From Embleya scabrispora DSM 41855 (GTDB lineage Bacteria > Actinomycetota > Actinomycetes > Streptomycetales > Streptomycetaceae): a stretch of DNA of 64,000 bases. The notes below the pieces were generated by a model that saw only the letters and a list, made by a program, of their open reading frames with translations, did no database searches and was not told the DNA's origin. This document shows positions 1 through 64,000 of the stretch, piece by piece. Every line of letters begins with the position of its first letter. Within the stretch, counting starts at the first letter, position 1. The DNA is taken from contig NZ_KB889596.1 of the NCBI RefSeq assembly GCF_000372745.1, positions 124,001 to 188,000 of the forward strand, written 5' to 3'. The position numbers and the translations under genes were made by a program.

Positions 1-768
1 GGTCGTCGGCAGCTCGTGGTCGACCACCAACTGCCGCGCGGCGGCGTCGAAGGCCACCGTGGAATGGTCGGAGAAGCCCTCGGGCCAATCCGGCGATGCC
101 AGCAGGACGCCCTCGAAGTAGTCCTCGATCGCCTCGGGATCGCGCGCCGCGAGTCGCCGCACCAGATCGTCGACCTGCTGGTTGCGCTGCGCGGCCAGGG
201 CCCGCTGACCGTTCGCCCAGTCCTCGAACCGGCGGTGGTAGTCGTTGTATTGCTGCTGCCGCTCGTACTCGGCGGCCTGTGCGGCCCGCAGGTCGTGGTC
301 GTAGCGCGCCTGCGCCTGCGCCCGGTCCTGCTCGTAGCGCGATTGTGCGCCGGGCGCGAAACTGCCCAGGCCGGACGGCGCGGCCACCTGATAGCGCGCC
401 GGGTCGGGCATCGGGATCGGTCGGGCGAGTTCACCCGGTTGGAACGGCGGGATCTCCACGGCAGCGCGCAACCGCTCGATCCGAAAACCCGGCGCGCTCA
501 GCCGGGCCCGAAGCACGCCCTGCAGCTCGGCCACCCGGTCCTCGATCTCGGCGGTCCGGCGCGCCACTTCGGCCTCGCGGGACTGCTGATAGGCGCGCTG
601 CGCCTCGCGGTCGGCCCGCGCGGCGGCCTTCTGCGCCTCGCGCCGGTTGCGTTCGTCGGCTCGCAGTTGTTGCTGCCGCGCTCGCAACTCGGCCTCGCGT
701 TGCCGTTGTTGTTGCCGCTGCAGCTCGGCCCATGCCCCCAGCACGCCGGTGCTCCGCCGACTCGCCAC
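1..768 (-). CDS. Restriction-endonuclease-like protein, N-terminal part (cut by window edge)
   Basis: The reading frame is open from a GTG at 768 to the window edge, so about 256 N-terminal residues are visible and the C-terminus is missing. It begins VASRRSTGVLGAWAELQ and continues as a long Gln/Arg/Glu/Ala-rich coiled coil (about residues 15-95). A proline-rich segment and a second charged helical region follow. This N-terminus resembles actinobacterial proteins annotated as restriction endonucleases, in which an Mrr-like nuclease domain lies further downstream. That domain is outside the window, so the nuclease function is inferred only from the N-terminus. GTG 768 was chosen because a GGAAGGG ribosome-binding site precedes it and the conserved SRRS..G..G.WAELQ start follows. 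Confidence 0.62.
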   Translation of the reverse strand, partial: MASRRSTGVLGAWAELQRQQQRQREAELRARQQQLRADERNRREAQKAAARADREAQRAYQQSREAEVARRTAEIEDRVAELQGVLRARLSAPGFRIERLRAAVEIPPFQPGELARPIPMPDPARYQVAAPSGLGSFAPGAQSRYEQDRAQAQARYDHDLRAAQAAEYERQQQYNDYHRRFEDWANGQRALAAQRNQQVDDLVRRLAARDPEAIEDYFEGVLLASPDWPEGFSDHSTVAFDAAARQLVVDHELPTT

Positions 769-930
769 GCTATCGCCCTTCCGCCCCGCACCCGTCCGCC
801 CCCCGCGCTCGAACACATCCTGCCGTGTCGGACCGACCGACGCGAAGGCGGTCGGCGTCCTGGCGTGAACGCGCCTTCGGCCGCCGCCGGGAGTTCGTGC
901 GTGCCCGCTCCCGGCGACGACCGGCCCGTG

Positions 931-1452
931 TCATTCGCAGCCGACTCCGTCCCCGTCGCGGTCGAGGTGCCGGCCGTAGCCGGGGTCGCCGCGGTGGATC
1001 GGCGCGGCACCCGCGGCTCGGACGGCGGCGCAGTTCTTGTAGTAGGCCGGACCGCCGCCGCCGGTGCTGCTGCCGTCGCTCGTCGTGCCGCCGGCGCCGG
1101 GGTCGCCGCCGGACGTTCCGCCGCCGGACGTACCACCGGTCGAGGAACCACCGACGGTGGAGCCGCCGTTGCCGCCGCCCGACCCGCTGCGGGGCGGCGT
1201 CGGTGCGGTGCTGCTCGGCTGCGTGGTCTTCGGCGCTGCCGTGGACGGTGCCCGGGTGGTGGGCGGCGCCGAACCGGGCGGCGCCGTGCCCGCCGGTGCG
1301 CTGCCGCTCTGCGACGGCTTGGGCCGGTCGGACTTCCCGCCCCCGTCCCCGTCGCAACCGGTCAGGGTCAGCGTCAACGTCAAGGTCGCCGTGACGATCC
1401 CGGGGAGCAGGACCGACCGGGTTTTCGGCAAACGGGTAGCCGAGATGCGCAT
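931..1452 (-). CDS. Excalibur-domain lipoprotein
   Basis: This is a predicted lipoprotein of 173 residues. The N-terminus MRISATRLPKTR is followed by a hydrophobic Leu/Thr stretch and the lipobox LTGC with the modified Cys at residue 33. Residues 34-135 are a Gly/Ser/Thr/Pro-rich low-complexity spacer, probably spanning the cell wall. The C-terminus (about 136-173) is an excalibur calcium-binding domain: YYKNCAAVRAAGAAPI with a conserved Cys, then DRDGDGVGCE carrying the EF-hand-like DxDxDG ligands. The ATG at 1452 has a GAGGGGGGA ribosome-binding site; longer upstream starts lack a signal sequence. The role of the family is unknown beyond calcium binding outside the membrane. Confidence 0.85.
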   Translation of the reverse strand: MRISATRLPKTRSVLLPGIVTATLTLTLTLTGCDGDGGGKSDRPKPSQSGSAPAGTAPPGSAPPTTRAPSTAAPKTTQPSSTAPTPPRSGSGGGNGGSTVGGSSTGGTSGGGTSGGDPGAGGTTSDGSSTGGGGPAYYKNCAAVRAAGAAPIHRGDPGYGRHLDRDGDGVGCE

Positions 1453-2717
<1,265 letters not shown>

Positions 2718-2768
2718 GGTGCGCGGGTCGAGTCGGGGCCGGGCACGCGGTCCCGGGACAATGCTCGG

Positions 2769-3548
2769 ATGAGTGCTTCCCGTGACATCCTCACGCGCCC
2801 GGCCGCCGGACCCGATCGCACGCTGCGCTACGGACCGGCGGCGGATCAGGTCATCGACCTCTGGCAGCCCGCGACCGAGCCGCACGCGCTCGTGGTGGTC
2901 GTGCACGGGGGGTACTGGCGGGCCGAGTACGACCGCAAGTACACGTATCCGATGTGCGTCGCGCTGGCGACCGAGGGCCATGCGGTCGCGAGTATCGAGT
3001 ACCGCCGGGCCGGGCAGCCGGGCGGTGGCCTGCCCGGGACGTTCGAGGATGTCGCCGCCGCGCTCGATCTGCTGTGCGCGGAGACCGATCGGCCCGTGGT
3101 CCTGCTGGGGCACTCGGCGGGCGGACACCTGGCGGTCTGGGCGGCGCTGCGCGATCGGCTGCCGGTGGGCGGCGTGGGCCGCCTGCCGGCCGCGCCGCCG
3201 GTTGCGGGCGTGGTGTCGCTGGCCGGCGTACTCGACCTGGACGCGGCCCTCGCCCTCGACCTGGACGACGGTGCGGCGGCGGCCTTCCTGGGCGAGGACC
3301 GCTCCGAGGCGGTGCTCGCCCAGGCGGACCCGACGCGGTTGGCGGCGGGTGGTGTGGGCGACCGTCCGCTGATCCTGCTGCACGGCGACGCCGACGAGCA
3401 GGTACCGATCGCCCTGAGCCGGACCTTCGCGGCCGCGTCGGGCGCGACGTTGCGGGAGTTGCCCGGCGTCGGCCACTTCGAGCCGGTCGACCCGCTCTCG
3501 GCGGCCTGGCCGGAGGTCGTCCGGGCGGTCGGGGAGCCGGCGGGCTGA
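2769..3548 (+). CDS. Alpha/beta hydrolase, kynurenine-formamidase-like
   Basis: This 259-residue alpha/beta hydrolase has the HGGYW motif at residues 46-50 and nucleophile elbow GHSAGG at 114-119 (Ser116). The late LHGDADEQVP and GVGHFEPVDP segments supply the acid and His. HGGYW with GHSAGGH is typical of the KynB2/arylformamidase-like esterase group, so the protein could hydrolyse N-formylkynurenine. No tryptophan-catabolic genes lie nearby, so it may equally be a general carboxylesterase. It follows the iminopeptidase on the same strand after 51 bp. Confidence 0.8.
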   Translation: MSASRDILTRPAAGPDRTLRYGPAADQVIDLWQPATEPHALVVVVHGGYWRAEYDRKYTYPMCVALATEGHAVASIEYRRAGQPGGGLPGTFEDVAAALDLLCAETDRPVVLLGHSAGGHLAVWAALRDRLPVGGVGRLPAAPPVAGVVSLAGVLDLDAALALDLDDGAAAAFLGEDRSEAVLAQADPTRLAAGGVGDRPLILLHGDADEQVPIALSRTFAAASGATLRELPGVGHFEPVDPLSAAWPEVVRAVGEPAG

Positions 3549-3643
3549 CCGGGGTGGCCGGGGAGCGGTCGGGGCGGATGGCGCTCCGTCCGGGCCGGTG
3601 ACGTTCGGTCGGCGGGAAGTGGAGGGCGGGGTCGGGGGGTTCG

Positions 3644-4693
3644 CTACCGCCGATTGGCCAGGAGTACGCCGATCCCGCCGATCACGATCCCGGCGACCGC
3701 GGCCGGCCGCAGTGCCTGGTCGAGCAGGAGCCACGCGAGCACCGCCGTGGCGGCCGGGGTCAGGAAGAACAGCGTGCCGACCCGACTCGCCGAGGATTGC
3801 CGCAACATCAGGTTGAGCAACATGAACACGCCGATCGAATTGACCAGCACCATCCACGCGAGCGTCCCGGCGAACGGCCCCCACGCATCCACGTGCGGCG
3901 TCTCGAACAGCAGCGAGGCCAGCCCCATGAACGGCGCGCTGACCAGGAACTGCACGGCCGTTCCGGTGCGCAGGTCGACGTCGTGCACATAGCGCTTCTG
4001 GTACACGGTGCCCGCGCTCAGCCCGAACAGCCCCACCACGGCCAGGACCAGCGCCGGGATCGACAGGTCGGTGGGATCCGCGACGGCGAGAATCACGCCG
4101 ATCGTGCCGAGCCCGAAACCCGACCACTGCCGCGCGCTCACCCGCTCGCCGAGGAATCGGCCGGCCAGGAGCGCGATCAGCACCGGATTGAGCCCCTGCA
4201 CGAGAGCCACCACGGCTGCGGGTAGCCCCATCGAGAGGGCCGTGTACAGCGTGCCGAACTGAACCGCCTGGAACAGCAGTCCGGCGACCATGACGTGGCC
4301 GAGTCGACGCCCCCGCGGCCACGGCGCCCGAACCGCGAGCGCGAACGCGCCGAGCAACAGTCCGGCGAGCGCGAATCGGAAGAAGGTCAGCAGGAGCGGC
4401 GGCGCGGCGTCCACTCCGATCGCAGCGACGATGAACGCGCTGCTCCACAGCAGCACGAACACGGGCGGTATCGCCTTGCCGGCCACGGCGACTCGCGAGC
4501 CCCGACGACCCCGGCCGTCGGGATCGGGCGGGTGCGCGCCGGCGGCGGCGGGCCCGGGTCGGCGCGAGCTGTCCGTGGCGCCGGTGGTGTCCGTTGTGTT
4601 CGTGGTGACCGTCGTGTCCACCGGGTCGGTGAGGCCCGCGGTGCCTGCCGCTCCTGCGTTGCGTGCGGTGCGTGCGGTGTGTGCAGGGCTCAT
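3644..4693 (-). CDS. EamA/DMT-family permease
   Basis: This 349-residue membrane protein has ten hydrophobic segments in two repeated EamA halves, starting at FVLLWSSAFIVAAIGVD and ending GIVIGGIGVLLANRR. It is a drug/metabolite-transporter superfamily exporter of unknown substrate. A soluble Thr/Gly/Asp-rich N-terminal extension of about 65 residues precedes the first membrane helix, which is longer than usual. ATG 4693 follows GGGAGTGGACCTCG; an alternative ATG at 4738 has no ribosome-binding site. It is divergent from the CGNR regulator at 4798, which is the likely controller of this exporter through the repeats between the two genes. Confidence 0.85.
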   Translation of the reverse strand: MSPAHTARTARNAGAAGTAGLTDPVDTTVTTNTTDTTGATDSSRRPGPAAAGAHPPDPDGRGRRGSRVAVAGKAIPPVFVLLWSSAFIVAAIGVDAAPPLLLTFFRFALAGLLLGAFALAVRAPWPRGRRLGHVMVAGLLFQAVQFGTLYTALSMGLPAAVVALVQGLNPVLIALLAGRFLGERVSARQWSGFGLGTIGVILAVADPTDLSIPALVLAVVGLFGLSAGTVYQKRYVHDVDLRTGTAVQFLVSAPFMGLASLLFETPHVDAWGPFAGTLAWMVLVNSIGVFMLLNLMLRQSSASRVGTLFFLTPAATAVLAWLLLDQALRPAAVAGIVIGGIGVLLANRR

Positions 4694-4727
4694 CGAGGTC
4701 CACTCCCATGCCGAAGCGTCGGACGGG

Positions 4728-4787
4728 TAACTCCCCAATCCGGTTACTCGCCATGGCGCGCCCGACGCTAACCTGTCAATCCGGTTA
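4728..4787. promoter_or_regulatory. Repeated CAATCCGGTTA operator candidates in EamA/CGNR divergent promoter
   Basis: The 11-bp sequence CAATCCGGTTA occurs at 4736-4746 and again at 4777-4787, 41 bp apart (about four helical turns). Each copy sits in a TAAC...GTTA inverted repeat (4728-4746 and 4769-4787). This is a plausible paired operator for the CGNR protein, which would control itself and the divergent EamA gene. The repeats are seen directly; the binding is inferred. Confidence 0.5.
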
Positions 4788-4798
4788 TGCTGGCGTGG
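4786..4798 (+). promoter_or_regulatory. Leaderless -10 element for the CGNR gene
   Basis: TATGCT at 4786-4791 fits the actinobacterial -10 pattern TAnnnT. It ends 7 bp before the GTG start at 4798, the spacing expected for a leaderless transcript. No ribosome-binding site precedes the GTG, which supports this reading. The second operator repeat overlaps the -10. Confidence 0.5.
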
Positions 4799-5355
4799 TG
4801 ACCTACACCTTCATCGGCGGCGACATCGCGCTCGACCTGGTCGGAACGTTGCAAAAGCGCCGCACCGAACCCCGTGACCTGCTGGACACGCCGGCCGCAC
4901 TCGGGTCCTGGGCGGTCGCCGCCGGCCTCGTGGACGCCACGCCGACCGTCGACGAGGACGCGCTCGCGCGCACGATCGAGCTGCGCGAAGCGCTGTACCG
5001 GCTCGCGTCGGCCCGGGACACGCCCGAGGGGTACGGCGCACGTGATCGCGCGACGCTGAACGGGTTCGCGGCCGGCACTCCGGTCGCGGTCGCGCTCGCC
5101 GCGGACGGTCGGGTACGGCGTACCGGCGACATCACCGCCGTCCTGGCCACGGTCGCGCGCTCGGCGGTCACGCTGTTCGGCGGCGCGGACGCGGCGCGCG
5201 TCCGGGAATGCGAGGCGCCGACGTGCACCCGCCTCTACGTCGACTCGTCCCGCCACGGCAGCCGGCGCTGGTGCGACATGCGCGGCTGCGGAAACCGCGC
5301 CAAGGCGGCGAACTTCCGCGCCCGCCACCGGGACGGTCAGGCCGCCGACGCTTGA
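4798..5355 (+). CDS. CGNR zinc-finger / ABATE-domain transcriptional regulator
   Basis: This 185-residue protein has an N-terminal ABATE domain (from FIGGDIALDLVGTLQKRRTEPRDLLDTP) and a C-terminal CGNR zinc finger. The finger starts CEAPTCTRLYVDSSRHGSRRW, and its CGNR motif is at residues 164-167. The four Cys residues are intact. CGNR proteins are one-component stress or metabolite-responsive DNA-binding regulators in actinomycetes. The GTG start has no ribosome-binding site and is probably leaderless. The repeats at 4736 and 4777 between this gene and the divergent exporter suggest local autoregulated control of efflux. Confidence 0.9.
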   Translation: MTYTFIGGDIALDLVGTLQKRRTEPRDLLDTPAALGSWAVAAGLVDATPTVDEDALARTIELREALYRLASARDTPEGYGARDRATLNGFAAGTPVAVALAADGRVRRTGDITAVLATVARSAVTLFGGADAARVRECEAPTCTRLYVDSSRHGSRRWCDMRGCGNRAKAANFRARHRDGQAADA

Positions 5356-5453
5356 TGCGGCCCGATACCCGCGTGCCACGGCCGACGCGCCCGGCGGACT
5401 CGACACACCGGACGCGCCACCGGGCACTGGGGAATGCTCCGGGCAGCGGTCGG

Positions 5454-5960
5454 CTACCCGGGCATGCCCAGTGTCGAGGCGAGGATGCGCAGCGCCCTGT
5501 CGACCACGTCTCGGTCCGCCGCCCCGATCGGCTTCAGCAGGCCGTCCAGCGCGTCGATCCGCGCACGCATCGCCGAGCGGGCACCCTCACGGCCCGCCTC
5601 GGTGAGGCAGACCAGGACCGAGCGGCCGTCCTCGGGGTTGGGCCGCCGCTCGATCAGATCCTTGCGGGCGAGCCGGTCCACGCAGTGCGTCATCCCGCCC
5701 GACGAATACATCACCAGCGGTTGCAGCTCCCGCAGCGTCAGTCCCGGCCGATCCGGTCGGGTCGCGAGCACGACCAGCACCATGTACTCCGGCGCGGTCA
5801 GCCCCAGCGCCCCGATGCTGCGCCGGTCGAAGTCCTCCATCGCGATCATCGCCTGATGCAGCCGCACCACGAATCCGACCGACGACGCCTCCACATCCGG
5901 CAGTACCGCCGACCATGCCGCCACCACGGAATCGGCGTAGTCGGTCCGTGCATCGCTCAC
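5454..5960 (-). CDS. MarR-family transcriptional regulator
   Basis: This is a 168-residue winged-helix regulator. The recognition region reads LTAPEYMVLVVLATRPDRPGL then LRELQPLVMYSSGGMTHCVDRL. The MarR wing ERRPNPEDGRSVLVCLTEAG follows. GTG 5960 is chosen for its GGGAG ribosome-binding site 6 nt upstream; the longer open frame begins with unstructured Arg/Ala-rich sequence. It is convergent with the CGNR gene, and the cupin gene ahead of it on the same strand ends 71 bp upstream. Its targets cannot be told from the sequence. Confidence 0.88.
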   Translation of the reverse strand: MSDARTDYADSVVAAWSAVLPDVEASSVGFVVRLHQAMIAMEDFDRRSIGALGLTAPEYMVLVVLATRPDRPGLTLRELQPLVMYSSGGMTHCVDRLARKDLIERRPNPEDGRSVLVCLTEAGREGARSAMRARIDALDGLLKPIGAADRDVVDRALRILASTLGMPG

Positions 5961-6031
5961 GTCGTACTCCCTGGCAGCCCGCGCCCGCTTGGTCTCGGCC
6001 GCCACCGTAGTATCGGCGACCCGCCGCCGGC

Positions 6032-6550
6032 TCACAGCATTCGGAAGTCCTCGAACGAGAACGCGGGCGAGACCACACACGACACCAGCACCTCGCGCCC
6101 GGACGCCGGCCGAGCCGACTGCCACACCCCCGGCGGGATCAGCACCTGCGGCTCCTCGCCCGCCTCCACGTCCGGGCCGAGCAGGATCCGGTGCGGCTCG
6201 GCATCAGGAGTCGTACCGTCTCCGCCCAGGCGCAGTTCGAGCGGTCCGCCGCGATGCCAGAGCCACAACTCGGCCGATCGCACGACATGCCAGAGGGACT
6301 CCTCGCCCGGACCGAGCAGGAAGTAGATGCCGCTCGCGGTGTCGCGCGGGCCCGGATATCCCGGCGGGGTCACGCTCACCCCGGTGCGCCAGGTTTCCCG
6401 ATACCAACCGCCTTCGGGATGCTGCGTGAGTCCCATGATCCGGGCCAGGTCCGGCGGTTCGAGCCGCGCCGGGGCAACGGGATCACGACGGGGCGCGGGC
6501 GCGTCCGCAGGCGCCGAAGGGGCGGAGTCGGGGCCGGGCGTGGAGGACAT
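6032..6550 (-). CDS. DUF985 cupin protein
   Basis: This 172-residue protein has a disordered Pro/Ala-rich N-terminus (1-33) followed by a single cupin barrel of the DUF985 family. Recognisable segments are LTQHPEGGWYRETWR, TASGIYFLLGPGEESLWHVV, ELWLWHRGGPLEL and VLIPPGVWQSARP. The His/Glu positions of the cupin metal site (SLWHVV, ELWLWH) are present. DUF985 proteins may be sugar-binding or sugar-modifying enzymes, but no activity is established. ATG 6550 has AGAGGGAAC upstream. The gene lies 71 bp ahead of the MarR gene on the same strand and may be cotranscribed with it. Confidence 0.85.
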   Translation of the reverse strand: MSSTPGPDSAPSAPADAPAPRRDPVAPARLEPPDLARIMGLTQHPEGGWYRETWRTGVSVTPPGYPGPRDTASGIYFLLGPGEESLWHVVRSAELWLWHRGGPLELRLGGDGTTPDAEPHRILLGPDVEAGEEPQVLIPPGVWQSARPASGREVLVSCVVSPAFSFEDFRML

Positions 6551-6622
6551 GTGTGTTCCCTCTGCTGGTGTGGATTCCGGCACCGCACGCGGCCGGAACC
6601 CACACCTTCACACGAACAGGCG

Positions 6623-8638
6623 CTATCCCGCAGGTGCCGTGCACGGCGCGCCGCCGCACACGTCGACGACCCGACCGGTGGCCAGGAACTCCGCCTTCTG
6701 TCGTCGGGCGACCGGCGAGTTGCGCGGGTCCGAGTGCGGGTCGCGCCCGTACTCGGGGCCGATCGGCGGCGTATTGGTCACCGGTGGCGCGGGCGACCCG
6801 CTGTCCCAGACCACCAACGCGGACCCCCGGTACGGCTCGCGCGGCAGCGGCCGAATCCCCCAATAGGGATCCCGGTCGGGGTTGCGCCCGGGTGCGATCG
6901 CGGGCTCGTGGATCCGCGCGCCGATCGTGCGCGCCTCGGTCTCGGCGGTCACCGTGGACACCTGGTGGTCACCGAAGGCGATCTGCATGAGCACCTGATG
7001 GCGCGGGGTACGCGGCAGCGGGCTGTGGTCCAGGCCGCTCGCGTAGCCGTTCGTCTCGCCGCGGTCCCACAACATCTGGAACAGCGACAGCACCACCTGC
7101 TGATCGAGCTTGTCCGGGAAGCCCGCATCCAGGATCCGCCCGTACGGCCCGAAGTCGGAGCTGCGGTTGAGCAGGACGCTGTAGTTCATGCCGGTCACCC
7201 CCAGGACGCCGCGCTTGGCGTCCTGGGACACCGCGACCAGCGACCCGCCGAGAATGCCGCCCTGGCTGTTGCCGTCGTAGACCAGGCCCTTCGAGACGTC
7301 GATCAACGGCCGCCCGCTGTCGGTACGAAACGCCGGGTCGGCTGCGAAGCCCTGTTCGTGAATCATCTCCCTGCCGAGGAACAGCGCGTTCAGGAAGCCC
7401 TGTTGGGTACGATCCGGCACCGCGCCGAAGCTGCCCGGATCGGCGAGCGCGCGGGCGACGGTGGGCAGGTCCTCGTCGGCCATGCCGATCCACTTGGTGG
7501 CGCAGAACGTGATGTCGTGCTCGGCGGCCATCGCCTTGACGTTCCCGCCACCCACCTCGTTGTTGCTGCCGAGCAGCCCGTGTCCGTACAGCGACGCCTG
7601 CGAGGGCCGGTCGAACGCGGCGCGCGGGATCTCGCAACGGAACTGCGCCGGTTGGGTGTTCCCCGGCAACTGCCGTGGCAGTCCGTCCCGACCGAGATTG
7701 AGCGTGGACCCGGTGGGGCCGCCGGGACGGTTCAGGTAGCTCGGTACGGTGACCGTGCCGGTCACCTCGCGCGCGATTCGCGCATCCTGCTCCGGCGTCA
7801 GGTTCTTCACCCCGGTCACCGCGAACTGCGGTGCCCGCTCGCCGAGTCGGTCGAAAGCATCGTCTCGCATCCGGAGCATGCCGCCGGTGAGGTTGCGCTC
7901 ACTCGCGACGGTGAAGTCCCAGGCCAGGTAGAGGCCGCGACGGTCGACGCCGGCGCGGTCGAGTCGATCCAGCACCGGGCGGAGCTGCGCCTGGCGAGCG
8001 GCCAACGGGTCACGGCGCGGCAGGGTCCGACCCGCGATCCTGGCGAACGCCTCCGGCGCGGCGATCACCCGGTTGTCGGCGCCGCGCAGGTTGCGCAGGC
8101 CGACGACGTACCGGTGGCCTGGGACGAAGTTCTCGGCCGGGTGTATCAGGACCGCCTGGCGGGTCGAATCCGTGGCGTTGGCGTCGACTTCGGCCCAGTG
8201 CGGCCACCGTTCACCGGTCGCGGTGTCGACGATGACGATCGGCGCGTTCCGGGCGAGCGACGCGCCGACATCGGTGACCGGTGCCGCGCCGCTGCGGGCG
8301 AGGTCGACGCCGGGGACCCGGGTGATGAGCGTCGAGCCGGGCGAGAAGCCGTCGTTGCGATTCCAGGCGTCGGGCGTGGCGCCATGCGGCATCATCGCCG
8401 CCGTGAACGCGACCCGACGCCCGGTGTCGGTACGCCAATCGGCCTGCGTGTACCAGTTGTTCGGAAACGGCAGGAGACACGCGGCCGGGTCGATCGGATC
8501 GCAACCGGGTTCGCCACCCGGGTGGTTCGGGTGCGCTTCGGCGACGGGTGGAACCAGTAACGACACCAGCAGGGCGGCCACGGCGACGGCGACCGCGGCG
8601 GGCAGCCGGCGTCGAGGACGGTGCGCGGTTCGGCTCAC
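6623..8638 (-). CDS. Large secreted hydrolase-like protein
   Basis: This 671-residue protein has a Sec signal peptide: VSRTAHRPRRR, then a hydrophobic Ala/Val/Leu core, then cleavage after VAEA. The mature start is HPNHPGGEPGCDPIDPAACLLPFPNNW. The C-terminal half contains YGHGLLGSNNEVGG and VYDGNSQGGILGG, the latter a GxSxGG nucleophile elbow of an alpha/beta hydrolase. FGDHQVS near the end could hold the catalytic His. Similar proteins are widespread and uncharacterised in actinomycetes, so the substrate is unknown. GTG 8638 is preferred because GGAGGAATA sits directly before it; an in-frame ATG at 8692 lacks one and would hide the signal peptide. Confidence 0.8.
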   Translation of the reverse strand: MSRTAHRPRRRLPAAVAVAVAALLVSLLVPPVAEAHPNHPGGEPGCDPIDPAACLLPFPNNWYTQADWRTDTGRRVAFTAAMMPHGATPDAWNRNDGFSPGSTLITRVPGVDLARSGAAPVTDVGASLARNAPIVIVDTATGERWPHWAEVDANATDSTRQAVLIHPAENFVPGHRYVVGLRNLRGADNRVIAAPEAFARIAGRTLPRRDPLAARQAQLRPVLDRLDRAGVDRRGLYLAWDFTVASERNLTGGMLRMRDDAFDRLGERAPQFAVTGVKNLTPEQDARIAREVTGTVTVPSYLNRPGGPTGSTLNLGRDGLPRQLPGNTQPAQFRCEIPRAAFDRPSQASLYGHGLLGSNNEVGGGNVKAMAAEHDITFCATKWIGMADEDLPTVARALADPGSFGAVPDRTQQGFLNALFLGREMIHEQGFAADPAFRTDSGRPLIDVSKGLVYDGNSQGGILGGSLVAVSQDAKRGVLGVTGMNYSVLLNRSSDFGPYGRILDAGFPDKLDQQVVLSLFQMLWDRGETNGYASGLDHSPLPRTPRHQVLMQIAFGDHQVSTVTAETEARTIGARIHEPAIAPGRNPDRDPYWGIRPLPREPYRGSALVVWDSGSPAPPVTNTPPIGPEYGRDPHSDPRNSPVARRQKAEFLATGRVVDVCGGAPCTAPAG

Positions 8639-8736
8639 TATTCCTCCAACTCCTACGGCAAGCGAGGGCTGTGCAGGAATATCCACCGACATCTTGCAGC
8701 GCTTGCGGTGCGAGGGGAACGGAGGAGGCGAGTGAG

Positions 8737-8775
8737 GTTGGGGGTTGGGGGTTGGCGGTTGGGGGTGGTTGGGAC
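8737..8775 (+). repeat. G-rich GTTGGGG tandem tract
   Basis: The + strand carries several tandem units of the form GTTGGGGG/GTTGGCG, with at least four G-runs in under 40 bp. This arrangement could form a G-quadruplex. It lies between two minus-strand genes, upstream of the large secreted protein. Confidence 0.5.
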
Positions 8776-8823
8776 GGGGGCGGGCTTCGGGCCCGCAGCT
8801 CGGGTGGCTTTGGCGCGAGCGTG

Positions 8824-8863
8824 CGCGTTCCCCGCCACGAGAAGTCCCGTGGCGGGGAACGCG
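8824..8863 (-). terminator. Perfect 16-bp hairpin terminator
   Basis: The arms 8824-8839 and 8848-8863 are perfectly complementary (core GTTCCCCGCCACG paired with CGTGGCGGGGAAC) with an 8-nt loop. It lies just downstream of the minus-strand gene ending at 8979, where a terminator is expected. No U-tract follows, as is common in actinomycetes. Confidence 0.7.
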
Positions 8864-8978
8864 GTGGGGGGTGGATGTCGGCTTCGGATGGGGCTGGAGG
8901 TTGGGATCGGGCCACCGGTTCCGGCTGTGATTCGGCTCGGCTCGGTTGGCTTCGGTTCCGTTCCGGTGTGCCGGTCGG

Positions 8979-9182
8979 TCAGACCTTGGCGAGCGCGCCC
9001 GGGTCGACCGATACCTCGACGGTGCGGAAGCCACCGGCGACGCCGGGCAGCGTGAAGCACACGTCCGCGCGGCCCATCGTGGTGCGTACGACCACTCCCG
9101 GTGCACCTGCCGGGACGGTCTGCTTGGTGAAGCCGCCGATCGGCCGGTTCGCCTTGACTCTGTCGCCTACCTTCACATTCAT
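8979..9182 (-). CDS. Small KOW/SH3-like protein
   Basis: This 67-residue protein begins MNVKVGDRVKANRPIGGF and continues with short beta-rich segments (APGVVVRTTMGRADVCF, TVEVSVDPGAL). The VGDRVKA..IGGF..GTxGVV pattern resembles small SH3/KOW-type beta barrels found in many actinomycetes. No function is known. ATG 9182 has GGGGAG upstream. The strong hairpin at 8824-8863 probably ends its transcript. Confidence 0.7.
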   Translation of the reverse strand: MNVKVGDRVKANRPIGGFTKQTVPAGAPGVVVRTTMGRADVCFTLPGVAGGFRTVEVSVDPGALAKV

Positions 9183-9686
9183 CGTTCCGTTTCTCCCCGT
9201 TGCGTATATGGCATGGGTCGCCCACACACCTCGCGGCTTTCCCGGGTCGCCCGAGTCGCGCGGCGGCGGGTGGCACGGAGTACGGCTCGCCGGGACCGGG
9301 CCATCGGCATGCGTGCCGGGCGGGGTCATAGGGGCGGCCGGCACCAGACTACGGCGGACGTGCTCGCCTTGGCGCCTGTATTTCGGGGCCGAGACGCCGC
9401 TGTTTCATGGCCGAGTCCCGATTGTCGTCCGGTGTGGTCGGTCGGCGTACCGTGCGTGCCCGATCGTCGGTTTCCCGGCCGACGCGCGACGGCGCGAACA
9501 ACTCGGCTCCATATCAACCCATTTGCCGTCGGCCACGGTGCTCCCGCGGACACGCGGGAGGCGCGCGGGACGTGCGTGTGTTCACTCGCACGGCGCAACA
9601 ACCGGCGCGTCCGGACATCCGCCGGCCGACGATTGATCGATGACGTCGTCGCGGATGGAGCCTGCGGATCCCGGGCAGGCGCGGGC
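9183..9686. other. 504-bp intergenic region upstream of the ZIP gene
   Basis: This region lies between the divergent small KOW-like gene and the ZIP transporter. A CATATAC element near 9207-9213 on the minus strand could be the -10 of the small gene. I found no Zur-type palindrome, structured RNA or credible ORF here. Confidence 0.4.
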
Positions 9687-10451
9687 ATGACCGCCGTACT
9701 GGTCGCCGCCGGCGCCTTCTTGATGACCCTGCTCGGCGGTTGGGTGGCGCAGCGTATCGGCGACCGCCGACACCTCGTACTCGGTTTCGCCGCCGGGCTG
9801 ATGCTCGGAGTCGTCGCGTTCGACCTGCTGCCCGAGGCGCTGTCCGCGGCGGGCGACCGGCTGGGCGGCGTGCCGGAGGCGTTGCTGATGTTCGTCCTCG
9901 GCTTCCTGGTCCTGCACGTGGTCGAGCGCTCGGTGGCGATCCACCGGGGTCACGAGGGCGAGTACGCACCACACGCCCACCATCACGGCCCGACCATGGG
10001 CGCGGACGGGCGGGCGAAGGGCATCGGCCTGACCGCCGCCGTCGCGCTGGTGGGGCACAGCGTGATGGACGGCTTCGCGATCGGCGCGGCCTTCCAGGCC
10101 GGTACGACGGTGGGCACCACGGTCGCGATCGCGGTGGTCGCGCACGACTTCGCGGACGGCTTCAACACGTACACGGTCACCCGCATGTACGGCAACGACC
10201 GCCGCCGCGCCCTGGCCCTGCTGGGCGCGGATGCGCTGGCGCCGGTGACCGGCGCGGCCATCACGCTCGCGTTCACCATCCCGGAACAGGCCCTCGGCCT
10301 CTACCTGGGCTTCTTCGCCGGCTTCCTCCTCTACCTCGCCACCGCCGACATCCTCCCCGAGGCGCACAGCCCACACCCCTCGGGCTCGACCCTGCTGTGC
10401 ACGATCGTGGGGGTGGGCTTCCTTTGGTGGGTCATCGCGCTGGCGCAGTAG
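9687..10451 (+). CDS. ZIP-family divalent metal transporter
   Basis: This 254-residue membrane protein has about eight hydrophobic helices. Helix IV carries HSVMDGFAIG and helix V HDFADGFNTY, the paired His/Asp motifs that form the ZIP metal site. A cytosolic His-rich loop (HRGHEGEYAPHAHHHGP) lies between helices III and IV, as is usual in this family. It probably moves zinc or another divalent cation into the cytoplasm. ATG 9687 begins the first helix (TAVLVAAGAFLMTLLGGW). It is convergent with the VOC gene across a perfect hairpin. Confidence 0.87.
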   Translation: MTAVLVAAGAFLMTLLGGWVAQRIGDRRHLVLGFAAGLMLGVVAFDLLPEALSAAGDRLGGVPEALLMFVLGFLVLHVVERSVAIHRGHEGEYAPHAHHHGPTMGADGRAKGIGLTAAVALVGHSVMDGFAIGAAFQAGTTVGTTVAIAVVAHDFADGFNTYTVTRMYGNDRRRALALLGADALAPVTGAAITLAFTIPEQALGLYLGFFAGFLLYLATADILPEAHSPHPSGSTLLCTIVGVGFLWWVIALAQ

Positions 10452-10474
10452 GCAGGGGCGGGGCGGGCGGGGCC

Positions 10475-10500
10475 GGCCGGGGCGCGCCGCTGCCCCGGCC
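10475..10500. terminator. Bidirectional terminator hairpin
   Basis: GGCCGGGGC (10475-10483) and GCCCCGGCC (10492-10500) form a perfect 9-bp stem with an 8-nt loop. It sits between the convergent ZIP and VOC genes and can serve both strands. Confidence 0.7.
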
Positions 10501-10505
10501 GTCGT

Positions 10506-10913
10506 TCAGCGCAGCAGCGGGCCGGTGCGCTCGATCAGGTCCCAGCGGTTGCCGTACAGATCTCGGAATACCGCGACGACGCCGTACTTCTCCCGCCGAG
10601 GCGGCTCCTCGAAGACCACGCCCGCGGCGAGCATCCGGGCGTGCTCGCGGGCGAAATCGTCGGTGTACAGGAACAGTCCGACCCGCCCGCCGGTCTGATC
10701 CCCCACCCGGGACCGCTGCTCGTCGTCCACGGCCCGGGCCAGCAGGACCGCCGCCTCGTTCGGCCCCGTACCGGGCGGCGCGACCACGACCCACCGCTTG
10801 CCGTCCGCCATCGGAGTGTCCTCGCGCAGGTCGAACCCGAGGGCGCGGGTGTAGAACGCGATGGCCTCGTCGTAATCCCGCACCACCACCGCCACCAGCC
10901 CGAGCCGGTTCAT
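10506..10913 (-). CDS. VOC-family (glyoxalase/bleomycin-resistance) protein
   Basis: This 135-residue vicinal-oxygen-chelate fold protein begins MNRLGLVAVVVRDYDEAIAF with the first beta-alpha-beta unit. The closing motif FRDLYGNRWDLIER is typical of the second unit. One or two metal-ligand positions are recognisable (the late Glu in LIER). The substrate is unknown; members include lyases, dioxygenases and drug-binding proteins. Its ATG overlaps the stop of the upstream membrane-protein gene (ATGA at 10910-10913), so the two are translationally coupled. Confidence 0.85.
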   Translation of the reverse strand: MNRLGLVAVVVRDYDEAIAFYTRALGFDLREDTPMADGKRWVVVAPPGTGPNEAAVLLARAVDDEQRSRVGDQTGGRVGLFLYTDDFAREHARMLAAGVVFEEPPRREKYGVVAVFRDLYGNRWDLIERTGPLLR

Positions 10914-11341
10914 CGACCACTCCCGCCGGCCGCGACCGCCGAGCCGGCCGCGAGCGCGAGGCACAGCGGCGAGTAGGCCACGCGATCCAACCGCCGAAAG
11001 CGCGCGGAGGACGATCCCGGCGACGCGAGGTCCGTCCGCCCGGCAAGGCCGAGCACACCACGCAGACCCAGTACGCCGGCCACTCCGAACGCCCCCAGCC
11101 GAGCCACCGCGGGCCGACTCCTCGGCCGCCCCGCGACCAACAGCGCTGCCGTACCCAACGCACCGGCGACAACAAAGCACGCCACCGGCCCGGGCACACT
11201 CGACTGTCCGACCACCGCATCCGACAGCGATTCCCGATCGGGCAACGGCCACGACGACCCCAGCCCCCACGCAACATGCAGACCGGCGAGCGCGGTCAGA
11301 CTCCCGACCGACATCCGCACGGCAACGCCCTCGATGCTCAT
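10910..11341 (-). CDS. DUF3995-like four-helix membrane protein
   Basis: This 143-residue protein has four predicted membrane helices: SLTALAGLHVAWGLG, PGPVACFVVAGALGTAALLVA, LGAFGVAGVLGLRGVLGLA and YSPLCLALAAGSAVAAGG. The HxxWGLGSSWP start and the DRVAYSPLCLALA end match the DUF3995 pattern. No function is known. It is the first gene of a two-gene unit with the overlapping VOC gene. Confidence 0.72.
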   Translation of the reverse strand: MSIEGVAVRMSVGSLTALAGLHVAWGLGSSWPLPDRESLSDAVVGQSSVPGPVACFVVAGALGTAALLVAGRPRSRPAVARLGAFGVAGVLGLRGVLGLAGRTDLASPGSSSARFRRLDRVAYSPLCLALAAGSAVAAGGSGR

Positions 11342-11473
11342 GCGCCCAAGCTACCTTCACGCACCCACACACCCCCGGCACGGGTCGACGCCCACCCGGG
11401 GAGCCGGCACCGACGCCGCCACGTGGTGACGGGCTCGGATCCCTCCTCCGAATTCCGCTGTGGGCGGACCTCC

Positions 11474-11509
11474 TTGCCTTCCACCCACATCGGCGTAAGT
11501 TGAATTACA
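11474..11509 (+). promoter_or_regulatory. Leaderless promoter of the 11509 gene
   Basis: TTGCCT (11474-11479), a 16-bp spacer and TAAGTT (11496-11501) match -35 and TAnnnT -10 elements. The ATG at 11509 lies 8 bp past the -10, and no ribosome-binding site is present, so the transcript is probably leaderless. Confidence 0.5.
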
Positions 11510-12042
11510 TGATTACAACCAAGCAGGAAGCCGTACGAGGCTGGTTCACCGGACGCCTCCCCGAGGGGCTGTTCACCGCACTCGTCGACGTGACCGTCGA
11601 CCGCGAGGAAATCACCGTCATCGGCCGCATCCCCGAGCCGGAACTCGCCGACGCCGTCTCGGCCGACGAGCGCGACGCGGCCCGCGACGGCCGAATCGCC
11701 GAATTCCGCGAACGCACCCGCGAGGACCGCATGGCCGTGGCCCGCGAAGCCGAGCGCCGCTTCGGCCGCAAGGTCTCCTGGGGCGTCGAATGCGGCAGCA
11801 CCCGCGCCCTTTACACCACGGTCTCCGTACCGGTCATGACCCGCCTCCGCCAGCCCGAGCGTCAAGTCCTCGACACCCTGGTCGCCGGCGGCGTCGCCCG
11901 CAGCCGCAGCGACGCGCTGGCCTGGTGCGTACGCCTCGTCCAACGCAACACCGACACCTGGCTCACCGACCTCCGCGAGTCCCTCGAAACCGTCGAACGC
12001 ATCCGCACCCAGGGCCCCGACACCACCACCCCCACCGCCTGA
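11509..12042 (+). CDS. Hypothetical protein, actinomycete-conserved type
   Basis: This 177-residue soluble protein starts MITTKQEAVRGWFTGRLPEG. Its N-terminal part is acidic and helix-rich (ELADAVSADERDAARDGRIAEFRERTREDRMAVAREAERRFG). A short beta segment (KVSWGVECGSTRALYTTVSVPVMTRL) follows. The C-terminal helices (ERQVLDTLVAGGVARSRSDALAWCVRLV) resemble a ribbon-helix-helix-like segment. I do not recognise a named family; such proteins are common but uncharacterised in streptomycetes. A TTG eight bases earlier is in frame, but ATG 11509 fits the leaderless promoter better. Confidence 0.7.
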   Translation: MITTKQEAVRGWFTGRLPEGLFTALVDVTVDREEITVIGRIPEPELADAVSADERDAARDGRIAEFRERTREDRMAVAREAERRFGRKVSWGVECGSTRALYTTVSVPVMTRLRQPERQVLDTLVAGGVARSRSDALAWCVRLVQRNTDTWLTDLRESLETVERIRTQGPDTTTPTA

Positions 12043-12160
12043 CCCCACCCCGGGCCCGGGCCGACCCTCCCCACTCGCCGCGCCCGTCATGCCCGCACGC
12101 GCGGCCGAGCCATGCCCGGGGCACGGACACGGGCCCACCCGGGAGCCGCCGATGAGCAAT

Positions 12161-12247
12161 GAGAGCGCCGATCTCAAACGAGAGCACTGCTCTTGACTCG
12201 GAGCAGCGAACGCAGAAGGATGCTCTCAGACGAGAGCGGTGCTCTCG
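12161..12247 (+). promoter_or_regulatory. Three GAGAGC-type operator palindromes
   Basis: Three 15-bp related sites precede the DUF2568 gene. They are GAGAGCGCCGATCTC (12161-12175, imperfect), GAGAGCACTGCTCTT (12180-12194, near-perfect) and GAGAGCGGTGCTCTC (12232-12246, perfect and flanked by C/G). The form AGAGC-N3-GCTCT is typical of a TetR-family operator. No tetR gene is adjacent, so the regulator must lie elsewhere. Confidence 0.6.
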
Positions 12248-12267
12248 CGGCAACGGGGGAGGCTCGC

Positions 12268-12633
12268 GTGATCGTGCTCTACTGGACCGCCATGGTGGCG
12301 TTGTTCCTGGCCGAGTTGGCAGTTGTCGGAGCCACCGGCTTCTGGGGGTTCACTCTCGATGCCGGTTGGCCGATCCGGATCCTGGTCGGACTGGCCGCGC
12401 CCGCGGTGATGATGCTCCTCTGGGGTCGGTTCGCCGCCGCCAACAATGCGGACGCGCTCACGGGCCTCCCGCGGATCCTCTTCGAGGTGGCGTGGTGGGG
12501 TACGGGCATCGCCGCGTTCGTCGCCGCCGGCCTCCTTCCCGGCGCGATCGGCGTCGCCGTCACCCGCCTTACCGGGCTCGCCGCCCAGCGCAGCAAGGCC
12601 CGCGCACAGCGCGGTGCGCGGACCTCCGACTGA
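12268..12633 (+). CDS. DUF2568/YrdB-like membrane protein
   Basis: This 121-residue protein has four hydrophobic helices, beginning VIVLYWTAMVALFLAELAVVGATGFWGF. The FLAELA...GFWGF start and the LFEVAWWGTGIAAFVAAG segment near the third and fourth helices match the DUF2568 (YrdB) family. Function is unknown. GTG 12268 follows a strong GGGGGAGG ribosome-binding site. It is preceded by three palindromic operator-like sites and is therefore likely repressed by a TetR-type protein encoded elsewhere. Confidence 0.78.
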   Translation: MIVLYWTAMVALFLAELAVVGATGFWGFTLDAGWPIRILVGLAAPAVMMLLWGRFAAANNADALTGLPRILFEVAWWGTGIAAFVAAGLLPGAIGVAVTRLTGLAAQRSKARAQRGARTSD

Positions 12634-12702
12634 GAATCGGTCGATGCGCTTCCCGTCCGACGACCGGGTCGCGCGCAGCCGGCGTCCTGCGACTCGGTGG
12701 GG

Positions 12703-13226
12703 TCAAGCGCACCGTTGTGCCTGTTGCCTTCGTGGAGCGGATCTGGACGAGGTCGCAGAGCTGGTTGGCCATCCACAGTCCCCGGCCACCGTCCTGATCG
12801 GGGGCGGGGCGGTGGCGGCCGGCGAGCGGGTCGACGATGTGGCCCGCGTCGTGGATCTCGCAGACGAACGAGGTTCCTCGGTCCAGACGGCGACCGTCCC
12901 GTGGCCGCCGCCGTGCACGATGCTGTTGCCCGCGATCTCGCCGATGCCGCGGAACACGCGTGCGCCGTTGCGCTCCGCCCAGTCCTGCCAGACCGGGATG
13001 ATCCGAGCCGGGTTGCGGCCCACCCGCTCCATGTCGATCCAGGCCACCCGGTCGGCGTCGGCGCCCAGTTCGTCGCGCAGCGCGCCGGCCCGCGGTTCGA
13101 TCACCGCGACGCCGACCGCCTCGTCGGCGGCCAGGCCGGCCCGAACGTAGCCCGCGGCGTGCTCGACGAATCCTCGATGCCCGCGTAGAGCAAGGCGTCG
13201 TGCCGGAACATCGTGGCACTCGTCAT
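12703..13226 (-). pseudogene. Decayed MEDS-domain / HATPase anti-sigma-type regulator
   Basis: The gene starts at ATG 13226 (MTSATMFRHDALLYAGIE) with the N-terminus of a MEDS sensory domain. A 1-nt loss near 13172 breaks the frame; in the next frame it resumes as FVEHAAGYVRAGLAADEAVG and continues to FRGIGE. There the sequence joins directly to EIAGNSIVHGGGHGTVAVW, the N-box of a GHKL ATPase. The part between the MEDS RGIGE motif and the N-box is missing, probably a deletion of several dozen codons. A second frameshift near 12875 precedes FVCEIHDAGHIVDPLAG and DQDGGRGLWMANQLCDLV, the G-box. Two frameshifts plus a deletion make it a clear pseudogene. Confidence 0.8.
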
Positions 13227-13762
13227 CCGGTCTTCACCTTCTCCGACACCGAGACCGGGTCCCGGGTCCACCCGGCGAGCCGAACGAGCACGCACGGTTC
13301 CCCGGATGCGCGGTGCGGGACCGGTACCGCTGCCCGTGCTCTGCCCGAACAGGGTCGAGCGCACGTGCACGCCGTTGGCGAGGCCGACCTCGCCGCACAG
13401 GCGTGTGCCCGGTGGCGGCGAGGTCCGCTCCCCCCGGAACACGCCGTCCGCACGGTCGCCGCCCATGCTCGTCCCTCCCCACGCTGCCGATCGTCCTCGC
13501 CAAGCTACCCAACACCAGCCTTCCGACACCGGTCACCACGGACGTCCCCGCAACCACAGGAGTGCACCCTGCGCCTGCGTCCGCCCGTCGCGCGTCAGCC
13601 CCTCCCTCCGGCGGAGCGACCAGGTACGGGATTCGTACCGGCGGTTCGGCCGTTACCGTTCCGTCCAATTTCGGCCATGTGATGTCCACCTGGCGCACCG
13701 TGGACCGCCGCTACCGTTGCCGGCATGATCCGCATCCCTCTTTCGTCCCTCGGAGTCGTCCG
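13227..13762. other. Non-coding gap upstream of uppP
   Basis: This 536-bp region lies between the MEDS pseudogene and uppP. Open frames cross it on both strands, but none shows a recognisable domain or a good start. It may hold the eroded upstream part of the anti-sigma locus and the uppP promoter. Confidence 0.4.
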
Positions 13763-14602
13763 GTGATCGGTTGGTTCGAGGCCGTTGTACTCGGCTTGGT
13801 CCAGGGGCTCACCGAGTTCCTGCCGATCTCCTCCAGCGCACATCTGCGCATCGTGTCGGCGTTCGCCGGCTGGGAGGACCCGGGCTCGGCGTTCACCGCC
13901 GTGACCCAGATCGGGACGGAGACCGCCGTCCTGATCTACTTCCGCAAGGACATCGGCAAGATCATCGCGACCTGGGTGAAGTCGCTGTACACCCCGTCCC
14001 TGCGCGGCGAACTCGACGCGCGCATGGGCTGGTACATCATCGTCGGCACACTGCCGATCGCGGTCCTGGGCCTGGTGTTCCAGGACACCATCGAGACCAC
14101 GTTCCGCGACCTGCGGCTGATCGGTACGACGCTGATCGTGTTCGGTCTGATCCTGCTGTTCGCGGACCGGATGGCGCTGAACAACCGAGGGATGGACAAG
14201 CTCAACGGCAAGGAGTCGTTGATCTACGGCTTCGCGCAATCGCTCGCACTGATTCCCGGCGTCTCGCGCTCGGGCGGTACGGTCACGGCGGGCCTGCTGA
14301 TGGGATACCGGCGCGAGGTCGCCGCGCGGTACTCGTTCCTGCTGGCCATTCCGGCCGTACTGGCCTCCGGCGGCCTCGAGTTGTTCAAGATCGGCGAGGG
14401 GCCGGCGCCGGCGTGGGGGCCGACGATCCTGGCCACGGTGGTTGCCTTCGTGGTCGGCTACGCGGCGATCGCGTGGTTCCTGAAGTACATCAGCACGCAC
14501 AGCTTCACGGTCTTCGTCGCCTACCGCGTGGCCCTGGGCCTGGTCGTCCTGGGCCTGGTGATCTTCGGTGCGCTGGAGCCGACGGCGGGAGCGGCCGAGT
14601 AG
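13763..14602 (+). CDS. uppP: Undecaprenyl-diphosphatase
   Basis: This 279-residue integral membrane enzyme recycles undecaprenyl diphosphate to the monophosphate carrier for peptidoglycan synthesis and confers bacitracin tolerance. The first signature GLVQGLTEFLPISSSAHLRI is near residues 11-30. The second, PGVSRSGGTVTAGLLMG, is near residues 165-181. Both carry the catalytic Glu, Ser, Arg and His residues. Multiple membrane helices and the length match BacA/UppP. GTG 13763 directly precedes IGWFEAVVLGLVQG and has GGAG 9-10 nt upstream. Strong terminator structure follows the gene. Confidence 0.95.
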   Translation: MIGWFEAVVLGLVQGLTEFLPISSSAHLRIVSAFAGWEDPGSAFTAVTQIGTETAVLIYFRKDIGKIIATWVKSLYTPSLRGELDARMGWYIIVGTLPIAVLGLVFQDTIETTFRDLRLIGTTLIVFGLILLFADRMALNNRGMDKLNGKESLIYGFAQSLALIPGVSRSGGTVTAGLLMGYRREVAARYSFLLAIPAVLASGGLELFKIGEGPAPAWGPTILATVVAFVVGYAAIAWFLKYISTHSFTVFVAYRVALGLVVLGLVIFGALEPTAGAAE

Positions 14603-14644
14603 GTTTCCACTCTCGTTTCGGCGCCGCTCGGCCCGAACCGTTCC

Positions 14645-14706
14645 GACGGCACGACGCCCGCGCCCGCCGCGTACCCACGCACGGCGGACCCGGGCGTCGT
14701 GCCGTC
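14645..14706. terminator. Long bidirectional hairpin after uppP
   Basis: GACGGCACGACGCCCG (14645-14660) pairs perfectly over 16 bp with 14691-14706. The 30-nt loop contains an inner CCGCCG/CGGCGG stem (14664-14669 and 14682-14687). It lies between convergent uppP and the gene ending at 14811. Confidence 0.75.
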
Positions 14707-14810
14707 ACCCCGGCTCGGGCACCGGACGGGCTCGGGCACCAGGACGTGCGGCACGGGAGTATCGGCACACGCGGAACTGGCCTGTCCCTCAATCGGCACT
14801 CCCTCGGCGC

Positions 14811-15647
14811 TCACGCGTCGCCGAGCATGGCGAAGACGAAGGCCAGCCGGCGGTCGACCCAGGGCGCCAGGACGCGAACCGGCTGATGTCGTCCGTCCGT
14901 GGTCATCACCAGTTCGCCGGCGGCCTTCCAGCCGAGCACGCGTGGGCGGACCGGGCCGAGCGAACCGTCGTTGCCGGAGAGCAGGGTGTCGAAGGTGAGG
15001 CTGATCGCGGTGTCCGCCGTGTGCGCCGCCAACCTGCGCGGATCGGTCGTGGCGAAGAGGTTGCGGCCGACGATCTCGGGCCGGCCGGCCTGGTCGATCC
15101 GCCACGTGTGCTTGAGCAGACGACTGGCGGGCGGGATCCGGCGGATGGTGCCGACAAGTTCGCCGTCGGCGGCCCGGACCCGGTCGTGGCGTACGCCGTC
15201 GATCGTCTCGGCGGCGTCCACCGTGCACAGCAGGCTGCCGTCGGGCAGGTGGAGCGAGCGGCGGTCGTCGCCGGCGAACGCGCATGGGGTGAAGAAGCCG
15301 CCCGATCCGCCGCCGCGGAGGATGCGGATCCCGACCCGCGAACCGAGTGTGGACTTCGCGGCGGCTGTGGTGGAGGAAGGGGAGGAGGATGCGAGCGGGC
15401 CGTATGTGAACGCGGTCACGGCTTGCCAATCGGCCGGGTCCGCGGCGGATGCCGACTCGTCCGACTCATCCGATGCGGGCTTCGCGCCGCCCGAGGTCTT
15501 CGACTCGGGCTCGCGCGTGGCGGTCCTGTTCGAATCGGCCACGTGGCCCGGCTCCGGCAGCGACCCCGGTACCGGCGCCTCCGCGTCCGGCCCCGCTGTC
15601 GCGGTCGGTTCCGCTTCCGGACGCGCCCTACCCCTGCCGAACACCAT
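14811..15647 (-). CDS. Hypothetical protein with tubby/LURP-like C-terminal domain
   Basis: This 278-residue protein has an acidic, disordered N-terminus (about residues 1-85, rich in Glu, Ser and Pro). A beta-rich domain follows: SLHLPDGSLLCTVDAAET, VRAADGELVGTIRRIPPASRLLKHTWRI, EIVGRNLF, then AFVFAMLGDA at the end. The pattern of paired 'xxDGxLxGxI' and 'WRIDQAGRPEI' strands resembles the tubby C-terminal-like / LURP-one fold, but this is a weak call. ATG 15647 follows GGGGCTCGG. It lies downstream of the HATPase gene on the same strand after about 150 bp. Confidence 0.65.
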   Translation of the reverse strand: MVFGRGRARPEAEPTATAGPDAEAPVPGSLPEPGHVADSNRTATREPESKTSGGAKPASDESDESASAADPADWQAVTAFTYGPLASSSPSSTTAAAKSTLGSRVGIRILRGGGSGGFFTPCAFAGDDRRSLHLPDGSLLCTVDAAETIDGVRHDRVRAADGELVGTIRRIPPASRLLKHTWRIDQAGRPEIVGRNLFATTDPRRLAAHTADTAISLTFDTLLSGNDGSLGPVRPRVLGWKAAGELVMTTDGRHQPVRVLAPWVDRRLAFVFAMLGDA

Positions 15648-15796
15648 CCGAGCCCCGTTCTTCCCCGTCACGACACGTGGATGGGCGCGGAGGCGGGCGG
15701 GTGGAGGTCGTCCGCGCAGACCCAGCCGTCCGGGCGATCGCACCACCCTGCCCGTACGCCTGCGCGCCGGTACGTGTCCGACCGTATCGGGCGGGC

Positions 15797-16192
15797 TCAG
15801 TCCTCCTCGAACCCGGCACACACCGCCTTGCGTCCGCTGCTGCGCAGTTCCACCTTGAACCGGTGGGTGAGCGCGGCGACCACGAGCAGGCCGCGGCCGG
15901 CCTCGGCGTCCTCCAGTACCTCGACGGGAGACGGCAACGAACACGGCAGGCAGTCGAGCACCTCCACCCACAGGACCCGGCCGTGCAACGACGCGGAGAC
16001 CTCGTAATCCCCGTAGTCCCCGGCATGTTCGACGGCGTTCGAGGCCAGCTCGGAGGTGACCCGTACCGGGTCGTCGGACTCGAAGCCGACCCGCTCGCAG
16101 AAGCGCCGCACGTGTGCGCGGGCGGCGGAGACGGTTTGCGGTTTCGACACGAGCCGTACGGTCGCGCGCGTTCTGGACACGGTGGTGGCCAC
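15797..16192 (-). CDS. RsbW-like ATP-binding protein
   Basis: This 131-residue stand-alone GHKL ATPase domain has an N-box VTSELASNAVEHAGDYGDYEV and a G-box region EDAEAGRGLLVVAALTHRFKV. The usual 'D.G' loop is modified to EVLDCLPCSLP. Such proteins in streptomycetes act as anti-sigma-factor kinases or partners of conservon-like systems. GTG 16192 has GGAGGGGGA just upstream; the longer frame to 16243 adds residues without domain similarity. No sigma factor or STAS partner is adjacent. Confidence 0.85.
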   Translation of the reverse strand: MATTVSRTRATVRLVSKPQTVSAARAHVRRFCERVGFESDDPVRVTSELASNAVEHAGDYGDYEVSASLHGRVLWVEVLDCLPCSLPSPVEVLEDAEAGRGLLVVAALTHRFKVELRSSGRKAVCAGFEED

Positions 16193-16664
16193 GTCTCCCC
16201 CTCCAGTCGGTCGGGCTGCTGAGAGCACCGTGATCGAATACACCCTGGAAACGGGCCCGAACTGCGATTATCGGTCGCCGAACGTCCGCGATCCGGTAGA
16301 ACCGCGGCAAGATCGATGGACCACTTGGAAGTTACCGAATCCGAGCGCCTTCCGGGCGGATCGCTTGGCAAAGAAAACCGCGAATGGGACCGGACAACCC
16401 GCGCGTATGACAACAACCAACCATCCGAGTCCGGCAGTTCGCCGAACCCGCAGGTCACAGCCACCCTACCGACGACACGACGGGAGCGGGCGGCACTGCG
16501 ACGGTGGCGAAATCGCGGGTCGGGTCGGGCGTGCCGGACGGGCGCGAACAGGCGCGGAAGGGCGCGTGGCCGGCAGGCCGAGCGGCGCGCGGGGGCGTGA
16601 AGACGCGCTTCAGCGCGCGGAGATGCCGGCCTCGGCGCCACGCCGCCACCCGACCCGCCCTCGG
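16193..16664. other. Intergenic region upstream of the HATPase gene
   Basis: This 472-bp stretch lies between the end of the lipoprotein gene (16665) and the start of the HATPase gene (16192), both on the minus strand. It must carry the HATPase promoter. A short GTGAAG...CTTCA inverted repeat near 16598-16613 may end the lipoprotein transcript. Nothing else is evident. Confidence 0.4.
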
Positions 16665-17330
16665 TCAGAACCGCACCGACCGTTCGATCGACTCGATCTC
16701 ACCGAATCGTTCGGTGGCGCTGCTCGGCGCCGAGGACAACATGTAGATCGGTACCGCCCCGGTATCGATGACCGTGACCCGGAGCCGGAACGGCGCCACG
16801 TTCTTGTCCTCGGGGGTGCACTCGATGTCCATCAGCCACGCGTTGCGGCCGTCGAGTCGGGCCGCCTCGCTGGAGCGGACCGAGTCCTGGGCCTTGGCCG
16901 GGTAGATCAGTTCCAGCTGGGTCCGGCCCACGGTCTCGGCCATCTCCGGCATCGAGCGCGGCTTGGACACGTACACCTTGGTGTCCACCACGCCGACCAT
17001 GAACGTCCCGAGCGGATTCTTCGGGTCGGCGGTCGGCCCGGCCGTGGGGTTGGCGGTGGGGTTGGCCGCGGGGTTGGCGGTCTTGGGGTCGACCGTGGAG
17101 GCGACGGAGGAGTACAGGCCGATCACGGCGTCCGGCGGCTTGGGGTACCAGCCCTGGGGCAGCACGTACGAGATGTGCGCCTTGGGGTCGCGGATCTCGC
17201 CGGGCCGGGCCGAGTGCGTGGGCGACGGCGTCGCGGACGGCTCGGCCTTGGCGTCCTTGTCCTCGGCGGGGCCGCACGCGCCGACGGCTATCAGTGCGGC
17301 GACGGTCATCCCCAGTACCGCGCGCCTCAT
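16665..17330 (-). CDS. Putative lipoprotein
   Basis: This 221-residue protein has a short signal (MRRAVLGMTVAALIAVGAC) with lipidated Cys19, followed by a Pro/Ser/Thr spacer. The globular part starts HISYVLPQGWYPKPPDAV. A low-complexity insert of alternating NP/TA residues (PKTANPAANPTANPTAGPTADP) lies near residues 82-103. The C-terminus (DIECTPEDKNVAPFRLRVTVI...IESIERSVRF) resembles LpqN/PsbP-like lipoproteins in outline only. Its ATG overlaps the stop of the upstream repeat-protein gene (ATGA, 17327-17330), so the two are coupled. Confidence 0.78.
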   Translation of the reverse strand: MRRAVLGMTVAALIAVGACGPAEDKDAKAEPSATPSPTHSARPGEIRDPKAHISYVLPQGWYPKPPDAVIGLYSSVASTVDPKTANPAANPTANPTAGPTADPKNPLGTFMVGVVDTKVYVSKPRSMPEMAETVGRTQLELIYPAKAQDSVRSSEAARLDGRNAWLMDIECTPEDKNVAPFRLRVTVIDTGAVPIYMLSSAPSSATERFGEIESIERSVRF

Positions 17331-18121
17331 CCCTCGATCTCCACGTCGCCCGCCTCGACTGCGGCGCGGTAGGCCGCCTCGACCTCGCTCTTGTCCGCGC
17401 CCTCGCGGTCGAGCAGGTGCGCGTACAGCAGGCGCGAGCCGTCGATACCCGAGTCGAGCGCCCGCCGGATGTGCTCGCGCGCGGCGTCGATCCGGCCCGC
17501 GTCGAGTTCGGCGTCGCCGAGGTCGACCAGCGCGTCCTCCTGGCCCGCCTCGACCGCACGGGTCAGCCACGCGATGCCGTCGTCGACCGCGTCGCCGTTG
17601 AGCAACAACCGGCCGAGGTTGGCCATCGCGAACTCGTCGCCGGCCTCGGCCGCCGGGCGCAGCAGCGCCTCCGCCTCGGCGGCGCGGTCGAAGTCCTGGA
17701 GGAAGGCGGCGAAGTCGTTCGGCGCGTCGGGGTCGCCGGCTTCGAGCGCGGAGACGTACCAGCGCTCGGCCGCCTCGGGCTCGTCCAGCGCGTCGGCCAG
17801 CAGGTTGGCGATCGGCAGGGCCCACTGCGTCTCGCCGAGCCGATGCCGCTCGATCAGCAGGTCGACGGCGGCGTCCGGCCGGCCGGTGACCTCGAGCAGT
17901 TCGCTGAGCGCGTCCACCGCCTCGGCGTCCCCCTCCGCCAGCGCCTCGCGCAGGATCGCCTCGGCGGTCTCGTCACCTCCCGCGAACATCAACTCGCCGG
18001 CCTTGCGCCGAGCCTCGGGCACGCCGGAGTCGGCGGCATCGAGATAGAGCTTGACGGCGGCGTCCATGCGCCCCTCGCGCATTGCTTGGTCGGCTTGGGC
18101 GAGGTGGTCAGTGCCGGACAT
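17327..18121 (-). CDS. TPR/Sel1-like repeat protein
   Basis: This 264-residue soluble protein is built of about seven helical repeats of 30-36 residues with the pattern AxxWYxxALExGDPDAxxDxAxxL. Examples include AAVKLYLDAADSGVPEARRK, ERWYVSALEAGDPDAPND, ALLRPAAEAGDEFAMANLG and AIAWLTRAVEAGQEDALVDLG. This is typical of tetratricopeptide/Sel1-like scaffolds. ATG 18121 has AGGAC upstream. It is translationally coupled to the downstream lipoprotein, which suggests a shared envelope-associated role that cannot be specified. Confidence 0.85.
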   Translation of the reverse strand: MSGTDHLAQADQAMREGRMDAAVKLYLDAADSGVPEARRKAGELMFAGGDETAEAILREALAEGDAEAVDALSELLEVTGRPDAAVDLLIERHRLGETQWALPIANLLADALDEPEAAERWYVSALEAGDPDAPNDFAAFLQDFDRAAEAEALLRPAAEAGDEFAMANLGRLLLNGDAVDDGIAWLTRAVEAGQEDALVDLGDAELDAGRIDAAREHIRRALDSGIDGSRLLYAHLLDREGADKSEVEAAYRAAVEAGDVEIEG

Positions 18122-18608
18122 GGTCCTGCTTTCGGATCGCGGAGCGTAGACCCACGAGCCTGCCACATCCCGCACCGATCCCCGCGCCCGCCACGAGCCG
18201 CGGGACGCGCTTGGGGCGGGGCGCGGGCGTGGTTGTGGCCGTCGGCGCCGTCGGCGCGGGCGCGGCCGTCGGCGCGGGGCGCGGATGCGGTCCGTGGGCA
18301 TGGACGCAGGCGTCGGCGCGGGCGCGGTGGCCGTGGAGGAAGCGCCGGGCCGAGGGACGCGATGCCGAGGAGCGCCCAGGTGTGCACAGCAAGCAAGGAC
18401 CGGGACCCGAGCGACTCGGCCACCGAACCGGAGCGGGTGGCCCAAGTGCCGAGGAGGGCCACCGAACCCGCCCACGCGGCAACGCCACCCGCTCCGGCCG
18501 GCCGTGTCGCCGACGCGCGCCGCGCCGACGATTCGCCACCGTTCGCCTCCGCGTGAGCGCGCGACAAATGCCCGCCCAGGCGGCACCCCGATGTGATGGG
18601 GTGAACGA
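18122..18608. other. Divergent intergenic region with low-complexity GC repeats
   Basis: This 487-bp region lies between the divergent TPR-repeat gene and the acetyltransferase gene. It holds imperfect GGCGC/GTCGGCG repeats near 18240-18300 and no credible gene. Confidence 0.4.
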
Positions 18609-19430
18609 ATGAACGTGACCGCGACCGTGACCTCCCTGGCCTACCGCACCGACCTGATGCTGCTCACCCTCCAAGGCAGCCACATCGAGAAGCGCGACGA
18701 TTACCTGGTCGTCCGGAGCCCGGCCAACCCCACCTTCCACTGGGGCAACTTCCTCCTCTTGGCCACGCCGCCGGCCCCGGGCACGGCCGCCGCCCGGATC
18801 GACGCCTTCCGCCGCGAATTCCCCGACGCGGCCCACGTCGCCCTCGGCGTCGACGGTACGACCGGCGCAGCCGGCGACCCGACCGACCTGGCCGCCGCCG
18901 GCCTGTCCGTCGAACGCAGCACCGTCCTGACCGCGACAACGCTCGACGCGCCCGCGCGCCCCAACACCACCGCAACCGTCCGCGTCGCCGAATCCGACGA
19001 CGACTGGGCCCAGGCCGTGGCCCTCAGCGAGGCCACCAACCCCGGTTTCGACCCCGCCGACCACCACGCCTTCACCACGCGCCGCATCGCCGGCTTCCGC
19101 GACCTCCAAGCCCGCGGCCACGGAGCCTGGTTCGGCGCCTTCGAAGGCAACCAACTCCGCGCCGGCCTGGGCCTGTTCACCGACGGCCAGGGCCTCGCCC
19201 GCTACCAAACCGTCGCCACCCACCCGGCCCACCGCAACCAGGGCCTGGCCTCAACCCTGGTCCACACCGCAGCCCGACACGCCCAAGCCCACTGGTCCAC
19301 CGAAACCCTGGTAATCGTCGCCGACCCCACCTACCTGGCCATCAACCTCTACCGAGCCCTCGGCTTCACCGACTCGGAAACCCAAATCCAACTCGACCGG
19401 CTTTCGTTCGGGACGTCCTCAGGTGCGTAG
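18609..19430 (+). CDS. GNAT-family N-acetyltransferase
   Basis: This 273-residue protein has a C-terminal GNAT fold. The acetyl-CoA-binding motif A is ATHPAHRNQGLASTLVHTAA (about residues 203-222), and motif B is ADPTYLAINLYRALGF. The N-terminal half (RTDLMLLTLQGSHIEKRDDYLVVRSPANPTFHWGN) resembles a degenerate first GNAT-like domain, as in two-domain GNAT proteins. The substrate is unknown. ATG 18609 follows GGGGTGA. The gene uses unusually uniform C-ending codons relative to its neighbours. Confidence 0.85.
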   Translation: MNVTATVTSLAYRTDLMLLTLQGSHIEKRDDYLVVRSPANPTFHWGNFLLLATPPAPGTAAARIDAFRREFPDAAHVALGVDGTTGAAGDPTDLAAAGLSVERSTVLTATTLDAPARPNTTATVRVAESDDDWAQAVALSEATNPGFDPADHHAFTTRRIAGFRDLQARGHGAWFGAFEGNQLRAGLGLFTDGQGLARYQTVATHPAHRNQGLASTLVHTAARHAQAHWSTETLVIVADPTYLAINLYRALGFTDSETQIQLDRLSFGTSSGA

Positions 19431-19631
19431 CCACGCGTAAGCGAGGGGTTCCGGTTGCCTGCGGAACTCGGGCGCAATGTATTCCCCGCCCCACCCGCGC
19501 GTCCCAACAGCGCACCGGACCGGTCTACGCGGTTGAATGCGAAGAGCCAATGAATGTCGCCCGGATTCTCGCGCCTCGGGCGCAACCGGCGGTCTTCGGG
19601 GGAACGGTGATCGTCGGTGGTGTCGGGCCTA

Positions 19632-20000
19632 TCAGGCGCGGTCGTGGAGAGTGACCTGGTAGCCGTCGGGGTCGGCGAAGGTGAATGTCCGCCCGAAGGG
19701 GCCGTCGATCGGTGCGGAGACGATGGTGTGACCGTCGGCGACGAGAGCATCGTGGATGGCCTGGACGTCGGTGGCGTGGAGCCAGATCGCGGCACCGATG
19801 CCGGGCTGGGCAACGGATGCGAGATCGGTGCCGGGAACGACGTCGCGGAGTGCGAACGCGATCGGCTTCGTCTCGAAGACGACGGCGTGCGGAGGCCCGG
19901 CCTGCGAGCGGACGAGGCCGAGGTACTGCTCGTAGAACGCCTGCGAAGCGTCGAGGTCGCGCGCCTGGAGCGAAATGAAGTCGGGGCCGGTGGCGGGCAC
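19632..20000 (-). CDS. VOC-family protein under MarR control
   Basis: This 122-residue VOC-fold protein starts VPATGPDFISLQARDLDASQ and shows AFYEQYLGLVRS in the first unit. The second unit is FGRTFTFADPDGYQVTLHD, a classic glyoxalase/ring-cleaving-dioxygenase ending. GTG 20000 has AAGGAG 7 nt upstream; the open frame continues upstream across the promoter but is not coding. It is divergent from a MarR gene with two matching palindromes between them, so it is the likely repressed target. Confidence 0.87.
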   Translation of the reverse strand: MPATGPDFISLQARDLDASQAFYEQYLGLVRSQAGPPHAVVFETKPIAFALRDVVPGTDLASVAQPGIGAAIWLHATDVQAIHDALVADGHTIVSAPIDGPFGRTFTFADPDGYQVTLHDRA

Positions 20001-20019
20001 GATGATGCTCCTTCTCTTC

Positions 20020-20065
20020 GTGTCAGATTCCTGACACGGATCAATGTATGTCAGAATCCTGACAT
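20020..20065. promoter_or_regulatory. Paired MarR operators in divergent promoter
   Basis: Two perfect 7-bp inverted repeats with 4-bp spacers are present: GTGTCAG-ATTC-CTGACAC (20020-20037) and ATGTCAG-AATC-CTGACAT (20048-20065). Their centres are 28 bp apart. The second covers the MarR start codon, so binding would block MarR expression directly. Confidence 0.75.
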
Positions 20066-20522
20066 GAGTCAAAACCGTGTCGGCGTCGACCTGGACAAAT
20101 CACTGGGCTACCTGCTGAAAGAGGCTTCGAGCGCCCTGCGCGCAGCCATGGAGGAGGTGCTGCGGCCGCTCGGCATGAGCGTGACGCACTACTCCTGCCT
20201 CGAGCTGCTGGCTCAACGGCCGGGCTTGTCGAACTCCGAGCTCGCGCGGGGCGCGTTCGTGACACGGCAGACGATGAACGTGCTGCTCCAGGCCCTGGAA
20301 CGAGAGGGCTACGTGACCAGGCCCGCGGAGGCACCCGTCGGGAAGGTTCTTCCCGCGCGGCTCACGCCTCGCGGCCGACGGAGCCTGGAGAAGGCGACCG
20401 TAGCGGTCCGGTCCGTCGAGGTCGGAATGCTGGCCGGCATGACCGAGACCGAGCAGTCGGACGCTTTCCGGATCCTGCGGAGCATGATCCATTCCCTGCG
20501 CGATGGCAACGACGGGGCATAG
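20064..20522 (+). CDS. MarR-family repressor
   Basis: This 152-residue winged-helix protein starts MSQNRVGVDLDKSLGYLLKEA. Helix-turn-helix segments are LSNSELARGAFVTRQTMNVLLQAL, and the wing region is VTRPAEAPVGKVLPARLTPRG. It probably represses itself and the divergent VOC gene through the two CTGACA palindromes. No clear ribosome-binding site precedes the ATG, which lies within the second palindrome, so the mRNA may be leaderless. The inducing ligand is unknown. Confidence 0.9.
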   Translation: MSQNRVGVDLDKSLGYLLKEASSALRAAMEEVLRPLGMSVTHYSCLELLAQRPGLSNSELARGAFVTRQTMNVLLQALEREGYVTRPAEAPVGKVLPARLTPRGRRSLEKATVAVRSVEVGMLAGMTETEQSDAFRILRSMIHSLRDGNDGA

Positions 20523-20677
20523 CTCGTTCCCTGGCGCACGTCCCACCGCGCCCGGACGGGAGTGCAGTCGAGCGTGAATCACCGCACCGAAGGTTTGCGC
20601 CTTGGTCGGGCGGCCGGAGTCGGGGAACCCGATCGGCGTGCGTGTTTTGCGGGTCGGCGTGGGGGCGGGCTGTGAGC

Positions 20678-20983
20678 ATGGTCGGCATGGAGAATTGGCT
20701 TCCCCGGCATCCGGGGGACGACGCGTTGGAACGGGCGTCCGTGGTAGGCGAGTTGCCCGCAGTCGAGGGGCCCGCGCGCCGGTTGGCGGAGGCGCTGCTC
20801 GGATGGCACAACGCAGCGCCCGGAGCGGCGGAACGGGCGTACGAGGTGCGGGTCGTGGTGGCGCCGGCCGCGCCGGCGGACCGGGAGCTGTGTTGGCGAC
20901 TCGAGATCGCGCCGGAGCGGGTGGAACGGTTGATCGCGTTGTTGCGACGGGATACCGAGGCGCTGTTCGCGGCGCGCGAGTGA
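20678..20983 (+). CDS. Small hypothetical protein
   Basis: This protein of about 101 residues starts near MVGMENWLPRHPGDDALERA and ends LRRDTEALFAARE. It has a helix-rich N-terminus and a central beta segment (YEVRVVVAPAAPADRELCWRLEIAPE). I do not recognise the family. ATG 20678 is chosen for GGGCGGG about 8 nt upstream, but GTG 20672 and ATG 20687 are also possible. Confidence 0.55.
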   Translation: MVGMENWLPRHPGDDALERASVVGELPAVEGPARRLAEALLGWHNAAPGAAERAYEVRVVVAPAAPADRELCWRLEIAPERVERLIALLRRDTEALFAARE

Positions 20984-21004
20984 GGCTTCGGGCCCGAGGC
21001 GGCG

Positions 21005-21023
21005 GGCGCCCGGCTCGGGCGCC
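21005..21023. terminator. Bidirectional hairpin
   Basis: GGCGCCCG (21005-21012) and CGGGCGCC (21016-21023) form a perfect 8-bp stem with a 3-nt loop between the convergent small gene and the encapsulin gene. Confidence 0.6.
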
Positions 21024-21062
21024 GCTCGCTTGCCGCGACCCCGTCGACCGCGGCAGAAGCGC

Positions 21063-21863
21063 TTATGGCCGAGCGAACCCGATCGCCGCCTCGCCCGTGT
21101 ACATCAGGAAGGTCAGCGTTTCCTGGAAGTACAGGCGCACGTTGTCCTCGTCGTGCGACAGGTAGCCGATCGACAGGTCCTGCCCCAGTCGCAGCTCGTA
21201 GTCGCCGCCTCGGGTGGACAGCACGAACGCGCCGTCGATCGCGGGCGCCCAGATCGGCTCGCCGCCCAGGATCCGGGTCAGGTGCTGCCGGATCGGGTAG
21301 CCGTGATCGGCCGCCTCGTTGACCGCGGTGTATGCCTCCGACCCCAGCACCAACTGGTATGCGCCGTTGACGCCCGCCAGGCGCAGTTCGGTGAGCGCGC
21401 GGCTGACCGCGTCGGGGTAGTCCCGCACGTCCGCCGGCAGCGTCACCGGCGCGTTGGTGGACGCCGCCCTGATGCCCTCGATCGAGGCCGCCGCATAGCC
21501 CTCGAAGATCAACCGGTCCTCGGTGAACGCCATCTTGCGCGCGGCGTCCTTGACCGGCTGCCAGTCCGCGTCCTTGGCACCGCGCTCGACCGCGTCGACC
21601 GCGCCGCGGGCCACGGTGAACGGCACGCGCAGTTCGATCAACGGACGGAAGTCCCGGCTGCGCGCCCGCACTCCGTCGGCCGGCGGCGCGAGGTCGGTCA
21701 GGTGACCGGTCCCCACTCCGGCCGTCTCGCTGCCGTCCGGACCTTCCACGTCCACGACCCGGCGGCCCGCGACGTGCCGCTTGAAGGTTCGTCTGGCCTC
21801 GTCCTCCAGGTCCGTCCAGGCGGCGTCGGAGATGGGGGCGAGTTCCCGGTGCAGGTTGTTCAT
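21063..21863 (-). CDS. Family 1 encapsulin shell protein
   Basis: This 266-residue HK97-fold protein self-assembles into the proteinaceous nanocompartment that houses peroxidase or ferritin-like cargo. Diagnostic stretches are MNNLHRELAPISDAAWTDLE at the N-terminus, the phage-capsid-like ARRTFKRHVAGRRVVDVEGP, the E-loop region RSRDFRPLIELRVPFTV, and the C-terminal LSIGYLSHDEDNVRLYFQET. The length matches T=1 encapsulins such as those of Thermotoga and Brevibacterium. ATG 21863 has AGGAG upstream. The cargo DyP gene ends 89 bp upstream on the same strand, so they form an operon with cargo first. Confidence 0.95.
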   Translation of the reverse strand: MNNLHRELAPISDAAWTDLEDEARRTFKRHVAGRRVVDVEGPDGSETAGVGTGHLTDLAPPADGVRARSRDFRPLIELRVPFTVARGAVDAVERGAKDADWQPVKDAARKMAFTEDRLIFEGYAAASIEGIRAASTNAPVTLPADVRDYPDAVSRALTELRLAGVNGAYQLVLGSEAYTAVNEAADHGYPIRQHLTRILGGEPIWAPAIDGAFVLSTRGGDYELRLGQDLSIGYLSHDEDNVRLYFQETLTFLMYTGEAAIGFARP

Positions 21864-21952
21864 GGAGTGGCGCTCCTGTTTCATTCGAGGTCGATACGGC
21901 GGTACACGAGGTGGCGTTGGTCGAATGGCGGGGTGGAGTCGGACCGGCGAGG

Positions 21953-23140
21953 CTAGGCGGGGCCCGACTCGGTATCGGAAACCGACTCGGCACCGGCACC
22001 GGCCGCCGCACCGAGGCCGCCGATGCCGAGCGATCCGTCGGCGGAGTGCGCGGCGGCGGGAACGGCCGGGGACGCGAGCCCGGCCGGGGTCCGCGCGGGC
22101 AGCCGTACCGGCTCCGGTTTCTCAGGCTCCGCCACACCACCCGAACCGCCCGAACCGACCGACGCCGCGCGTGCTTCGGTCGGGGCTTCCGGCAGGTCCG
22201 CCAGGAAATTCGCAGTCGGCACGAAGAACAACCCACCCGTGATCGCCGTCGAGAAGTCCAGGATCCGGTCGTAGGTGCCCGCGGGCTTGCCGATGAACAT
22301 GTTCCGCAACATCTGTTCGGTGACGCTCGGGGTGCCGGAGTAGCCGATGAAGTAGGTGCCGAACTCGCCCCTGCCGACCGTCCCGAACGGCATGTTGTCG
22401 CGCAGGATGTCGCGCTCGGTACCGTCCGGATCGGTGATCGTGTTCAACGCGACGTGCGAGTCGATCGGCTTGATCTCGTCGGGCAGTTCGAGGTCGGAGA
22501 GCTTGGTCCGACCGATCACCCTCTCCTGCTCCTCCACCGGCAGCGCGTTCCACGCGCGCATGTCGTGCAGGTACTTCTGCACGATCACATAGCCGGCGCC
22601 GGCGAAGTCCGGGTCGTCCTCGGCTGTGATCGTGATCGCCGCGAGCGCGTCCTGCCCTTCCGGGTTCTCCGTACCGTCGACGAAGCCCATCAGGTCGCGC
22701 TGGTCGAAGTACTTGAAACCGTGCACCTCGTCGACCACCGTCGCCGCGCCGGCCAGTCGATCCGTGATCACGGAGGCCAACTCGAAGCACAGGTCCATCG
22801 TCCCCGCCCGCAGGTGCAGGAGCAGGTCGCCCGGCGTGGACACCGCGCGGTGCTTGGCGCCCACCAACTCCCGGAACGGGTGCAGTTCCGCCGGGCGCGG
22901 CCCCGCGAACAACCGGTCCCACGCGTGCGAACCGATGCCGACCACGCACCGCAGGTCGCCGTCCGGGATCCGGAAGCCCACCGATCGGCGCAGTCCGGCC
23001 AGGTCGGCCAGGAAGTCCCGCACGGTGTCCTCGGCCTCGGCGCCGGCGTCGATGGTCAGGACGACGAACATCGCCGTCTTGGCCGGCGGGCCCAGGATCG
23101 CTTGTGGCTGGGGCGGAGCGGCTTTCCGCGGCTGGGTCAT
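21953..23140 (-). CDS. Dye-decolourising peroxidase (DyP), encapsulin cargo
   Basis: This 395-residue heme peroxidase has the DyP signature GFVDGTENP (about residues 152-160, catalytic Asp) and the proximal-His motif DSHVALN. The structural LRDNMPFGTVGRGEFGTYFIGY stretch lies near the distal Arg. The core ends near residue 315. A Gly/Pro/Ala linker and the encapsulin-targeting peptide DGSLGIGGL (about 368-376) follow. A further 19 residues rich in Ala, Gly and Glu come after the targeting peptide, whereas in known cargoes it is usually near the very end. ATG 23140 has GAGGAG upstream. Confidence 0.95.
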   Translation of the reverse strand: MTQPRKAAPPQPQAILGPPAKTAMFVVLTIDAGAEAEDTVRDFLADLAGLRRSVGFRIPDGDLRCVVGIGSHAWDRLFAGPRPAELHPFRELVGAKHRAVSTPGDLLLHLRAGTMDLCFELASVITDRLAGAATVVDEVHGFKYFDQRDLMGFVDGTENPEGQDALAAITITAEDDPDFAGAGYVIVQKYLHDMRAWNALPVEEQERVIGRTKLSDLELPDEIKPIDSHVALNTITDPDGTERDILRDNMPFGTVGRGEFGTYFIGYSGTPSVTEQMLRNMFIGKPAGTYDRILDFSTAITGGLFFVPTANFLADLPEAPTEARAASVGSGGSGGVAEPEKPEPVRLPARTPAGLASPAVPAAAHSADGSLGIGGLGAAAGAGAESVSDTESGPA

Positions 23141-23163
23141 GATGCGTGGCTCCTCGCCGATGG

Positions 23164-23226
23164 TGACGGGTGACGGCTGACGGCTGACGGCTGACGGCTG
23201 ACGGCTGACGGCTGACGGCTGACGGG
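23164..23226. repeat. Nine-copy 7-bp tandem repeat upstream of DyP
   Basis: The + strand carries nine copies of TGACGG(C/G) in 63 bp. Seven central copies are identical TGACGGC, and the first and last end in G. The array lies 24 bp upstream of the DyP start and just before its ribosome-binding site, within the 5' leader or promoter of the encapsulin operon. Confidence 0.9.
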
Positions 23227-23683
23227 CCGATGATCGGCGGCCCCGGCGGCAGGCCCTGATGGGCTCGCGGGTCCGTCCGGTGATCAGGCTGCCGAGCCCG
23301 GTGGCGCCGGTGGTGCCCGTGATGTCGGTGGAGGTGAGCGCACCCATCCGCGCCGCCCACGCCCCGAGTTCGCTGTGTATGGGCCCGCGATCGTCATGCG
23401 GGCCGACGGGTCGACTGCCCGCTCGGGCTCGGTGTCGAGTCGGACGTACCGGTCGGTGGGCACGACGAAGCCCCGTACGCGCATGCCGCACCGGGCCGCG
23501 ATGTCGCCGTCACTCACCACCCACTGCACCATCGACCGATCATGTGGCCGGCAAACCTGATCCGGCCGAGCCTTTACCGCCGCGATGATCTCGCCGTCCG
23601 TTGCGCGAGTGGCGGCGACGGGGCGGTTGTAGCCTTCGCGAACGGGGTCGAGTGGATGGGGCAGCGAGTACTTGGGGGCGGGA
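23227..23683. other. Region upstream of the encapsulin operon
   Basis: This stretch lies between the DyP-side tandem repeat and the DivIVA-domain gene and should carry divergent promoters. Minus-strand frames (for example 23284-23532, starting MVQWVVSDGDIAARCGM) are open and look partly protein-like, but they show no recognised domain. They may be a decayed gene. Confidence 0.35.
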
Positions 23684-23962
23684 ATGCAGTGGGATTTCAC
23701 TCGGACGCGGCTGCGTGAGGGGTACGCGATCGCCGACGTGGACGCGTTCCTGGCGTTGGTGCGCAGCAGCCTGGACGGCACGGCCGCGGTACCGCTGACG
23801 CCGGCTCGGGTGCGCGAGCAACGGTTCGCCACCGTGCGGCTGCGCACGGGCTACGACGAGGACGAGGTCGACGCCGCACTCGACGAGATCGAGGCCCGAC
23901 TCGCAGCCCGCGGCGGGGCGTGGGGCTCGGGTGGGCCACGGGGGCTCGGACGCGAGACGTGA
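23684..23962 (+). CDS. DivIVA-domain small protein
   Basis: This 92-residue protein starts MQWDFTRTRLREGYAIADVD, the N-terminal DivIVA motif (FTRTRLREGYAIADVDAFL). A second degenerate copy follows: FATVRLRTGYDEDEVDAALDEIEARL. Each copy corresponds to the membrane-binding, coiled-coil-nucleating unit of DivIVA. It lacks the long coiled coil of true DivIVA and is typical of short actinomycete 'DivIVA domain-containing' proteins of unknown role. ATG 23684 has GGGGGCGGGA immediately upstream. Confidence 0.82.
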   Translation: MQWDFTRTRLREGYAIADVDAFLALVRSSLDGTAAVPLTPARVREQRFATVRLRTGYDEDEVDAALDEIEARLAARGGAWGSGGPRGLGRET

Positions 23963-24079
23963 CCGGGAGGCGGGCGAACCACGGGCGTGGACGCGAGGGG
24001 TAACCGGGGCGCCGACGGCCCATGGGGGGGCGAACGCGAAAACGGGCCGAGGCACGAACGCGGACGTGGGGATCAGCCC

Positions 24080-24379
24080 TTACCGTGCACCCGTGTGGTC
24101 GCCGGCTGGACCGATGTCGAGCCGGCGGCTGGGCTGTTCCGGCTCGGAGTGGGTCGCGCGGTGGCGTGCGAGTTTGCCCTGCCATCCGGGAAGCATTTCC
24201 GCGAGTGGCAGCAGGTTGCCGTTGGCGTTGGCTTCGGCGAGGGCATCCTGATACTCCTCCTCGAAATCCATCCGCAAGTCGTCGGGCAGCTCGGCGCGCA
24301 GCTCGGCGGGCGTCGCGTGTTCGGGGCCGCCGAAGCCGATGGTGCGCTGTGGCCAGCGGGGGTCGGTGGTCTCGTCCAT
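24080..24379 (-). CDS. DUF6247-like small protein
   Basis: This 99-residue acidic protein has the core TPAELRAELPDDLRMDFEEEYQDALAEA followed by LLPLAEMLPGWQGKLARHRA. The pattern 'L-P-x-D-x-x-x-x-F-x-x-E-x-x-x-A-L' then a Trp-containing helix matches the DUF6247 family, which often sits beside toxin-like genes in actinomycetes. No toxin partner is visible here. ATG 24379 is the best start by similarity but has no strong ribosome-binding site. Confidence 0.65.
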   Translation of the reverse strand: MDETTDPRWPQRTIGFGGPEHATPAELRAELPDDLRMDFEEEYQDALAEANANGNLLPLAEMLPGWQGKLARHRATHSEPEQPSRRLDIGPAGDHTGAR

Positions 24380-24546
24380 GGGAACAGCGTGGCACCGCGG
24401 CGGTGGTCGTCGGTAACCGGCGCCCTCGGGTGGTGCACGCGACCGAGCGCGCGCCCCGCGGCTCCGGAGACCACCGCGACGAAGTGAAGGATCCGGTCGC
24501 TCGGTTCCGGCCCGGCAGCCGCTGGGTGCGTCGATGCTACGGCCGG

Positions 24547-24858
24547 TCAGTCGATCGGTGTCGCTCCGTGGCCCTCGGCGATCGAGTCGATCCACCGGGC
24601 CAGCACGAAGTCGCGGTCCGTCAGCTTGTTGCCGGCGTCGTGCGTGGTGATCGAGAACCGAATTCGCTGCCACGTGATGTGGATGTCGGGGTGGTGCCGG
24701 ATCTCCCGGGCTTTGGCGCCGACGTACATCGCCAGGTGCAAGGTCTCGTGGTACGCCTGCGTGTAGGTCCGCTCGATCGCGTCCCCGACTCGTTGCCAGC
24801 CGGGCAGTTCGGCGAGAAGCTTGGTGATCTGGTCGTCGGTCAGTGGCGTGAGTGCCAT
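24547..24858 (-). CDS. Pterin-4a-carbinolamine dehydratase
   Basis: This 103-residue enzyme dehydrates 4a-hydroxytetrahydropterin during pterin cofactor recycling. The active-site motif HHPDIHITW lies at residues 55-63, and TTHDAGNKLTDRDF at 71-84. His55, His56 and the later His73 match the family's catalytic histidines. ATG 24858 has GGGGGTGG upstream; an in-frame ATG at 24870 is less well placed. No pterin-dependent hydroxylase is adjacent. The upstream XRE regulator gene ends 16 bp away on the same strand. Confidence 0.92.
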   Translation of the reverse strand: MALTPLTDDQITKLLAELPGWQRVGDAIERTYTQAYHETLHLAMYVGAKAREIRHHPDIHITWQRIRFSITTHDAGNKLTDRDFVLARWIDSIAEGHGATPID

Positions 24859-24874
24859 GTCCACCCCCATGTCG

Positions 24875-26225
24875 TCAGAGGCCGATCGTAGCCAGCAGCT
24901 CGCCGAGGTCGCGCCCGTATGCGTGGTCGGACCAGGGCTGCATCCGGGTGCGGAGCATCGCCAACTCCCCACGGGTGCGCGCGGATCCGGTGCTGGTGCC
25001 GACCAGCGTCGCCCGCCCGGCGAGGTACAGGGCGCGCTCGGGCTCGCCGGCTGCTGCGGCAACGGCAGCGTGCCGAGCCTGGAATACGGCAACGTCCCGG
25101 CGGTGTGTGTCGGGCATCGCGGCGAGCACCCGTGTCCAGACGCGGTCGGCCTCGCGGATGGCGTCGGGGTCGTGCATGCGGCCGTAGCAGGTGGCGCGTT
25201 GGACGTCGATGTATCCGGGGGTGCGGCGGCAGGCGTCGCCCCAGGGTAGGTCGTCGTCGATTCGCTCGACGAGTTGCTGGGCTTCACCGAGAAGGGCGTC
25301 GACGCCTGCGCGGTCGCCTGCGAGGGATCGGCCGTGCGCGCCGTGGACGGAGGCGATCACGCGGACCTTCGGGGCGAGGGCTCGCGGGTCGGCGAGGGCC
25401 GCGTCCGCGAGGTCGACAGCGCCGGAACCATCCCCTATATCGACGCAGAGGGACGCCTTGTTCGCGAGGGCGTACCCGACGAGCTGGTGGTCGCGGGATC
25501 GGTGGGCCATGTCGAGGGTGATGTCGCGCCACCGGATCGAGGAGGCATGGTCGCCGGCGTCCTGGTGGAGCCAGCCGAGGAGCGCGGCGTAGGCGGCGCC
25601 GACCCGCAAAAGGTCGCGCCGGAGTTCGCCCGCCGCCTGCGTGGACAGTTCGCAGATGAGCTGGTGCTGGGCGGTGACCGTGGCGACGAGCTGGTGTGGG
25701 CCCAGCAGCATGTCCGCCCAGTAGTGGCCCTGGAGTTGCTCGCGGAAATAATGGACGAGCGCGGGGTCGACGGGCCGGCGTGATGCCGGCGCGCGCTGGG
25801 GCGGGGGGCGGCGCGAATGTGGACGCGGTGCCGGTGATGGCGGCGGCACCAGCGATGAAGTCCCTGCGGAGCACAGTGGTCCTGTCTGGGGCGGCGATGG
25901 ATAGCTGCTCCAGACTCAGCGACGACAGCGCCGGCGGCGGTCGATTGTCCGCTTCAGCGGCTTGTCTGTCCGCTTCGTCGGCCAGGCGCCAGGCCCGGAC
26001 GAGGACGCCGCCGGTGTCGAGTGCGGCGTCCAGACGCGCGGCGAGATCCCCGTCGCAGCGTCGCTCCGCCTTCTCGATCTTGCCGATCAGATCGCCGCTG
26101 ACGTGCACCGATGCACCAATGGCGTCCTGCGTGAGCCGAGCGCGCTTGCGCCAGTGCCGCAGTTCGGCACCGAGGTGATGCCGTGGCGATCGGGAGCCGT
26201 CGAGGGGGCGGAGGGGGTACGGCAT
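24875..26225 (-). pseudogene. XRE-family regulator split by a frameshift at a homopolymer
   Basis: The N-terminal frame from ATG 26225 encodes an HTH_XRE domain (LGAELRHWRKRARLTQDAIG then VSGDLIGKIEKAERR) and a linker ending FIAGAAAITGTASTFAPPP. The C-terminal frame encodes the usual helical-repeat domain from VDPALVHYFREQLQGHYWADM to GRDLGELLATIGL (24875). The two are joined if one C is removed from the C6 run (G6 on the + strand, 25803-25808). The whole gene would then be about 450 residues, the normal length. It could be a genuine mutation, a phase-variable switch or a sequencing error. Confidence 0.8.
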
Positions 26226-26380
26226 GTCGGCCTCGTCCTCGTGAAGCGGACAACCCCGGCGTCCGGATCAGACCGTGGACATCGAAGGGGTAGTCCCCGC
26301 TGAATGGTCACAAGCTGGTTCCCAGTACACACCCTCGGTGATCTGCGTCGGGGGCGCACGACGGAATGGAGGCGGTCCCT

Positions 26381-26584
26381 GTGCCACGGAGCGAGATCCT
26401 CGTCCAGGTAAGCGTCACCGATTCGGGTGACTCGGAGCGTCCACACCGCGTCTCGCTGCCCGGCCGGCCCGATCTGGACGTGTCGCGCGCCGAGTTGACC
26501 GTGCTCGTGCACGAGGCCCGGATGTGCCTGGTGCGCACGGCGCCGCCGACAGGGATCGGCCGCATCTCGAACTCGGGCGGCTGA
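26381..26584 (+). CDS. Small hypothetical protein
   Basis: This protein of about 67 residues starts VPRSEILVQVSVTDSGDSER and ends in RISNSGG. GTG 26381 has GGAGG 8 nt upstream; an ATG 15 bp earlier is also in frame. It resembles small actinomycete proteins found beside XRE/DUF397-type regulators, but I cannot name the family. It is divergent from the XRE gene. Confidence 0.55.
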   Translation: MPRSEILVQVSVTDSGDSERPHRVSLPGRPDLDVSRAELTVLVHEARMCLVRTAPPTGIGRISNSGG

Positions 26585-26808
26585 CCACCGCCCGTCGCCG
26601 CCCGCCTCCATCCCCGCGGGCGGCTCCGGCCCGGCGGCGAATGTGCGCGTCGCCGGCCCGGCCCCGGTCGTCCGTCGTGAACAGCGGGCGACCCGGCCCG
26701 GCGGTGACCGCGACGCCGCCGGGCCCACCCCCCTCGCCCGGCCTGGTGCCCGATGACCCCCGCACACCGGCCCGGGCGAAACCACCACCCACATCCTCCG
26801 GAGACCCC

Positions 26809-27015
26809 ATGTCCAGCACACCCCCGTGGTCGATCGGCGACCACCTCTGGCGCAAGCTCGGCCCCCGCAACCACCACCTCGGCACCATCACCGAGATCTG
26901 GCACGACGGCACCCGGTGGATGGTCGAATACGAACACGGAATCCGAACCACCGAGACGGTGACCGCACCCGCCGACGAGATGTACGAGGGCGGCCCGCCC
27001 ACACGGCCGGTATGA
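26809..27015 (+). CDS. Small hypothetical protein (KOW/SH3-like)
   Basis: This 68-residue protein reads MSSTPPWSIGDHLWRKLGPR then LGTITEIWHDGTRWMVEYEHG. The short alternating beta strands suggest a small barrel. ATG 26809 has GGAG 6 nt upstream. No function is known. It directly precedes the promoter region of the polyol-type operon. Confidence 0.6.
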   Translation: MSSTPPWSIGDHLWRKLGPRNHHLGTITEIWHDGTRWMVEYEHGIRTTETVTAPADEMYEGGPPTRPV

Positions 27016-27158
27016 CAACCGCCCCCAAACCAAGCGGTGCCACACCGGCGGGGCCGGCCACACCAACACGCTGAGCCTTGACCAACACCCATCAACCTTG
27101 ACGGACGGATAAGGCAGATCAGCGGGGGTGCGAGCCGGGTTCATCCCGATCAGGACCC

Positions 27159-27306
27159 TTGACACCCCCAAATGTCCCTCATAAGGTCCAGATCATTCTT
27201 TGGCAGGAACAGACGAAGACCACCTGTCGGTGGCTTCGCTGTGCCCTCCTACGCGTTAGCGCTCGCGTGTCGCCGACCGGTCCTTCCTTTTTCCGAGGAC
27301 GGGTAC
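27159..27306 (+). promoter_or_regulatory. Promoter and structured leader of the 27-36 kb operon
   Basis: TTGACA (27159-27164), a 17-bp spacer and TAAGGT (27182-27187) form a near-consensus promoter, with a start expected near 27194. The leader of about 113 nt contains a CCACC-TGTC-GGTGG hairpin (extended by CGAAG/CTTCG, with one bulge, near 27216-27240) and a T-rich stretch at 27288-27292. GTCCT (27280-27284) can pair with AGGAC (27296-27300), which is part of the MFS ribosome-binding site, so the site may be masked. A GlpP-type antiterminator is encoded in the same operon. Confidence 0.6.
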
Positions 27307-28779
27307 ATGGCACAGCAGCAGAGCGTCAGAGGCGTCAAGGACGTCGTCGCGCTCATCGACCGACTGGGGAGAATCTCCGGTCGGGCCAAGGTCATCTGGT
27401 TCCTCGTGTTCGGGGGCCTTTTCCTCGACGCGTACTCCAACGCCGCGCTCGGCGCCGGGCTCGCCCCGATGACGAAGCAGATGGACCTGAGCACTACGCA
27501 GGTTTCCATCCTCACCGCCACCGCGCCAGCGCTCGCAATCCTGTTCAACCCGATCGGCGGGTGGCTGGCCACCCGGATCGGGCGGGTGCCCCCACTGCTG
27601 ATGGCCAAGCTGTTCGCGCTGGCCGGCGCGGTGATCGCGGCCACCGCGGACGACTTCACCGTGGTGTGGATCGGCCGAGTCCTGGTCGGCATGGCCTACG
27701 GCGTCGACTTCGCGGTGGCGATGGCGCTGCTCGCCGAGTACACCCCCAAGTCGCTGCGCGGGCGGCTCAATCTGTGGCAGGGCATCTGGTACATCGCCAC
27801 CACCGGCAACCTGCTGCTCACCCTGATCTGCTTCAAGTTCGACGTCGGCGCGGACATCTGGCGCTGGTCGGTCGGCTCGGCCGGGGTGATCGCGCTGTCC
27901 CTGTTCCTGCTCCAGTGGGCCTTCCTCGTGGAGAGCCCCACCTGGCTGGCCACCAAGGGTCGCTTGGAGGATGCGGTGCGCAACCTGCACCGGATCTACG
28001 GGATCGAGGCCGTCGCCGCCAAGTCGGCCGCCGCCGGAGCCGTGCGCGACGACGCGGACGCGGACGAGGTGCCGCCGAACGTGGGCATGAAGCAGGCCGG
28101 GATCCTGTTCCGCGGCAAGTATCTGCCCCGCACCCTGCTGTCCTCGGCCATCTCGCTCTGCCAGTCCATGCAGTACTTCGCGGTCGGCTGGTACCTGCCG
28201 GTGATCAGCCTGGCGATCTTCGGCAACAGCTTCGAGAAGGCCACCATCGGCTCGATGGTGTTCAACGCCTTCGGCATCGTCGGCGGCATCCTCTCCGCGT
28301 ACTTCGCCCGCAGGCTCGGCCTGCGGATCAGTTCGGCGCTCGGCTTCGGCGGCGTGTTCGTGATGCTGGTCGGGATGGGCCTGACCTTCGACCGGGTGCC
28401 GACCTGGATCGCGTTCATCCTCCCGGCGCTGTTCATCTTCTGTCACTCGGCCGGCCCGGGCGCGAACGGCAAGTCGATCGCCGCGCTGTCCTACCGCAGT
28501 GAGGTGCGCACGCTGGGCACCGGCATCACCGGGATGATCGGCAGCTTCGGCAGCGTGGCGGGGCTGTACCTGTTCCCGCAGATCAAGGACGGCATCGGCC
28601 TGGACAAGACGTTCCTGGTCCTGGCGATCGTCCCGCTGCTGGGCCTGCTCACCTGCGTGGCGATCAAGTGGGACCCGACCCGGGCCGTCTCGCCCGACGA
28701 GGACCCGGACGTGCCGATGCTCACCGAACAACCCGCGAATCCGGCGAATCCCGCGAATCCCGCGCTGGTCACCCGCTGA
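27307..28779 (+). CDS. MFS sugar/polyol transporter
   Basis: This 490-residue protein has twelve membrane helices. The first is FLVFGGLFLDAYSNAALGAGL, and the loop 2-3 MFS motif appears as GGWLATRIGRVPPLL. The FLDxYxxAxLGxGLxPM start and the later RWSVGSAGVIALSLFLLQW and ESPTWLATKGR motif place it in the sugar/polyol porter branch. A central cytoplasmic loop separates helices 6 and 7. The C-terminus ends in NPANPANPALVTR, a small Asn-Pro-Ala repeat. It is the first gene of an operon for an unidentified polyol-like substrate and is probably its importer. Confidence 0.88.
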   Translation: MAQQQSVRGVKDVVALIDRLGRISGRAKVIWFLVFGGLFLDAYSNAALGAGLAPMTKQMDLSTTQVSILTATAPALAILFNPIGGWLATRIGRVPPLLMAKLFALAGAVIAATADDFTVVWIGRVLVGMAYGVDFAVAMALLAEYTPKSLRGRLNLWQGIWYIATTGNLLLTLICFKFDVGADIWRWSVGSAGVIALSLFLLQWAFLVESPTWLATKGRLEDAVRNLHRIYGIEAVAAKSAAAGAVRDDADADEVPPNVGMKQAGILFRGKYLPRTLLSSAISLCQSMQYFAVGWYLPVISLAIFGNSFEKATIGSMVFNAFGIVGGILSAYFARRLGLRISSALGFGGVFVMLVGMGLTFDRVPTWIAFILPALFIFCHSAGPGANGKSIAALSYRSEVRTLGTGITGMIGSFGSVAGLYLFPQIKDGIGLDKTFLVLAIVPLLGLLTCVAIKWDPTRAVSPDEDPDVPMLTEQPANPANPANPALVTR

Positions 28780-28845
28780 CGGAGACCTCCCGCGAAAGAC
28801 TCACGCGGAGCTTGGAATCGGATTATTCGGACCGAAAGGGCTGTG

Positions 28846-30378
28846 ATGACGAAGACGTTGCACGCTCCCGGACGGCGCCTCGGCATCCTGTCCGTGGACG
28901 AGGGCACCACGGGGACCCGGGCCGGAGTCGTGCTGGACTCCGGGACGGTGGGCCACGTGGCGTACCGGCAGATCGCGGTGCGGCATCCCGACGAACACTC
29001 GGTCGAACAGGACCCGGTGGAGATCTGGACGGCCACGTTGACCGTCTGTCGCGAGGCGCTGGCCTGGGCGCGCGCGAACGACGTCGAGATCACCGCACTC
29101 GCGCTGTCCACCCAGCGGGCCACCGCGATGTTGTGGGATCGGCGCACCGGCCGGCCGCTGGTGCCGGCCTGTGTGTGGCAGGACCGGCGGTACGCCCGGG
29201 ACCTGCTCGCCTACGAGGCCGAGTGGGACGAGCGGCTCACCGCCCGGCTCGGTCGGCCGGTGGGCAGCAGGGCGCCGTTCCTGTGGGCCGCCCGGCAGAT
29301 CGCCGAGCAGCCCGAGGTGGCCGCGGCCCACGCGGCCGGGACGCTGCTGTTCGGCACCGTGGACACCTGGCTGGCCTGGAAGTTCACCGGCGGGGCCGCG
29401 CACGCCGTCTCGGCGAGCAACGCCGGTTCGGTCGGCGCCTACCTGCTCCGCGAACACGCCTGGGATCGCGAGTGGATCGGGCAACTGGGTTGTCCACTCG
29501 ACCTGTTGCCCGATCTGTTCGCCGACGACGACCTCGGCTACGGCCGCATCGATCCCGAACTCCTGGGTGTGGACCTGCCGTTGGCTGCGGTCATGGGCGA
29601 CCAGCACGCGGCGCTGATCGCGCTGGGCGGGCTGGCCGCCGGGCAGGGGATGTGCGTGTACGGCACCGGCACGTTCGTGGACGCGGCCACCGGGGACACC
29701 CCCGCGCTGCCGATCCCGGGCGTGACCGGTGTCCTGGCCCAGCCCGGTTGGCGCCAGGGCGAGACCACGCACTTCAGCCTGGAGGCGTACTGCTCCACCA
29801 CCGGGTCCGCACTGCGCTGGTTGTGTGACGACCTGGGCTTCTTCGCCTCACCCGCGGAGATCGGCGAACTCGCCGCCCGGGCGCGGGGGCAGGTCGGGTC
29901 GGGTCGGCGCGAGTGGTTCGTGCCCGCGCTGGCCGGTATCCGCACCCCCGCGTGGCGGCCCGAGGCGCAGGCCGCGCTCAGCGGCCTGACCCTGGCCACC
30001 ACCCGGGCCGATGTGGCCCGCGCCGTGTTGGACGGGATCGCGCACTCCGTATGCGACCTGATCGACGGCGTCGCCGAGACCATGCGCGCGCCGTTCGGGC
30101 GGTTGCGAGTGGGCGGCGGCGTGGCCGGCAGCGACACGCTGATGCAGATCCAGGCGGACATCGTCGGCCTGCCGCTGGAGCGCGCCGCGGACTCGGCGAC
30201 CGCGAGCCTGCGCGGCACCGCCTATCTGGCCGGCGTCCGCGAGGGCCTGTGGTCCTCGCTCGAAGAGGTGGTCGAGGCGCAACCGCGCGGCCGGGTCTTC
30301 GCACCGACCACCACCCCCGAACAACGCGAGGAACAGCGGGCCGCGTGGCGGACCGTGCTCGCGCCGCACCTCGACTGA
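28846..30378 (+). CDS. FGGY-family carbohydrate/polyol kinase
   Basis: This 510-residue FGGY kinase is of the glycerol/polyol-kinase type. The N-terminal ATP/sugar motif is LGILSVDEGTTGTRAGVVLD, and the second signature is LALSTQRATAMLWDRRTGRPL. VMGDQHAALIALG and YGTGTFVDAATG form the phosphate loop, and LRVGGGVAGSDTLMQIQADI the C-terminal FGGY motif. It probably phosphorylates the imported substrate. It is not a typical GlpK: the QxxE(H/Y) substrate segment is replaced, so glycerol is uncertain. ATG 28846 has AAAGGG 5 nt upstream and lies 66 bp after the transporter. Confidence 0.88.
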   Translation: MTKTLHAPGRRLGILSVDEGTTGTRAGVVLDSGTVGHVAYRQIAVRHPDEHSVEQDPVEIWTATLTVCREALAWARANDVEITALALSTQRATAMLWDRRTGRPLVPACVWQDRRYARDLLAYEAEWDERLTARLGRPVGSRAPFLWAARQIAEQPEVAAAHAAGTLLFGTVDTWLAWKFTGGAAHAVSASNAGSVGAYLLREHAWDREWIGQLGCPLDLLPDLFADDDLGYGRIDPELLGVDLPLAAVMGDQHAALIALGGLAAGQGMCVYGTGTFVDAATGDTPALPIPGVTGVLAQPGWRQGETTHFSLEAYCSTTGSALRWLCDDLGFFASPAEIGELAARARGQVGSGRREWFVPALAGIRTPAWRPEAQAALSGLTLATTRADVARAVLDGIAHSVCDLIDGVAETMRAPFGRLRVGGGVAGSDTLMQIQADIVGLPLERAADSATASLRGTAYLAGVREGLWSSLEEVVEAQPRGRVFAPTTTPEQREEQRAAWRTVLAPHLD

Positions 30379-30590
30379 GGCGCGGGCCCGCGCCATTCGG
30401 CCGGCCGCGCGACCACCCGCGGCGCGGTCGGCCCGAGGCCACCCGCCCGAGGCCACCCGAGACCCGGGCGGCCGACCCGGGTGGCCGCCCCCGGGCCATT
30501 CACCCCCGGCCGGCCGCAAGGCCACCCGCACCACGTACCACCCGGCGGTCCGGTCATCGAACCGCCGGACAGATCCCAGGAGTTGATGTT
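30379..30590 (+). promoter_or_regulatory. Structured leader before the GlpD-like gene
   Basis: This 212-bp gap is by far the largest in the operon. CCCGAGGCCACCCG is repeated near 30432-30459. Two mutually exclusive hairpins lie just before the ribosome-binding site: CCGGCGGT (30542-30549) with ACCGCCGG (30561-30568), or GTCCGG (30548-30553) with CCGGAC (30565-30570). This resembles an RNA switch, and a GlpP homologue is encoded in the same operon, as for Bacillus glpD. There is no U-tract. Confidence 0.45.
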
Positions 30591-32336
30591 GTGATCACCT
30601 TGCCCGCCCGCAAGCCTCGGCGTGCGTCAGCGGCGGCCACGAGAGGGAAGCCGCTGCTTCTCGACCGGAGCCGGGCCAAGCGCCGGCTGGCGGACCACGT
30701 GTTCGACGTGCTCGTGATCGGCGGCGGCGTCACCGGCGCGTACGCCGCACTCGACGCGGCCTCGCGTGGTCTGGACGTGGCCCTGGTGGAGAAGGACGAC
30801 TTCGCCTCGGGTACCTCCTCCAAGTCGTCCAAGATGGTGCACGGCGGCCTGCGCTACATCGAGCAGGGCAACGTCAACCTGGTCCGGCACTCGCTGCTGG
30901 AGCGGCACCGCTTCCGCAAGAACGCACCGCACCTGGTGCACCGGCTGCCCTTCCTGTTCCCGATCCTGGAGAAGGAGGGCATCTTCGACGCCCGGCTGGC
31001 CAAGGGCTTCGAGGGCCTGCTGTGGACCTACGACCTGGTCGGCGGCTGGCGGATCGGCAAGCTGCACCAGCGGCTGACCGTCGACGAGGTGCTCGCGCAC
31101 GCCCCCACCTTGCGCGCGGACCACCTCAAGGGCGGGCTGATGTACTTCGACGGCCGCGCCGACGACGCGCGACTGGTGCTGACCATCGTGCGTACCGCCG
31201 CGGCCCTCGGCGCCACCGTGCTCAACGGCGCCAAGGTGGACCGGGTCCTGGACGAACGCGGTCGCGCGGCGGGGGCCCGGGTCGAGGTGGACGGCGAGCG
31301 GTTCGACGTACGCGCCTCGGCCGTGGTCAACGCCACCGGCGTGTGGAGCGACGCGGTCGACGGGATGGCCGACAGCGGCCACGAGCCGCAGGTACGGCCC
31401 GCCAAGGGCGTGCACATCGTGGTGCCGTGGAGCAAGGTCCGGATCGACTGCACGGTCACCGTGCCCATCCCGGGTCGGGCCCGGCGGGCGACGTGCACGC
31501 GCTGGGGCGACGCGGTCGTCCTGGGCACCACCGACGAGGACTACCGCGGCTCCGTCGACGACGTGCACTGCACGCGCCCGGAGATGGAGTTCCTGCTCGA
31601 CGGCGCCAACACCGCGTTCGAGGGCAAGCTCACCCCGGACGACGTGGTCGGCAGCATCGGCGGGCTGCGTCCGCTGGTCGGCAAGAAGGAGGGCGCCACC
31701 CTCGACATGAGCCGCGACCACCACATCGCGGTCGGTCGCGGCGGCATGGTCACCGTCACCGGCGGCAAGCTCACCACCAGCCGGCACATGGGCGAACTGG
31801 TGATCGACAAGGTGATGCAGGTACTCGGCCGCAAGGGCCGCAGCCGCACCGCCAACCTCCCGCTGATCGGCGGCGCCGGCTACGACGCCGAGGCGGTGGC
31901 CGCCTCCGGCGGACTGGCCGCGCACCTGGGCGAGCGCTACGGCACCGAGGCCCGATTCGTCTCCGACCTGCTCGCCGAGGACGCCACGCTGGCCGAGCCG
32001 GTGGTGGCCGGCATGCCGTACATCCGGGCCGAGGTGGTCTACGCGGCCCGCTCGGAGCTGGCCCGCTCGGTGGACGACGTGCTCTCCCGGCGTACCCGCT
32101 CGCGCCTGTTCGCACGCGACGCGTCGGCCGCCGCCGCGCCCGAGGTGGGTCGCCTGCTCGGCGCCGAACTGGGCCTGTCCGCGGCGCAGATCGAGCGGCA
32201 GGTCACGGACTACCTCGCGGCCGTGCGGCACGAGAAGGCGGTTTTGCTCGGCGACTCCGAAACATCCGCGGCACCCGCGATGCCCCAGGCCCCCAGGGCG
32301 TCCGCCGGCACCGCCGCGCCCGCGAAACGCGCATGA
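30591..32336 (+). CDS. glpD: GlpD-like FAD-dependent glycerol-3-phosphate dehydrogenase
   Basis: This 581-residue flavoprotein has an FAD-binding Rossmann motif LVIGGGVTGAYAALDAASRG (residues 41-60) and the GlpD signature KSSKMVHGGLRYIEQGN. Further motifs are NATGVWSD, PAKGVHIVV and the C-terminal GGKLTTSRHMG. A C-terminal DAO_C helical domain and a Pro/Ala tail follow. It oxidises glycerol-3-phosphate or a related polyol phosphate and passes electrons to the membrane quinone pool. GTG 30591 follows CCAGGAG. The operon context suggests it acts on the product of the FGGY kinase. Confidence 0.88.
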   Translation: MITLPARKPRRASAAATRGKPLLLDRSRAKRRLADHVFDVLVIGGGVTGAYAALDAASRGLDVALVEKDDFASGTSSKSSKMVHGGLRYIEQGNVNLVRHSLLERHRFRKNAPHLVHRLPFLFPILEKEGIFDARLAKGFEGLLWTYDLVGGWRIGKLHQRLTVDEVLAHAPTLRADHLKGGLMYFDGRADDARLVLTIVRTAAALGATVLNGAKVDRVLDERGRAAGARVEVDGERFDVRASAVVNATGVWSDAVDGMADSGHEPQVRPAKGVHIVVPWSKVRIDCTVTVPIPGRARRATCTRWGDAVVLGTTDEDYRGSVDDVHCTRPEMEFLLDGANTAFEGKLTPDDVVGSIGGLRPLVGKKEGATLDMSRDHHIAVGRGGMVTVTGGKLTTSRHMGELVIDKVMQVLGRKGRSRTANLPLIGGAGYDAEAVAASGGLAAHLGERYGTEARFVSDLLAEDATLAEPVVAGMPYIRAEVVYAARSELARSVDDVLSRRTRSRLFARDASAAAAPEVGRLLGAELGLSAAQIERQVTDYLAAVRHEKAVLLGDSETSAAPAMPQAPRASAGTAAPAKRA

Positions 32337-32406
32337 CCCGCGGCACGCACAGCTCTCGCGGCACCCGCCGCACCCGACGACTCGCCGGACCCGAAGGAGT
32401 ACAGCA

Positions 32407-33948
32407 GTGATCAGCAGGCAGACCATCACCAACCCGTTCAACCGAGGCGACTACATCGTGGGCGCGCCCACCCCACCCAAATGGGCCCGCAACACCCCGG
32501 TCGGCGACGGCGACGCGTCGCTCCAGGGCGCCGTGGTCGAGGTCCCCGAGTCGGTGATCGCGGACCTGCGCGGCGTCGCCAAGGCTGTTTACACCGACCG
32601 CGCCGACGTGGTCACCCGCACCCGTGACTGGTGGGCCGGCACCATGATCGGCGAGACCGACGGCCGCCCGGCCACCCCGGACGCGGTCGTGGTCGAGGTG
32701 ATCGACGCCGACCAGGTCGCCGCCGTACTGCGGATCTGCAACGCGGCCGGCGTCCCGGTCACCGCCTCCGCCGGTCGCAGCAACGTCACCGGCGCGGCCC
32801 TGCCCGTACACGGCGGCGTCGTGCTCGACCTGTGCGGACTGAACCGCATCCTCTCCTTCGACGCCGAATCGCTCGTCGTCGACGTCGAAGCGGGCATGTT
32901 CGGCGACCTGTTCGAGAAGGAACTCCAGGAGACCTACGGCGCCACCACCGGCCACTGGCCGTCCGCGTTCGCCGTCTCCACGGTCGGCGGCTGGATCGCC
33001 TGCCGCGGCGCCGGCCAACTCTCCACGCGCTACGGCAAGATCGAGGACATGGTCGTCGGCATCGACGTCGTGCACGCCGACGGCACGCGCGCCACCTACG
33101 GCGACTACCCGCGCGCCGCCACCGGCCCCGACCTGCGGCAGATCTTCATCGGTTCGGAGGGCACGCTCGGCGTGATCACCTCCGCCCGGATCCGGGTGCA
33201 CCCGCTGCCCACCTACGCCAAGGCGCTCGCATTCGGCTTCGAGACCTTCGCCGAGGGCCTGGACGCGTGCCGCAAGATCATGCAGCGCGGCGCGACCCCG
33301 GCGGTGCTGCGCCTGTACGACAAGCTGGAGAGCGGGGTGCACTTCGACCACCCGGAGACCAACCTGCTGCTGATCGCGGACGAGGGCGACCCGATCCTGG
33401 TCGACGCGATGCTGAAGGTCAGCGAGGAGGTCTGCCTCGCGTACGGTCCCGAACTGGACAGCGACGCGGTGTTCGAGCGCTGGCTGAAGGACCGGATGCT
33501 GGTCGGCAAGTCCTCCGACGGCTTCACCCCCGGCCCCGGCTTCGTCGCCGACACGCTGGAGATCGCCGGGTCGTGGACGGCCCTGGCCGAGGTGTACGAC
33601 GAGGTGGTCGCGGCGATCCAGTCGGTGCCGGGCACGCTGGCCGCGTCCGCGCACCAGTCGCACGCGTACACCGACGGGGCCTGTGTGTACTTCTCGCTGC
33701 GCGGCGACGTGGACCGGCCCAAGCGGCGCGAGTGGTACCGCGCGGTGTGGGACGCGGCCAACGAGGTGCTGATCCGCCAGGGTGCGGCGCTGAGCCACCA
33801 CCACGGCTGCGGCCTGCTGCGCGGCCCGTACCTGTCGGCCGCGCTCGGCGCCGGCTTCGACACGTTCGTCAAGGTCAAGGAGACCCTGGACCCGGTCGGA
33901 ATACTCAATCCTGGCAAACTGGGCCTTCCCAACCGCTTCGACGCGTGA
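32407..33948 (+). CDS. Alkylglycerone-phosphate-synthase-like FAD oxidase
   Basis: This 513-residue FAD-binding type 4 oxidoreductase shows TPDAVVVEV and VTASAGRSNVTGA in the PP-loop FAD domain. TTGHWPSAFAVSTVGGWIAC, then SEGTLGVITSARIRVHP, complete that domain. The C-terminal part has SHHHGCG, the His-triad motif of alkyl-DHAP synthases, and DPVGILNPGKLGLP. In eukaryotes this family makes ether lipids; bacterial homologues are mostly uncharacterised and may oxidise hydroxy-acid or glycerol-phosphate-like substrates. GTG 32407 has AAGGAGT 8 nt upstream. It is the fourth gene of the operon. Confidence 0.85.
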   Translation: MISRQTITNPFNRGDYIVGAPTPPKWARNTPVGDGDASLQGAVVEVPESVIADLRGVAKAVYTDRADVVTRTRDWWAGTMIGETDGRPATPDAVVVEVIDADQVAAVLRICNAAGVPVTASAGRSNVTGAALPVHGGVVLDLCGLNRILSFDAESLVVDVEAGMFGDLFEKELQETYGATTGHWPSAFAVSTVGGWIACRGAGQLSTRYGKIEDMVVGIDVVHADGTRATYGDYPRAATGPDLRQIFIGSEGTLGVITSARIRVHPLPTYAKALAFGFETFAEGLDACRKIMQRGATPAVLRLYDKLESGVHFDHPETNLLLIADEGDPILVDAMLKVSEEVCLAYGPELDSDAVFERWLKDRMLVGKSSDGFTPGPGFVADTLEIAGSWTALAEVYDEVVAAIQSVPGTLAASAHQSHAYTDGACVYFSLRGDVDRPKRREWYRAVWDAANEVLIRQGAALSHHHGCGLLRGPYLSAALGAGFDTFVKVKETLDPVGILNPGKLGLPNRFDA

Positions 33949-33976
33949 GGCGGCCGAGACCCAGCGCAGGTAGGTC

Positions 33977-34660
33977 ATGAACGCCAGTCAACGCCCCGCG
34001 AGCGCTCCCCGGATGTCCTCCGTGTTGTCGTCCGCCTTCGCCGAGGTACCGGTGATCGCCTCGATCATCGGACCCCAGCGCCTGCAGAACTTCCTCGGCG
34101 CGCCGGCCGAGGTGTGCATCCTCGCGTCCATCCCGGTCGGGCAGCTGCCGAACATCGTGCAGCTGCTCGGCAGGGCGGCCAAGACGGTGTTCGTCAACGT
34201 GGACAGTTGCCCGGGGCTGGCCCAGGACAAGGGCGCCCTGGAATTCCTCAAGACGATGGGTGCGCACGGCATGGTCAGCACCCGGCTGTCGCTGATGGAG
34301 AAGGGTCGCCCGCTCGGGCTGCTGACCATGCAGAAGGTGTTCGTCACCGACCGCTCGAACATGCGCCGCAGCACCGACGCCATCGCCCGCGGCGGCCCGG
34401 ACCTGGTCGAGATCATGCCGTCGCCGATCGTGGCCCGGATGACCCCCGAGGCCAAACGCGCGATGTCACCGTTCGTCGCGGCCGGCTTCGTGGAGACCGC
34501 CGAGGACGCGGCCGCCGCGCTCGCGCTCGGCGCGGTCGCCGTGGCCACGTCCGACCCCCGGCTGTGGGACCTGCGCCGCGACCGGCTCGCGGCACTCGGG
34601 TCCCCCTCGTCTTCCTCTGTTTCGTCTGTTTCATCGGCAAGTAGGAGAAACACATCGTGA
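33977..34660 (+). CDS. GlpP-type glycerol-3-phosphate-responsive antiterminator
   Basis: This 227-residue TIM-barrel protein belongs to the G3P_antiterm family. Recognisable stretches are VIASIIGPQRLQNFLGAPA, FVNVDSCPGLAQDKGALEFLK, TMQKVFVTDRSNM and RGGPDLVEIMPSPIVARM. In Bacillus, GlpP binds glycerol-3-phosphate and the glpD leader RNA to prevent early termination. Here the gene lies within the operon after the AGPS-like oxidase. Its stop overlaps the next start (GTGA at 34657-34660). The C-terminus is Ser-rich (SSSSVSSVSSASRR), unusual for the family. Confidence 0.87.
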   Translation: MNASQRPASAPRMSSVLSSAFAEVPVIASIIGPQRLQNFLGAPAEVCILASIPVGQLPNIVQLLGRAAKTVFVNVDSCPGLAQDKGALEFLKTMGAHGMVSTRLSLMEKGRPLGLLTMQKVFVTDRSNMRRSTDAIARGGPDLVEIMPSPIVARMTPEAKRAMSPFVAAGFVETAEDAAAALALGAVAVATSDPRLWDLRRDRLAALGSPSSSSVSSVSSASRRNTS

Positions 34661-34965
34661 GTCATGTCGTCGTCGCCCGCTACCGCACCAACCCCGACAC
34701 GCAGGAACAGGTCCTCGCGCTGCTCGACGAGATGACCCGACGTTCGCTGGCCGAACCCGGCTGTCGCGGCTACCGGGTGCACCAGGGCGTCGAGGACGAG
34801 CGCACGATCGTGCTGTACGAGGAGTACGAGGCCGAGGCCGACTTCACCGCGCACTGCGCCTCCGAACACTTCCGCGACATCGTGCTCGCCCGCGTGGTGC
34901 CGCTGTTGGAGAGCCGGGACGTCGTGCGGCTCACCCCCCGGGCCGCGGTCGAGGCCGCCCAGTGA
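34657..34965 (+). CDS. Antibiotic-biosynthesis-monooxygenase (ABM) fold protein
   Basis: This 102-residue dimeric alpha+beta-barrel protein reads VSHVVVARYRTNPDTQEQVLA, then RSLAEPGCRGYRVHQGVEDE and VLYEEYEAEADFTAHCASEHF. ABM proteins include quinone-forming monooxygenases and heme-degrading or detoxifying enzymes, so the activity here is open. GTG 34657 has TAGGAG upstream and overlaps the GlpP stop. Its own stop overlaps the following dehydrogenase start, so translation is coupled along the operon. Confidence 0.85.
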   Translation: MSHVVVARYRTNPDTQEQVLALLDEMTRRSLAEPGCRGYRVHQGVEDERTIVLYEEYEAEADFTAHCASEHFRDIVLARVVPLLESRDVVRLTPRAAVEAAQ

Positions 34966-36104
34966 AGGTCAACGCAGCCGTACTGCGCGGAATATCGCAC
35001 GAGCGTCCGTACGGGAGGAGCCGGCCGGTCGCGATCGAGGAGCTCGAACTCGGCGACCCGCGCGAGGGCGAGGTACTGGTCCGGATCGCCGCCGCGAGCC
35101 TGTGCCACTCCGACCTGTCGGTGGTCAACGGCGACCGGGTCCGGCCGCTGCCGATGGCACTGGGGCACGAGGCGGTCGGCGTGGTCGAGGCGATCGGGCC
35201 CGGCGTGGACCGGGTCGCGCCGGGCGAACACGTCGCGCTCGTGTTCGTGCCCAGCTGCGGTCACTGCACGCGCTGCGACGAGGGCCGGCCGGCGCTGTGC
35301 TCGGCCGCCGCCGCGGCCAACGGCTCGGGCGGGCTGCTGCACGGGCCCGCGCTGTTGCGCGATGCCGCAGGCGATGTGGTGCACCACCAGCTCGGGGTCT
35401 CCGCGTTCGCCGAATTCGCGGTGGTGGCCCAGGAATCGGTGGTGCCGATCCCGCGCGACGTGCCGTTCGCGGTGGCCTCGATGTTCGGCTGCGCGGTGCT
35501 CACCGGGGCGGGCGCCGTGATCAACACGGCGGCGGTCCGGCCCGGTCAGTCGGTCGCGGTGTTCGGCCTCGGCGGGGTCGGGCTCTCCGCAGTGCTCGGC
35601 GCGCGGGCGGCAGGCGCGTACCCGATCGTCGCCGTCGACCCGGTGCCGGCCAAGCGCGACCTGGCACTGCGCCTGGGTGCCTCACACGCGTACGACCCGG
35701 CGGACGCGGTCACCGCGATCCGCGACCTCACCGGCGGCGGCCCGGACGTCGCGATCGAGGCGGTCGGCAGCGCGGCCGTGGTCGCGGACTGCCTGGCCGC
35801 GGTGGACCGGGGCGGTCGCGTGGTCTCGGTCGGTCTGCCCGCACCCGGCCGCACGCTGGACGCGGTACCGGCGTTGGCCTTCGCGGGCGAGGGCAAATCG
35901 CTGATCGGCTCGTACATGGGCGACGCGGTGCCGCGCCGGGACATCCCGCGCTACCTGGCGCTGTGGCGCGCCGGCCTGATGCCGGTCGAGCACCTGCACA
36001 CCGCGACGGTGCCACTGACCGACCTCAACGAGGCGATGGAGGCCCTGGCCAGCGGGGAGGCGATCAGGCAGGTGATCCGGACGGGGGCGGACGTGGTGGG
36101 GTGA
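34962..36104 (+). CDS. Zinc-dependent alcohol dehydrogenase
   Basis: This 380-residue medium-chain dehydrogenase shows ASLCHSDLSVVNGDRVRPLP (catalytic Cys and Asp region) and GHEAVGVVEAIGPGVDRV (zinc ligands His and Glu). CGHCTRCDEGRPALC is the four-Cys structural zinc site. The NAD(P) Rossmann motif is VAVFGLGGVGLSAVLGARAAG. It probably oxidises or reduces an alcohol/aldehyde intermediate of the operon's pathway. GTG 34962 overlaps the ABM stop (GTGA). It is the last gene of the operon. Confidence 0.92.
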   Translation: MKVNAAVLRGISHERPYGRSRPVAIEELELGDPREGEVLVRIAAASLCHSDLSVVNGDRVRPLPMALGHEAVGVVEAIGPGVDRVAPGEHVALVFVPSCGHCTRCDEGRPALCSAAAAANGSGGLLHGPALLRDAAGDVVHHQLGVSAFAEFAVVAQESVVPIPRDVPFAVASMFGCAVLTGAGAVINTAAVRPGQSVAVFGLGGVGLSAVLGARAAGAYPIVAVDPVPAKRDLALRLGASHAYDPADAVTAIRDLTGGGPDVAIEAVGSAAVVADCLAAVDRGGRVVSVGLPAPGRTLDAVPALAFAGEGKSLIGSYMGDAVPRRDIPRYLALWRAGLMPVEHLHTATVPLTDLNEAMEALASGEAIRQVIRTGADVVG

Positions 36105-36198
36105 GCGGGATGGCGAGGGACCTACCGACGACGCGGGCTCCCCGGTCCCGACAAGCCGATATCGCCTCGGACACGAACCGATCCGGAGGCAATGGGTC

Positions 36199-36480
36199 TC
36201 AGGATCCGTTGTAGAGGCGTTCCGGGTCGACGAGTCGGAGGTCGGGGTTGTCGGTGGCGGCCGTGCGCAGGTCGTCGGTGAAGCCGTCGCCGCTGAAGCA
36301 GAGCAGGCGGGTGTGGGTGGCGTCGAGGCCGGCACGGGCGGCGAGGAGTTCGCGGATGCGTTCCGGGCGGGTCGGGTGGGCTCGCCCCATCCGCGCCTTC
36401 CACGTGGCCTCGCCGATGGCCGGGAGGGATTCGCGGCCGTGGTCGTCGCGGCCGAAGACGGCGACGTCGACCTCGAGGCT
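36199..36480 (-). pseudogene. C-terminal remnant of a DUF234-type AAA ATPase
   Basis: The fragment encodes EVDVAVFGRDDHGRESLPAIGEATWK, then RIRELLAARAGLDATHTRLLCFSGDGFTDDLR and ends VDPERLYNGS. This is the C-terminal nuclease-like DUF234 domain of prokaryotic DEXX-box ATPases. The ATPase part is absent; the open frame only reaches 36552, next to the start of the aldo/keto reductase. It is a truncated relic. Confidence 0.65.
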
Positions 36481-36550
36481 TTCGGTGCGGATGTGATTTC
36501 GCGAGCACTCGGGGTGTCGAGGACGGGCCGGGGCAGGCGAAGATGGGGGC

Positions 36551-37543
36551 ATGATCCACTCAGCTGCCGATGATCGTTACGAATCGATGCGTTATCGCCG
36601 GGCCGGGCGTAGTGGGGTCGAATTGCCCGCCGTCTCGCTCGGGTTGTGGCACAACTTCGGGAACACCCAGCCCATGGAGGTGCAGCGGGCGGTGCTCCGG
36701 CGGGCCTTCGATCTCGGGGTGACGCACTTCGACCTGGCGAACAACTACGGGCCGCCGTACGGCTCGGCCGAGGCGAACTTCGGGGTGCACTATCGGGCCG
36801 ACTTCCGGCCGTACCGCGACGAGATGTTCATCGCGTCCAAGGCCGGCTGGGACATGTGGCCGGGGCCGTACGGCAACGGTGGCTCGCGCAAGTACCTGCT
36901 CGCGAGTCTGGACCAGTCGCTCGCCCGGATGGGGCTCGACTACGTCGACGTCTTCTACTCGCACCGGTACGACCCGGAGACCCCGCTCGAAGAGACGATG
37001 GGCGCGCTGGACACGGCCGTTCGCTCCGGGCGCGCACTGTACGCCGGCATCTCCAACTACGGTCCGCAGGAACACCGCCGGGCGGTCGAGATCCTGCGCG
37101 ACCTCGGTACGCCCGTGCTGCTCAACCAGTCGGCGTACTCGATCCTGGATCGCGAGCCGGAGCAGGGCGTGCTGGACGCGGTCGGCGAGACCGGGACCGC
37201 GCTGATCGCCTATTCGCCGCTGGCCCAGGGCCTGTTGACGGACCGCTACCTCGACGGCGTGCCCGCCGATTCGCGGATGGCGGTGGGCCACTTCCTCACC
37301 CGGAACGAGCTCACCGAGGAGCGACTGACCCTGCTGCGCGCGCTGAACAAGCTCGCCCAGGGCCGGGGACAGACCCTCGCGCAGCTCGCGCTGACCTGGA
37401 TCCTGCGCGACGAGCGGGTCGTGTCGGTGATCGTCGGGGCAAGCAGCGTGGCACAGTTGGAGCAGAATCTGTCCGCCGTCGGGCAGCCGGATCTGACCGC
37501 CGCGGAGATCGCCGAAATCGACCGGCTCTGCGCCGCGCTCTGA
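36551..37543 (+). CDS. Aldo/keto reductase (YghZ/Gpr-like)
   Basis: This 330-residue NADPH-dependent AKR starts YRRAGRSGVELPAVSLGLWHNFG and shows VTHFDLANNYGPPYGSAEANFG (catalytic Asp and Tyr). IASKAGWDMWPGPYG carries the Lys, and YVDVFYSHRYDPETPLEETMG the His. LNQSAYSILDR and AYSPLAQGLLTDRYL are typical of the L-glyceraldehyde-3-phosphate reductase branch. That branch detoxifies triose phosphates and other aldehydes. It follows the polyol operon by about 450 bp and could cooperate with it, but the link is not shown. Confidence 0.9.
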   Translation: MIHSAADDRYESMRYRRAGRSGVELPAVSLGLWHNFGNTQPMEVQRAVLRRAFDLGVTHFDLANNYGPPYGSAEANFGVHYRADFRPYRDEMFIASKAGWDMWPGPYGNGGSRKYLLASLDQSLARMGLDYVDVFYSHRYDPETPLEETMGALDTAVRSGRALYAGISNYGPQEHRRAVEILRDLGTPVLLNQSAYSILDREPEQGVLDAVGETGTALIAYSPLAQGLLTDRYLDGVPADSRMAVGHFLTRNELTEERLTLLRALNKLAQGRGQTLAQLALTWILRDERVVSVIVGASSVAQLEQNLSAVGQPDLTAAEIAEIDRLCAAL

Positions 37544-37578
37544 TCACCGCGCTTCGGTCGGAGCGCCGCCGGCCGCGA

Positions 37579-38244
37579 TTACGCCTGCGCCACCGGGGAC
37601 TTGCCCAGGTCCCCGGCCTCGATCGAGGACAGTGAGGCGACCACCGTACGGCCCGGGGCGGGCGCGATCGTAGTGGTCGAGGACACCGCGAGTACGGCGC
37701 ACCCGGCGGCCTCCGCCGAGGTGACGCCGACGATGGTGTCCTCGACCGCGACGCACGCGCTCGGCTCGACCCCGAGCGCGGTCGCCGCGGCCAGATAAGG
37801 GGCGGGGTCGGGCTTGGTCCGCGCCACGTCCTCGGCCGCGACGGTGACCGCGAACCGGGCCGACCCCAACGCGTCCCGCACCAGGTCCACGACCCGACGC
37901 GGCGACGCCGACACGATCGCCACCGGCACCCCGGCGGCGGCCAGCCCGTCCAGCAGCGCGAGAACCCCCGGCAGCGGCTCGATCCGGGCCTCGACCCGGG
38001 TCGTGAACGCCGCGTCCAGCGCATCCGTCAGCTCGTGCACGCACGGCGCCTCGGCGACCACGTCGTGCAGGTAGCCCGCCGTGTGCCCGATCGCGTGCCC
38101 GACCACATCCGCCGCGTCCGTCTCCCCCAACGCGTAACCCACCCGCCCGGCCACGTCGGCGACCGCCTCCCACCACAACTGCTCGGTGTCGACCAGGGTC
38201 CCGTCCATGTCGAACAACACGGCGGCGGGCAAGACGGGGGACAC
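37579..38244 (-). CDS. HAD-superfamily phosphatase
   Basis: This 221-residue HAD hydrolase of the beta-phosphoglucomutase/phosphatase type has motif I VLFDMDGTLVDTE (nucleophile and acid Asp). Motif II is IVSASP (Ser), motif III RTKPDPAPYL (Lys) and motif IV AVEDTIVGV (Asp). A cap domain lies between motifs I and II. The substrate is probably a small sugar phosphate. It is convergent with the aldo/keto reductase, with 35 bp between them. Confidence 0.9.
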   Translation of the reverse strand: MSPVLPAAVLFDMDGTLVDTEQLWWEAVADVAGRVGYALGETDAADVVGHAIGHTAGYLHDVVAEAPCVHELTDALDAAFTTRVEARIEPLPGVLALLDGLAAAGVPVAIVSASPRRVVDLVRDALGSARFAVTVAAEDVARTKPDPAPYLAAATALGVEPSACVAVEDTIVGVTSAEAAGCAVLAVSSTTTIAPAPGRTVVASLSSIEAGDLGKSPVAQA

Positions 38245-38381
38245 ACTGACTCGTTTCGACGGGGTGAGGCGAGGACGTCACGACCCTCTCAGCCCGACGT
38301 GAGCACAGTGCCACGACCAAGTTGCGCGCGCGTGAACGTGTGTGAACCCCCACCGGCACGGCGCGCGCGACCGGACCCGGT

Positions 38382-39467
38382 TCAGATCACCGCCGCGCGC
38401 AGGGACAGGACGTCGGGGAGGTGTTGGGCGATGCGTTCCCAGTGGTCGCCGTCGTGCCGGCCGCGGTAGATCTCGCCGCTGCGGGAGCCGAAGTACAGGC
38501 TGGTGTCCTCGGCGTCGTCGGTGCACATCGCGTCGCGCATGACGGCGGTCCAGAAGTCGTCGGGAAGGCCGTCGGCCAGGGCCGTCCAGGACTTGCCCGC
38601 GTCGTCGCTGCGGTAGACGCGGCATCGGCCGTCGACCGGGAAGCGCAGCGAGTCGGCGGTGAGCGGGACCACGTAGACGGTGTCCGGGCGACGCGGGTGG
38701 ACCACGATGGTGAAGCCGAAGTCGGCGGGCAGGCCGTCGGCGATCGACTCCCACGTCGCGCCCGCGTCGTCGCTGCGGTAGACGCCGTGGTGGTTTTGCA
38801 GGAACAGCCGGTCGGGGCGGTCCGGATGCCGGGCCACCTTGTGCACGCACTGGCCGTACTCGGGATACTCGTTCGGCGAGAAGGTGACGTGGATACCGGT
38901 GTTGGACGGGTTCCAGCTCGCCCCGCCGTCCTCGGTGACGTAGACCCCGCCGGTGGACATCGCCACGATGATCCGCCGCGGGTCGGTGGGATGCGGCAGC
39001 ACCGTGTGGATCGCCTGGCCACCGAAGCCGGCTCCCCAGTTCGGCCGGTGCGGGTGGTCCCACAACGCGCGCACGAGTTCGAAGGAGCGCCCGCCGTCCG
39101 CGGAGCGGAACAGCGCGGAGGGTTCGACGCCGGCGTAGAGCACGTCGGGTTCCGAGCGGGCGCCGGGCACCAGTTGCCACACCCGCTCGACCGAGGCGCC
39201 CGCGTCCGCCGGAAACCCGACCCGGCCCAGGTCCGGCTCGCGCCAGGTCGCGCCGAGGTCGTCGCTGCTGACCACGATCGGGCCGAAGTGTTCGTGGACC
39301 ACGCCCGCCAGCACGCGCGGTGCGGACCCCCGGGTGTCGATCGCGACCGAGTACACGCCCGTCATCGGGTGGTGCGGCCCGGTGTACGCCCAGGACCCGT
39401 CGTCGTGTGAGCGACCGATCCACAGGCCCTTGCGGGTGCCGACGGCGAGCAGGACGGAATTCGTCAT
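38382..39467 (-). CDS. BNR/Asp-box repeat protein
   Basis: This 361-residue beta-propeller protein has at least five Asp-box repeats of form SxDxGxTW: SSDDLGATWREP, SADGGRSFEL, TEDGGASWNPS, SDDAGATWES and SDDAGKSWTAL. It starts MTNSVLLAVGTRKGLWIGRS with no signal peptide, so it is probably cytosolic. Similar proteins are annotated as exo-alpha-sialidase-like or Xyl-domain propellers, but the catalytic residues of true sialidases are not evident. No function can be assigned. Confidence 0.85.
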   Translation of the reverse strand: MTNSVLLAVGTRKGLWIGRSHDDGSWAYTGPHHPMTGVYSVAIDTRGSAPRVLAGVVHEHFGPIVVSSDDLGATWREPDLGRVGFPADAGASVERVWQLVPGARSEPDVLYAGVEPSALFRSADGGRSFELVRALWDHPHRPNWGAGFGGQAIHTVLPHPTDPRRIIVAMSTGGVYVTEDGGASWNPSNTGIHVTFSPNEYPEYGQCVHKVARHPDRPDRLFLQNHHGVYRSDDAGATWESIADGLPADFGFTIVVHPRRPDTVYVVPLTADSLRFPVDGRCRVYRSDDAGKSWTALADGLPDDFWTAVMRDAMCTDDAEDTSLYFGSRSGEIYRGRHDGDHWERIAQHLPDVLSLRAAVI

Positions 39468-39687
39468 GGTGACCTCCAGGCAGCGTTCCGTACTCGGGGA
39501 ACGCTACGCGGCTGCGGTGACAATCGCCCGATTCGACGCGATCCGCCCCTTACCGGCGCCGGCGTCACACCGATCGCCCCCGGGCACCCTGGCCGGCGGG
39601 CACGAACACTCTTCGGCAGGCTCGGTCTCGAACTCGGGCACGAAACCGCTCGCACCCGATCGCGTCGGCCGGGATCACCCTCGGCCG

Positions 39688-40050
39688 CTAGGGCAGCGGT
39701 CGTCGGCCGGCGAAGCCGAGGTCGAGGCGGTGGTACCAGCCGAGCCGACGGTCACCCTCCAGCCAGCACAACAGGACGGGTACGCCGTCCAGGTCGGCCG
39801 GGAAGTCCACGAGCAACGGCGCGAAGCCCTTGAGCTCCGCGCCGGTCTGCTGGACCTGGGTCATCAATTCGTCGAGCCGGGCCTGCATGCCCTTGAGTTC
39901 GGGCAGCCCGCCCAGGGCGCATCGCGCCTCGCCTCGCTCCAGTGCCACCGCGACCTCCGCGGCATCCGCCCGGACGGCGATCAACTCGTCGAGCACCGGC
40001 ATCAGCCGGGCCAGCTCCGCGCGTGCCTCGTCGACCGTGAACAGACCCAT
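39688..40050 (-). CDS. DUF2203 family protein
   Basis: This 120-residue protein starts MGLFTVDEARAELARLMPVL and continues with a long amphipathic helix. LKGFAPLLVDFPADLDGVPVLLCWLEGDRRLGWYHRLDLGFAGRRP follows. The 'LLVDFP...GxxVLLCW..GE..I.YWH' pattern is diagnostic of DUF2203. Its function is unknown. ATG 40050 is the only start before the conserved FTVDEA motif. Confidence 0.88.
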   Translation of the reverse strand: MGLFTVDEARAELARLMPVLDELIAVRADAAEVAVALERGEARCALGGLPELKGMQARLDELMTQVQQTGAELKGFAPLLVDFPADLDGVPVLLCWLEGDRRLGWYHRLDLGFAGRRPLP

Positions 40051-40186
40051 GCGGCACAACCTCCCATGTCGTGCGCCGGCCGACGATGGCGCGCGCCGAT
40101 GGTACTGCCGCGGCCGGCTCGCGGGGGCGTCGGTGCCCACGAGCAGGAGCGCCGCCTGCGAAGTGGGGCGGCACCCCGCGAACAGG

Positions 40187-40402
40187 TCAGCCGAAGTACC
40201 CGGTGTTCTCTTCCACCCCGGGAAAGGAGGCGTGGTTGGCGTGCACCCCGAAGACACCGCCGGAGGATTCCGCCCGGCCGGTCCGGTCCTGTTCGATCAG
40301 GAGGCCGTCGTGGCTTGTGGTGCTTGTTCGCCTACCGACCGTGATGGTGATCGCCACGACCAGCGCGATCAGGCCGACGGCGAAGGAGATGATCGTGATC
40401 AC
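40187..40402 (-). CDS. Single-pass small membrane protein
   Basis: This 71-residue protein starts with one hydrophobic helix, VITIISFAVGLIALVVAITI. A polar tail follows that ends GVEENTGYFG. GTG 40402 has AGGGGG upstream. It lies 42 bp downstream of the XRE regulator gene and is likely cotranscribed with it. I do not recognise a family. Confidence 0.65.
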   Translation of the reverse strand: MITIISFAVGLIALVVAITITVGRRTSTTSHDGLLIEQDRTGRAESSGGVFGVHANHASFPGVEENTGYFG

Positions 40403-40444
40403 GGTGCCCCCTGCGGGTTTGCCCGGTCGGATGGATCGGTTGTC

Positions 40445-41701
40445 CTACATGATCCATGCCCGTTCCGGCCCCGACGACCCGTTTCCCGCGCAACGGGCCG
40501 CCAACGCCCGCAATCGGGACTCGTCGCCGTCCGTGGACGAGTCCAGCCGCAGGATCTCCTGGACGAAGCGGCGATTCGTCGGCCGGCAGCGAATCTCCTG
40601 GGCGGCCACGGCCTCCGCCTCCAAGAGCGCGCCGACCGCCTCGCCGCGGCGGCCGACCGCGGCGAGGGCGCGGGCGAGGTCGACCAGGTGGCGGGCCTGC
40701 CGACCGCGCGGGAGCACGCCGAGTGCGGCGGGGGTGAACCGAGCGGCGATGGCCCGCGCGTACTCGCCGAGCAGTACGTGGGCGGCGACCCGGTGCAGCG
40801 GCACGTGGATCGCGCCGGGGTCGGCCCGCTCGGCCGCGTCCAACAGGTCTCGCGTCGCGGACCGGTCGCCGAGCCGGGCCGTGGCCAGCGCCGCCCCGAG
40901 CCGCAGCGTGCGCAGCGCCGCCCGGCCCGCCCGGCCGCGGGCGTGCAGCGCCGAAGCCAGGTCCGCCTCCGCCCCGAGCGCGAACTCGACGGCGGCGCTC
41001 GCGCCTTCGTGCCCGACCATGGCGTCGGTGAGCCGGTGGGCCGCCCGGGCCAGCACCACCACATCGGCGCTGCGGCCGGCCGAGGTGACCGCCCGGTCGG
41101 CCGCGCGCCAGGCCAGGTCCGGCTCGCCGTACACGTGCGCGACGGCGGAGGCCAGGCCGAGTGCGGCGGAGCGCACGGCGGCCGGCGTGAGCGCCCCTTC
41201 CCCGGTGCTTTCGTCGGGCCCGCCCGCCGCCACCGTCGCGCCCGGGCCCACCCCCGCGGCCACTCCCCCGCTCGCCTCGGTGGTCGCCGCCAGAACCGAG
41301 GACACCACCCGGTCCAGGCACCCGTAGTCCGCCGCGGCGTACGCGGTCCACCCGTAGGTCAGCTCCCGCCGCAGCACCTCGATGTCGGCCGGGGCGGCGC
41401 CGGCCCCGACCACGAGCGCGGTGTCCGCCCGGCGCAGTACCGCGCGCACCGCGGCGAGCGGATCGTGGTCGTGGTGCTCGCGGTTCCGCTCGGCGGGCAG
41501 CAGTCGGTCGATCCCGATGTGCAGGACGAGCGCGGCCTCGGCGAGCACCGACAGGCGCGGGTCGGCCTGTCGGTGGCCGGCCTCCACGTCCTCCACCCAG
41601 CGCACGGACCGGCCCATCAGACGGGCGAATTCGGCCTGGGTCAGGCCGCGACGCGCGCGCCAGTAGGCGATTCGCCGGCCGATTCCGGGCGCCGTATGCA
41701 T
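40445..41701 (-). CDS. XRE-family regulator with helical-repeat domain
   Basis: This 418-residue protein has an N-terminal HTH: IGRRIAYWRARRGLTQAEFARL then RSVRWVEDVEAGHRQADPRL. A linker and a long Ala/Arg-rich helical-repeat domain follow, reaching VQEILRLDSSTDGDESRLRAL. Streptomyces encodes many such regulators, often controlling a small downstream protein. The gene is divergent from the conservon (cvnA) across about 210 bp and may influence it. ATG 41701 has AAAGGAG upstream. Confidence 0.88.
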   Translation of the reverse strand: MHTAPGIGRRIAYWRARRGLTQAEFARLMGRSVRWVEDVEAGHRQADPRLSVLAEAALVLHIGIDRLLPAERNREHHDHDPLAAVRAVLRRADTALVVGAGAAPADIEVLRRELTYGWTAYAAADYGCLDRVVSSVLAATTEASGGVAAGVGPGATVAAGGPDESTGEGALTPAAVRSAALGLASAVAHVYGEPDLAWRAADRAVTSAGRSADVVVLARAAHRLTDAMVGHEGASAAVEFALGAEADLASALHARGRAGRAALRTLRLGAALATARLGDRSATRDLLDAAERADPGAIHVPLHRVAAHVLLGEYARAIAARFTPAALGVLPRGRQARHLVDLARALAAVGRRGEAVGALLEAEAVAAQEIRCRPTNRRFVQEILRLDSSTDGDESRLRALAARCAGNGSSGPERAWIM

Positions 41702-41911
41702 GTCGGGCCGCTCCTTTGGGTATTGCCGAGTGCGCGCCCGGTGACCGAGTCGCCACGCGCCGCCGCACGTTCGTCGTTGTGTGCCGTTTGTGCCGCACGG
41801 GCGGGAAGTTCCCCACGCACACTGCGTGGATTCTGTCGGGTGCCCCGCCGGTACCTTCGGCCGGGTCGCGGCAACCGCATTTCGGGCCGGGTTGCCCTTG
41901 CGGGAGAGTCG

Positions 41912-44467
41912 ATGAGAAAACTGATGCGTGTCCCCGGGGTCGGTCGGACCCGAGCGGCTCGCTCGCGGCCGGGTCGTACGCTGTCCATCCGAACCCTGCT
42001 GGTCTTGCTGACCGTGGTGCCCTCGGTGGCCATGGTCGCGCTGTGGGGCATCGCCACCTACCGCCTGGTCGACCACGCGAACAACCTGGACAACGAGATC
42101 TCGGTGGACGAGCGGGCGGGTACGCCCACGTACAACGCGATGGTGAACCTTCAACTGGAGCGGCGGCTGACCGCGGCGTGGATGGCCAAGCCGGCTCCGG
42201 CGACGACCGAGGCGCTGCGGGCGCAGCGGGTCAAGACCGACGAGGTGGTACGGGAGTTCGTCGCCTTCGCGAACAGCGGCGCGCGGGAGACACCGGGGCA
42301 CGTGGTGCGCCGGGCCCACGAGGTGGCGCCGCAGTTGGCCCAACTCGCCGACGTCCGCCGCCAGGTGGACACGACCGGCGCGGCCGGGCGGGATCGGTGG
42401 TTGGGCTACTACACGGAGCAGGTCGCCAACCAGATCTCCATGATCCAGGCGTTGGCCCAGACTTCGGACACCGATGTCACCCTCACGGGCCAGTTCGTGG
42501 TCATCCAGTTCCGGGCCGGGGAGGCGCTGGCGCAGGAGGACACGATGGTCACGTTCGCGCAGCCCGGCGGTCGGTTGACCCAGCCGGACTTCGCCGCGTT
42601 CGTGCAGAACGTGGGCGTGCGTCGGCACACCCTGGAGGACGAGGTCGAGCCGTTCCTGCCCGCCGCGCTGCGTCCCACCTACCTGGCGCTCACCGAAGGC
42701 CCGGCCTGGCGGAACCTGATCGCGATGGAGGACGCGATCATCGCGGCGGTCGACGCCCCCCGGGATCAGCGGGCCGCGGCCGGATCCGGGGTCGCCCTGC
42801 CGGCCGAGCTGGCCAAGTGGCGCGAGACGTCCGACCAGCTCGCGCTGCCCAACTCGGCCTTCGACTTCGCCCGGATCGATCAGCTCTTCGCGGCCGGTGA
42901 GGAGGCCATCTCGGACACCTGGAACCAGGTGTATCTGTTGAGCGCGATCGGCCTGGGCTTCGTGCTGATCGGCGCCCTGCTCTGTTGGCGGGTGACCCGT
43001 TCGGTACGGCTGCGGTTGTCCCGGCTGCGCGATGCCACGGTGGAACTGGGCTCGCAGCGACTGCCGGTGATCATCGATCGGTTGCAGCGCGGCGAACGGG
43101 TGGACCTCGCGGTCGAGGCGCCGGACGTGCCGGCGGGTCCGGACGAGATCGGCCAGGTGGCCTCGGCGTTCAACACCACGCAGCGAGCCGCGCTCGACGG
43201 CGCGGTACAACTGGCGCGCCAGCGCGAAGGTTTTGCCAAGGTGTTCGTCAACACGGCGTTGCGCACCCAGTCCCTGGTGAACCGTCAGATCGGTGAGCTG
43301 GACGCGATGGAGCGCCGCCACCAGGACCCCGAGTTGTTGCGCGAGTTGTTCACCATCGACCACCTGGCCACCCGCCTGCGCCGCTACGAGGAGAACCTTG
43401 TGGTGCTCACCGGCAACCGGCCGGGCCGGCGCTGGAGTCGCCCGGTGCGCATCGTCGACGTGGTGCGCGGCGCGGTCGGCGAGGTGGAGGACTATCACCG
43501 GGTCGAGGTGTATTCCGACCGCGACCTGCAACTGTCGGGGCCGGCCGTGGGTGGGTTGATCCACCTGCTGGCCGAACTCGTGGAGAACGCCACGACCTTC
43601 TCGCCGCCGGACACGCCCGTGCACGTGCGAGCGGTCTCGGTGGCCAAGGGCCTCGCGATCGAGATCGAGGATCGCGGTCTGGGCATGTCGGCGGACGAGT
43701 ACGAGGCGACCAACCGACAGTTGGCCGTCCCGGTCAGCTTCGACGTGATCGCGCTCGCCGAGGACGTGCGGATGGGCCTGTTCGTGGTCGCCCAACTCGC
43801 CGATCGGCTCGGGGTGGAGGTGACGCTGCGGCCGTCGCCGTACGGCGGCACGCTGGCGATCGTGTTCCTGCCCGAGGAGTTGATCACCCGAAGTTCGGGT
43901 ACGGCCGGCGAACCGGACCGGACCGCGGAGCCGTTCGAGCACGCGCTCGCGGCGGAGCCGGGGTCGCAGGCCGGGGCCGAATCGGCATCCGCCCCGGACC
44001 CGGCGGCCGGATCGGTGCACCCGTCCGAGGACGACACCGAGTCGCACTCACCCGGTCGGCAACACCCCGAACCGGTGGTGCGATCGCTGGACCGGGTCCC
44101 GGCCGCGCCCGAACCCGCCCGGCCCGCGGCGCCCACCCCCGCCGCCGCCGAAGAGACCACCGCAGACGGCCGACGCGCCCTGCCGCGTCGGGTCCGGCAG
44201 CGCAATCTGCCGATGCCGCTGCGTACCGAGTCGGCTACCGGAAGCGAGAGCGATCCACGAACCGGGTCGAAGCCCTCCTCACCGCGCGAAGCTGCGGCTA
44301 CCTTGTCCTCGTTCCGGTTCGCGAGTCAACGAGCACGCGAGGCATCCGAACCGAGTGCGGACGGCGACGAGTCCGCGCTCGAGACCGAACCCGGAACCGG
44401 GACCGAGCCCGAACCGGGCCCGAACCCCGCCGCCGGAAGCACCACGCACCCTGGGGAACCGTCATGA
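41912..44467 (+). CDS. cvnA: Conservon sensor ATPase
   Basis: This 851-residue membrane sensor has a first transmembrane helix TLLVLLTVVPSVAMVALWGIATY. An extracellular nitrate/nitrite-sensing (NIT)-type helical domain spans about residues 55-330. A second helix (YLLSAIGLGFVLIGALLC) and HAMP-like linker follow. The GHKL ATPase domain has N-box LAELVENATTFSPPDTPVHV and G-box RMGLFVVAQLADRLGVEV. A long Glu/Pro/Ala-rich tail (about residues 670-851) ends the protein. It is the sensor component of the CvnABCD membrane GPCR-like system of streptomycetes. ATG 41912 has GGGAG upstream. Confidence 0.92.
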   Translation: MRKLMRVPGVGRTRAARSRPGRTLSIRTLLVLLTVVPSVAMVALWGIATYRLVDHANNLDNEISVDERAGTPTYNAMVNLQLERRLTAAWMAKPAPATTEALRAQRVKTDEVVREFVAFANSGARETPGHVVRRAHEVAPQLAQLADVRRQVDTTGAAGRDRWLGYYTEQVANQISMIQALAQTSDTDVTLTGQFVVIQFRAGEALAQEDTMVTFAQPGGRLTQPDFAAFVQNVGVRRHTLEDEVEPFLPAALRPTYLALTEGPAWRNLIAMEDAIIAAVDAPRDQRAAAGSGVALPAELAKWRETSDQLALPNSAFDFARIDQLFAAGEEAISDTWNQVYLLSAIGLGFVLIGALLCWRVTRSVRLRLSRLRDATVELGSQRLPVIIDRLQRGERVDLAVEAPDVPAGPDEIGQVASAFNTTQRAALDGAVQLARQREGFAKVFVNTALRTQSLVNRQIGELDAMERRHQDPELLRELFTIDHLATRLRRYEENLVVLTGNRPGRRWSRPVRIVDVVRGAVGEVEDYHRVEVYSDRDLQLSGPAVGGLIHLLAELVENATTFSPPDTPVHVRAVSVAKGLAIEIEDRGLGMSADEYEATNRQLAVPVSFDVIALAEDVRMGLFVVAQLADRLGVEVTLRPSPYGGTLAIVFLPEELITRSSGTAGEPDRTAEPFEHALAAEPGSQAGAESASAPDPAAGSVHPSEDDTESHSPGRQHPEPVVRSLDRVPAAPEPARPAAPTPAAAEETTADGRRALPRRVRQRNLPMPLRTESATGSESDPRTGSKPSSPREAAATLSSFRFASQRAREASEPSADGDESALETEPGTGTEPEPGPNPAAGSTTHPGEPS

Positions 44468-44922
44468 CGAACACGCACGATCTCGCCGGCGGCACGGCCA
44501 CCACCGCAACCGACAGTCGCCTGGACTGGTTGTTGACCGACCTGGTCAAGCGCGTTCATCAGACTCGGCACGCGATCGTGCTGTCCGAGGACGGGCTGCT
44601 GATGAGCCGGTCCGAGACCATCCCGCGCGACGACGCCGAGCAGTTGGCCGCCGCGGCGGCCGGGTTGCAGAGCCTGGCGCGCAGCATCGGGCGGGGTTTC
44701 GCGGGCGGCTCGGTACGCCAGACGCTGGTCGAGATGGACGACGCCTTCCTCTTCCTCACCGCCGCCGGCAAGGGCGCGCATCTGGCCGTGCTGGCCGAAC
44801 AGAGCGCGGACGTGGGGGTGGTCGCGTTCGAGATGAACATGCTGGTGAAGAAGGTCGGCGAGTATCTCGGAACTCGGCCACGCGGTGGTGAGGCCGGCGA
44901 TCCGGCGGGCGGTCGGGCATGA
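44464..44922 (+). CDS. cvnB: Roadblock/LC7-domain protein
   Basis: This 152-residue roadblock protein reads DSRLDWLLTDLVKRVHQTRHAIVLSEDGLLMSRS, then AEQLAAAAAGLQSLARSIG and VEMDDAFLFLTAAGKGAHLAVL. In conservons the roadblock protein associates with the sensor ATPase and GTPase and may act as a GTPase regulator. Its ATG overlaps the cvnA stop (ATGA). Confidence 0.94.
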   Translation: MTNTHDLAGGTATTATDSRLDWLLTDLVKRVHQTRHAIVLSEDGLLMSRSETIPRDDAEQLAAAAAGLQSLARSIGRGFAGGSVRQTLVEMDDAFLFLTAAGKGAHLAVLAEQSADVGVVAFEMNMLVKKVGEYLGTRPRGGEAGDPAGGRA

Positions 44923-45353
44923 CGTCCCGGTGGGAGCAGCCCTGGGACGAGGACGCCGGCCCGCTGGTACGGCCGTACACGCTCACCCGCGGCCGCACCA
45001 AGGCCGTGCGCGACGCGGATCTGACCCTGATCACGCTGGTCACCACGGTCGCGCCGGAGGAGCCCGCGGGCCGCGCCCAGGCCCCGGACGATCCGTCCTC
45101 GGTCGCGCGTCGCAAGGCTCGGGACGGGCGCGGCCGGCAGCCCGAGCATCAACAGATCCTGGAACTGTGCCGGGAGCCACAGGCGGTCGCCGAGGTGGCC
45201 GCGCTGATCGATCTCCCGGTGAGTATCACCAAGGTGCTCGTCGACGACCTGCTCCGCGACGGCCTGGTGACCGTGCGCGCCCCGCTGGCCCTGGCCCGAA
45301 CCCCCGATCCCGCCCTGTTGAAGAAGGTACGTGATGGTCTCCTTCGGCTCTGA
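44919..45353 (+). CDS. cvnC: DUF742 protein
   Basis: This 144-residue DUF742 protein starts SRWEQPWDEDAGPLVRPYTL, the family's 'VRPY..T.GRT' motif. The winged-helix-like core is EHQQILELCREPQAVAEVAA, ending VLVDDLLRDGLVTVRAP. It bridges the roadblock and GTPase components of the conservon. The start overlaps the cvnB stop (ATGA), and the 3' end overlaps cvnD by 20 bp. Confidence 0.94.
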   Translation: MTSRWEQPWDEDAGPLVRPYTLTRGRTKAVRDADLTLITLVTTVAPEEPAGRAQAPDDPSSVARRKARDGRGRQPEHQQILELCREPQAVAEVAALIDLPVSITKVLVDDLLRDGLVTVRAPLALARTPDPALLKKVRDGLLRL

Positions 45354-45951
45354 CCGGCTGCCCGAGCATGCGGCGGCGGTCAAGATCCTGATCGCGGGCG
45401 GGTTCGGGGTCGGCAAGACCACCCTGGTCGGCACGGTCAGCGAGGTACCGCCGCTGCACACCGAGGAAGTGATGACCGAGGTCGGTGTGGGCGTGGACGA
45501 CCTCGCGGGCGTCGAGGCCAAGTCGCGCACCACGGTCGCGCTCGACTTCGGTCGGATCACGCTGTCCGAGGACCTGGTCCTGTACCTGTTCGGCGCGCCC
45601 GGTCAGGAGCGGTTCTGGTCGTTGTGGGAGGACCTGGCGATCGGCACGCTGGGGGCGATCGTGCTGGTGGACACCCGACGCCTGGACGCCGGCTTCGGAA
45701 GCATCGACTTCTTCGAGCGCCGGGGCATCCCGTTCGTGGTCGCGATCAACCGCTTCGACACGGCGGTGGAGTACACGGTCGAGGAGGTGCGCGACGCCCT
45801 CGACCTCGGCCCGGACGTGCCGATCCTGCCGTGTGATGTGCGCGTGCGCTCGTCGGGACGGGACGTGCTGTTGGCGCTGGTGGACCACCTGATGGCCGAG
45901 TCGTCGCCCGCGAACGCCGGACGGGCCGAATTCAGCCCGTCCGGCGCGTGA
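45334..45951 (+). CDS. cvnD: Conservon small GTPase
   Basis: This 205-residue Ras/MglA-like GTPase has P-loop GGFGVGKTT (residues 22-30), switch II LFGAPGQERFW and base-specificity motif NRFD. It is the switch of the conservon. The last codons form a perfect 12-bp stem in the mRNA. An in-frame GTG lies one codon earlier. No cytochrome P450 follows, unlike many conservons. Confidence 0.94.
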   Translation: MVSFGSDRLPEHAAAVKILIAGGFGVGKTTLVGTVSEVPPLHTEEVMTEVGVGVDDLAGVEAKSRTTVALDFGRITLSEDLVLYLFGAPGQERFWSLWEDLAIGTLGAIVLVDTRRLDAGFGSIDFFERRGIPFVVAINRFDTAVEYTVEEVRDALDLGPDVPILPCDVRVRSSGRDVLLALVDHLMAESSPANAGRAEFSPSGA

Positions 45952-45980
45952 GCACGGGTGGGCCGCGGGCCGGCCCACCC
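45915..45980. terminator. Two stacked hairpins between cvnD and geosmin synthase
   Basis: Stem 1 pairs 45915-45926 (CGCCGGACGGGC) with 45935-45946 over 12 bp and lies inside the end of cvnD. Stem 2 pairs GGGTGGGCCG (45956-45965) with CGGCCCACCC (45971-45980) over 10 bp. Both are perfect and lie between convergent genes. Confidence 0.75.
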
Positions 45981-45988
45981 GCCACACG

Positions 45989-49319
<3,331 letters not shown>

Positions 49320-49423
49320 GAGCGGTGACTCTAGGGTGTGGCTTCAGCCATGCTCGGCAGGCATGGCCGCCCTGCGGAAGATGCGCTGGCGGGATGGGCG
49401 GTGCACGGGTGAGGATGGGCGCC

Positions 49424-49861
49424 ATGACGACATCGAATCGGCTGACCCACATCCCGGCGCCCGAGGGCGTGCGACCGGGCAACGGCTACACCAACGTGGT
49501 CACCGGCACCGGCCGGCTGGTCGCGGTCTCCGGGCAGGTCGCCTTCGACGAGGACGGGAACCTGGTCGGCAAGGGCGACCCGGGCGCGCAGGCCCGACAG
49601 GTGTTCGAGAACCTGCGGCGCTGCCTGGCGGCGGCGGGTGCCACGTTCGACGACGTGATCAAGCTGACCTATTTCCTCACCGATGTCGGGCATCTGCCGG
49701 CGGTGCGCGCGGCCCGCGACGAGTTCGTCGACATGACCCGCCCGCCCGCGAGTTCCGCGGTCCAGGTGGGCGCCCTGTTCCTGCCCGATCTGCTCCTGGA
49801 GGTCGAGGCGTTCGCATTGGTCGACGACACGAACGGCGACACGAACGGGGCCGGCGAATGA
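49424..49861 (+). CDS. RidA/YjgF-family imine deaminase
   Basis: This 145-residue RidA protein shows VRPGNGYTNVVTGTGRLVAVSGQVAFDEDG, FDDVIKLTYFLTDVGHLPAV and RPPASSAVQVGALFLPDLLLEVEAFAL. The pattern P-x-S-S-x-V followed by the Leu/Glu beta strand is diagnostic, although the catalytic Arg usually seen in deaminase-active RidA (RxxxxV) is not evident. It is probably controlled by the divergent LysR. Its stop overlaps the next start (ATGA). Confidence 0.9.
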   Translation: MTTSNRLTHIPAPEGVRPGNGYTNVVTGTGRLVAVSGQVAFDEDGNLVGKGDPGAQARQVFENLRRCLAAAGATFDDVIKLTYFLTDVGHLPAVRAARDEFVDMTRPPASSAVQVGALFLPDLLLEVEAFALVDDTNGDTNGAGE

Positions 49862-50688
49862 GAGTCGCCGTCTGCGGCCTGGGCCGGATGGGCACGGCCG
49901 GCGCCGAGGCGCTGGTGGCGGCCGGGCACGAGGTGACGGTCTGGAACCGGACACCGCGTACGGTGGCCGGCACGGTCCAGGCCGCGAGTGCGGCCGAGGC
50001 GGCGCGTGACGTCGACGCCGTCGTGCTGTTCGTCTTCGACGGGCCGGCCGCCGAGGCGGTCCTGCTCGGGCCGAACGGCATCGCGGCCGGCGCGGCGCCC
50101 GGCACGCTCGTGATCAACGCGACGACCCTGGCCCCCGAACAGTCGCGCGAGCTCGCGGCGGCGGCGCACGCGGCCGGGTTGCGCTACCTGGAGGCGCCGG
50201 TCCTGGGTTCGGTGCCGGCGGTCCGCGCGGGCACGCTGATCGTGTTGACCGCCGGCGAGCCGGCGGACGTCGCGGCGGCCGAGCCGGTGTTGCTCGCGTG
50301 GTCGCACGCGGGCGAGCGGCGGCACGTGGGGCCGGTCGGCGCCGCGACCGCGCTCAAGCTGGTGGCCAATCTGGGCCTGGGCGTCGCGGCGGCCGGATTG
50401 CACGACGCGGTACGACTCGGCGCCGCCCTGGGCCTGGCCCGCGCGGACGTGCTCGACGTACTGACGGCGAGCGCGATCGGCGGCCTGGTGGGGCGCAAGC
50501 GCGAGCGCCTGGACCAAGCCGCCTACGCGGACGCGGATTTCACCGTGGCGGCACTGGCCAAGGACCTCGTCCTCGTCGGCGATGTGACCGGCACGCCGCT
50601 GCCGGTCGCCCGGGCGGCGGCGGAGGTCGCCACGTCGGCGGTCCGGGCCGGCGACGCGACCGCGGACATCTCCGCACTGGGTCGCTGA
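49858..50688 (+). CDS. NAD(P)-dependent beta-hydroxyacid dehydrogenase
   Basis: This 276-residue enzyme of the 6PGDH/3-hydroxyisobutyrate-dehydrogenase superfamily has Rossmann motif VAVCGLGRMGTAGAEAL. FLEAPVLGS-type substrate motif YLEAPVLGSVPAVRAGTL is followed by the catalytic-Lys segment GAATALKLVANLG (Lys near residue 164). It probably reduces or oxidises a hydroxy acid or imine. The start overlaps the RidA stop (ATGA), so they act together under LysR control. Confidence 0.9.
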   Translation: MRVAVCGLGRMGTAGAEALVAAGHEVTVWNRTPRTVAGTVQAASAAEAARDVDAVVLFVFDGPAAEAVLLGPNGIAAGAAPGTLVINATTLAPEQSRELAAAAHAAGLRYLEAPVLGSVPAVRAGTLIVLTAGEPADVAAAEPVLLAWSHAGERRHVGPVGAATALKLVANLGLGVAAAGLHDAVRLGAALGLARADVLDVLTASAIGGLVGRKRERLDQAAYADADFTVAALAKDLVLVGDVTGTPLPVARAAAEVATSAVRAGDATADISALGR

Positions 50689-50751
50689 ACGCCGCCGGCG
50701 CTGTGGCCGGTCGACGCACCGGGCGGTGGGCCGATTCGCGTCGGCCGTGAA

Positions 50752-50894
50752 GCACCGGCGAGGCGGTGCCGGCATCGCGGCCCGGGCGGATCGGCCCGCC
50801 GCGCACGGACGTCCGACGGCCTCCGAAGGTGGCTGCACGTGCCAAAAGCGCGGTCGCACGCGGGACGCCCGGCGGTCGGCCGACCGTCGGGCGT
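50752..50894. terminator. Hairpins between convergent dehydrogenase and VWA genes
   Basis: GCACCG (50752-50757) pairs with CGGTGC (50764-50769). Further right, 50865-50879 and 50880-50894 form a 30-bp inverted repeat without a loop, matching at 14 of 15 positions (core ACGCCCGGCGGTCGG). Both can act as terminators for the convergent genes. Confidence 0.5.
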
Positions 50895-50908
50895 GATCCC
50901 GCATGCGA

Positions 50909-52363
50909 CTACACCAGCGCGTCGATCGGGTCAGCCGGCAGCACGCCCGCCGCGACCGCCTCGTTCAGCCATTCCGGGAACTCCAGGAGGAGTTGGTCGT
51001 ACAGTTCCGCGTCCGCGAGCAGCCTCGGGTCCTGTCCGGCGTGGAAGAAGCCCGCGTTGTCGACCACGCGCTGCTCCGGCACGGTCAGTTCGTCCAGCTT
51101 GCGAAGGAAGTCGAAGCCCTTGGCCTCGGGGTCGCCGAAGCCGATGAACTGCCAGAAGATCGGCAGCCCGGCCACCTCGCACAGCGCCTTCGCGGCGGCG
51201 GGGCGGCTGGTCGGCGCGCCGTCGGTCTGGAAGATCACCAGCGCCGGGTCGGCGCTGCCGGACGCACGGTAGTGCTCGACCACCTTGGCGATCGCCGAGT
51301 GGTAGTTGGTGCGGCCCATGTGCCCGTAGGAACCGTGCAGTTCCTCGATCCGACCCACGTGGTTGCCGGGATCGAGGTCGGCGACGCCGTCGATGTCCGT
51401 GGAGAAGAACACCAGCGGTACGACGGCCTCGCCGAGCTGCGCGGACAGCGCGAGCGTCTGGTCCGCGAGGTGCTGGACGGTGCCGTCCTTGTAGTAGGAG
51501 CGCATCGACCCGGAGCGGTCCAGGACGAGGTAGACCGCGACGCTGCGGCCGGCGAGGCCGCACTTGGCCACGGCCGCCGCGGCGGTCTCCGCACGGGCCC
51601 CGAGGCCGGGCGCGACGTCTTCGACCCGAGCGGGCGGCACCACGGCGACGGTGGTCGGAACCGGGGCGGCCTCGGCGACCACGAACGGCTCCGCCTCCAC
51701 CTCGATCGCCGGCTCCGGCGCCTCGGCGGCCGGCTCGACCACGGTCGCGGTCTCGTCCTGCTCGGCCTCGGCGGGTGTCGCGATCGCCTGTGCCGGTACG
51801 GGAATCGAGGTCGGCGCCGACCCGGAGGCGTCGTGCTCCGCCCGGGACTCGGGAATGACGACCGGCTCCGGGATGACGACCGGCTCGGGAATGACGACCG
51901 GCTCGGACAGAACGGCCGGCTCCGCATCGGCCGGCTCCGAAAGGGCGGCCTGCTCCGGCACCACCGGCTCCGGCACCACCACCTGCTCCGGCAGCACCGC
52001 CGGCTCGGGGACGGCGACCGGTTCGACGACGGCGACCGCCTCCTCCACCGCGACCGGCTTCTCGACCGTGTCCGGCTTCTCGACCGTGTCCGGCTCGTCG
52101 ACCGCGACCGGCTCCGGCGCGACCTCCGTCGCCGGCGCACTCTCCGGCGCCGGGCTCACCTCCGGTTCGTCACGCGTCGTCGCCTCGGCGCGTGGCTCCG
52201 GTTCCGATTCGGCGACCGGCTCGGGCGCGCCGACCGGGGACTCGGTCGGCGCGATCCTGAGGTCGGTCGGTGCGGCGGCCACGTCGCTCGTCTCGGGTGT
52301 CTCCGCCGCCTCGCGGGACGGCCGCGAACGAAAGACGTTGCGCAGCAGACTCCTCAAACCCAT
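50909..52363 (-). CDS. VWA-domain protein, TerF/TerY-like
   Basis: This 484-residue protein has a C-terminal von Willebrand A domain with the MIDAS motif DRSGSMRSY, the Thr in GRTNYHSA and the Asp in FQTDGAPT. That domain is typical of TerF/TerY-type tellurium-resistance-linked proteins. The N-terminal half (residues 20-245) is a long Glu/Pro/Val/Ala-rich tract with EPVVIPEPVVIPEPVVIPES repeats, probably disordered. No ter genes are adjacent. ATG 52363 begins MGLRSLLRNVFRSR. Confidence 0.85.
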   Translation of the reverse strand: MGLRSLLRNVFRSRPSREAAETPETSDVAAAPTDLRIAPTESPVGAPEPVAESEPEPRAEATTRDEPEVSPAPESAPATEVAPEPVAVDEPDTVEKPDTVEKPVAVEEAVAVVEPVAVPEPAVLPEQVVVPEPVVPEQAALSEPADAEPAVLSEPVVIPEPVVIPEPVVIPESRAEHDASGSAPTSIPVPAQAIATPAEAEQDETATVVEPAAEAPEPAIEVEAEPFVVAEAAPVPTTVAVVPPARVEDVAPGLGARAETAAAAVAKCGLAGRSVAVYLVLDRSGSMRSYYKDGTVQHLADQTLALSAQLGEAVVPLVFFSTDIDGVADLDPGNHVGRIEELHGSYGHMGRTNYHSAIAKVVEHYRASGSADPALVIFQTDGAPTSRPAAAKALCEVAGLPIFWQFIGFGDPEAKGFDFLRKLDELTVPEQRVVDNAGFFHAGQDPRLLADAELYDQLLLEFPEWLNEAVAAGVLPADPIDALV

Positions 52364-52525
52364 CGGCGAATCCTTACCTGTGTGGGGGACGCCGTCCCGA
52401 TCATCAGGACGGGTACGTAAGGCTAGTCATGGCCCCGGCCGAGCTGTGGGCGACCCGCGCGTACGACACCCGACGGACCCCCGAACAGCCGAAGGCGCCC
52501 CACCCGTACGCCGGCTGCCGGCCCC

Positions 52526-53857
52526 TCACACCCCCGCGAGCAGTACGAACGCCGCGTCCACCGCGGCGCACGCGGCCGAGACGTCGTCGTCGGTGAGCGC
52601 CGCGGACACGAACCAGCATGCCGAACCGACCGCGTTGACGTGTACTCCGCGCTCCAACAGGGCGTGTCGGAACAGCGCGTAGCGCGCGTCGTCGCTCGCC
52701 GCCAGGTCCCGGTAGTTGCGCGGCGCCGTGCCGTCGGCCGAGAAGACCACCTGGAACATCGCCCCGACCCCCTGCACGGCACACGGAATCGCCCTGTCCC
52801 TGGCGGCCCGTCGGATCGCCTCCATCACCCGGTTCCCGGCCGCGTCGATGCGCGCGATCACCGCCGGATCGGCGAGTTCGCCCAGCGTAACCAGCGCGCC
52901 GGCCGCACACAGCGGCGAACCGTTGTACGTACCACCGTGTTTGACCCGGTTCGCACCGATCTCCTCCATGATGTCGCGGCGTCCGGCGAACGCCGCGATG
53001 GGCAGGCCGCCGCCCAACGCCTTCGCGTACACGGCAAGATCCGGAAGCACACCGAACAGCCCCTGGGCACCGCCCGGTCCGGTCCGAAAGCCGGTGCACA
53101 CCTCGTCGAAGATCAGCACGATCCCGCGTCTGGTGCACTCCTCGCGCAGCGTATCCAGGTAGCCGGGCACCGGCATGGTGCACGCGTTGTTGGCCACGAT
53201 GGGCTCGCAGATCACCGCGGCCAGTTCGCCGCGATGCGCGTCCAGGATCTCGCGCAGCACCACCGCGTCGTTCCACGGACAGATCACCACGTCTGCGACC
53301 ACGCCGGCCGGCACCCCCGGGGAGTGCGGGCGCGCGTGCGGCCGGGCGTACGGTCCGGCCTCGGCAGCGGTGGGCCGGTTCGAAACCGCGAGCGAGTCCG
53401 CCCACCCGTGGTAATGGCCCTCGAACTTGAGCACCTTGTCCCGGCCGGTGAAGCCGCGCGCGGCCCGAACCGCACCCTGAATCGCCTCCGATCCGGAGTT
53501 GGCGAACCGGACCAGGTCGGCGCACGGGATCATCCTCCCCATGGTTTCCGCCAGTTCGATCTCCGCGACGGTGCCCGCGCCGAACATCGTGCCGCTCGCC
53601 ATGACGTCCGCCACCGCCGCGCCGATCGCCGGATTGGCGTGCCCGATCACCGCGCAGCCGTACGAAATCAGGTAGTCGACATACTCGTTCCCGTCCACGT
53701 CCCAAATGTGCGCGTCCTTGCCGCGCGCGATATAGAGCGGATAGGGAAATGGACCGGTGCTCGTCACGCGTGCGGAGGAGGCGGTCCCGCCCGCCAGCGA
53801 ACGTCGGGCCCGATCGAAAAGGACCCGACTGGTTTCGGTCGACTCGGCCGAGATCAC
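52526..53857 (-). CDS. PLP-dependent aminotransferase, glutamate-1-semialdehyde-type
   Basis: This class III aminotransferase of about 443 residues has [39 protein letters not shown] (PLP phosphate), [14 protein letters not shown] (Asp) and the lysine motif [14 protein letters not shown]. The GSA-aminotransferase branch also occurs in antibiotic pathways, where it aminates keto sugars or cyclitols. GTG 53857 is preferred for GAAGGTGG upstream; a GTG at 53884 has none. It is divergent from the SDR gene and opens the cyclitol-like cluster. hemL itself is normally in a heme operon, and no heme genes are here. Confidence 0.87.
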
Positions 53858-53970
53858 GGAATACGCCACCTTCGCTCTTGACACCCGTCATGGTCACTAC
53901 GCAGGGTTTTTCTCCGTACCGTCGCGGTGAATGCGAACGGACCGGCCGTATCAATTCCGAGGGGTCACCC

Positions 53971-54717
53971 ATGATCGAGAAGGTCGCCGTCGTCACCGGA
54001 GCGGGCAGCGGCGTGGGCCGCGCGTGCGCACTCGCCCTGATCGATCGGGGTTGGTCGGTCGCTCTGGCCGGTCGACGCGAGGTCAACCTGGAGGAGACCG
54101 CCGCGCTGGCCGGAGATCGCGCCCGCTTCGCCCTGCCGGTGCCCGCCGACATCACCGACCCCGACGCGGTCGACCGACTGTTCGCCACCGTCGTGGAGCG
54201 GTTCGGCCGGCTCGACCTGCTCTTCAACAACGCCGCCGACACGATGCCCTACGTGCCCACCGAGGACGTCGAACTCGGGGACTGGCGCCGGGTGCTCGAC
54301 TCGATCGCCACCGGCGGATTCCTGTGCGCCCGGGCCGCGTTCCGGATCATGAAGGAGCAATCTCCGCGCGGCGGCCGGATCATCAACAACGGCGCCCCCT
54401 CGGCGCACGTCCCACGCCCGGATTCGATCGCCTTCACCGCCGCCAAGCACGCCGTCACCGGGCTGACCAGGTCGCTGTCCCTGGACGGTCGGCCGCACGA
54501 CATCGCCTGCGGGCAGATCGACATCGGCAACGTCACGCCGATCGACCGGCCGCAGCCGGCCGTCCGGCAGGCCGACGGTTCGCTGCGGGTCGAGCCCACC
54601 ATGGACGTCGGACACGTCGCGGACATGGTGGTCGCGATGGCCGCGTTGCCGATCGGGGTGAACGTCCAGTCGGTGACCGTCATCCCCAGTGCGATGCCGT
54701 ATGTCGGCCGCGGCTGA
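53971..54717 (+). CDS. SDR-family protein lacking the catalytic Ser and Tyr
   Basis: This 248-residue short-chain dehydrogenase-like protein keeps the cofactor motif [14 protein letters not shown] (TGxxxGxG) and FNNAAD. The catalytic segment reads [14 protein letters not shown] then [14 protein letters not shown]. In active SDRs the positions of Ala142 and Phe155 are Ser and Tyr, 13 residues apart; Lys159 is kept. Both exchanges are plain in the DNA. The enzyme may bind cofactor without redox activity, or use a different mechanism. ATG 53971 has GAGGGG upstream. Confidence 0.88.
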
Positions 54718-54718
54718 C

Positions 54719-55281
54719 CCGGACCCGACGACCTCGCCCGATCGGGGTGCGGATCCGCGCCCCGCCGCGATGCCGAACTCGCGACCGGCTCCGGCCAGAT
54801 ACGCCTCGATCCGGGTTCCGCCCGCCAATCGGCCGTACAGTTCCCACGCGATCATCCGATGCAGCCCGTCCAGGTGCACGATTCCCTGCCGCACCGCCAG
54901 ACCCGCGTAGTCGACTGTCTCCACCGCGCGGGTGCACAGGTACAACGGCGTCATCGGCGCGTCCCGCTGCCACGCGAGTTTGGCCGCGCAGACCGGATTG
55001 CTGTGCGTGTACCGCCCGCGGGTCGAGCGCAGCCGGCGCACCGCCGCGGCCAGGGTGAGTCCGCGCGGCGGCACCAGTTCGAAAGCGCCGCCCTCGCCCA
55101 GGTGCCACGGCAGGATGATGCCCAGCAGCGCCGCCCGATCCAGTTCGATCCGCAGCCATCCACCGGGCAACGCGTCCGCGAGGCGCAGCAATTCCTCGCC
55201 CTCGGCGTTGCTGTTCTCCGGATGGCCGCCGTCGACCGGGTGGTCGTGCCGGAATCGGTCGAAGACGACGTCGAACGGCAC
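54719..55281 (-). CDS. DUF6309-like protein (end uncertain)
   Basis: The protein-like part reads VPFDVVFDRFRHDHPVDGGH then LLGIILPWHLGEGGAFELVP and SNPVCAAKLAWQRDAPMTPL. The ParB-like QGIVHLDGLHRMIAWELYGRL follows. This matches my recollection of the DUF6309 family, seen in streptomycete biosynthetic clusters. GTG 55281 has AAGG about 10 nt upstream. After EAYLAGAGREF the frame stays open through the whole SDR gene to 53965, so the true stop is unclear; coordinates give only the supported part. A frameshift to the stop at 54680 is possible. Confidence 0.55.
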
Positions 55282-55403
55282 GGTTTCGAGAACCTTCAAG
55301 AATCGGATCCATTCGAGTGATGGGCAGGTGGGCGGCCCGGCGGTGGACGACCACCGAACGACCGGACGGAGCGGGGGGAACAGGCGGAACAGGCGGCCGG
55401 CCC

Positions 55404-56189
55404 TCAGCCCGAGTAGCGCGTGAAGTGGCGTTCCGCGAAGAGTTCGGGCCAGTGTCCACGATCGAGGTCCAGTTCCCGGGCCCGACCGAGCACGTGTCGC
55501 CAGTACGGCTTCACCGGTGGCCAGCGGGTGCCGCACTGCCCGTACGAGCCGTCCACCATGTAGCGCGGCCTTCCGCCGAAGGCCGGGCCCGGGCGGCGGG
55601 CGTGGAACAGGGCCGAGTGCACGAGCACCGTGGAGCCGGGCGGCAGCTCGTCGATCAGCACCTCGCCGGGCAGTTCGCGGCATCCCAGATGGGCCCTCGC
55701 GTCCTTGTCCGCGACCTCGCGGTGCGAGCCCGGGAGTACCGCCAATCCACCGACGGAGGCGTCCAGTCCGCCGAGGTAGTGCAGCGCGTGGATCATCGTG
55801 TACGTACGATCGCGCTGCGGGGCCTGTTCGTAGTCGTGGTGCCATGCCTTGCCGTCCGCACCCGCCGGGCGCCGGTCGCTGTGCAGGTGGTGGAACACGA
55901 AGTCGGTGCCCATCAGCGCCCCGACCAGAGCCAACAGCGGCGGGTGGGCCGCCAGTTCGCCGTGCGCGGCGAGTTCGATCTCGACCACCGGCGGCGGACC
56001 CGGTCGGCTCGGATCCACACAGGCGGCGATCGCTCGCTCGCGCGATCCGGAGTCCACCCAGTGGTCCACCTCGGCTTCGAGCCGTGATACCAGATCGTCG
56101 GGCAGGAAGCCCGGTAACAACAGGTATCCGCACTCGGTGAATCCGTCGATCCGACTTCCGTCGACCGCCCTGGTCGGCATTTTCGGCAT
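55404..56189 (-). CDS. Phytanoyl-CoA-dioxygenase-type Fe(II)/2-oxoglutarate oxygenase
   Basis: This 261-residue PhyH-fold oxygenase has iron ligands H117-x-D119 in AWHHDYEQAP and distal His196 in HSALFHARRPG. The conserved Arg near 198-199 binds 2-oxoglutarate. RTYTMIHALHYLGGLDASVGGLAVLPGSH is the typical core strand. It may hydroxylate or epoxidise the cyclitol product, as VldW-type oxygenases do for validamycin. ATG 56189 follows AGGGGGAACATCC. It lies 122 bp upstream of the DUF6309-like gene on the same strand. Confidence 0.88.
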   Translation of the reverse strand: MPKMPTRAVDGSRIDGFTECGYLLLPGFLPDDLVSRLEAEVDHWVDSGSRERAIAACVDPSRPGPPPVVEIELAAHGELAAHPPLLALVGALMGTDFVFHHLHSDRRPAGADGKAWHHDYEQAPQRDRTYTMIHALHYLGGLDASVGGLAVLPGSHREVADKDARAHLGCRELPGEVLIDELPPGSTVLVHSALFHARRPGPAFGGRPRYMVDGSYGQCGTRWPPVKPYWRHVLGRARELDLDRGHWPELFAERHFTRYSG

Positions 56190-56432
56190 ATGGATGTTCC
56201 CCCTGTCGGCGGTGCCCGGCAGCCGGCCCACCGAAAGCGGAATACCGCTTCGCATTTCCGGGTGGAAAGCGGGTGGCCGACGGGAAAACGGAGCGTGATC
56301 GAGCCGATACGAGAAATATCCATCGGCGCGGAGATCCATGCGCACACTCGACAGATTGGCCGGATCGTTTCCCCGGGCGGCCGGACCGACCACGCATCGC
56401 GCGCGGTGGCCGAAAACGGTGCGCCGGCCACC

Positions 56433-56855
56433 TCAGCCCATAAAGGTCAGCCGCACCGTCCGGTCCGGGTTGTCCCGATTGGTGTCCACCATCGTGACCG
56501 ACTGCCACGTCCCCAGCGCGAGTTCGCCGCCGATCACCGGCAGCGTCGCGTGCGGCGGGACCAGTGCGGGCAGCACGTGATCGCGCCCGTGTCCGGGACT
56601 GCCGTGCCGATGCCGCCACCGGTCGTCGGCCGGCAGCAGATCCGCCAACAACGCGAGCAGGTCGTCGTCACTGCCGGCCCCGGTCTCCAACACCGCCACC
56701 CCGGCGGTGGCGTGCGGCACGAACACATTGAGCAGTCCGTCCCGCCCGCCGGCCACCTCCCGCAGGAACCGCGCACACATACCGCTCAGGTCGTACACCC
56801 GCTCCCGCCGCCCGGTACTGACCTCGAAAACCCGCGACACGACAGACTCACTCAT
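56433..56855 (-). CDS. YjbQ/UPF0047 family protein
   Basis: This 140-residue protein reads LLNVFVPHATAGVAVLETGAGSDDDLLALL, then HGSPGHGRDHVLPALVPPHATLPVIGGELALGTWQSVTMVD. These are the HATAG and L-G-T-W-Q motifs of the YjbQ family. Some members can replace thiamine-phosphate synthase. It is probably not part of the adjacent biosynthetic cluster. ATG 56855 begins MSESVVSRVFEVST. Confidence 0.9.
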   Translation of the reverse strand: MSESVVSRVFEVSTGRRERVYDLSGMCARFLREVAGGRDGLLNVFVPHATAGVAVLETGAGSDDDLLALLADLLPADDRWRHRHGSPGHGRDHVLPALVPPHATLPVIGGELALGTWQSVTMVDTNRDNPDRTVRLTFMG

Positions 56856-56920
56856 CCCGCCATGCTCGCGCAGCCGCACCCCGGTTCCGCACCCTCGACA
56901 CGGTCGCGCCGAGGAATGCT

Positions 56921-56976
56921 TTGCTTTCGACCGAATGCGTACGGACAATATGGAGCAGTACTTACCTGTCGGTAAG
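56921..56976 (+). promoter_or_regulatory. HxlR promoter and palindromic operator
   Basis: TTGCTT (56921-56926) and CAATAT (56946-56951) are possible -35/-10 elements. The perfect inverted repeat CTTACC-TGTC-GGTAAG (56961-56976) lies just past the likely start, well placed for HxlR autorepression. Confidence 0.55.
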
Positions 56977-57024
56977 GATGGATCGGCGGGGATCGACAGG
57001 GCTCGCCAGGAACGGGAGACGCGC

Positions 57025-57393
57025 ATGGCTCGGCGCTATCAGTGCGGCCTGGACGCCGCCATGGATGTCATCGGCGGCAAGTGGAAGGCATTGATCCTTT
57101 GGGCGCTGCACGTCGAGGAGCGGCGCTTCGGCGAGTTGCGCCGGGCGGTGCCCGGGATCAGCGAGAAGATGCTGATCCAGCAGTTGCGCGAGATGGAGGC
57201 CCGGGGGATCGTGCACCGCGAGGTGTTTCGCGAGGTCCCGCCCAAGGTGGTCTACTCGCTGACCCCGCTGGGGCAGTCGCTCAACGAGGCGCTGCTGCCG
57301 CTGGGTGTGTGGGGGCACGAAAACGTCGAGCAGATCATCGAGACGGCGCCCGCGACGGCCGGGGCGCAGGACCCCGCACAACCCGCCGCGTAG
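57025..57393 (+). CDS. HxlR-family transcriptional regulator
   Basis: This winged-helix regulator of 122 residues starts MARRYQCGLDAAMDVIGGKW and shows RFGELRRAVPGISEKMLIQQLREMEARGIVHREVF then PPKVVYSLTPLGQSL. The conserved Cys (C7) is the redox- or aldehyde-sensing residue of many HxlR proteins. ATG 57025 has GGGAG upstream; longer in-frame starts exist but would place the operator inside the gene. It precedes the cyclase gene on the same strand by 187 bp and may regulate it. Confidence 0.85.
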   Translation: MARRYQCGLDAAMDVIGGKWKALILWALHVEERRFGELRRAVPGISEKMLIQQLREMEARGIVHREVFREVPPKVVYSLTPLGQSLNEALLPLGVWGHENVEQIIETAPATAGAQDPAQPAA

Positions 57394-57580
57394 GCCGTTT
57401 CCGGGCGAAGTTTTCGGCGTCGGCGAATGTCGGGAATAGCGTCGGGCGGTCTGCTATAACCGCGCGGACACACTCTGGGTGAGTCCTTGTTGACTTTTCG
57501 TAGCGCGCGCCGTAATTATTTCGGCAGCGAATATCCGGATTGTCTGCGACGTCTTCGTTGAGCCGCCGGGGTGTGAATAT

Positions 57581-58771
57581 ATGACCGAATACGTCCGAGT
57601 GTCCGAACAACTGGCGCTGCCACGCGGGCCGGTCGATCCGATCATGGCCTACGCCCGGCGGCTCGACACGTATCCGGTCCACGTGTGCCTCGACGAGGCC
57701 ACCGCGCTCGCGCGGCTGTGCGCCGAGATCGACGGTCGACGGGTCGCCCTGATCACGGACGACACCGTGTACACACTGCACGCGCGCCGGCTCGCCGAAC
57801 GGCTGACCGCGTCCGGACTGGACGTGGTCCACACCTCGTTCCCGGCCGGCGAGGCGAGCAAGAGCCTGCGCACCGCGAGCACCCTGCTGGACTGGCTGGC
57901 CGGCACCTCGCTCGCCCGCCGCGACATCCTGCTCGCGGTCGGCGGTGGCGTGGTGATGGACACGGTCGGCTGGGTGGCCAGCGCGTACATGCGCGGCATC
58001 CCGTACATCAACGTGCCCACGACCCTGCTCGCCCATGTGGACGCCGCGCTCGGCGGCAAGGTGGCCATCGACCATCCGTCCGCCAAGAACCTGATCGGCG
58101 CGTTCTACCAACCCAGGGCGGTGGTCTCGAACGTCGGGTACCTGAGCACCCAGGACGGTCGCGGATTGCGCGCCGGGCTCGCCGAGGCGATCAAGACCGG
58201 GATCATCGCCTCCCCGGAGTTGTTCGAGTCGATCGAGCGCCGGCATGCGGCCATCCTGGCCGTCGAACCCGTGCCCACCGCCGCCCTCGTGCATGCCTCC
58301 AGCGTGCTCAAGTGCCGGTTGATCGCCCGCGACCCCTATGAGCGCGACCTTCGCCGGCCACTGAACTTCGGGCACACCATCGGCCACGCCGTGGAGACCG
58401 CGACCGGCTACGGTCCGGTCCTGCACGGCGAGGCGGTCGCATTCGGGATGGCCTGCGCGGCCCGGATCGCCGAACGACGCGGGCTGCTCGACCCGGCCCT
58501 GTGCGCGCGGGTGAGCGGGCTGCTCGACCGGGTGCGATTGCCCACCACGCTGGCCGGATTACCCGCCCGGCTCGACCCGGCGACCACCGTCGAGGCACTC
58601 GGCCAGATCCGCAAGATCCGGGACGGCCGGCTGCGGTTCGTGCTGCCCACCGCGCTCGGCGAGACGGTGATCACCGACGACGTGAGCGACGAGGAGATCC
58701 ACGCCGCGCTCGTGGTCCGCCCCACCGCCGAGGTCCCGTTCGCACGCACCCACGGAGGCACCGATGACTGA
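57581..58771 (+). CDS. Dehydroquinate-synthase-like sugar phosphate cyclase
   Basis: This 396-residue NAD- and metal-dependent cyclase has GGGV (121-124), PTTLLAHVDAALGGK (146-160), Asn170, Glu202 and Lys205 (AEAIKTG), Lys244, and N262-x-GHTIGH with His265 and His269. LHGEAV carries His282. This set is that of 3-dehydroquinate or 2-deoxy-scyllo-inosose-type synthases. 2-epi-5-epi-valiolone synthases usually have a changed HT-x-S-P segment instead. No other aromatic-pathway gene is near, so it probably makes a cyclitol for a specialised product. Substrate and product are unknown. The downstream PfkB gene overlaps it by 8 bp. Confidence 0.88.
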   Translation: MTEYVRVSEQLALPRGPVDPIMAYARRLDTYPVHVCLDEATALARLCAEIDGRRVALITDDTVYTLHARRLAERLTASGLDVVHTSFPAGEASKSLRTASTLLDWLAGTSLARRDILLAVGGGVVMDTVGWVASAYMRGIPYINVPTTLLAHVDAALGGKVAIDHPSAKNLIGAFYQPRAVVSNVGYLSTQDGRGLRAGLAEAIKTGIIASPELFESIERRHAAILAVEPVPTAALVHASSVLKCRLIARDPYERDLRRPLNFGHTIGHAVETATGYGPVLHGEAVAFGMACAARIAERRGLLDPALCARVSGLLDRVRLPTTLAGLPARLDPATTVEALGQIRKIRDGRLRFVLPTALGETVITDDVSDEEIHAALVVRPTAEVPFARTHGGTDD

Positions 58772-59657
58772 GCTGGATGTGTTCGTGGTCGGCGGAGTCG
58801 GCGTGGACATCATCGTCCGGGTGCCCGAACTACCCCTGCCGATAAGCGACTTCAAGGTGCCACCGATCCGGCAGTACGTCGCGCACACCGGCAACGGGGT
58901 GGCGCTGGGCTGTCGGGCACTGGGCCTGCGCACCCACTTCGCGGCCGTGCTCGGCGCCGACCCGGAGGCGGACTTCGTGCTCGCCCACTACGCCGAACAG
59001 GGCCTGTCCTTCGCGCATGTCTCCCACCCCAGCGGCACCCCGCGCAGCGTCAACCTGGTCGGCCCGGACGGCGAACGACTCTCACTGCACGACAGCCGCC
59101 TGCCCGCGGATCTGGTCGTCGACCCCGAGCTGTACCGCCCCGCGCTCGCCCGCACCCGGCACGCCCACGTGTCGATAGGCGGCTGGTCCCGCCCCGCACT
59201 GGCCGACGCGATCGAGGCCGGCGTGTCCACCTCGACCGACCTGCACGGCTGGGACGGCAAGGATCCCGCCCGGGCGGACTTCGCGTACGGGGCCGACCTG
59301 GTGTTCACCTCCACGAACCGGCTCGGCGACCGGGTCGAGGAGGCCGCGCGGGACGTGCTCGCCCGGGGCCGGGCCGAGATCGTGGTCGCGATGGCGGGCG
59401 GTCGGGGCAGCTACCTGGTGCTGCCGGACCAGCCGATGCGGCACGTGCCGGCGCTGGCCATGCGGGTCGACGAGGTGGTGGACACCAACGGCGCCGGGGA
59501 CAGCTACGTCTCGGGCTTCCTGTACGCCTACCTGGCCGGCCGCGACTGGGCGGACTGCGCCGCCGCCGGCACCCGGGCGGGCGCGCACGCCGTACGGACC
59601 GCGGGCACGCATACGTCGTTCATCACGGCGAAAGAGTTGGACCGTGCGTTCTCCTGA
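58764..59657 (+). CDS. PfkB-family carbohydrate/cyclitol kinase
   Basis: This 297-residue ribokinase-fold kinase starts ELDVFVVGGVGVDIIVRVPE. DEVVDTNGAGDSYVSGFLYAY holds the catalytic base Asp246 in GAGD. The gene overlaps the cyclase by 8 bp and is surely cotranscribed and coupled. It probably phosphorylates the cyclised product or its reduced form, as ValC does in validamycin biosynthesis, but by a different kinase fold. Its 3' end overlaps the convergent nucleotidyltransferase by 35 bp. Confidence 0.9.
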   Translation: MTELDVFVVGGVGVDIIVRVPELPLPISDFKVPPIRQYVAHTGNGVALGCRALGLRTHFAAVLGADPEADFVLAHYAEQGLSFAHVSHPSGTPRSVNLVGPDGERLSLHDSRLPADLVVDPELYRPALARTRHAHVSIGGWSRPALADAIEAGVSTSTDLHGWDGKDPARADFAYGADLVFTSTNRLGDRVEEAARDVLARGRAEIVVAMAGGRGSYLVLPDQPMRHVPALAMRVDEVVDTNGAGDSYVSGFLYAYLAGRDWADCAAAGTRAGAHAVRTAGTHTSFITAKELDRAFS

Positions 59658-60777
59658 CGGGGTCGGGAAACGGGTCGGGGGATGCCTCGGGCGGCGGGTC
59701 GGCGGGCGCGGCCGACGCGAGAATGCCGCGCGGGGTGACGATGGCGTCCCGAACGGTACTTCCGGCGGGGACCGTGGCGCCCGGCAGCACCACCGAGCGC
59801 AGTACGGTCGCGCCCGACTCGATCCGGCAGCCGGGGTGCACGACGCTGCGCTCCACCCGCGCCCCCGGCGGTATCCCGGCGCCCAGCAGACTTCCGGCGA
59901 CGTACTTCGGGAAGCCGTCCGACAGACCCGCCAGAGTGCGCGGGAGCGCCTCGGCCGGGATCGGGTGCGGTCGGTCCGGCAACCGCAGTTGCTCGGTGCG
60001 GTAGCGCTCGACCGTGCCGATGTCGGCCCAGTAGTCGGGCACCCGATACGCCGTGACCCGGCGGCCCCGGGCGATCATCGCGGGCAGCACGTCGCGGCTG
60101 ATGTCGTGCTGCCAGCCGTCCTCGCCGAGCGCGGCCAACTCGGCCAGGATTTCGCGCAGCGCGTCGATCCGGAACACGCAGAACGCGGTGAACACCAGGT
60201 CCGACGTCGGTCGCGCGGGCTTTTCGACCAGGGCCCGGACCCGAAGGTCGGCATCGGTCTCGACCATCCCGAACAGGTGCACGTAGCGACGCTCGATGCG
60301 CTGCACGCCGATCGTGCAGTCGGCGTCCGCCGCCCGGTGTGCGGCAACCAGCGGCGCGTAGTCGAACACGTAGACGTGATCCGCGTGTTGCACCAACAGG
60401 TCGCTCGCGCCCGGGGCGAACAGGTACTCCGCGTTGGCGAGCAGTGCGTCGGCGGTGCCGCGTTCGGCGGGGCGGGCGGGCAGGATCGCGCCCGGGCCGC
60501 TTCGGGCCAGAGCGTCGTGCGGACCGAAGTGCAGTCGGGTGCCCGGGCGTTCGTCCCAGTGCGTGACCAGGTGGCGGACCAGGTCGGATTCCCGGTGCTG
60601 GGAGAGCAGGACCAGTTCGGGCAGGCCGGAGCGGACCGCGTTGGCCACGCTGAAGTCCACCAGCCGACAGGACGCGGCATACGGCACCAGGGGTTTGCAC
60701 ACATCGGCGGTGAGCGGGCCCATGCGCTCGCCCAGACCACCCGCGAGCAGGGCGCCGCGTACTCCGTCGAGCGTCAC
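59623..60777 (-). CDS. GlgC-like nucleotidyltransferase
   Basis: This 384-residue nucleotidyltransferase has the signature GALLAGGLGERMGPLTADVCKPLVP, the Mg-binding LVQHADHVYVFD and YWADIGTVERYR. Left-handed beta-helix hexapeptide repeats follow in the C-terminal part (VHPGCRIESGATVLRSVVLPGATV). ADP-glucose pyrophosphorylase is the closest family. In validamycin biosynthesis a GlgC-like enzyme (ValB) makes GDP-valienol, so this protein may activate a cyclitol phosphate. GTG 60777 overlaps the stop of the upstream isomerase gene. Confidence 0.88.
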   Translation of the reverse strand: MTLDGVRGALLAGGLGERMGPLTADVCKPLVPYAASCRLVDFSVANAVRSGLPELVLLSQHRESDLVRHLVTHWDERPGTRLHFGPHDALARSGPGAILPARPAERGTADALLANAEYLFAPGASDLLVQHADHVYVFDYAPLVAAHRAADADCTIGVQRIERRYVHLFGMVETDADLRVRALVEKPARPTSDLVFTAFCVFRIDALREILAELAALGEDGWQHDISRDVLPAMIARGRRVTAYRVPDYWADIGTVERYRTEQLRLPDRPHPIPAEALPRTLAGLSDGFPKYVAGSLLGAGIPPGARVERSVVHPGCRIESGATVLRSVVLPGATVPAGSTVRDAIVTPRGILASAAPADPPPEASPDPFPDPVRRTHGPTLSP

Positions 60778-61763
60778 CAGGTCCGCCCCTGCGCCTGCCC
60801 GGCGGGAACCAACGTGCGCAGCAGCGCGAGCGACGTGGCGATGCCCTGCTCCGTGGGCAGTAGGGCGTCCTCGTGTTCCACGTAGATCACTCCCCGGTAG
60901 TCGTCGTCGAGCAGCGCGGCCACGATGGCCGGCCATGGCAGTTCGCCGGCGCCGAGCGCGCGGAAGCGGATCGCCGGGCCGGGTCCATAACGCGACCAGC
61001 CCGCGCCGCGTGGCGCTTCGGCACCGGACCAGCGCTGGAGGTCCTTCGCGTGCACGGCCGCGAGCCGCTCGCCCCAGCCGCGCACGGCCGCCACCGGATC
61101 GTGCCCGGTCGCGGCGAGGTTGGCCGGGTCGAGACACAGACGAACATCGCTCACCGCCGAGAGCAGTGCTCTCGCACTGGCCGGGTCGTACGCGACCTGC
61201 TTCGGGTGCGGCTCGAACACGACCCGCACGCCCAGTGCGTCCGCGAGGTCCAGGATCGGCCGCGCGGCGAGCGCCCACGCGTGCACGTTGTCCTGCCAAC
61301 TCACCGCGCTTCCCGACCAGGACAACCAGCGCGCCAGATCGGGCACGCCCAGCATCAACCGCACCAGCGGCGCGCCCAGACCGGCGGCCAGCCGCACCGT
61401 GTCGAGCGCGGCGCGCAGCCCGTGGGCCCGCTTGGCCTCGGCGGTCCCGGCGAGCACCGGATCGGTGTGCGGCCCATGTGGTCCCAGCACCAACTGGGTG
61501 TCCCGGCTGTTGCTCACACAGCCCACCTCGACCCCGGCCGCCGCGCACCGCGCACGCACCTCGCGATGCAGCCCGGGATCGGCGTGCCGCCCGCGCTCCA
61601 CCAGCGCGAAGTGGCCGTCCGCGGGCAGGTCCACCACGCCCGCTCCCGCGTCCCGAGCCACCCGCAACGCCCCGCTCAGACCCGCGGGCGCCAAGGCGGC
61701 CAGACACAACCCGAGCCGAATCGGCGCCCGCCCGGCCGCCCGTTCGTTCGGTTGCCCGGTCAT
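60774..61763 (-). CDS. TIM-barrel sugar-phosphate isomerase/epimerase family protein
   Basis: This 329-residue AP-endonuclease-2-type TIM barrel has metal-ligand strands GVRVVFEPHPKQ (Glu), DVRLCLDPANL (Asp), LAAVHAKDLQ (His) and GVIYVEHED (Glu). These enzymes isomerise or epimerise sugars and inosose-like cyclitols (IolE/IolH relatives). In this cluster it could epimerise or tautomerise a keto-cyclitol. Its stop overlaps the nucleotidyltransferase start (GTGA at 60774-60777). ATG 61763 has GAGGGGG upstream. Confidence 0.87.
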   Translation of the reverse strand: MTGQPNERAAGRAPIRLGLCLAALAPAGLSGALRVARDAGAGVVDLPADGHFALVERGRHADPGLHREVRARCAAAGVEVGCVSNSRDTQLVLGPHGPHTDPVLAGTAEAKRAHGLRAALDTVRLAAGLGAPLVRLMLGVPDLARWLSWSGSAVSWQDNVHAWALAARPILDLADALGVRVVFEPHPKQVAYDPASARALLSAVSDVRLCLDPANLAATGHDPVAAVRGWGERLAAVHAKDLQRWSGAEAPRGAGWSRYGPGPAIRFRALGAGELPWPAIVAALLDDDYRGVIYVEHEDALLPTEQGIATSLALLRTLVPAGQAQGRTW

Positions 61764-61798
61764 CGGCGATCCCCCTCGCTCGGCTGCGCCTCGGCACG

Positions 61799-62728
61799 TC
61801 AGAGGTTGCGGATATGTGCCCAACTCTCGGGCGGTGAACCCTGGTTCGCAAGCAACGCGGCATATATCGCGGCCACCGGATCGGCGATCACGGTGGGCGG
61901 TTCGGCCGCGCCGAGCTCGGTGACGATCCGTCGGCTCAACTCGGCGGCGTACGGCGGACACCCGCGGAACACGCCCCCGTTGAGCACGGCCCGCCACGTC
62001 CCGGTCAGCCCGGCCGCGTCCCGGGCGGCGCGCACACCCGTGACCAACTCGTCTAGGCCGCCTCGCACCACCTCGCCCGCCACCGCGTCACCCGCCTGCC
62101 AAGCCACGCACACCTCGGGGGCGAGTGCGGCCACCGCGGCCTTGGGAAACGGCCCGGCGGCCAGCCGACGGGCGAGTTCGCGCGGACCCGAGGCGGCGAA
62201 CAGCGTGGTCGGCCGCCCGCGCCCGTCCGCCCCGCGCACCGCGGCCCGCAGGCCCGCCTCGCCGAGCGCGTACGCGCTGCCCTCGTCGCTGCCCAGATAT
62301 TCGCACCCGCCGATCACGACGGGTGGTCCCGCGTCCGGTCCGGCACTCGCCACGCAGGCCGAGCCGGTACCGGACACCACCACGACGCCGCGCCCGGACA
62401 GCGGCGGCGCCAGGAGCAGCGGCGGAACGTCGCCGGAGATCACGAGTCGACCCCGAAAGCCCCGTTCGCGCGCGATCGCGGCCAGCCGGTCGATCGCCCC
62501 CGGCGCGGTGTCCATGGTGATCGTCGAACTCGCGAACCAGCCGGTCGACACACCGCCCAGGTCCGAGGCGATCCGGGAGAGCAGTCGGACCAGCGTCTCC
62601 TCGGCCGCCGGTCCGGCCGACGCGGGGTTCACCGACTCCCGGGTGTACCGGATCGTGTCGAGCACCATGGCCGTGGTGCGCGTGCCGCCGGCGTCGATCG
62701 CCCAGTATCCGCCGACCCGGTACCCCAC
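61799..62728 (-). CDS. BadF/NAGK-type kinase
   Basis: This 309-residue ASKHA kinase has phosphate-1 motif WAIDAGGTRTTAMVLD and phosphate-2 VVVSGTGSACVASAG. It resembles N-acetylglucosamine kinase and the BadF/BadG ATPases. It may phosphorylate a cyclitol or amino sugar. It starts at GTG 62728 (GGAGG upstream) and lies 35 bp ahead of the isomerase on the same strand. With two kinases in the cluster, one may prepare the substrate for the nucleotidyltransferase. Confidence 0.85.
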   Translation of the reverse strand: MGYRVGGYWAIDAGGTRTTAMVLDTIRYTRESVNPASAGPAAEETLVRLLSRIASDLGGVSTGWFASSTITMDTAPGAIDRLAAIARERGFRGRLVISGDVPPLLLAPPLSGRGVVVVSGTGSACVASAGPDAGPPVVIGGCEYLGSDEGSAYALGEAGLRAAVRGADGRGRPTTLFAASGPRELARRLAAGPFPKAAVAALAPEVCVAWQAGDAVAGEVVRGGLDELVTGVRAARDAAGLTGTWRAVLNGGVFRGCPPYAAELSRRIVTELGAAEPPTVIADPVAAIYAALLANQGSPPESWAHIRNL

Positions 62729-62861
62729 AGTCGAAAGCCTCCGCGGTCCGTCGAAATCCGATGTTCCGGCTCACGCTACCGGTGCGGGAGGCCGGCCGAG
62801 GACGGTGAGGGCGCAGTACGGTGGACGACACTCTGGGTCACCCGATACGGACGGAGCGTCG

Positions 62862-64000
62862 ATGCGGCACGGCGGCGGTGTGCTCGGGCTGGTGGCTCCG
62901 GCGACGAGTTGGGGGCTGTTCTGGGGTGGCTGGGCCGCGCTGATCCCCACGCTCAAGGACGAACTCGCGCTGGACGACCGGCAACTGGGCCTGGCGCTGT
63001 TCGCGGTTCCGGTCGCGGCGGTACCCGCGATGTTGCTCACCGGGCCGCTCGCCCGGCGACTCGGGCCGCGCACGCTGCCGTTGGTGACCGCCGCGTTCGC
63101 GCTGGGCACCCTCGCCGTCGCGATGGCCGGATCCCGATGGACGTTCGCCGCCGCACTGCTCCTGATCGGCGCGGCCAGCGGCGCGATCGAGGTGGCGCTG
63201 AACGCCACCACGGCCGCACGCGAGGCGCTCACCGGCGAGCGCCTGTTCAACAAGGTCCAGGCGGCCACCCCGCTGGCGATGGTGCTCGCCGCCCCGGCGG
63301 TCGGCCTGGCCCTGCATCTGGGTGCGTCCGCGCGGGCGATCCTGGTGGTGATCGCCGTGCTGGTCGCGCTCAGCGCGGTCCTGGCGATCGATCGGCGCCG
63401 GTGGCAGGAGCAGGATCCCGGGCCGGCCGCTCGGACCGACCGCGCGCACGGCCGGCTGCTGTTCGCCCTGCTCGTGGTCGGCGCGGTCGGCGGCACGGTG
63501 CTGCTGATGGAGAACACCGTCGAGCAGTGGGGCGCGATCCATCTGACGGACGACCTCGGCGCGGGTTCCTTCCTCGCCGCGTGCGGGCCGGCCGCCTACA
63601 TGGCGGGCCTGTCCGCCGGTCGCATGCTCGCCCAGTGGCGCGGCGAACGGGTCGGCGACCGTGCGCTGGTGCTCGGCGGCGGCGTGTTGGGTGGGCTCGG
63701 GCTCGCCCTCGCGGCGGCGGCCTGGTCCACCGCGAGCACGCTCGCCGGGTTCGCGCTCGCCGGCGTCGGGTTGGCCCCGGTCGTCCCGACACTGCTCGCG
63801 GCGACCGGACGCGCGGTCGGCCCGAAGCGTCGCCCACAGGCGATCTCGCTGGTCACCACGGTGTCCTATGCGGGCTTCCTGGGTGCTCCGCCACTGGTCG
63901 GCACGTTGGCCGGGCACCTGGGTCTGGGCACCGTCCTGGGCATCGTCGCGCTGTGCGGCGTCGTGGTGGTGACGGGCAGTCAGTCGCTGCGGTTGCTGCC
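62862..64000 (+). CDS. MFS transporter, cut by window edge
   Basis: The reading frame from ATG 62862 (GGAG upstream) is open to the window end, giving about 379 residues without a stop. Hydrophobic helices include VLGLVAPATSWGLFWGGWAAL, MLLTGPLARRLGPRTLPLV and LLFALLVVGAVGGTVLLM. SAGRMLAQWRGERVGDRALV is the second-half MFS loop. It is likely the exporter of the cluster's product or a substrate importer. It is divergent from the BadF-type kinase. Confidence 0.87.
   Translation, partial: MRHGGGVLGLVAPATSWGLFWGGWAALIPTLKDELALDDRQLGLALFAVPVAAVPAMLLTGPLARRLGPRTLPLVTAAFALGTLAVAMAGSRWTFAAALLLIGAASGAIEVALNATTAAREALTGERLFNKVQAATPLAMVLAAPAVGLALHLGASARAILVVIAVLVALSAVLAIDRRRWQEQDPGPAARTDRAHGRLLFALLVVGAVGGTVLLMENTVEQWGAIHLTDDLGAGSFLAACGPAAYMAGLSAGRMLAQWRGERVGDRALVLGGGVLGGLGLALAAAAWSTASTLAGFALAGVGLAPVVPTLLAATGRAVGPKRRPQAISLVTTVSYAGFLGAPPLVGTLAGHLGLGTVLGIVALCGVVVVTGSQSLRLL

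Follow-up and report, generated by a model that had tools for sequence, protein, structure and literature searches.

The window, our name for the whole 64,000-nt stretch analyzed here, contains the left part of what is probably a gene cluster for a validoxylamine-type pseudo-disaccharide, in which two C7 cyclitols are joined through a C-N bond. Its back end is of the validamycin type, and its front end is largely non-orthologous to that of validamycin. The cluster spans positions 57581-69201 in window numbering and ends ~5 kb beyond the window (contig position = window number + 124000). We observed the gene content, conserved gene order, homology, pseudoglycosyltransferase contacts, and module exchange described below, and from these we infer every substrate and product of the pathway.

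Gene content and the validamycin-type back end

Pfam searches confirmed the sugar phosphate cyclase, PfkB kinase, BadF-type kinase, GlgC-like nucleotidyltransferase, TIM barrel, and MFS exporter named in a preliminary description of this DNA, as well as the class III aminotransferase, SDR, DUF6309, and PhyH genes to their left. A purpose-written gene caller supplied the gene starts and the lists of genes used here. The genes are as follows.

52526-53884, - strand: aminotransferase 1, GSAM-like, outside the cluster (Pfam, NCBIfam)
53971-54717, + strand: SDR, outside the cluster (Pfam)
~54781-55296, - strand: DUF6309 domain protein, outside the cluster (Pfam)
55404-56183, - strand: PhyH-type oxygenase, outside the cluster (Pfam)
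56433-56855: UPF0047, between the left unit and CYC
57025-57393: HxlR, between the left unit and CYC
57581-58771, + strand: CYC, sugar phosphate cyclase of the dehydroquinate synthase (DHQS) lineage, 396 aa (Pfam DHQ_synthase and DHQS_C; NCBIfam aroB)
58764-59657, + strand: PfkB kinase, predicted to be of the acarbose 7-kinase kind (Pfam; PDB matches)
59623-60777, - strand: GlgC-like nucleotidyltransferase (NDT), ValB/VldB counterpart (Pfam NTP_transferase; NCBIfam glgC-like below cut-off)
60774-61763, - strand: TIM, AP_endonuc_2 TIM barrel, proposed cyclitol 2-epimerase (Pfam)
61799-62728, - strand: BadF/NagK-like sugar kinase, proposed cyclitol 7-kinase (Pfam BcrAD_BadFG)
62862-64274, + strand: MFS exporter, crossing the window end at 64000 (Pfam MFS_1)
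64271-65272, + strand: RmlD-like protein, past the window, in an operon with MFS (Pfam)
65272-66708, + strand: pseudoglycosyltransferase (psGT), 478 aa, past the window (PDB VldE match)
66701-68224, + strand: class III aminotransferase (AT2), past the window (Pfam)
68221-69201, + strand: zinc-type dehydrogenase (ZnADH), past the window (Pfam ADH_N)

The preliminary description saw no glycosyltransferase and suggested that one might lie past 64000, which is where psGT starts. This protein matches VldE in the PDB at 1.8e-204 with 70% identity, and all 18 of the VldE donor, acceptor-phosphate, and guanine contacts that we checked, taken from passages of PMC3441724, are identical. Downstream of MFS, the RmlD-psGT-AT2-ZnADH operon, with its overlapping junctions, is, judged by sequence, the counterpart of validamycin valKLMN. 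Our validamycin-type reference loci were L009 (Streptomyces hygroscopicus NBRC 13472) and G377, whose EEVS matches ValA 4p53 at 1e-234. The four proteins are 62, 69, 75, and 54% identical to those of L009, in the same order. Within valABCD, a near counterpart exists here for the nucleotidyltransferase alone (52-53% identical to those of validamycin-type loci); the cyclase, kinase, and epimerase are from other lineages, and the acarbose-kinase-like PfkB comes in addition. EEVS, ROK kinase (ValC), VOC (ValD), and GT2 (ValG) were found neither in the 101-kb contig part nor in the other new-type stretches searched. The earlier suggestion of NDP-cyclitol chemistry as in validamycin, with other kinase and cyclase types, agrees with this gene content.

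The gene set had also been described as lacking a recognized relative. Besides the valKLMN counterpart, however, the whole arrangement (the new type) is shared by 11 of 394 genomes of the same family, this one included, and is seen in variant order in Actinoallomurus (L008). Ten core genes are contiguous in eight genomes and in pieces in a ninth, and a tenth has nine of them. Because the core genes recur together across genomes, their grouping is more than chance. Scattering in relatives had been proposed as grounds for refutation; the genes instead stay together, except that G109 carries a subset (CYC, TIM, BadF, and RmlD) without psGT. In a phylum-wide sample searched at E <= 1e-80, the one match among 396 genomes was this genome. 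A plasmid collection gave 79 matching records, all below 60% identity; among the best 20 of these 79, 17 are annotated as trehalose-6-phosphate synthase and three carry no annotation.

Genome G017 combines the new front end with a back end that groups with validamycin (psGT 99/99, AT2 100/100, ZnADH 100/100, RmlD 85/93). In AU tests, a single clade of the nine new-type rows was rejected for psGT (p = 0.000135), AT2 (p = 0.020), and ZnADH (p = 0.030) and was not rejected for RmlD (p = 0.127). L008, the tenth new-type row, falls with the validamycin side or as root in the back-end trees. Because G017 groups with validamycin in the coupling-gene trees, it appears that the same back end is supplied by two different front ends, with modules exchanged with validamycin. 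Identity ranges refer to ten new-type loci; L010 (26%, far from psGT) and the back-end genes of G073 (in pieces) were left out of both ranges and back-end trees, and G031 (psGT contig of 6 kb) was left out of the trees. L006 and L007 apparently duplicate the records G020 and G031, so each pair was counted once.

The cyclase and the other front-end enzymes

CYC scores 321 bits against NCBIfam aroB, above the cut-off of 305, and carries K250, E260, R264, N268, H271, and H275. The DHQS set K152, K197, K250, R264, N268, H271, H275, and H287 is kept in 12/12 cluster cyclases, and the EEVS changes K250M, N268D, and H275P occur in 0/12, compared with 7/7 EEVS rows. We take M250, D268, and P275 (DHQS numbering) to be EEVS active-site positions; some of the DHQS residues K250, R264, N268, and H275 presumably bind the DAHP carboxylate. 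DOIS-type substitutions at R264 and N268 are absent, with R and N kept in all 12, whereas BtrC (DOIS) has G and E there, as read by eye from the alignment. The DKK motif of CYC is changed to I-R-K and GGKT to GGKV, and the protein is 34% identical to AroB of its own genome. In a quick tree, the cluster cyclases form a clade (97) outside 33 DHQS/DOIS rows (SH-aLRT 89 for the branch with those rows), beside DHQS and deeply separate from EEVS. The predicted CYC model is closest to DHQS structures (Z 40.1, versus 37.1 for ValA).

No CYC-AroB intermediates were found among 296 class genomes, where scores fall from 672 to 241 bits, and a CYC search of the 394 class genomes drawn (E <= 1e-78) returned only this genome and G109. 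The two PF01761 matches in this genome are AroB on contig C104 and CYC, with no EEVS elsewhere in it; EEVS was likewise not found in 8 of the 11 new-type genomes. A separate AroB is present in G109 and in 10 of the 11 new-type genomes (12 of 13 examined; partial in G073). No housekeeping AroB was found in the G190 assembly, which is 88% complete.

We suggest that CYC acts on sedoheptulose 7-phosphate to give a valiolone-type ketone, perhaps as an enzyme of the 2-epi-valiolone-synthase kind. More tentatively, the cluster may represent a second, independently evolved route to the C7 ring, in which a DHQS-lineage cyclase (EVS or a further type) using sedoheptulose 7-phosphate is the older partner of the VldE/ValL machinery and validamycin arose by replacement with the EEVS set. 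It is rather unlikely that CYC has instead converged on the ValA product, 2-epi-5-epi-valiolone, with TIM and BadF replacing ValD and ValC stepwise. The enzyme types do match valABCD one-to-one, and the back end appears exchangeable with that of validamycin, but none of the three EEVS changes occurs in any cluster cyclase and the split from EEVS is deep.

We regard as improbable that CYC is a true dehydroquinate synthase, with a pseudo-sugar (a carboxylated, deoxygenated cyclitol) derived from dehydroquinate or dehydroshikimate. Because its catalytic residues are those of DHQS, CYC might make only dehydroquinate, a reading with which the aroB equivalog score and model Z values agree; since no housekeeping AroB was found in G190, CYC might supply dehydroquinate there. 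The separate AroB of the other genomes argues against this, as do the lack of a visible carboxylate reductase in the core, the closeness of psGT, the aminotransferase, and PfkB to enzymes for 7-hydroxymethyl cyclitols, the placement of CYC outside the sampled DHQS, and its altered motifs.

The PfkB gene overlaps CYC by 8 nt. Its product matches Mak1 (3.6e-78, residues 1-295 of 297) and acarbose 7(IV)-phosphotransferase (2.2e-56) in the PDB, and this full-length similarity to AcbK/Mak1 predicts an acarbose-kinase-like enzyme, which would fit a 7-hydroxymethyl cyclitol. The GlgC-like gene has a GTG start, read from the sequence, in a GTGA overlap with the TIM stop. Residues E184, D212, H238, and E296 of TIM are invariant in 11/11 sequences. 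Its model is nearest to SCO6571 (Z 29.6), followed by a hydratase (Z 28.7), the isomerase Art22 (Z 25.9), and ketose 3-epimerases (Z ~24-25). TIM shows a weak match (hhalign probability 42, E 0.00026) to the barrel that occupies the AcbO position of the G385 cluster, and we therefore rejected an acb-like TIM epimerase as its direct ancestor. The BadF-type kinase matches an N-acetylmuramate/GlcNAc kinase (4.4e-13) and a hexokinase (8.3e-10) in the PDB. Predicted structure models confirm the folds and do not decide the substrates. The MFS family also occurs in nine other loci, including G385 (33%). L008 showed neither PfkB nor MFS, and G017 showed no MFS, so the tie of these two genes to the others is not strict. 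The core has no conserved gene for a dedicated phosphatase, and no carboxylate reductase was seen in it.

The neighboring four-gene unit

Positions 52526-56183 are a separate four-gene unit, so the single cluster drawn in the preliminary description had wrong boundaries. Aminotransferase 1, SDR, DUF6309, and PhyH are very improbable as cyclitol tailoring enzymes of one cluster: they adjoin the CYC cluster here, and an aminotransferase 1 remnant, the only trace of that gene in other new-type loci, occupies the corresponding position in both G004 and G020, but all four occur together without CYC or psGT in L118, L119, and L120, PhyH and DUF6309 are adjacent in 10/10 loci examined, and a search of the other new-type stretches found no SDR, DUF6309, or PhyH. 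In the other seven PhyH-DUF6309 loci, the nearby class III aminotransferase is a different one (34-38% to AT2), with an SDR (59-64%) in four and an MFS (31-34%) in five.

In two genomes of the same genus, G004 and G020, UPF0047 and HxlR also lie next to the cluster; in the third other genome of the genus, G031, the psGT contig is too short to show this. Outside the genus, neither was found in new-type loci at E <= 1e-5. An HxlR at 43% occurs in L119 as well, and family clustering places with the one here a 35% HxlR from G385, whose cluster is of a different kind.

Proposed pathway and known systems

In the validoxylamine-type pathway, CYC, taking the role of ValA, would form a valiolone-type C7 ketone from sedoheptulose 7-phosphate, with 2-epi-valiolone favored over 2-epi-5-epi-valiolone. 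TIM would epimerize C2 (the ValD role), and the BadF kinase would phosphorylate O7 (the ValC role). RmlD/ValK and ZnADH/ValN may then dehydrate and reduce. On one branch, amination by AT2/ValM would give a validamine 7-phosphate; on the other, the GlgC-like enzyme would form a GDP-cyclitol, and the VldE-like psGT would join the two. MFS would export the product, and PfkB would be a 7-kinase resembling the acarbose kinase, with a possible role in self-protection. Several observations weigh against this pathway: the DHQS residues and aroB score of the cyclases, the RmlD AU result, the loci missing PfkB or MFS, the lack of a conserved phosphatase, the weak likeness of TIM to the AcbO-position barrel, the hydratase among its nearest models, and the AroB not found in G190.

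Passages of PMC4426668 present EEVS as the enzyme that opens the pathways to pseudosugar-containing natural products, and those of PMC5133447 place acarbose and validamycin A among these compounds. The new type is a recurring validamycin-like cluster group without an EEVS gene in the cluster. Because CYC passes the NCBIfam AroB cut-off, automatic annotation would label it as AroB, and clusters of this type may go unnoticed. Parts of a 2025 survey of ValL homologues call the neighboring cyclases similar to valA (PMC12041759). Our literature search, mainly of openly available papers, gave no description of this cluster type among the matches listed. In 2016, 2-epi-valiolone was a putative precursor of uncharacterized metabolites, according to sections of PMC5133447. 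CYC could give it a pathway, and bears on whether a DHQS active site makes a C7 cyclitol. Nature may thus hold a second way to the antifungal validamycin-like core, in several soil actinomycetes, and exchangeable front ends could be useful building blocks in the engineering of inhibitors of trehalase and glycosidases.

Among known systems, AroB shares its fold and catalytic residues with CYC but differs in its separate clade, 34% identity, DKK/GGKT motifs, and lack of a cluster setting. EVS, likened here by description only, is also a DHQS-like cyclase in a secondary-metabolite setting and uses sedoheptulose 7-phosphate; its confirmed clade would otherwise pass as putative DHQS, as excerpts of PMC5133447 state. 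The G385 psGT cluster resembles ours in PfkB (49%), psGT (45%), and NDT (49%), but it has an EEVS cyclase, the acb-like order ROK-ZnADH-SDR-TIM-HAD-EEVS, and a psGT with 2 of the 18 contacts changed. Acarbose (acb) has a 7-kinase resembling PfkB and, per excerpts of PMC9200736, also uses a GDP-cyclitol and a psGT. Its cyclase, however, is the EEVS AcbC, and GDP-valienol is coupled to an amino-deoxyhexose-bearing maltose rather than to a second C7 cyclitol, as given in portions of PMC9200736 and PMC7081202. Validamycin has RmlD, psGT, aminotransferase, and ZnADH in the same order at 54-75% identity; L009 and G377 carry EEVS, VOC, ROK, and GT2, whereas the cluster described here carries CYC, TIM, BadF, and PfkB.

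Gene content and layout of the cluster

The window spans positions 124001-188000 of a contig of 225,440 bases in a genome of 11.39 Mb, and we extended the reading to the contig end, keeping the window numbering past 64000. The gene types named in the preliminary description were all borne out by Pfam. Within the cluster (57581-69201), a DHQS-lineage sugar phosphate cyclase (CYC), an AP_endonuc_2 barrel protein (TIM), and a BadF sugar kinase form the proposed ring-making front end, accompanied by genes for a PfkB kinase, a GlgC-like nucleotidyltransferase (NDT), and an MFS exporter. The back end lies past the window end and includes a GT20 protein that we treat as a pseudoglycosyltransferase (psGT). 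We conclude that the cluster probably encodes a pathway of the validamycin type whose front end is a different one that recurs in other genomes.

Back-end genes located past the window end
64271-65272, RmlD-like protein (RmlD)
65272-66708, GT20 protein (psGT)
66701-68224, class III aminotransferase (AT2)
68221-69201, zinc-type dehydrogenase (ZnADH)

In the sequence, end-to-start overlaps join each neighboring pair from MFS through ZnADH, as well as CYC with PfkB and TIM with NDT. Given these overlaps, the cluster is likely transcribed as three units. At the left border, 50909-52363 encodes a TerF-like vWA protein whose long N-terminal part is rich in Pro, Glu, and Val. Past the window, 73502-88857 holds a neighboring biosynthetic cluster, in which a large type I PKS is accompanied by an aromatic amino acid lyase and an AMP-ligase.

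Four genes on the left had also been assigned to the cluster, but the same four recur together, in the same arrangement, at three other loci (L118, L119, and L120), which argues against their membership.

Separate four-gene unit
52526-56183, GSAM-like aminotransferase 1 (-), SDR (+), DUF6309 (-), PhyH (-)

L119 contains an HxlR gene (43%) in addition. PhyH adjoins DUF6309 in all 10 DUF6309 loci examined, and in the seven beyond L118-L120, the class III aminotransferase in the vicinity is a different one. None of SDR, DUF6309, and PhyH turned up in the other fetched stretches with CYC-bearing (new-type) clusters; a broken aminotransferase remnant is all that is left of the unit in the same-genus genomes G004 and G020.

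Distribution of the ten-gene core

At E <= 1e-80, psGT was detected in 13 of 394 same-family genomes and, phylum-wide, in 1 of 396, the source genome itself. The new type is present in 11 of the 13 (G000, G004, G020, G031, G017, G068, G073, G086, G101, G119, and G190); G377 carries a validamycin-type cluster and G385 a different cluster with a ValA-type cyclase (EEVS). We defined a ten-gene core as CYC, PfkB, NDT, TIM, BadF, MFS, RmlD, psGT, AT2, and ZnADH. This core is contiguous in 8 of the 11 new-type genomes, with BadF in two pieces in G004. Many core genes are in pieces in G073, the G017 core is without MFS, and the G031 core is split across contigs, with the cyclase on a separate one. 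Actinoallomurus iriomotensis (L008) has 8 of the 10 core genes in a different order, and neither PfkB nor MFS was seen within 10 kb.

Genome G109 encodes CYC, TIM, BadF, and RmlD, with the other core genes absent from the 38 kb fetched, so the front end, accompanied by RmlD, can move without psGT. There (L078:17404 to L079:6846), the four genes have a GMC oxidoreductase, a HAD phosphatase, and a TreT-like glycosyltransferase as neighbors, with psGT absent, and the locus possibly specifies a different cyclitol glycoside pathway with the same front end. Genes for a GMC oxidoreductase and a luciferase-like monooxygenase adjoin the cluster in G101 (L037:8748-11080) and Actinoallomurus (L008:1518-3886), the GMC gene also occurring in G109; both are putative optional tailoring genes.

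The cyclase and its helper enzymes

CYC scores 321 bits against NCBIfam aroB (cut-off 305). Residues are given in what we take to be Aspergillus DHQS numbering, with positions located by motif in 3okf. In the alignment, K250, E260, R264, N268, H271, H275, and H287 are kept in 12/12 cluster cyclases and 12/12 DHQS rows, M250, D268, and P275 occur in 7/7 EEVS rows, and the corresponding residues of the DDGS row are M, A, and P. Unlike DHQS, the cluster cyclases have GGKV instead of GGKT and I-R-K at the DKK motif; the L008 cyclase has E at K356. In a quick tree, 13 cluster cyclases form one clade (97) outside 33 DHQS/DOIS rows (89), and a branch of 100 parts them from EEVS/DDGS. No intermediates between CYC and AroB were found in a sample of 296 class genomes.

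A housekeeping AroB is present in 10 of the 11 new-type genomes (12 of the 13 genomes examined) and is partial in G073; in G190, neither domain nor protein searches found one. EEVS was not found in 8 of the 11 new-type genomes; it lies outside the cluster in G119 and G190, and G086 has a fragment. The EEVS-like protein of G190 (L071), with T at the K152 position and Q at the K197 position, is possibly inactive or affected by sequencing errors.

Asamizu in 2012 reportedly described 2-epi-valiolone synthase, with Actinosynnema mirum and Stigmatella aurantiaca as its sources. For CYC, we infer that the substrate is sedoheptulose 7-phosphate rather than DAHP, because PfkB groups with acarbose 7-kinases, the back end is apparently interchangeable with that of validamycin, and the cluster core showed no carboxylate-reducing enzyme. 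PMC5133447 states that confirmed 2-epi-valiolone synthases would resemble DHQS by sequence, providing a precedent for a DHQS-like protein acting on this substrate.

BadF is nearest to sugar kinases. TIM retains E184, D212, H238, and E296, presumably the metal ligands of ketose epimerases, in 11/11 sequences. The structures nearest to its model are the functionally unassigned SCO6571, a keto-glucal hydratase, isomerase Art22, and ketose 3-epimerases, so TIM may act as a hydratase.

Comparison with acarbose and validamycin clusters

The G385 cluster (L044/L045) encodes a psGT (45%), EEVS, an AcbK-like PfkB, a trehalose-phosphatase-like protein, and a TreT-like glycosyltransferase, and is not plainly of the validamycin or the acarbose type. 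Its AP_endonuc_2 protein, weakly similar to TIM, occupies the place of the 2-epimerase AcbO expected from the operon order acbM-L-N-O-C in PMC7682106.

The psGT at 65272-66708 matches VldE (1.8e-204; 70% identity in the alignment), and all 18 VldE contacts checked, drawn from the list in PMC3441724, are identical in it. Across ten new-type loci, the sole change at these 18 positions is T366S, in G017 and L008; the G385 psGT has two. The best named psGT match is Embleya hyalina (L006; 89%), which makes it probable that the host is a member of Embleya or closely related to it; PMC13152386 places Embleya in Streptomycetaceae.

The validamycin-type front end in Streptomyces hygroscopicus NBRC 13472 (L009) and G377 consists of EEVS, a nucleotidyltransferase, a ROK kinase, and a VOC protein with the glyoxalase fold. 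The new-type stretches showed no VOC, ROK, or GT2 genes. PMC3424136 uses the group names valABCD and valKLMN, and a reference title therein describes ValD as a VOC-superfamily epimerase. Gene positions suggest that RmlD corresponds to ValK and ZnADH to ValN. Between new-type and validamycin-type loci, the cyclases share 35-40% identity and the nucleotidyltransferases 47-53%, but back-end identity is 69-78% for psGT, 70-85% for AT2, 59-71% for RmlD, and 47-65% for ZnADH.

G017 has a new-type front, its cyclase being 73% identical to that of the window versus 35% to the validamycin type. Its RmlD, psGT, AT2, and ZnADH are nevertheless closer to the validamycin type (69-71%, 78%, 84-85%, and 63-65% identity) than to the window (66%, 72%, 77%, and 59%). 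A clade of G017 with validamycin has tree support of 99/99 for psGT, 100/100 for AT2, 100/100 for ZnADH, and 85/93 for RmlD. With L008 placed on the other side, topology tests rejected a single clade of the nine new-type rows for psGT (p 0.000135), AT2 (0.020), and ZnADH (0.030) but not for RmlD (p 0.127), values that are somewhat optimistic because the test was picked after the identities were seen. Each back-end tree is rooted on a single distant row, and the swap may have gone in either direction. Collectively, the back end appears to be interchangeable with that of validamycin.
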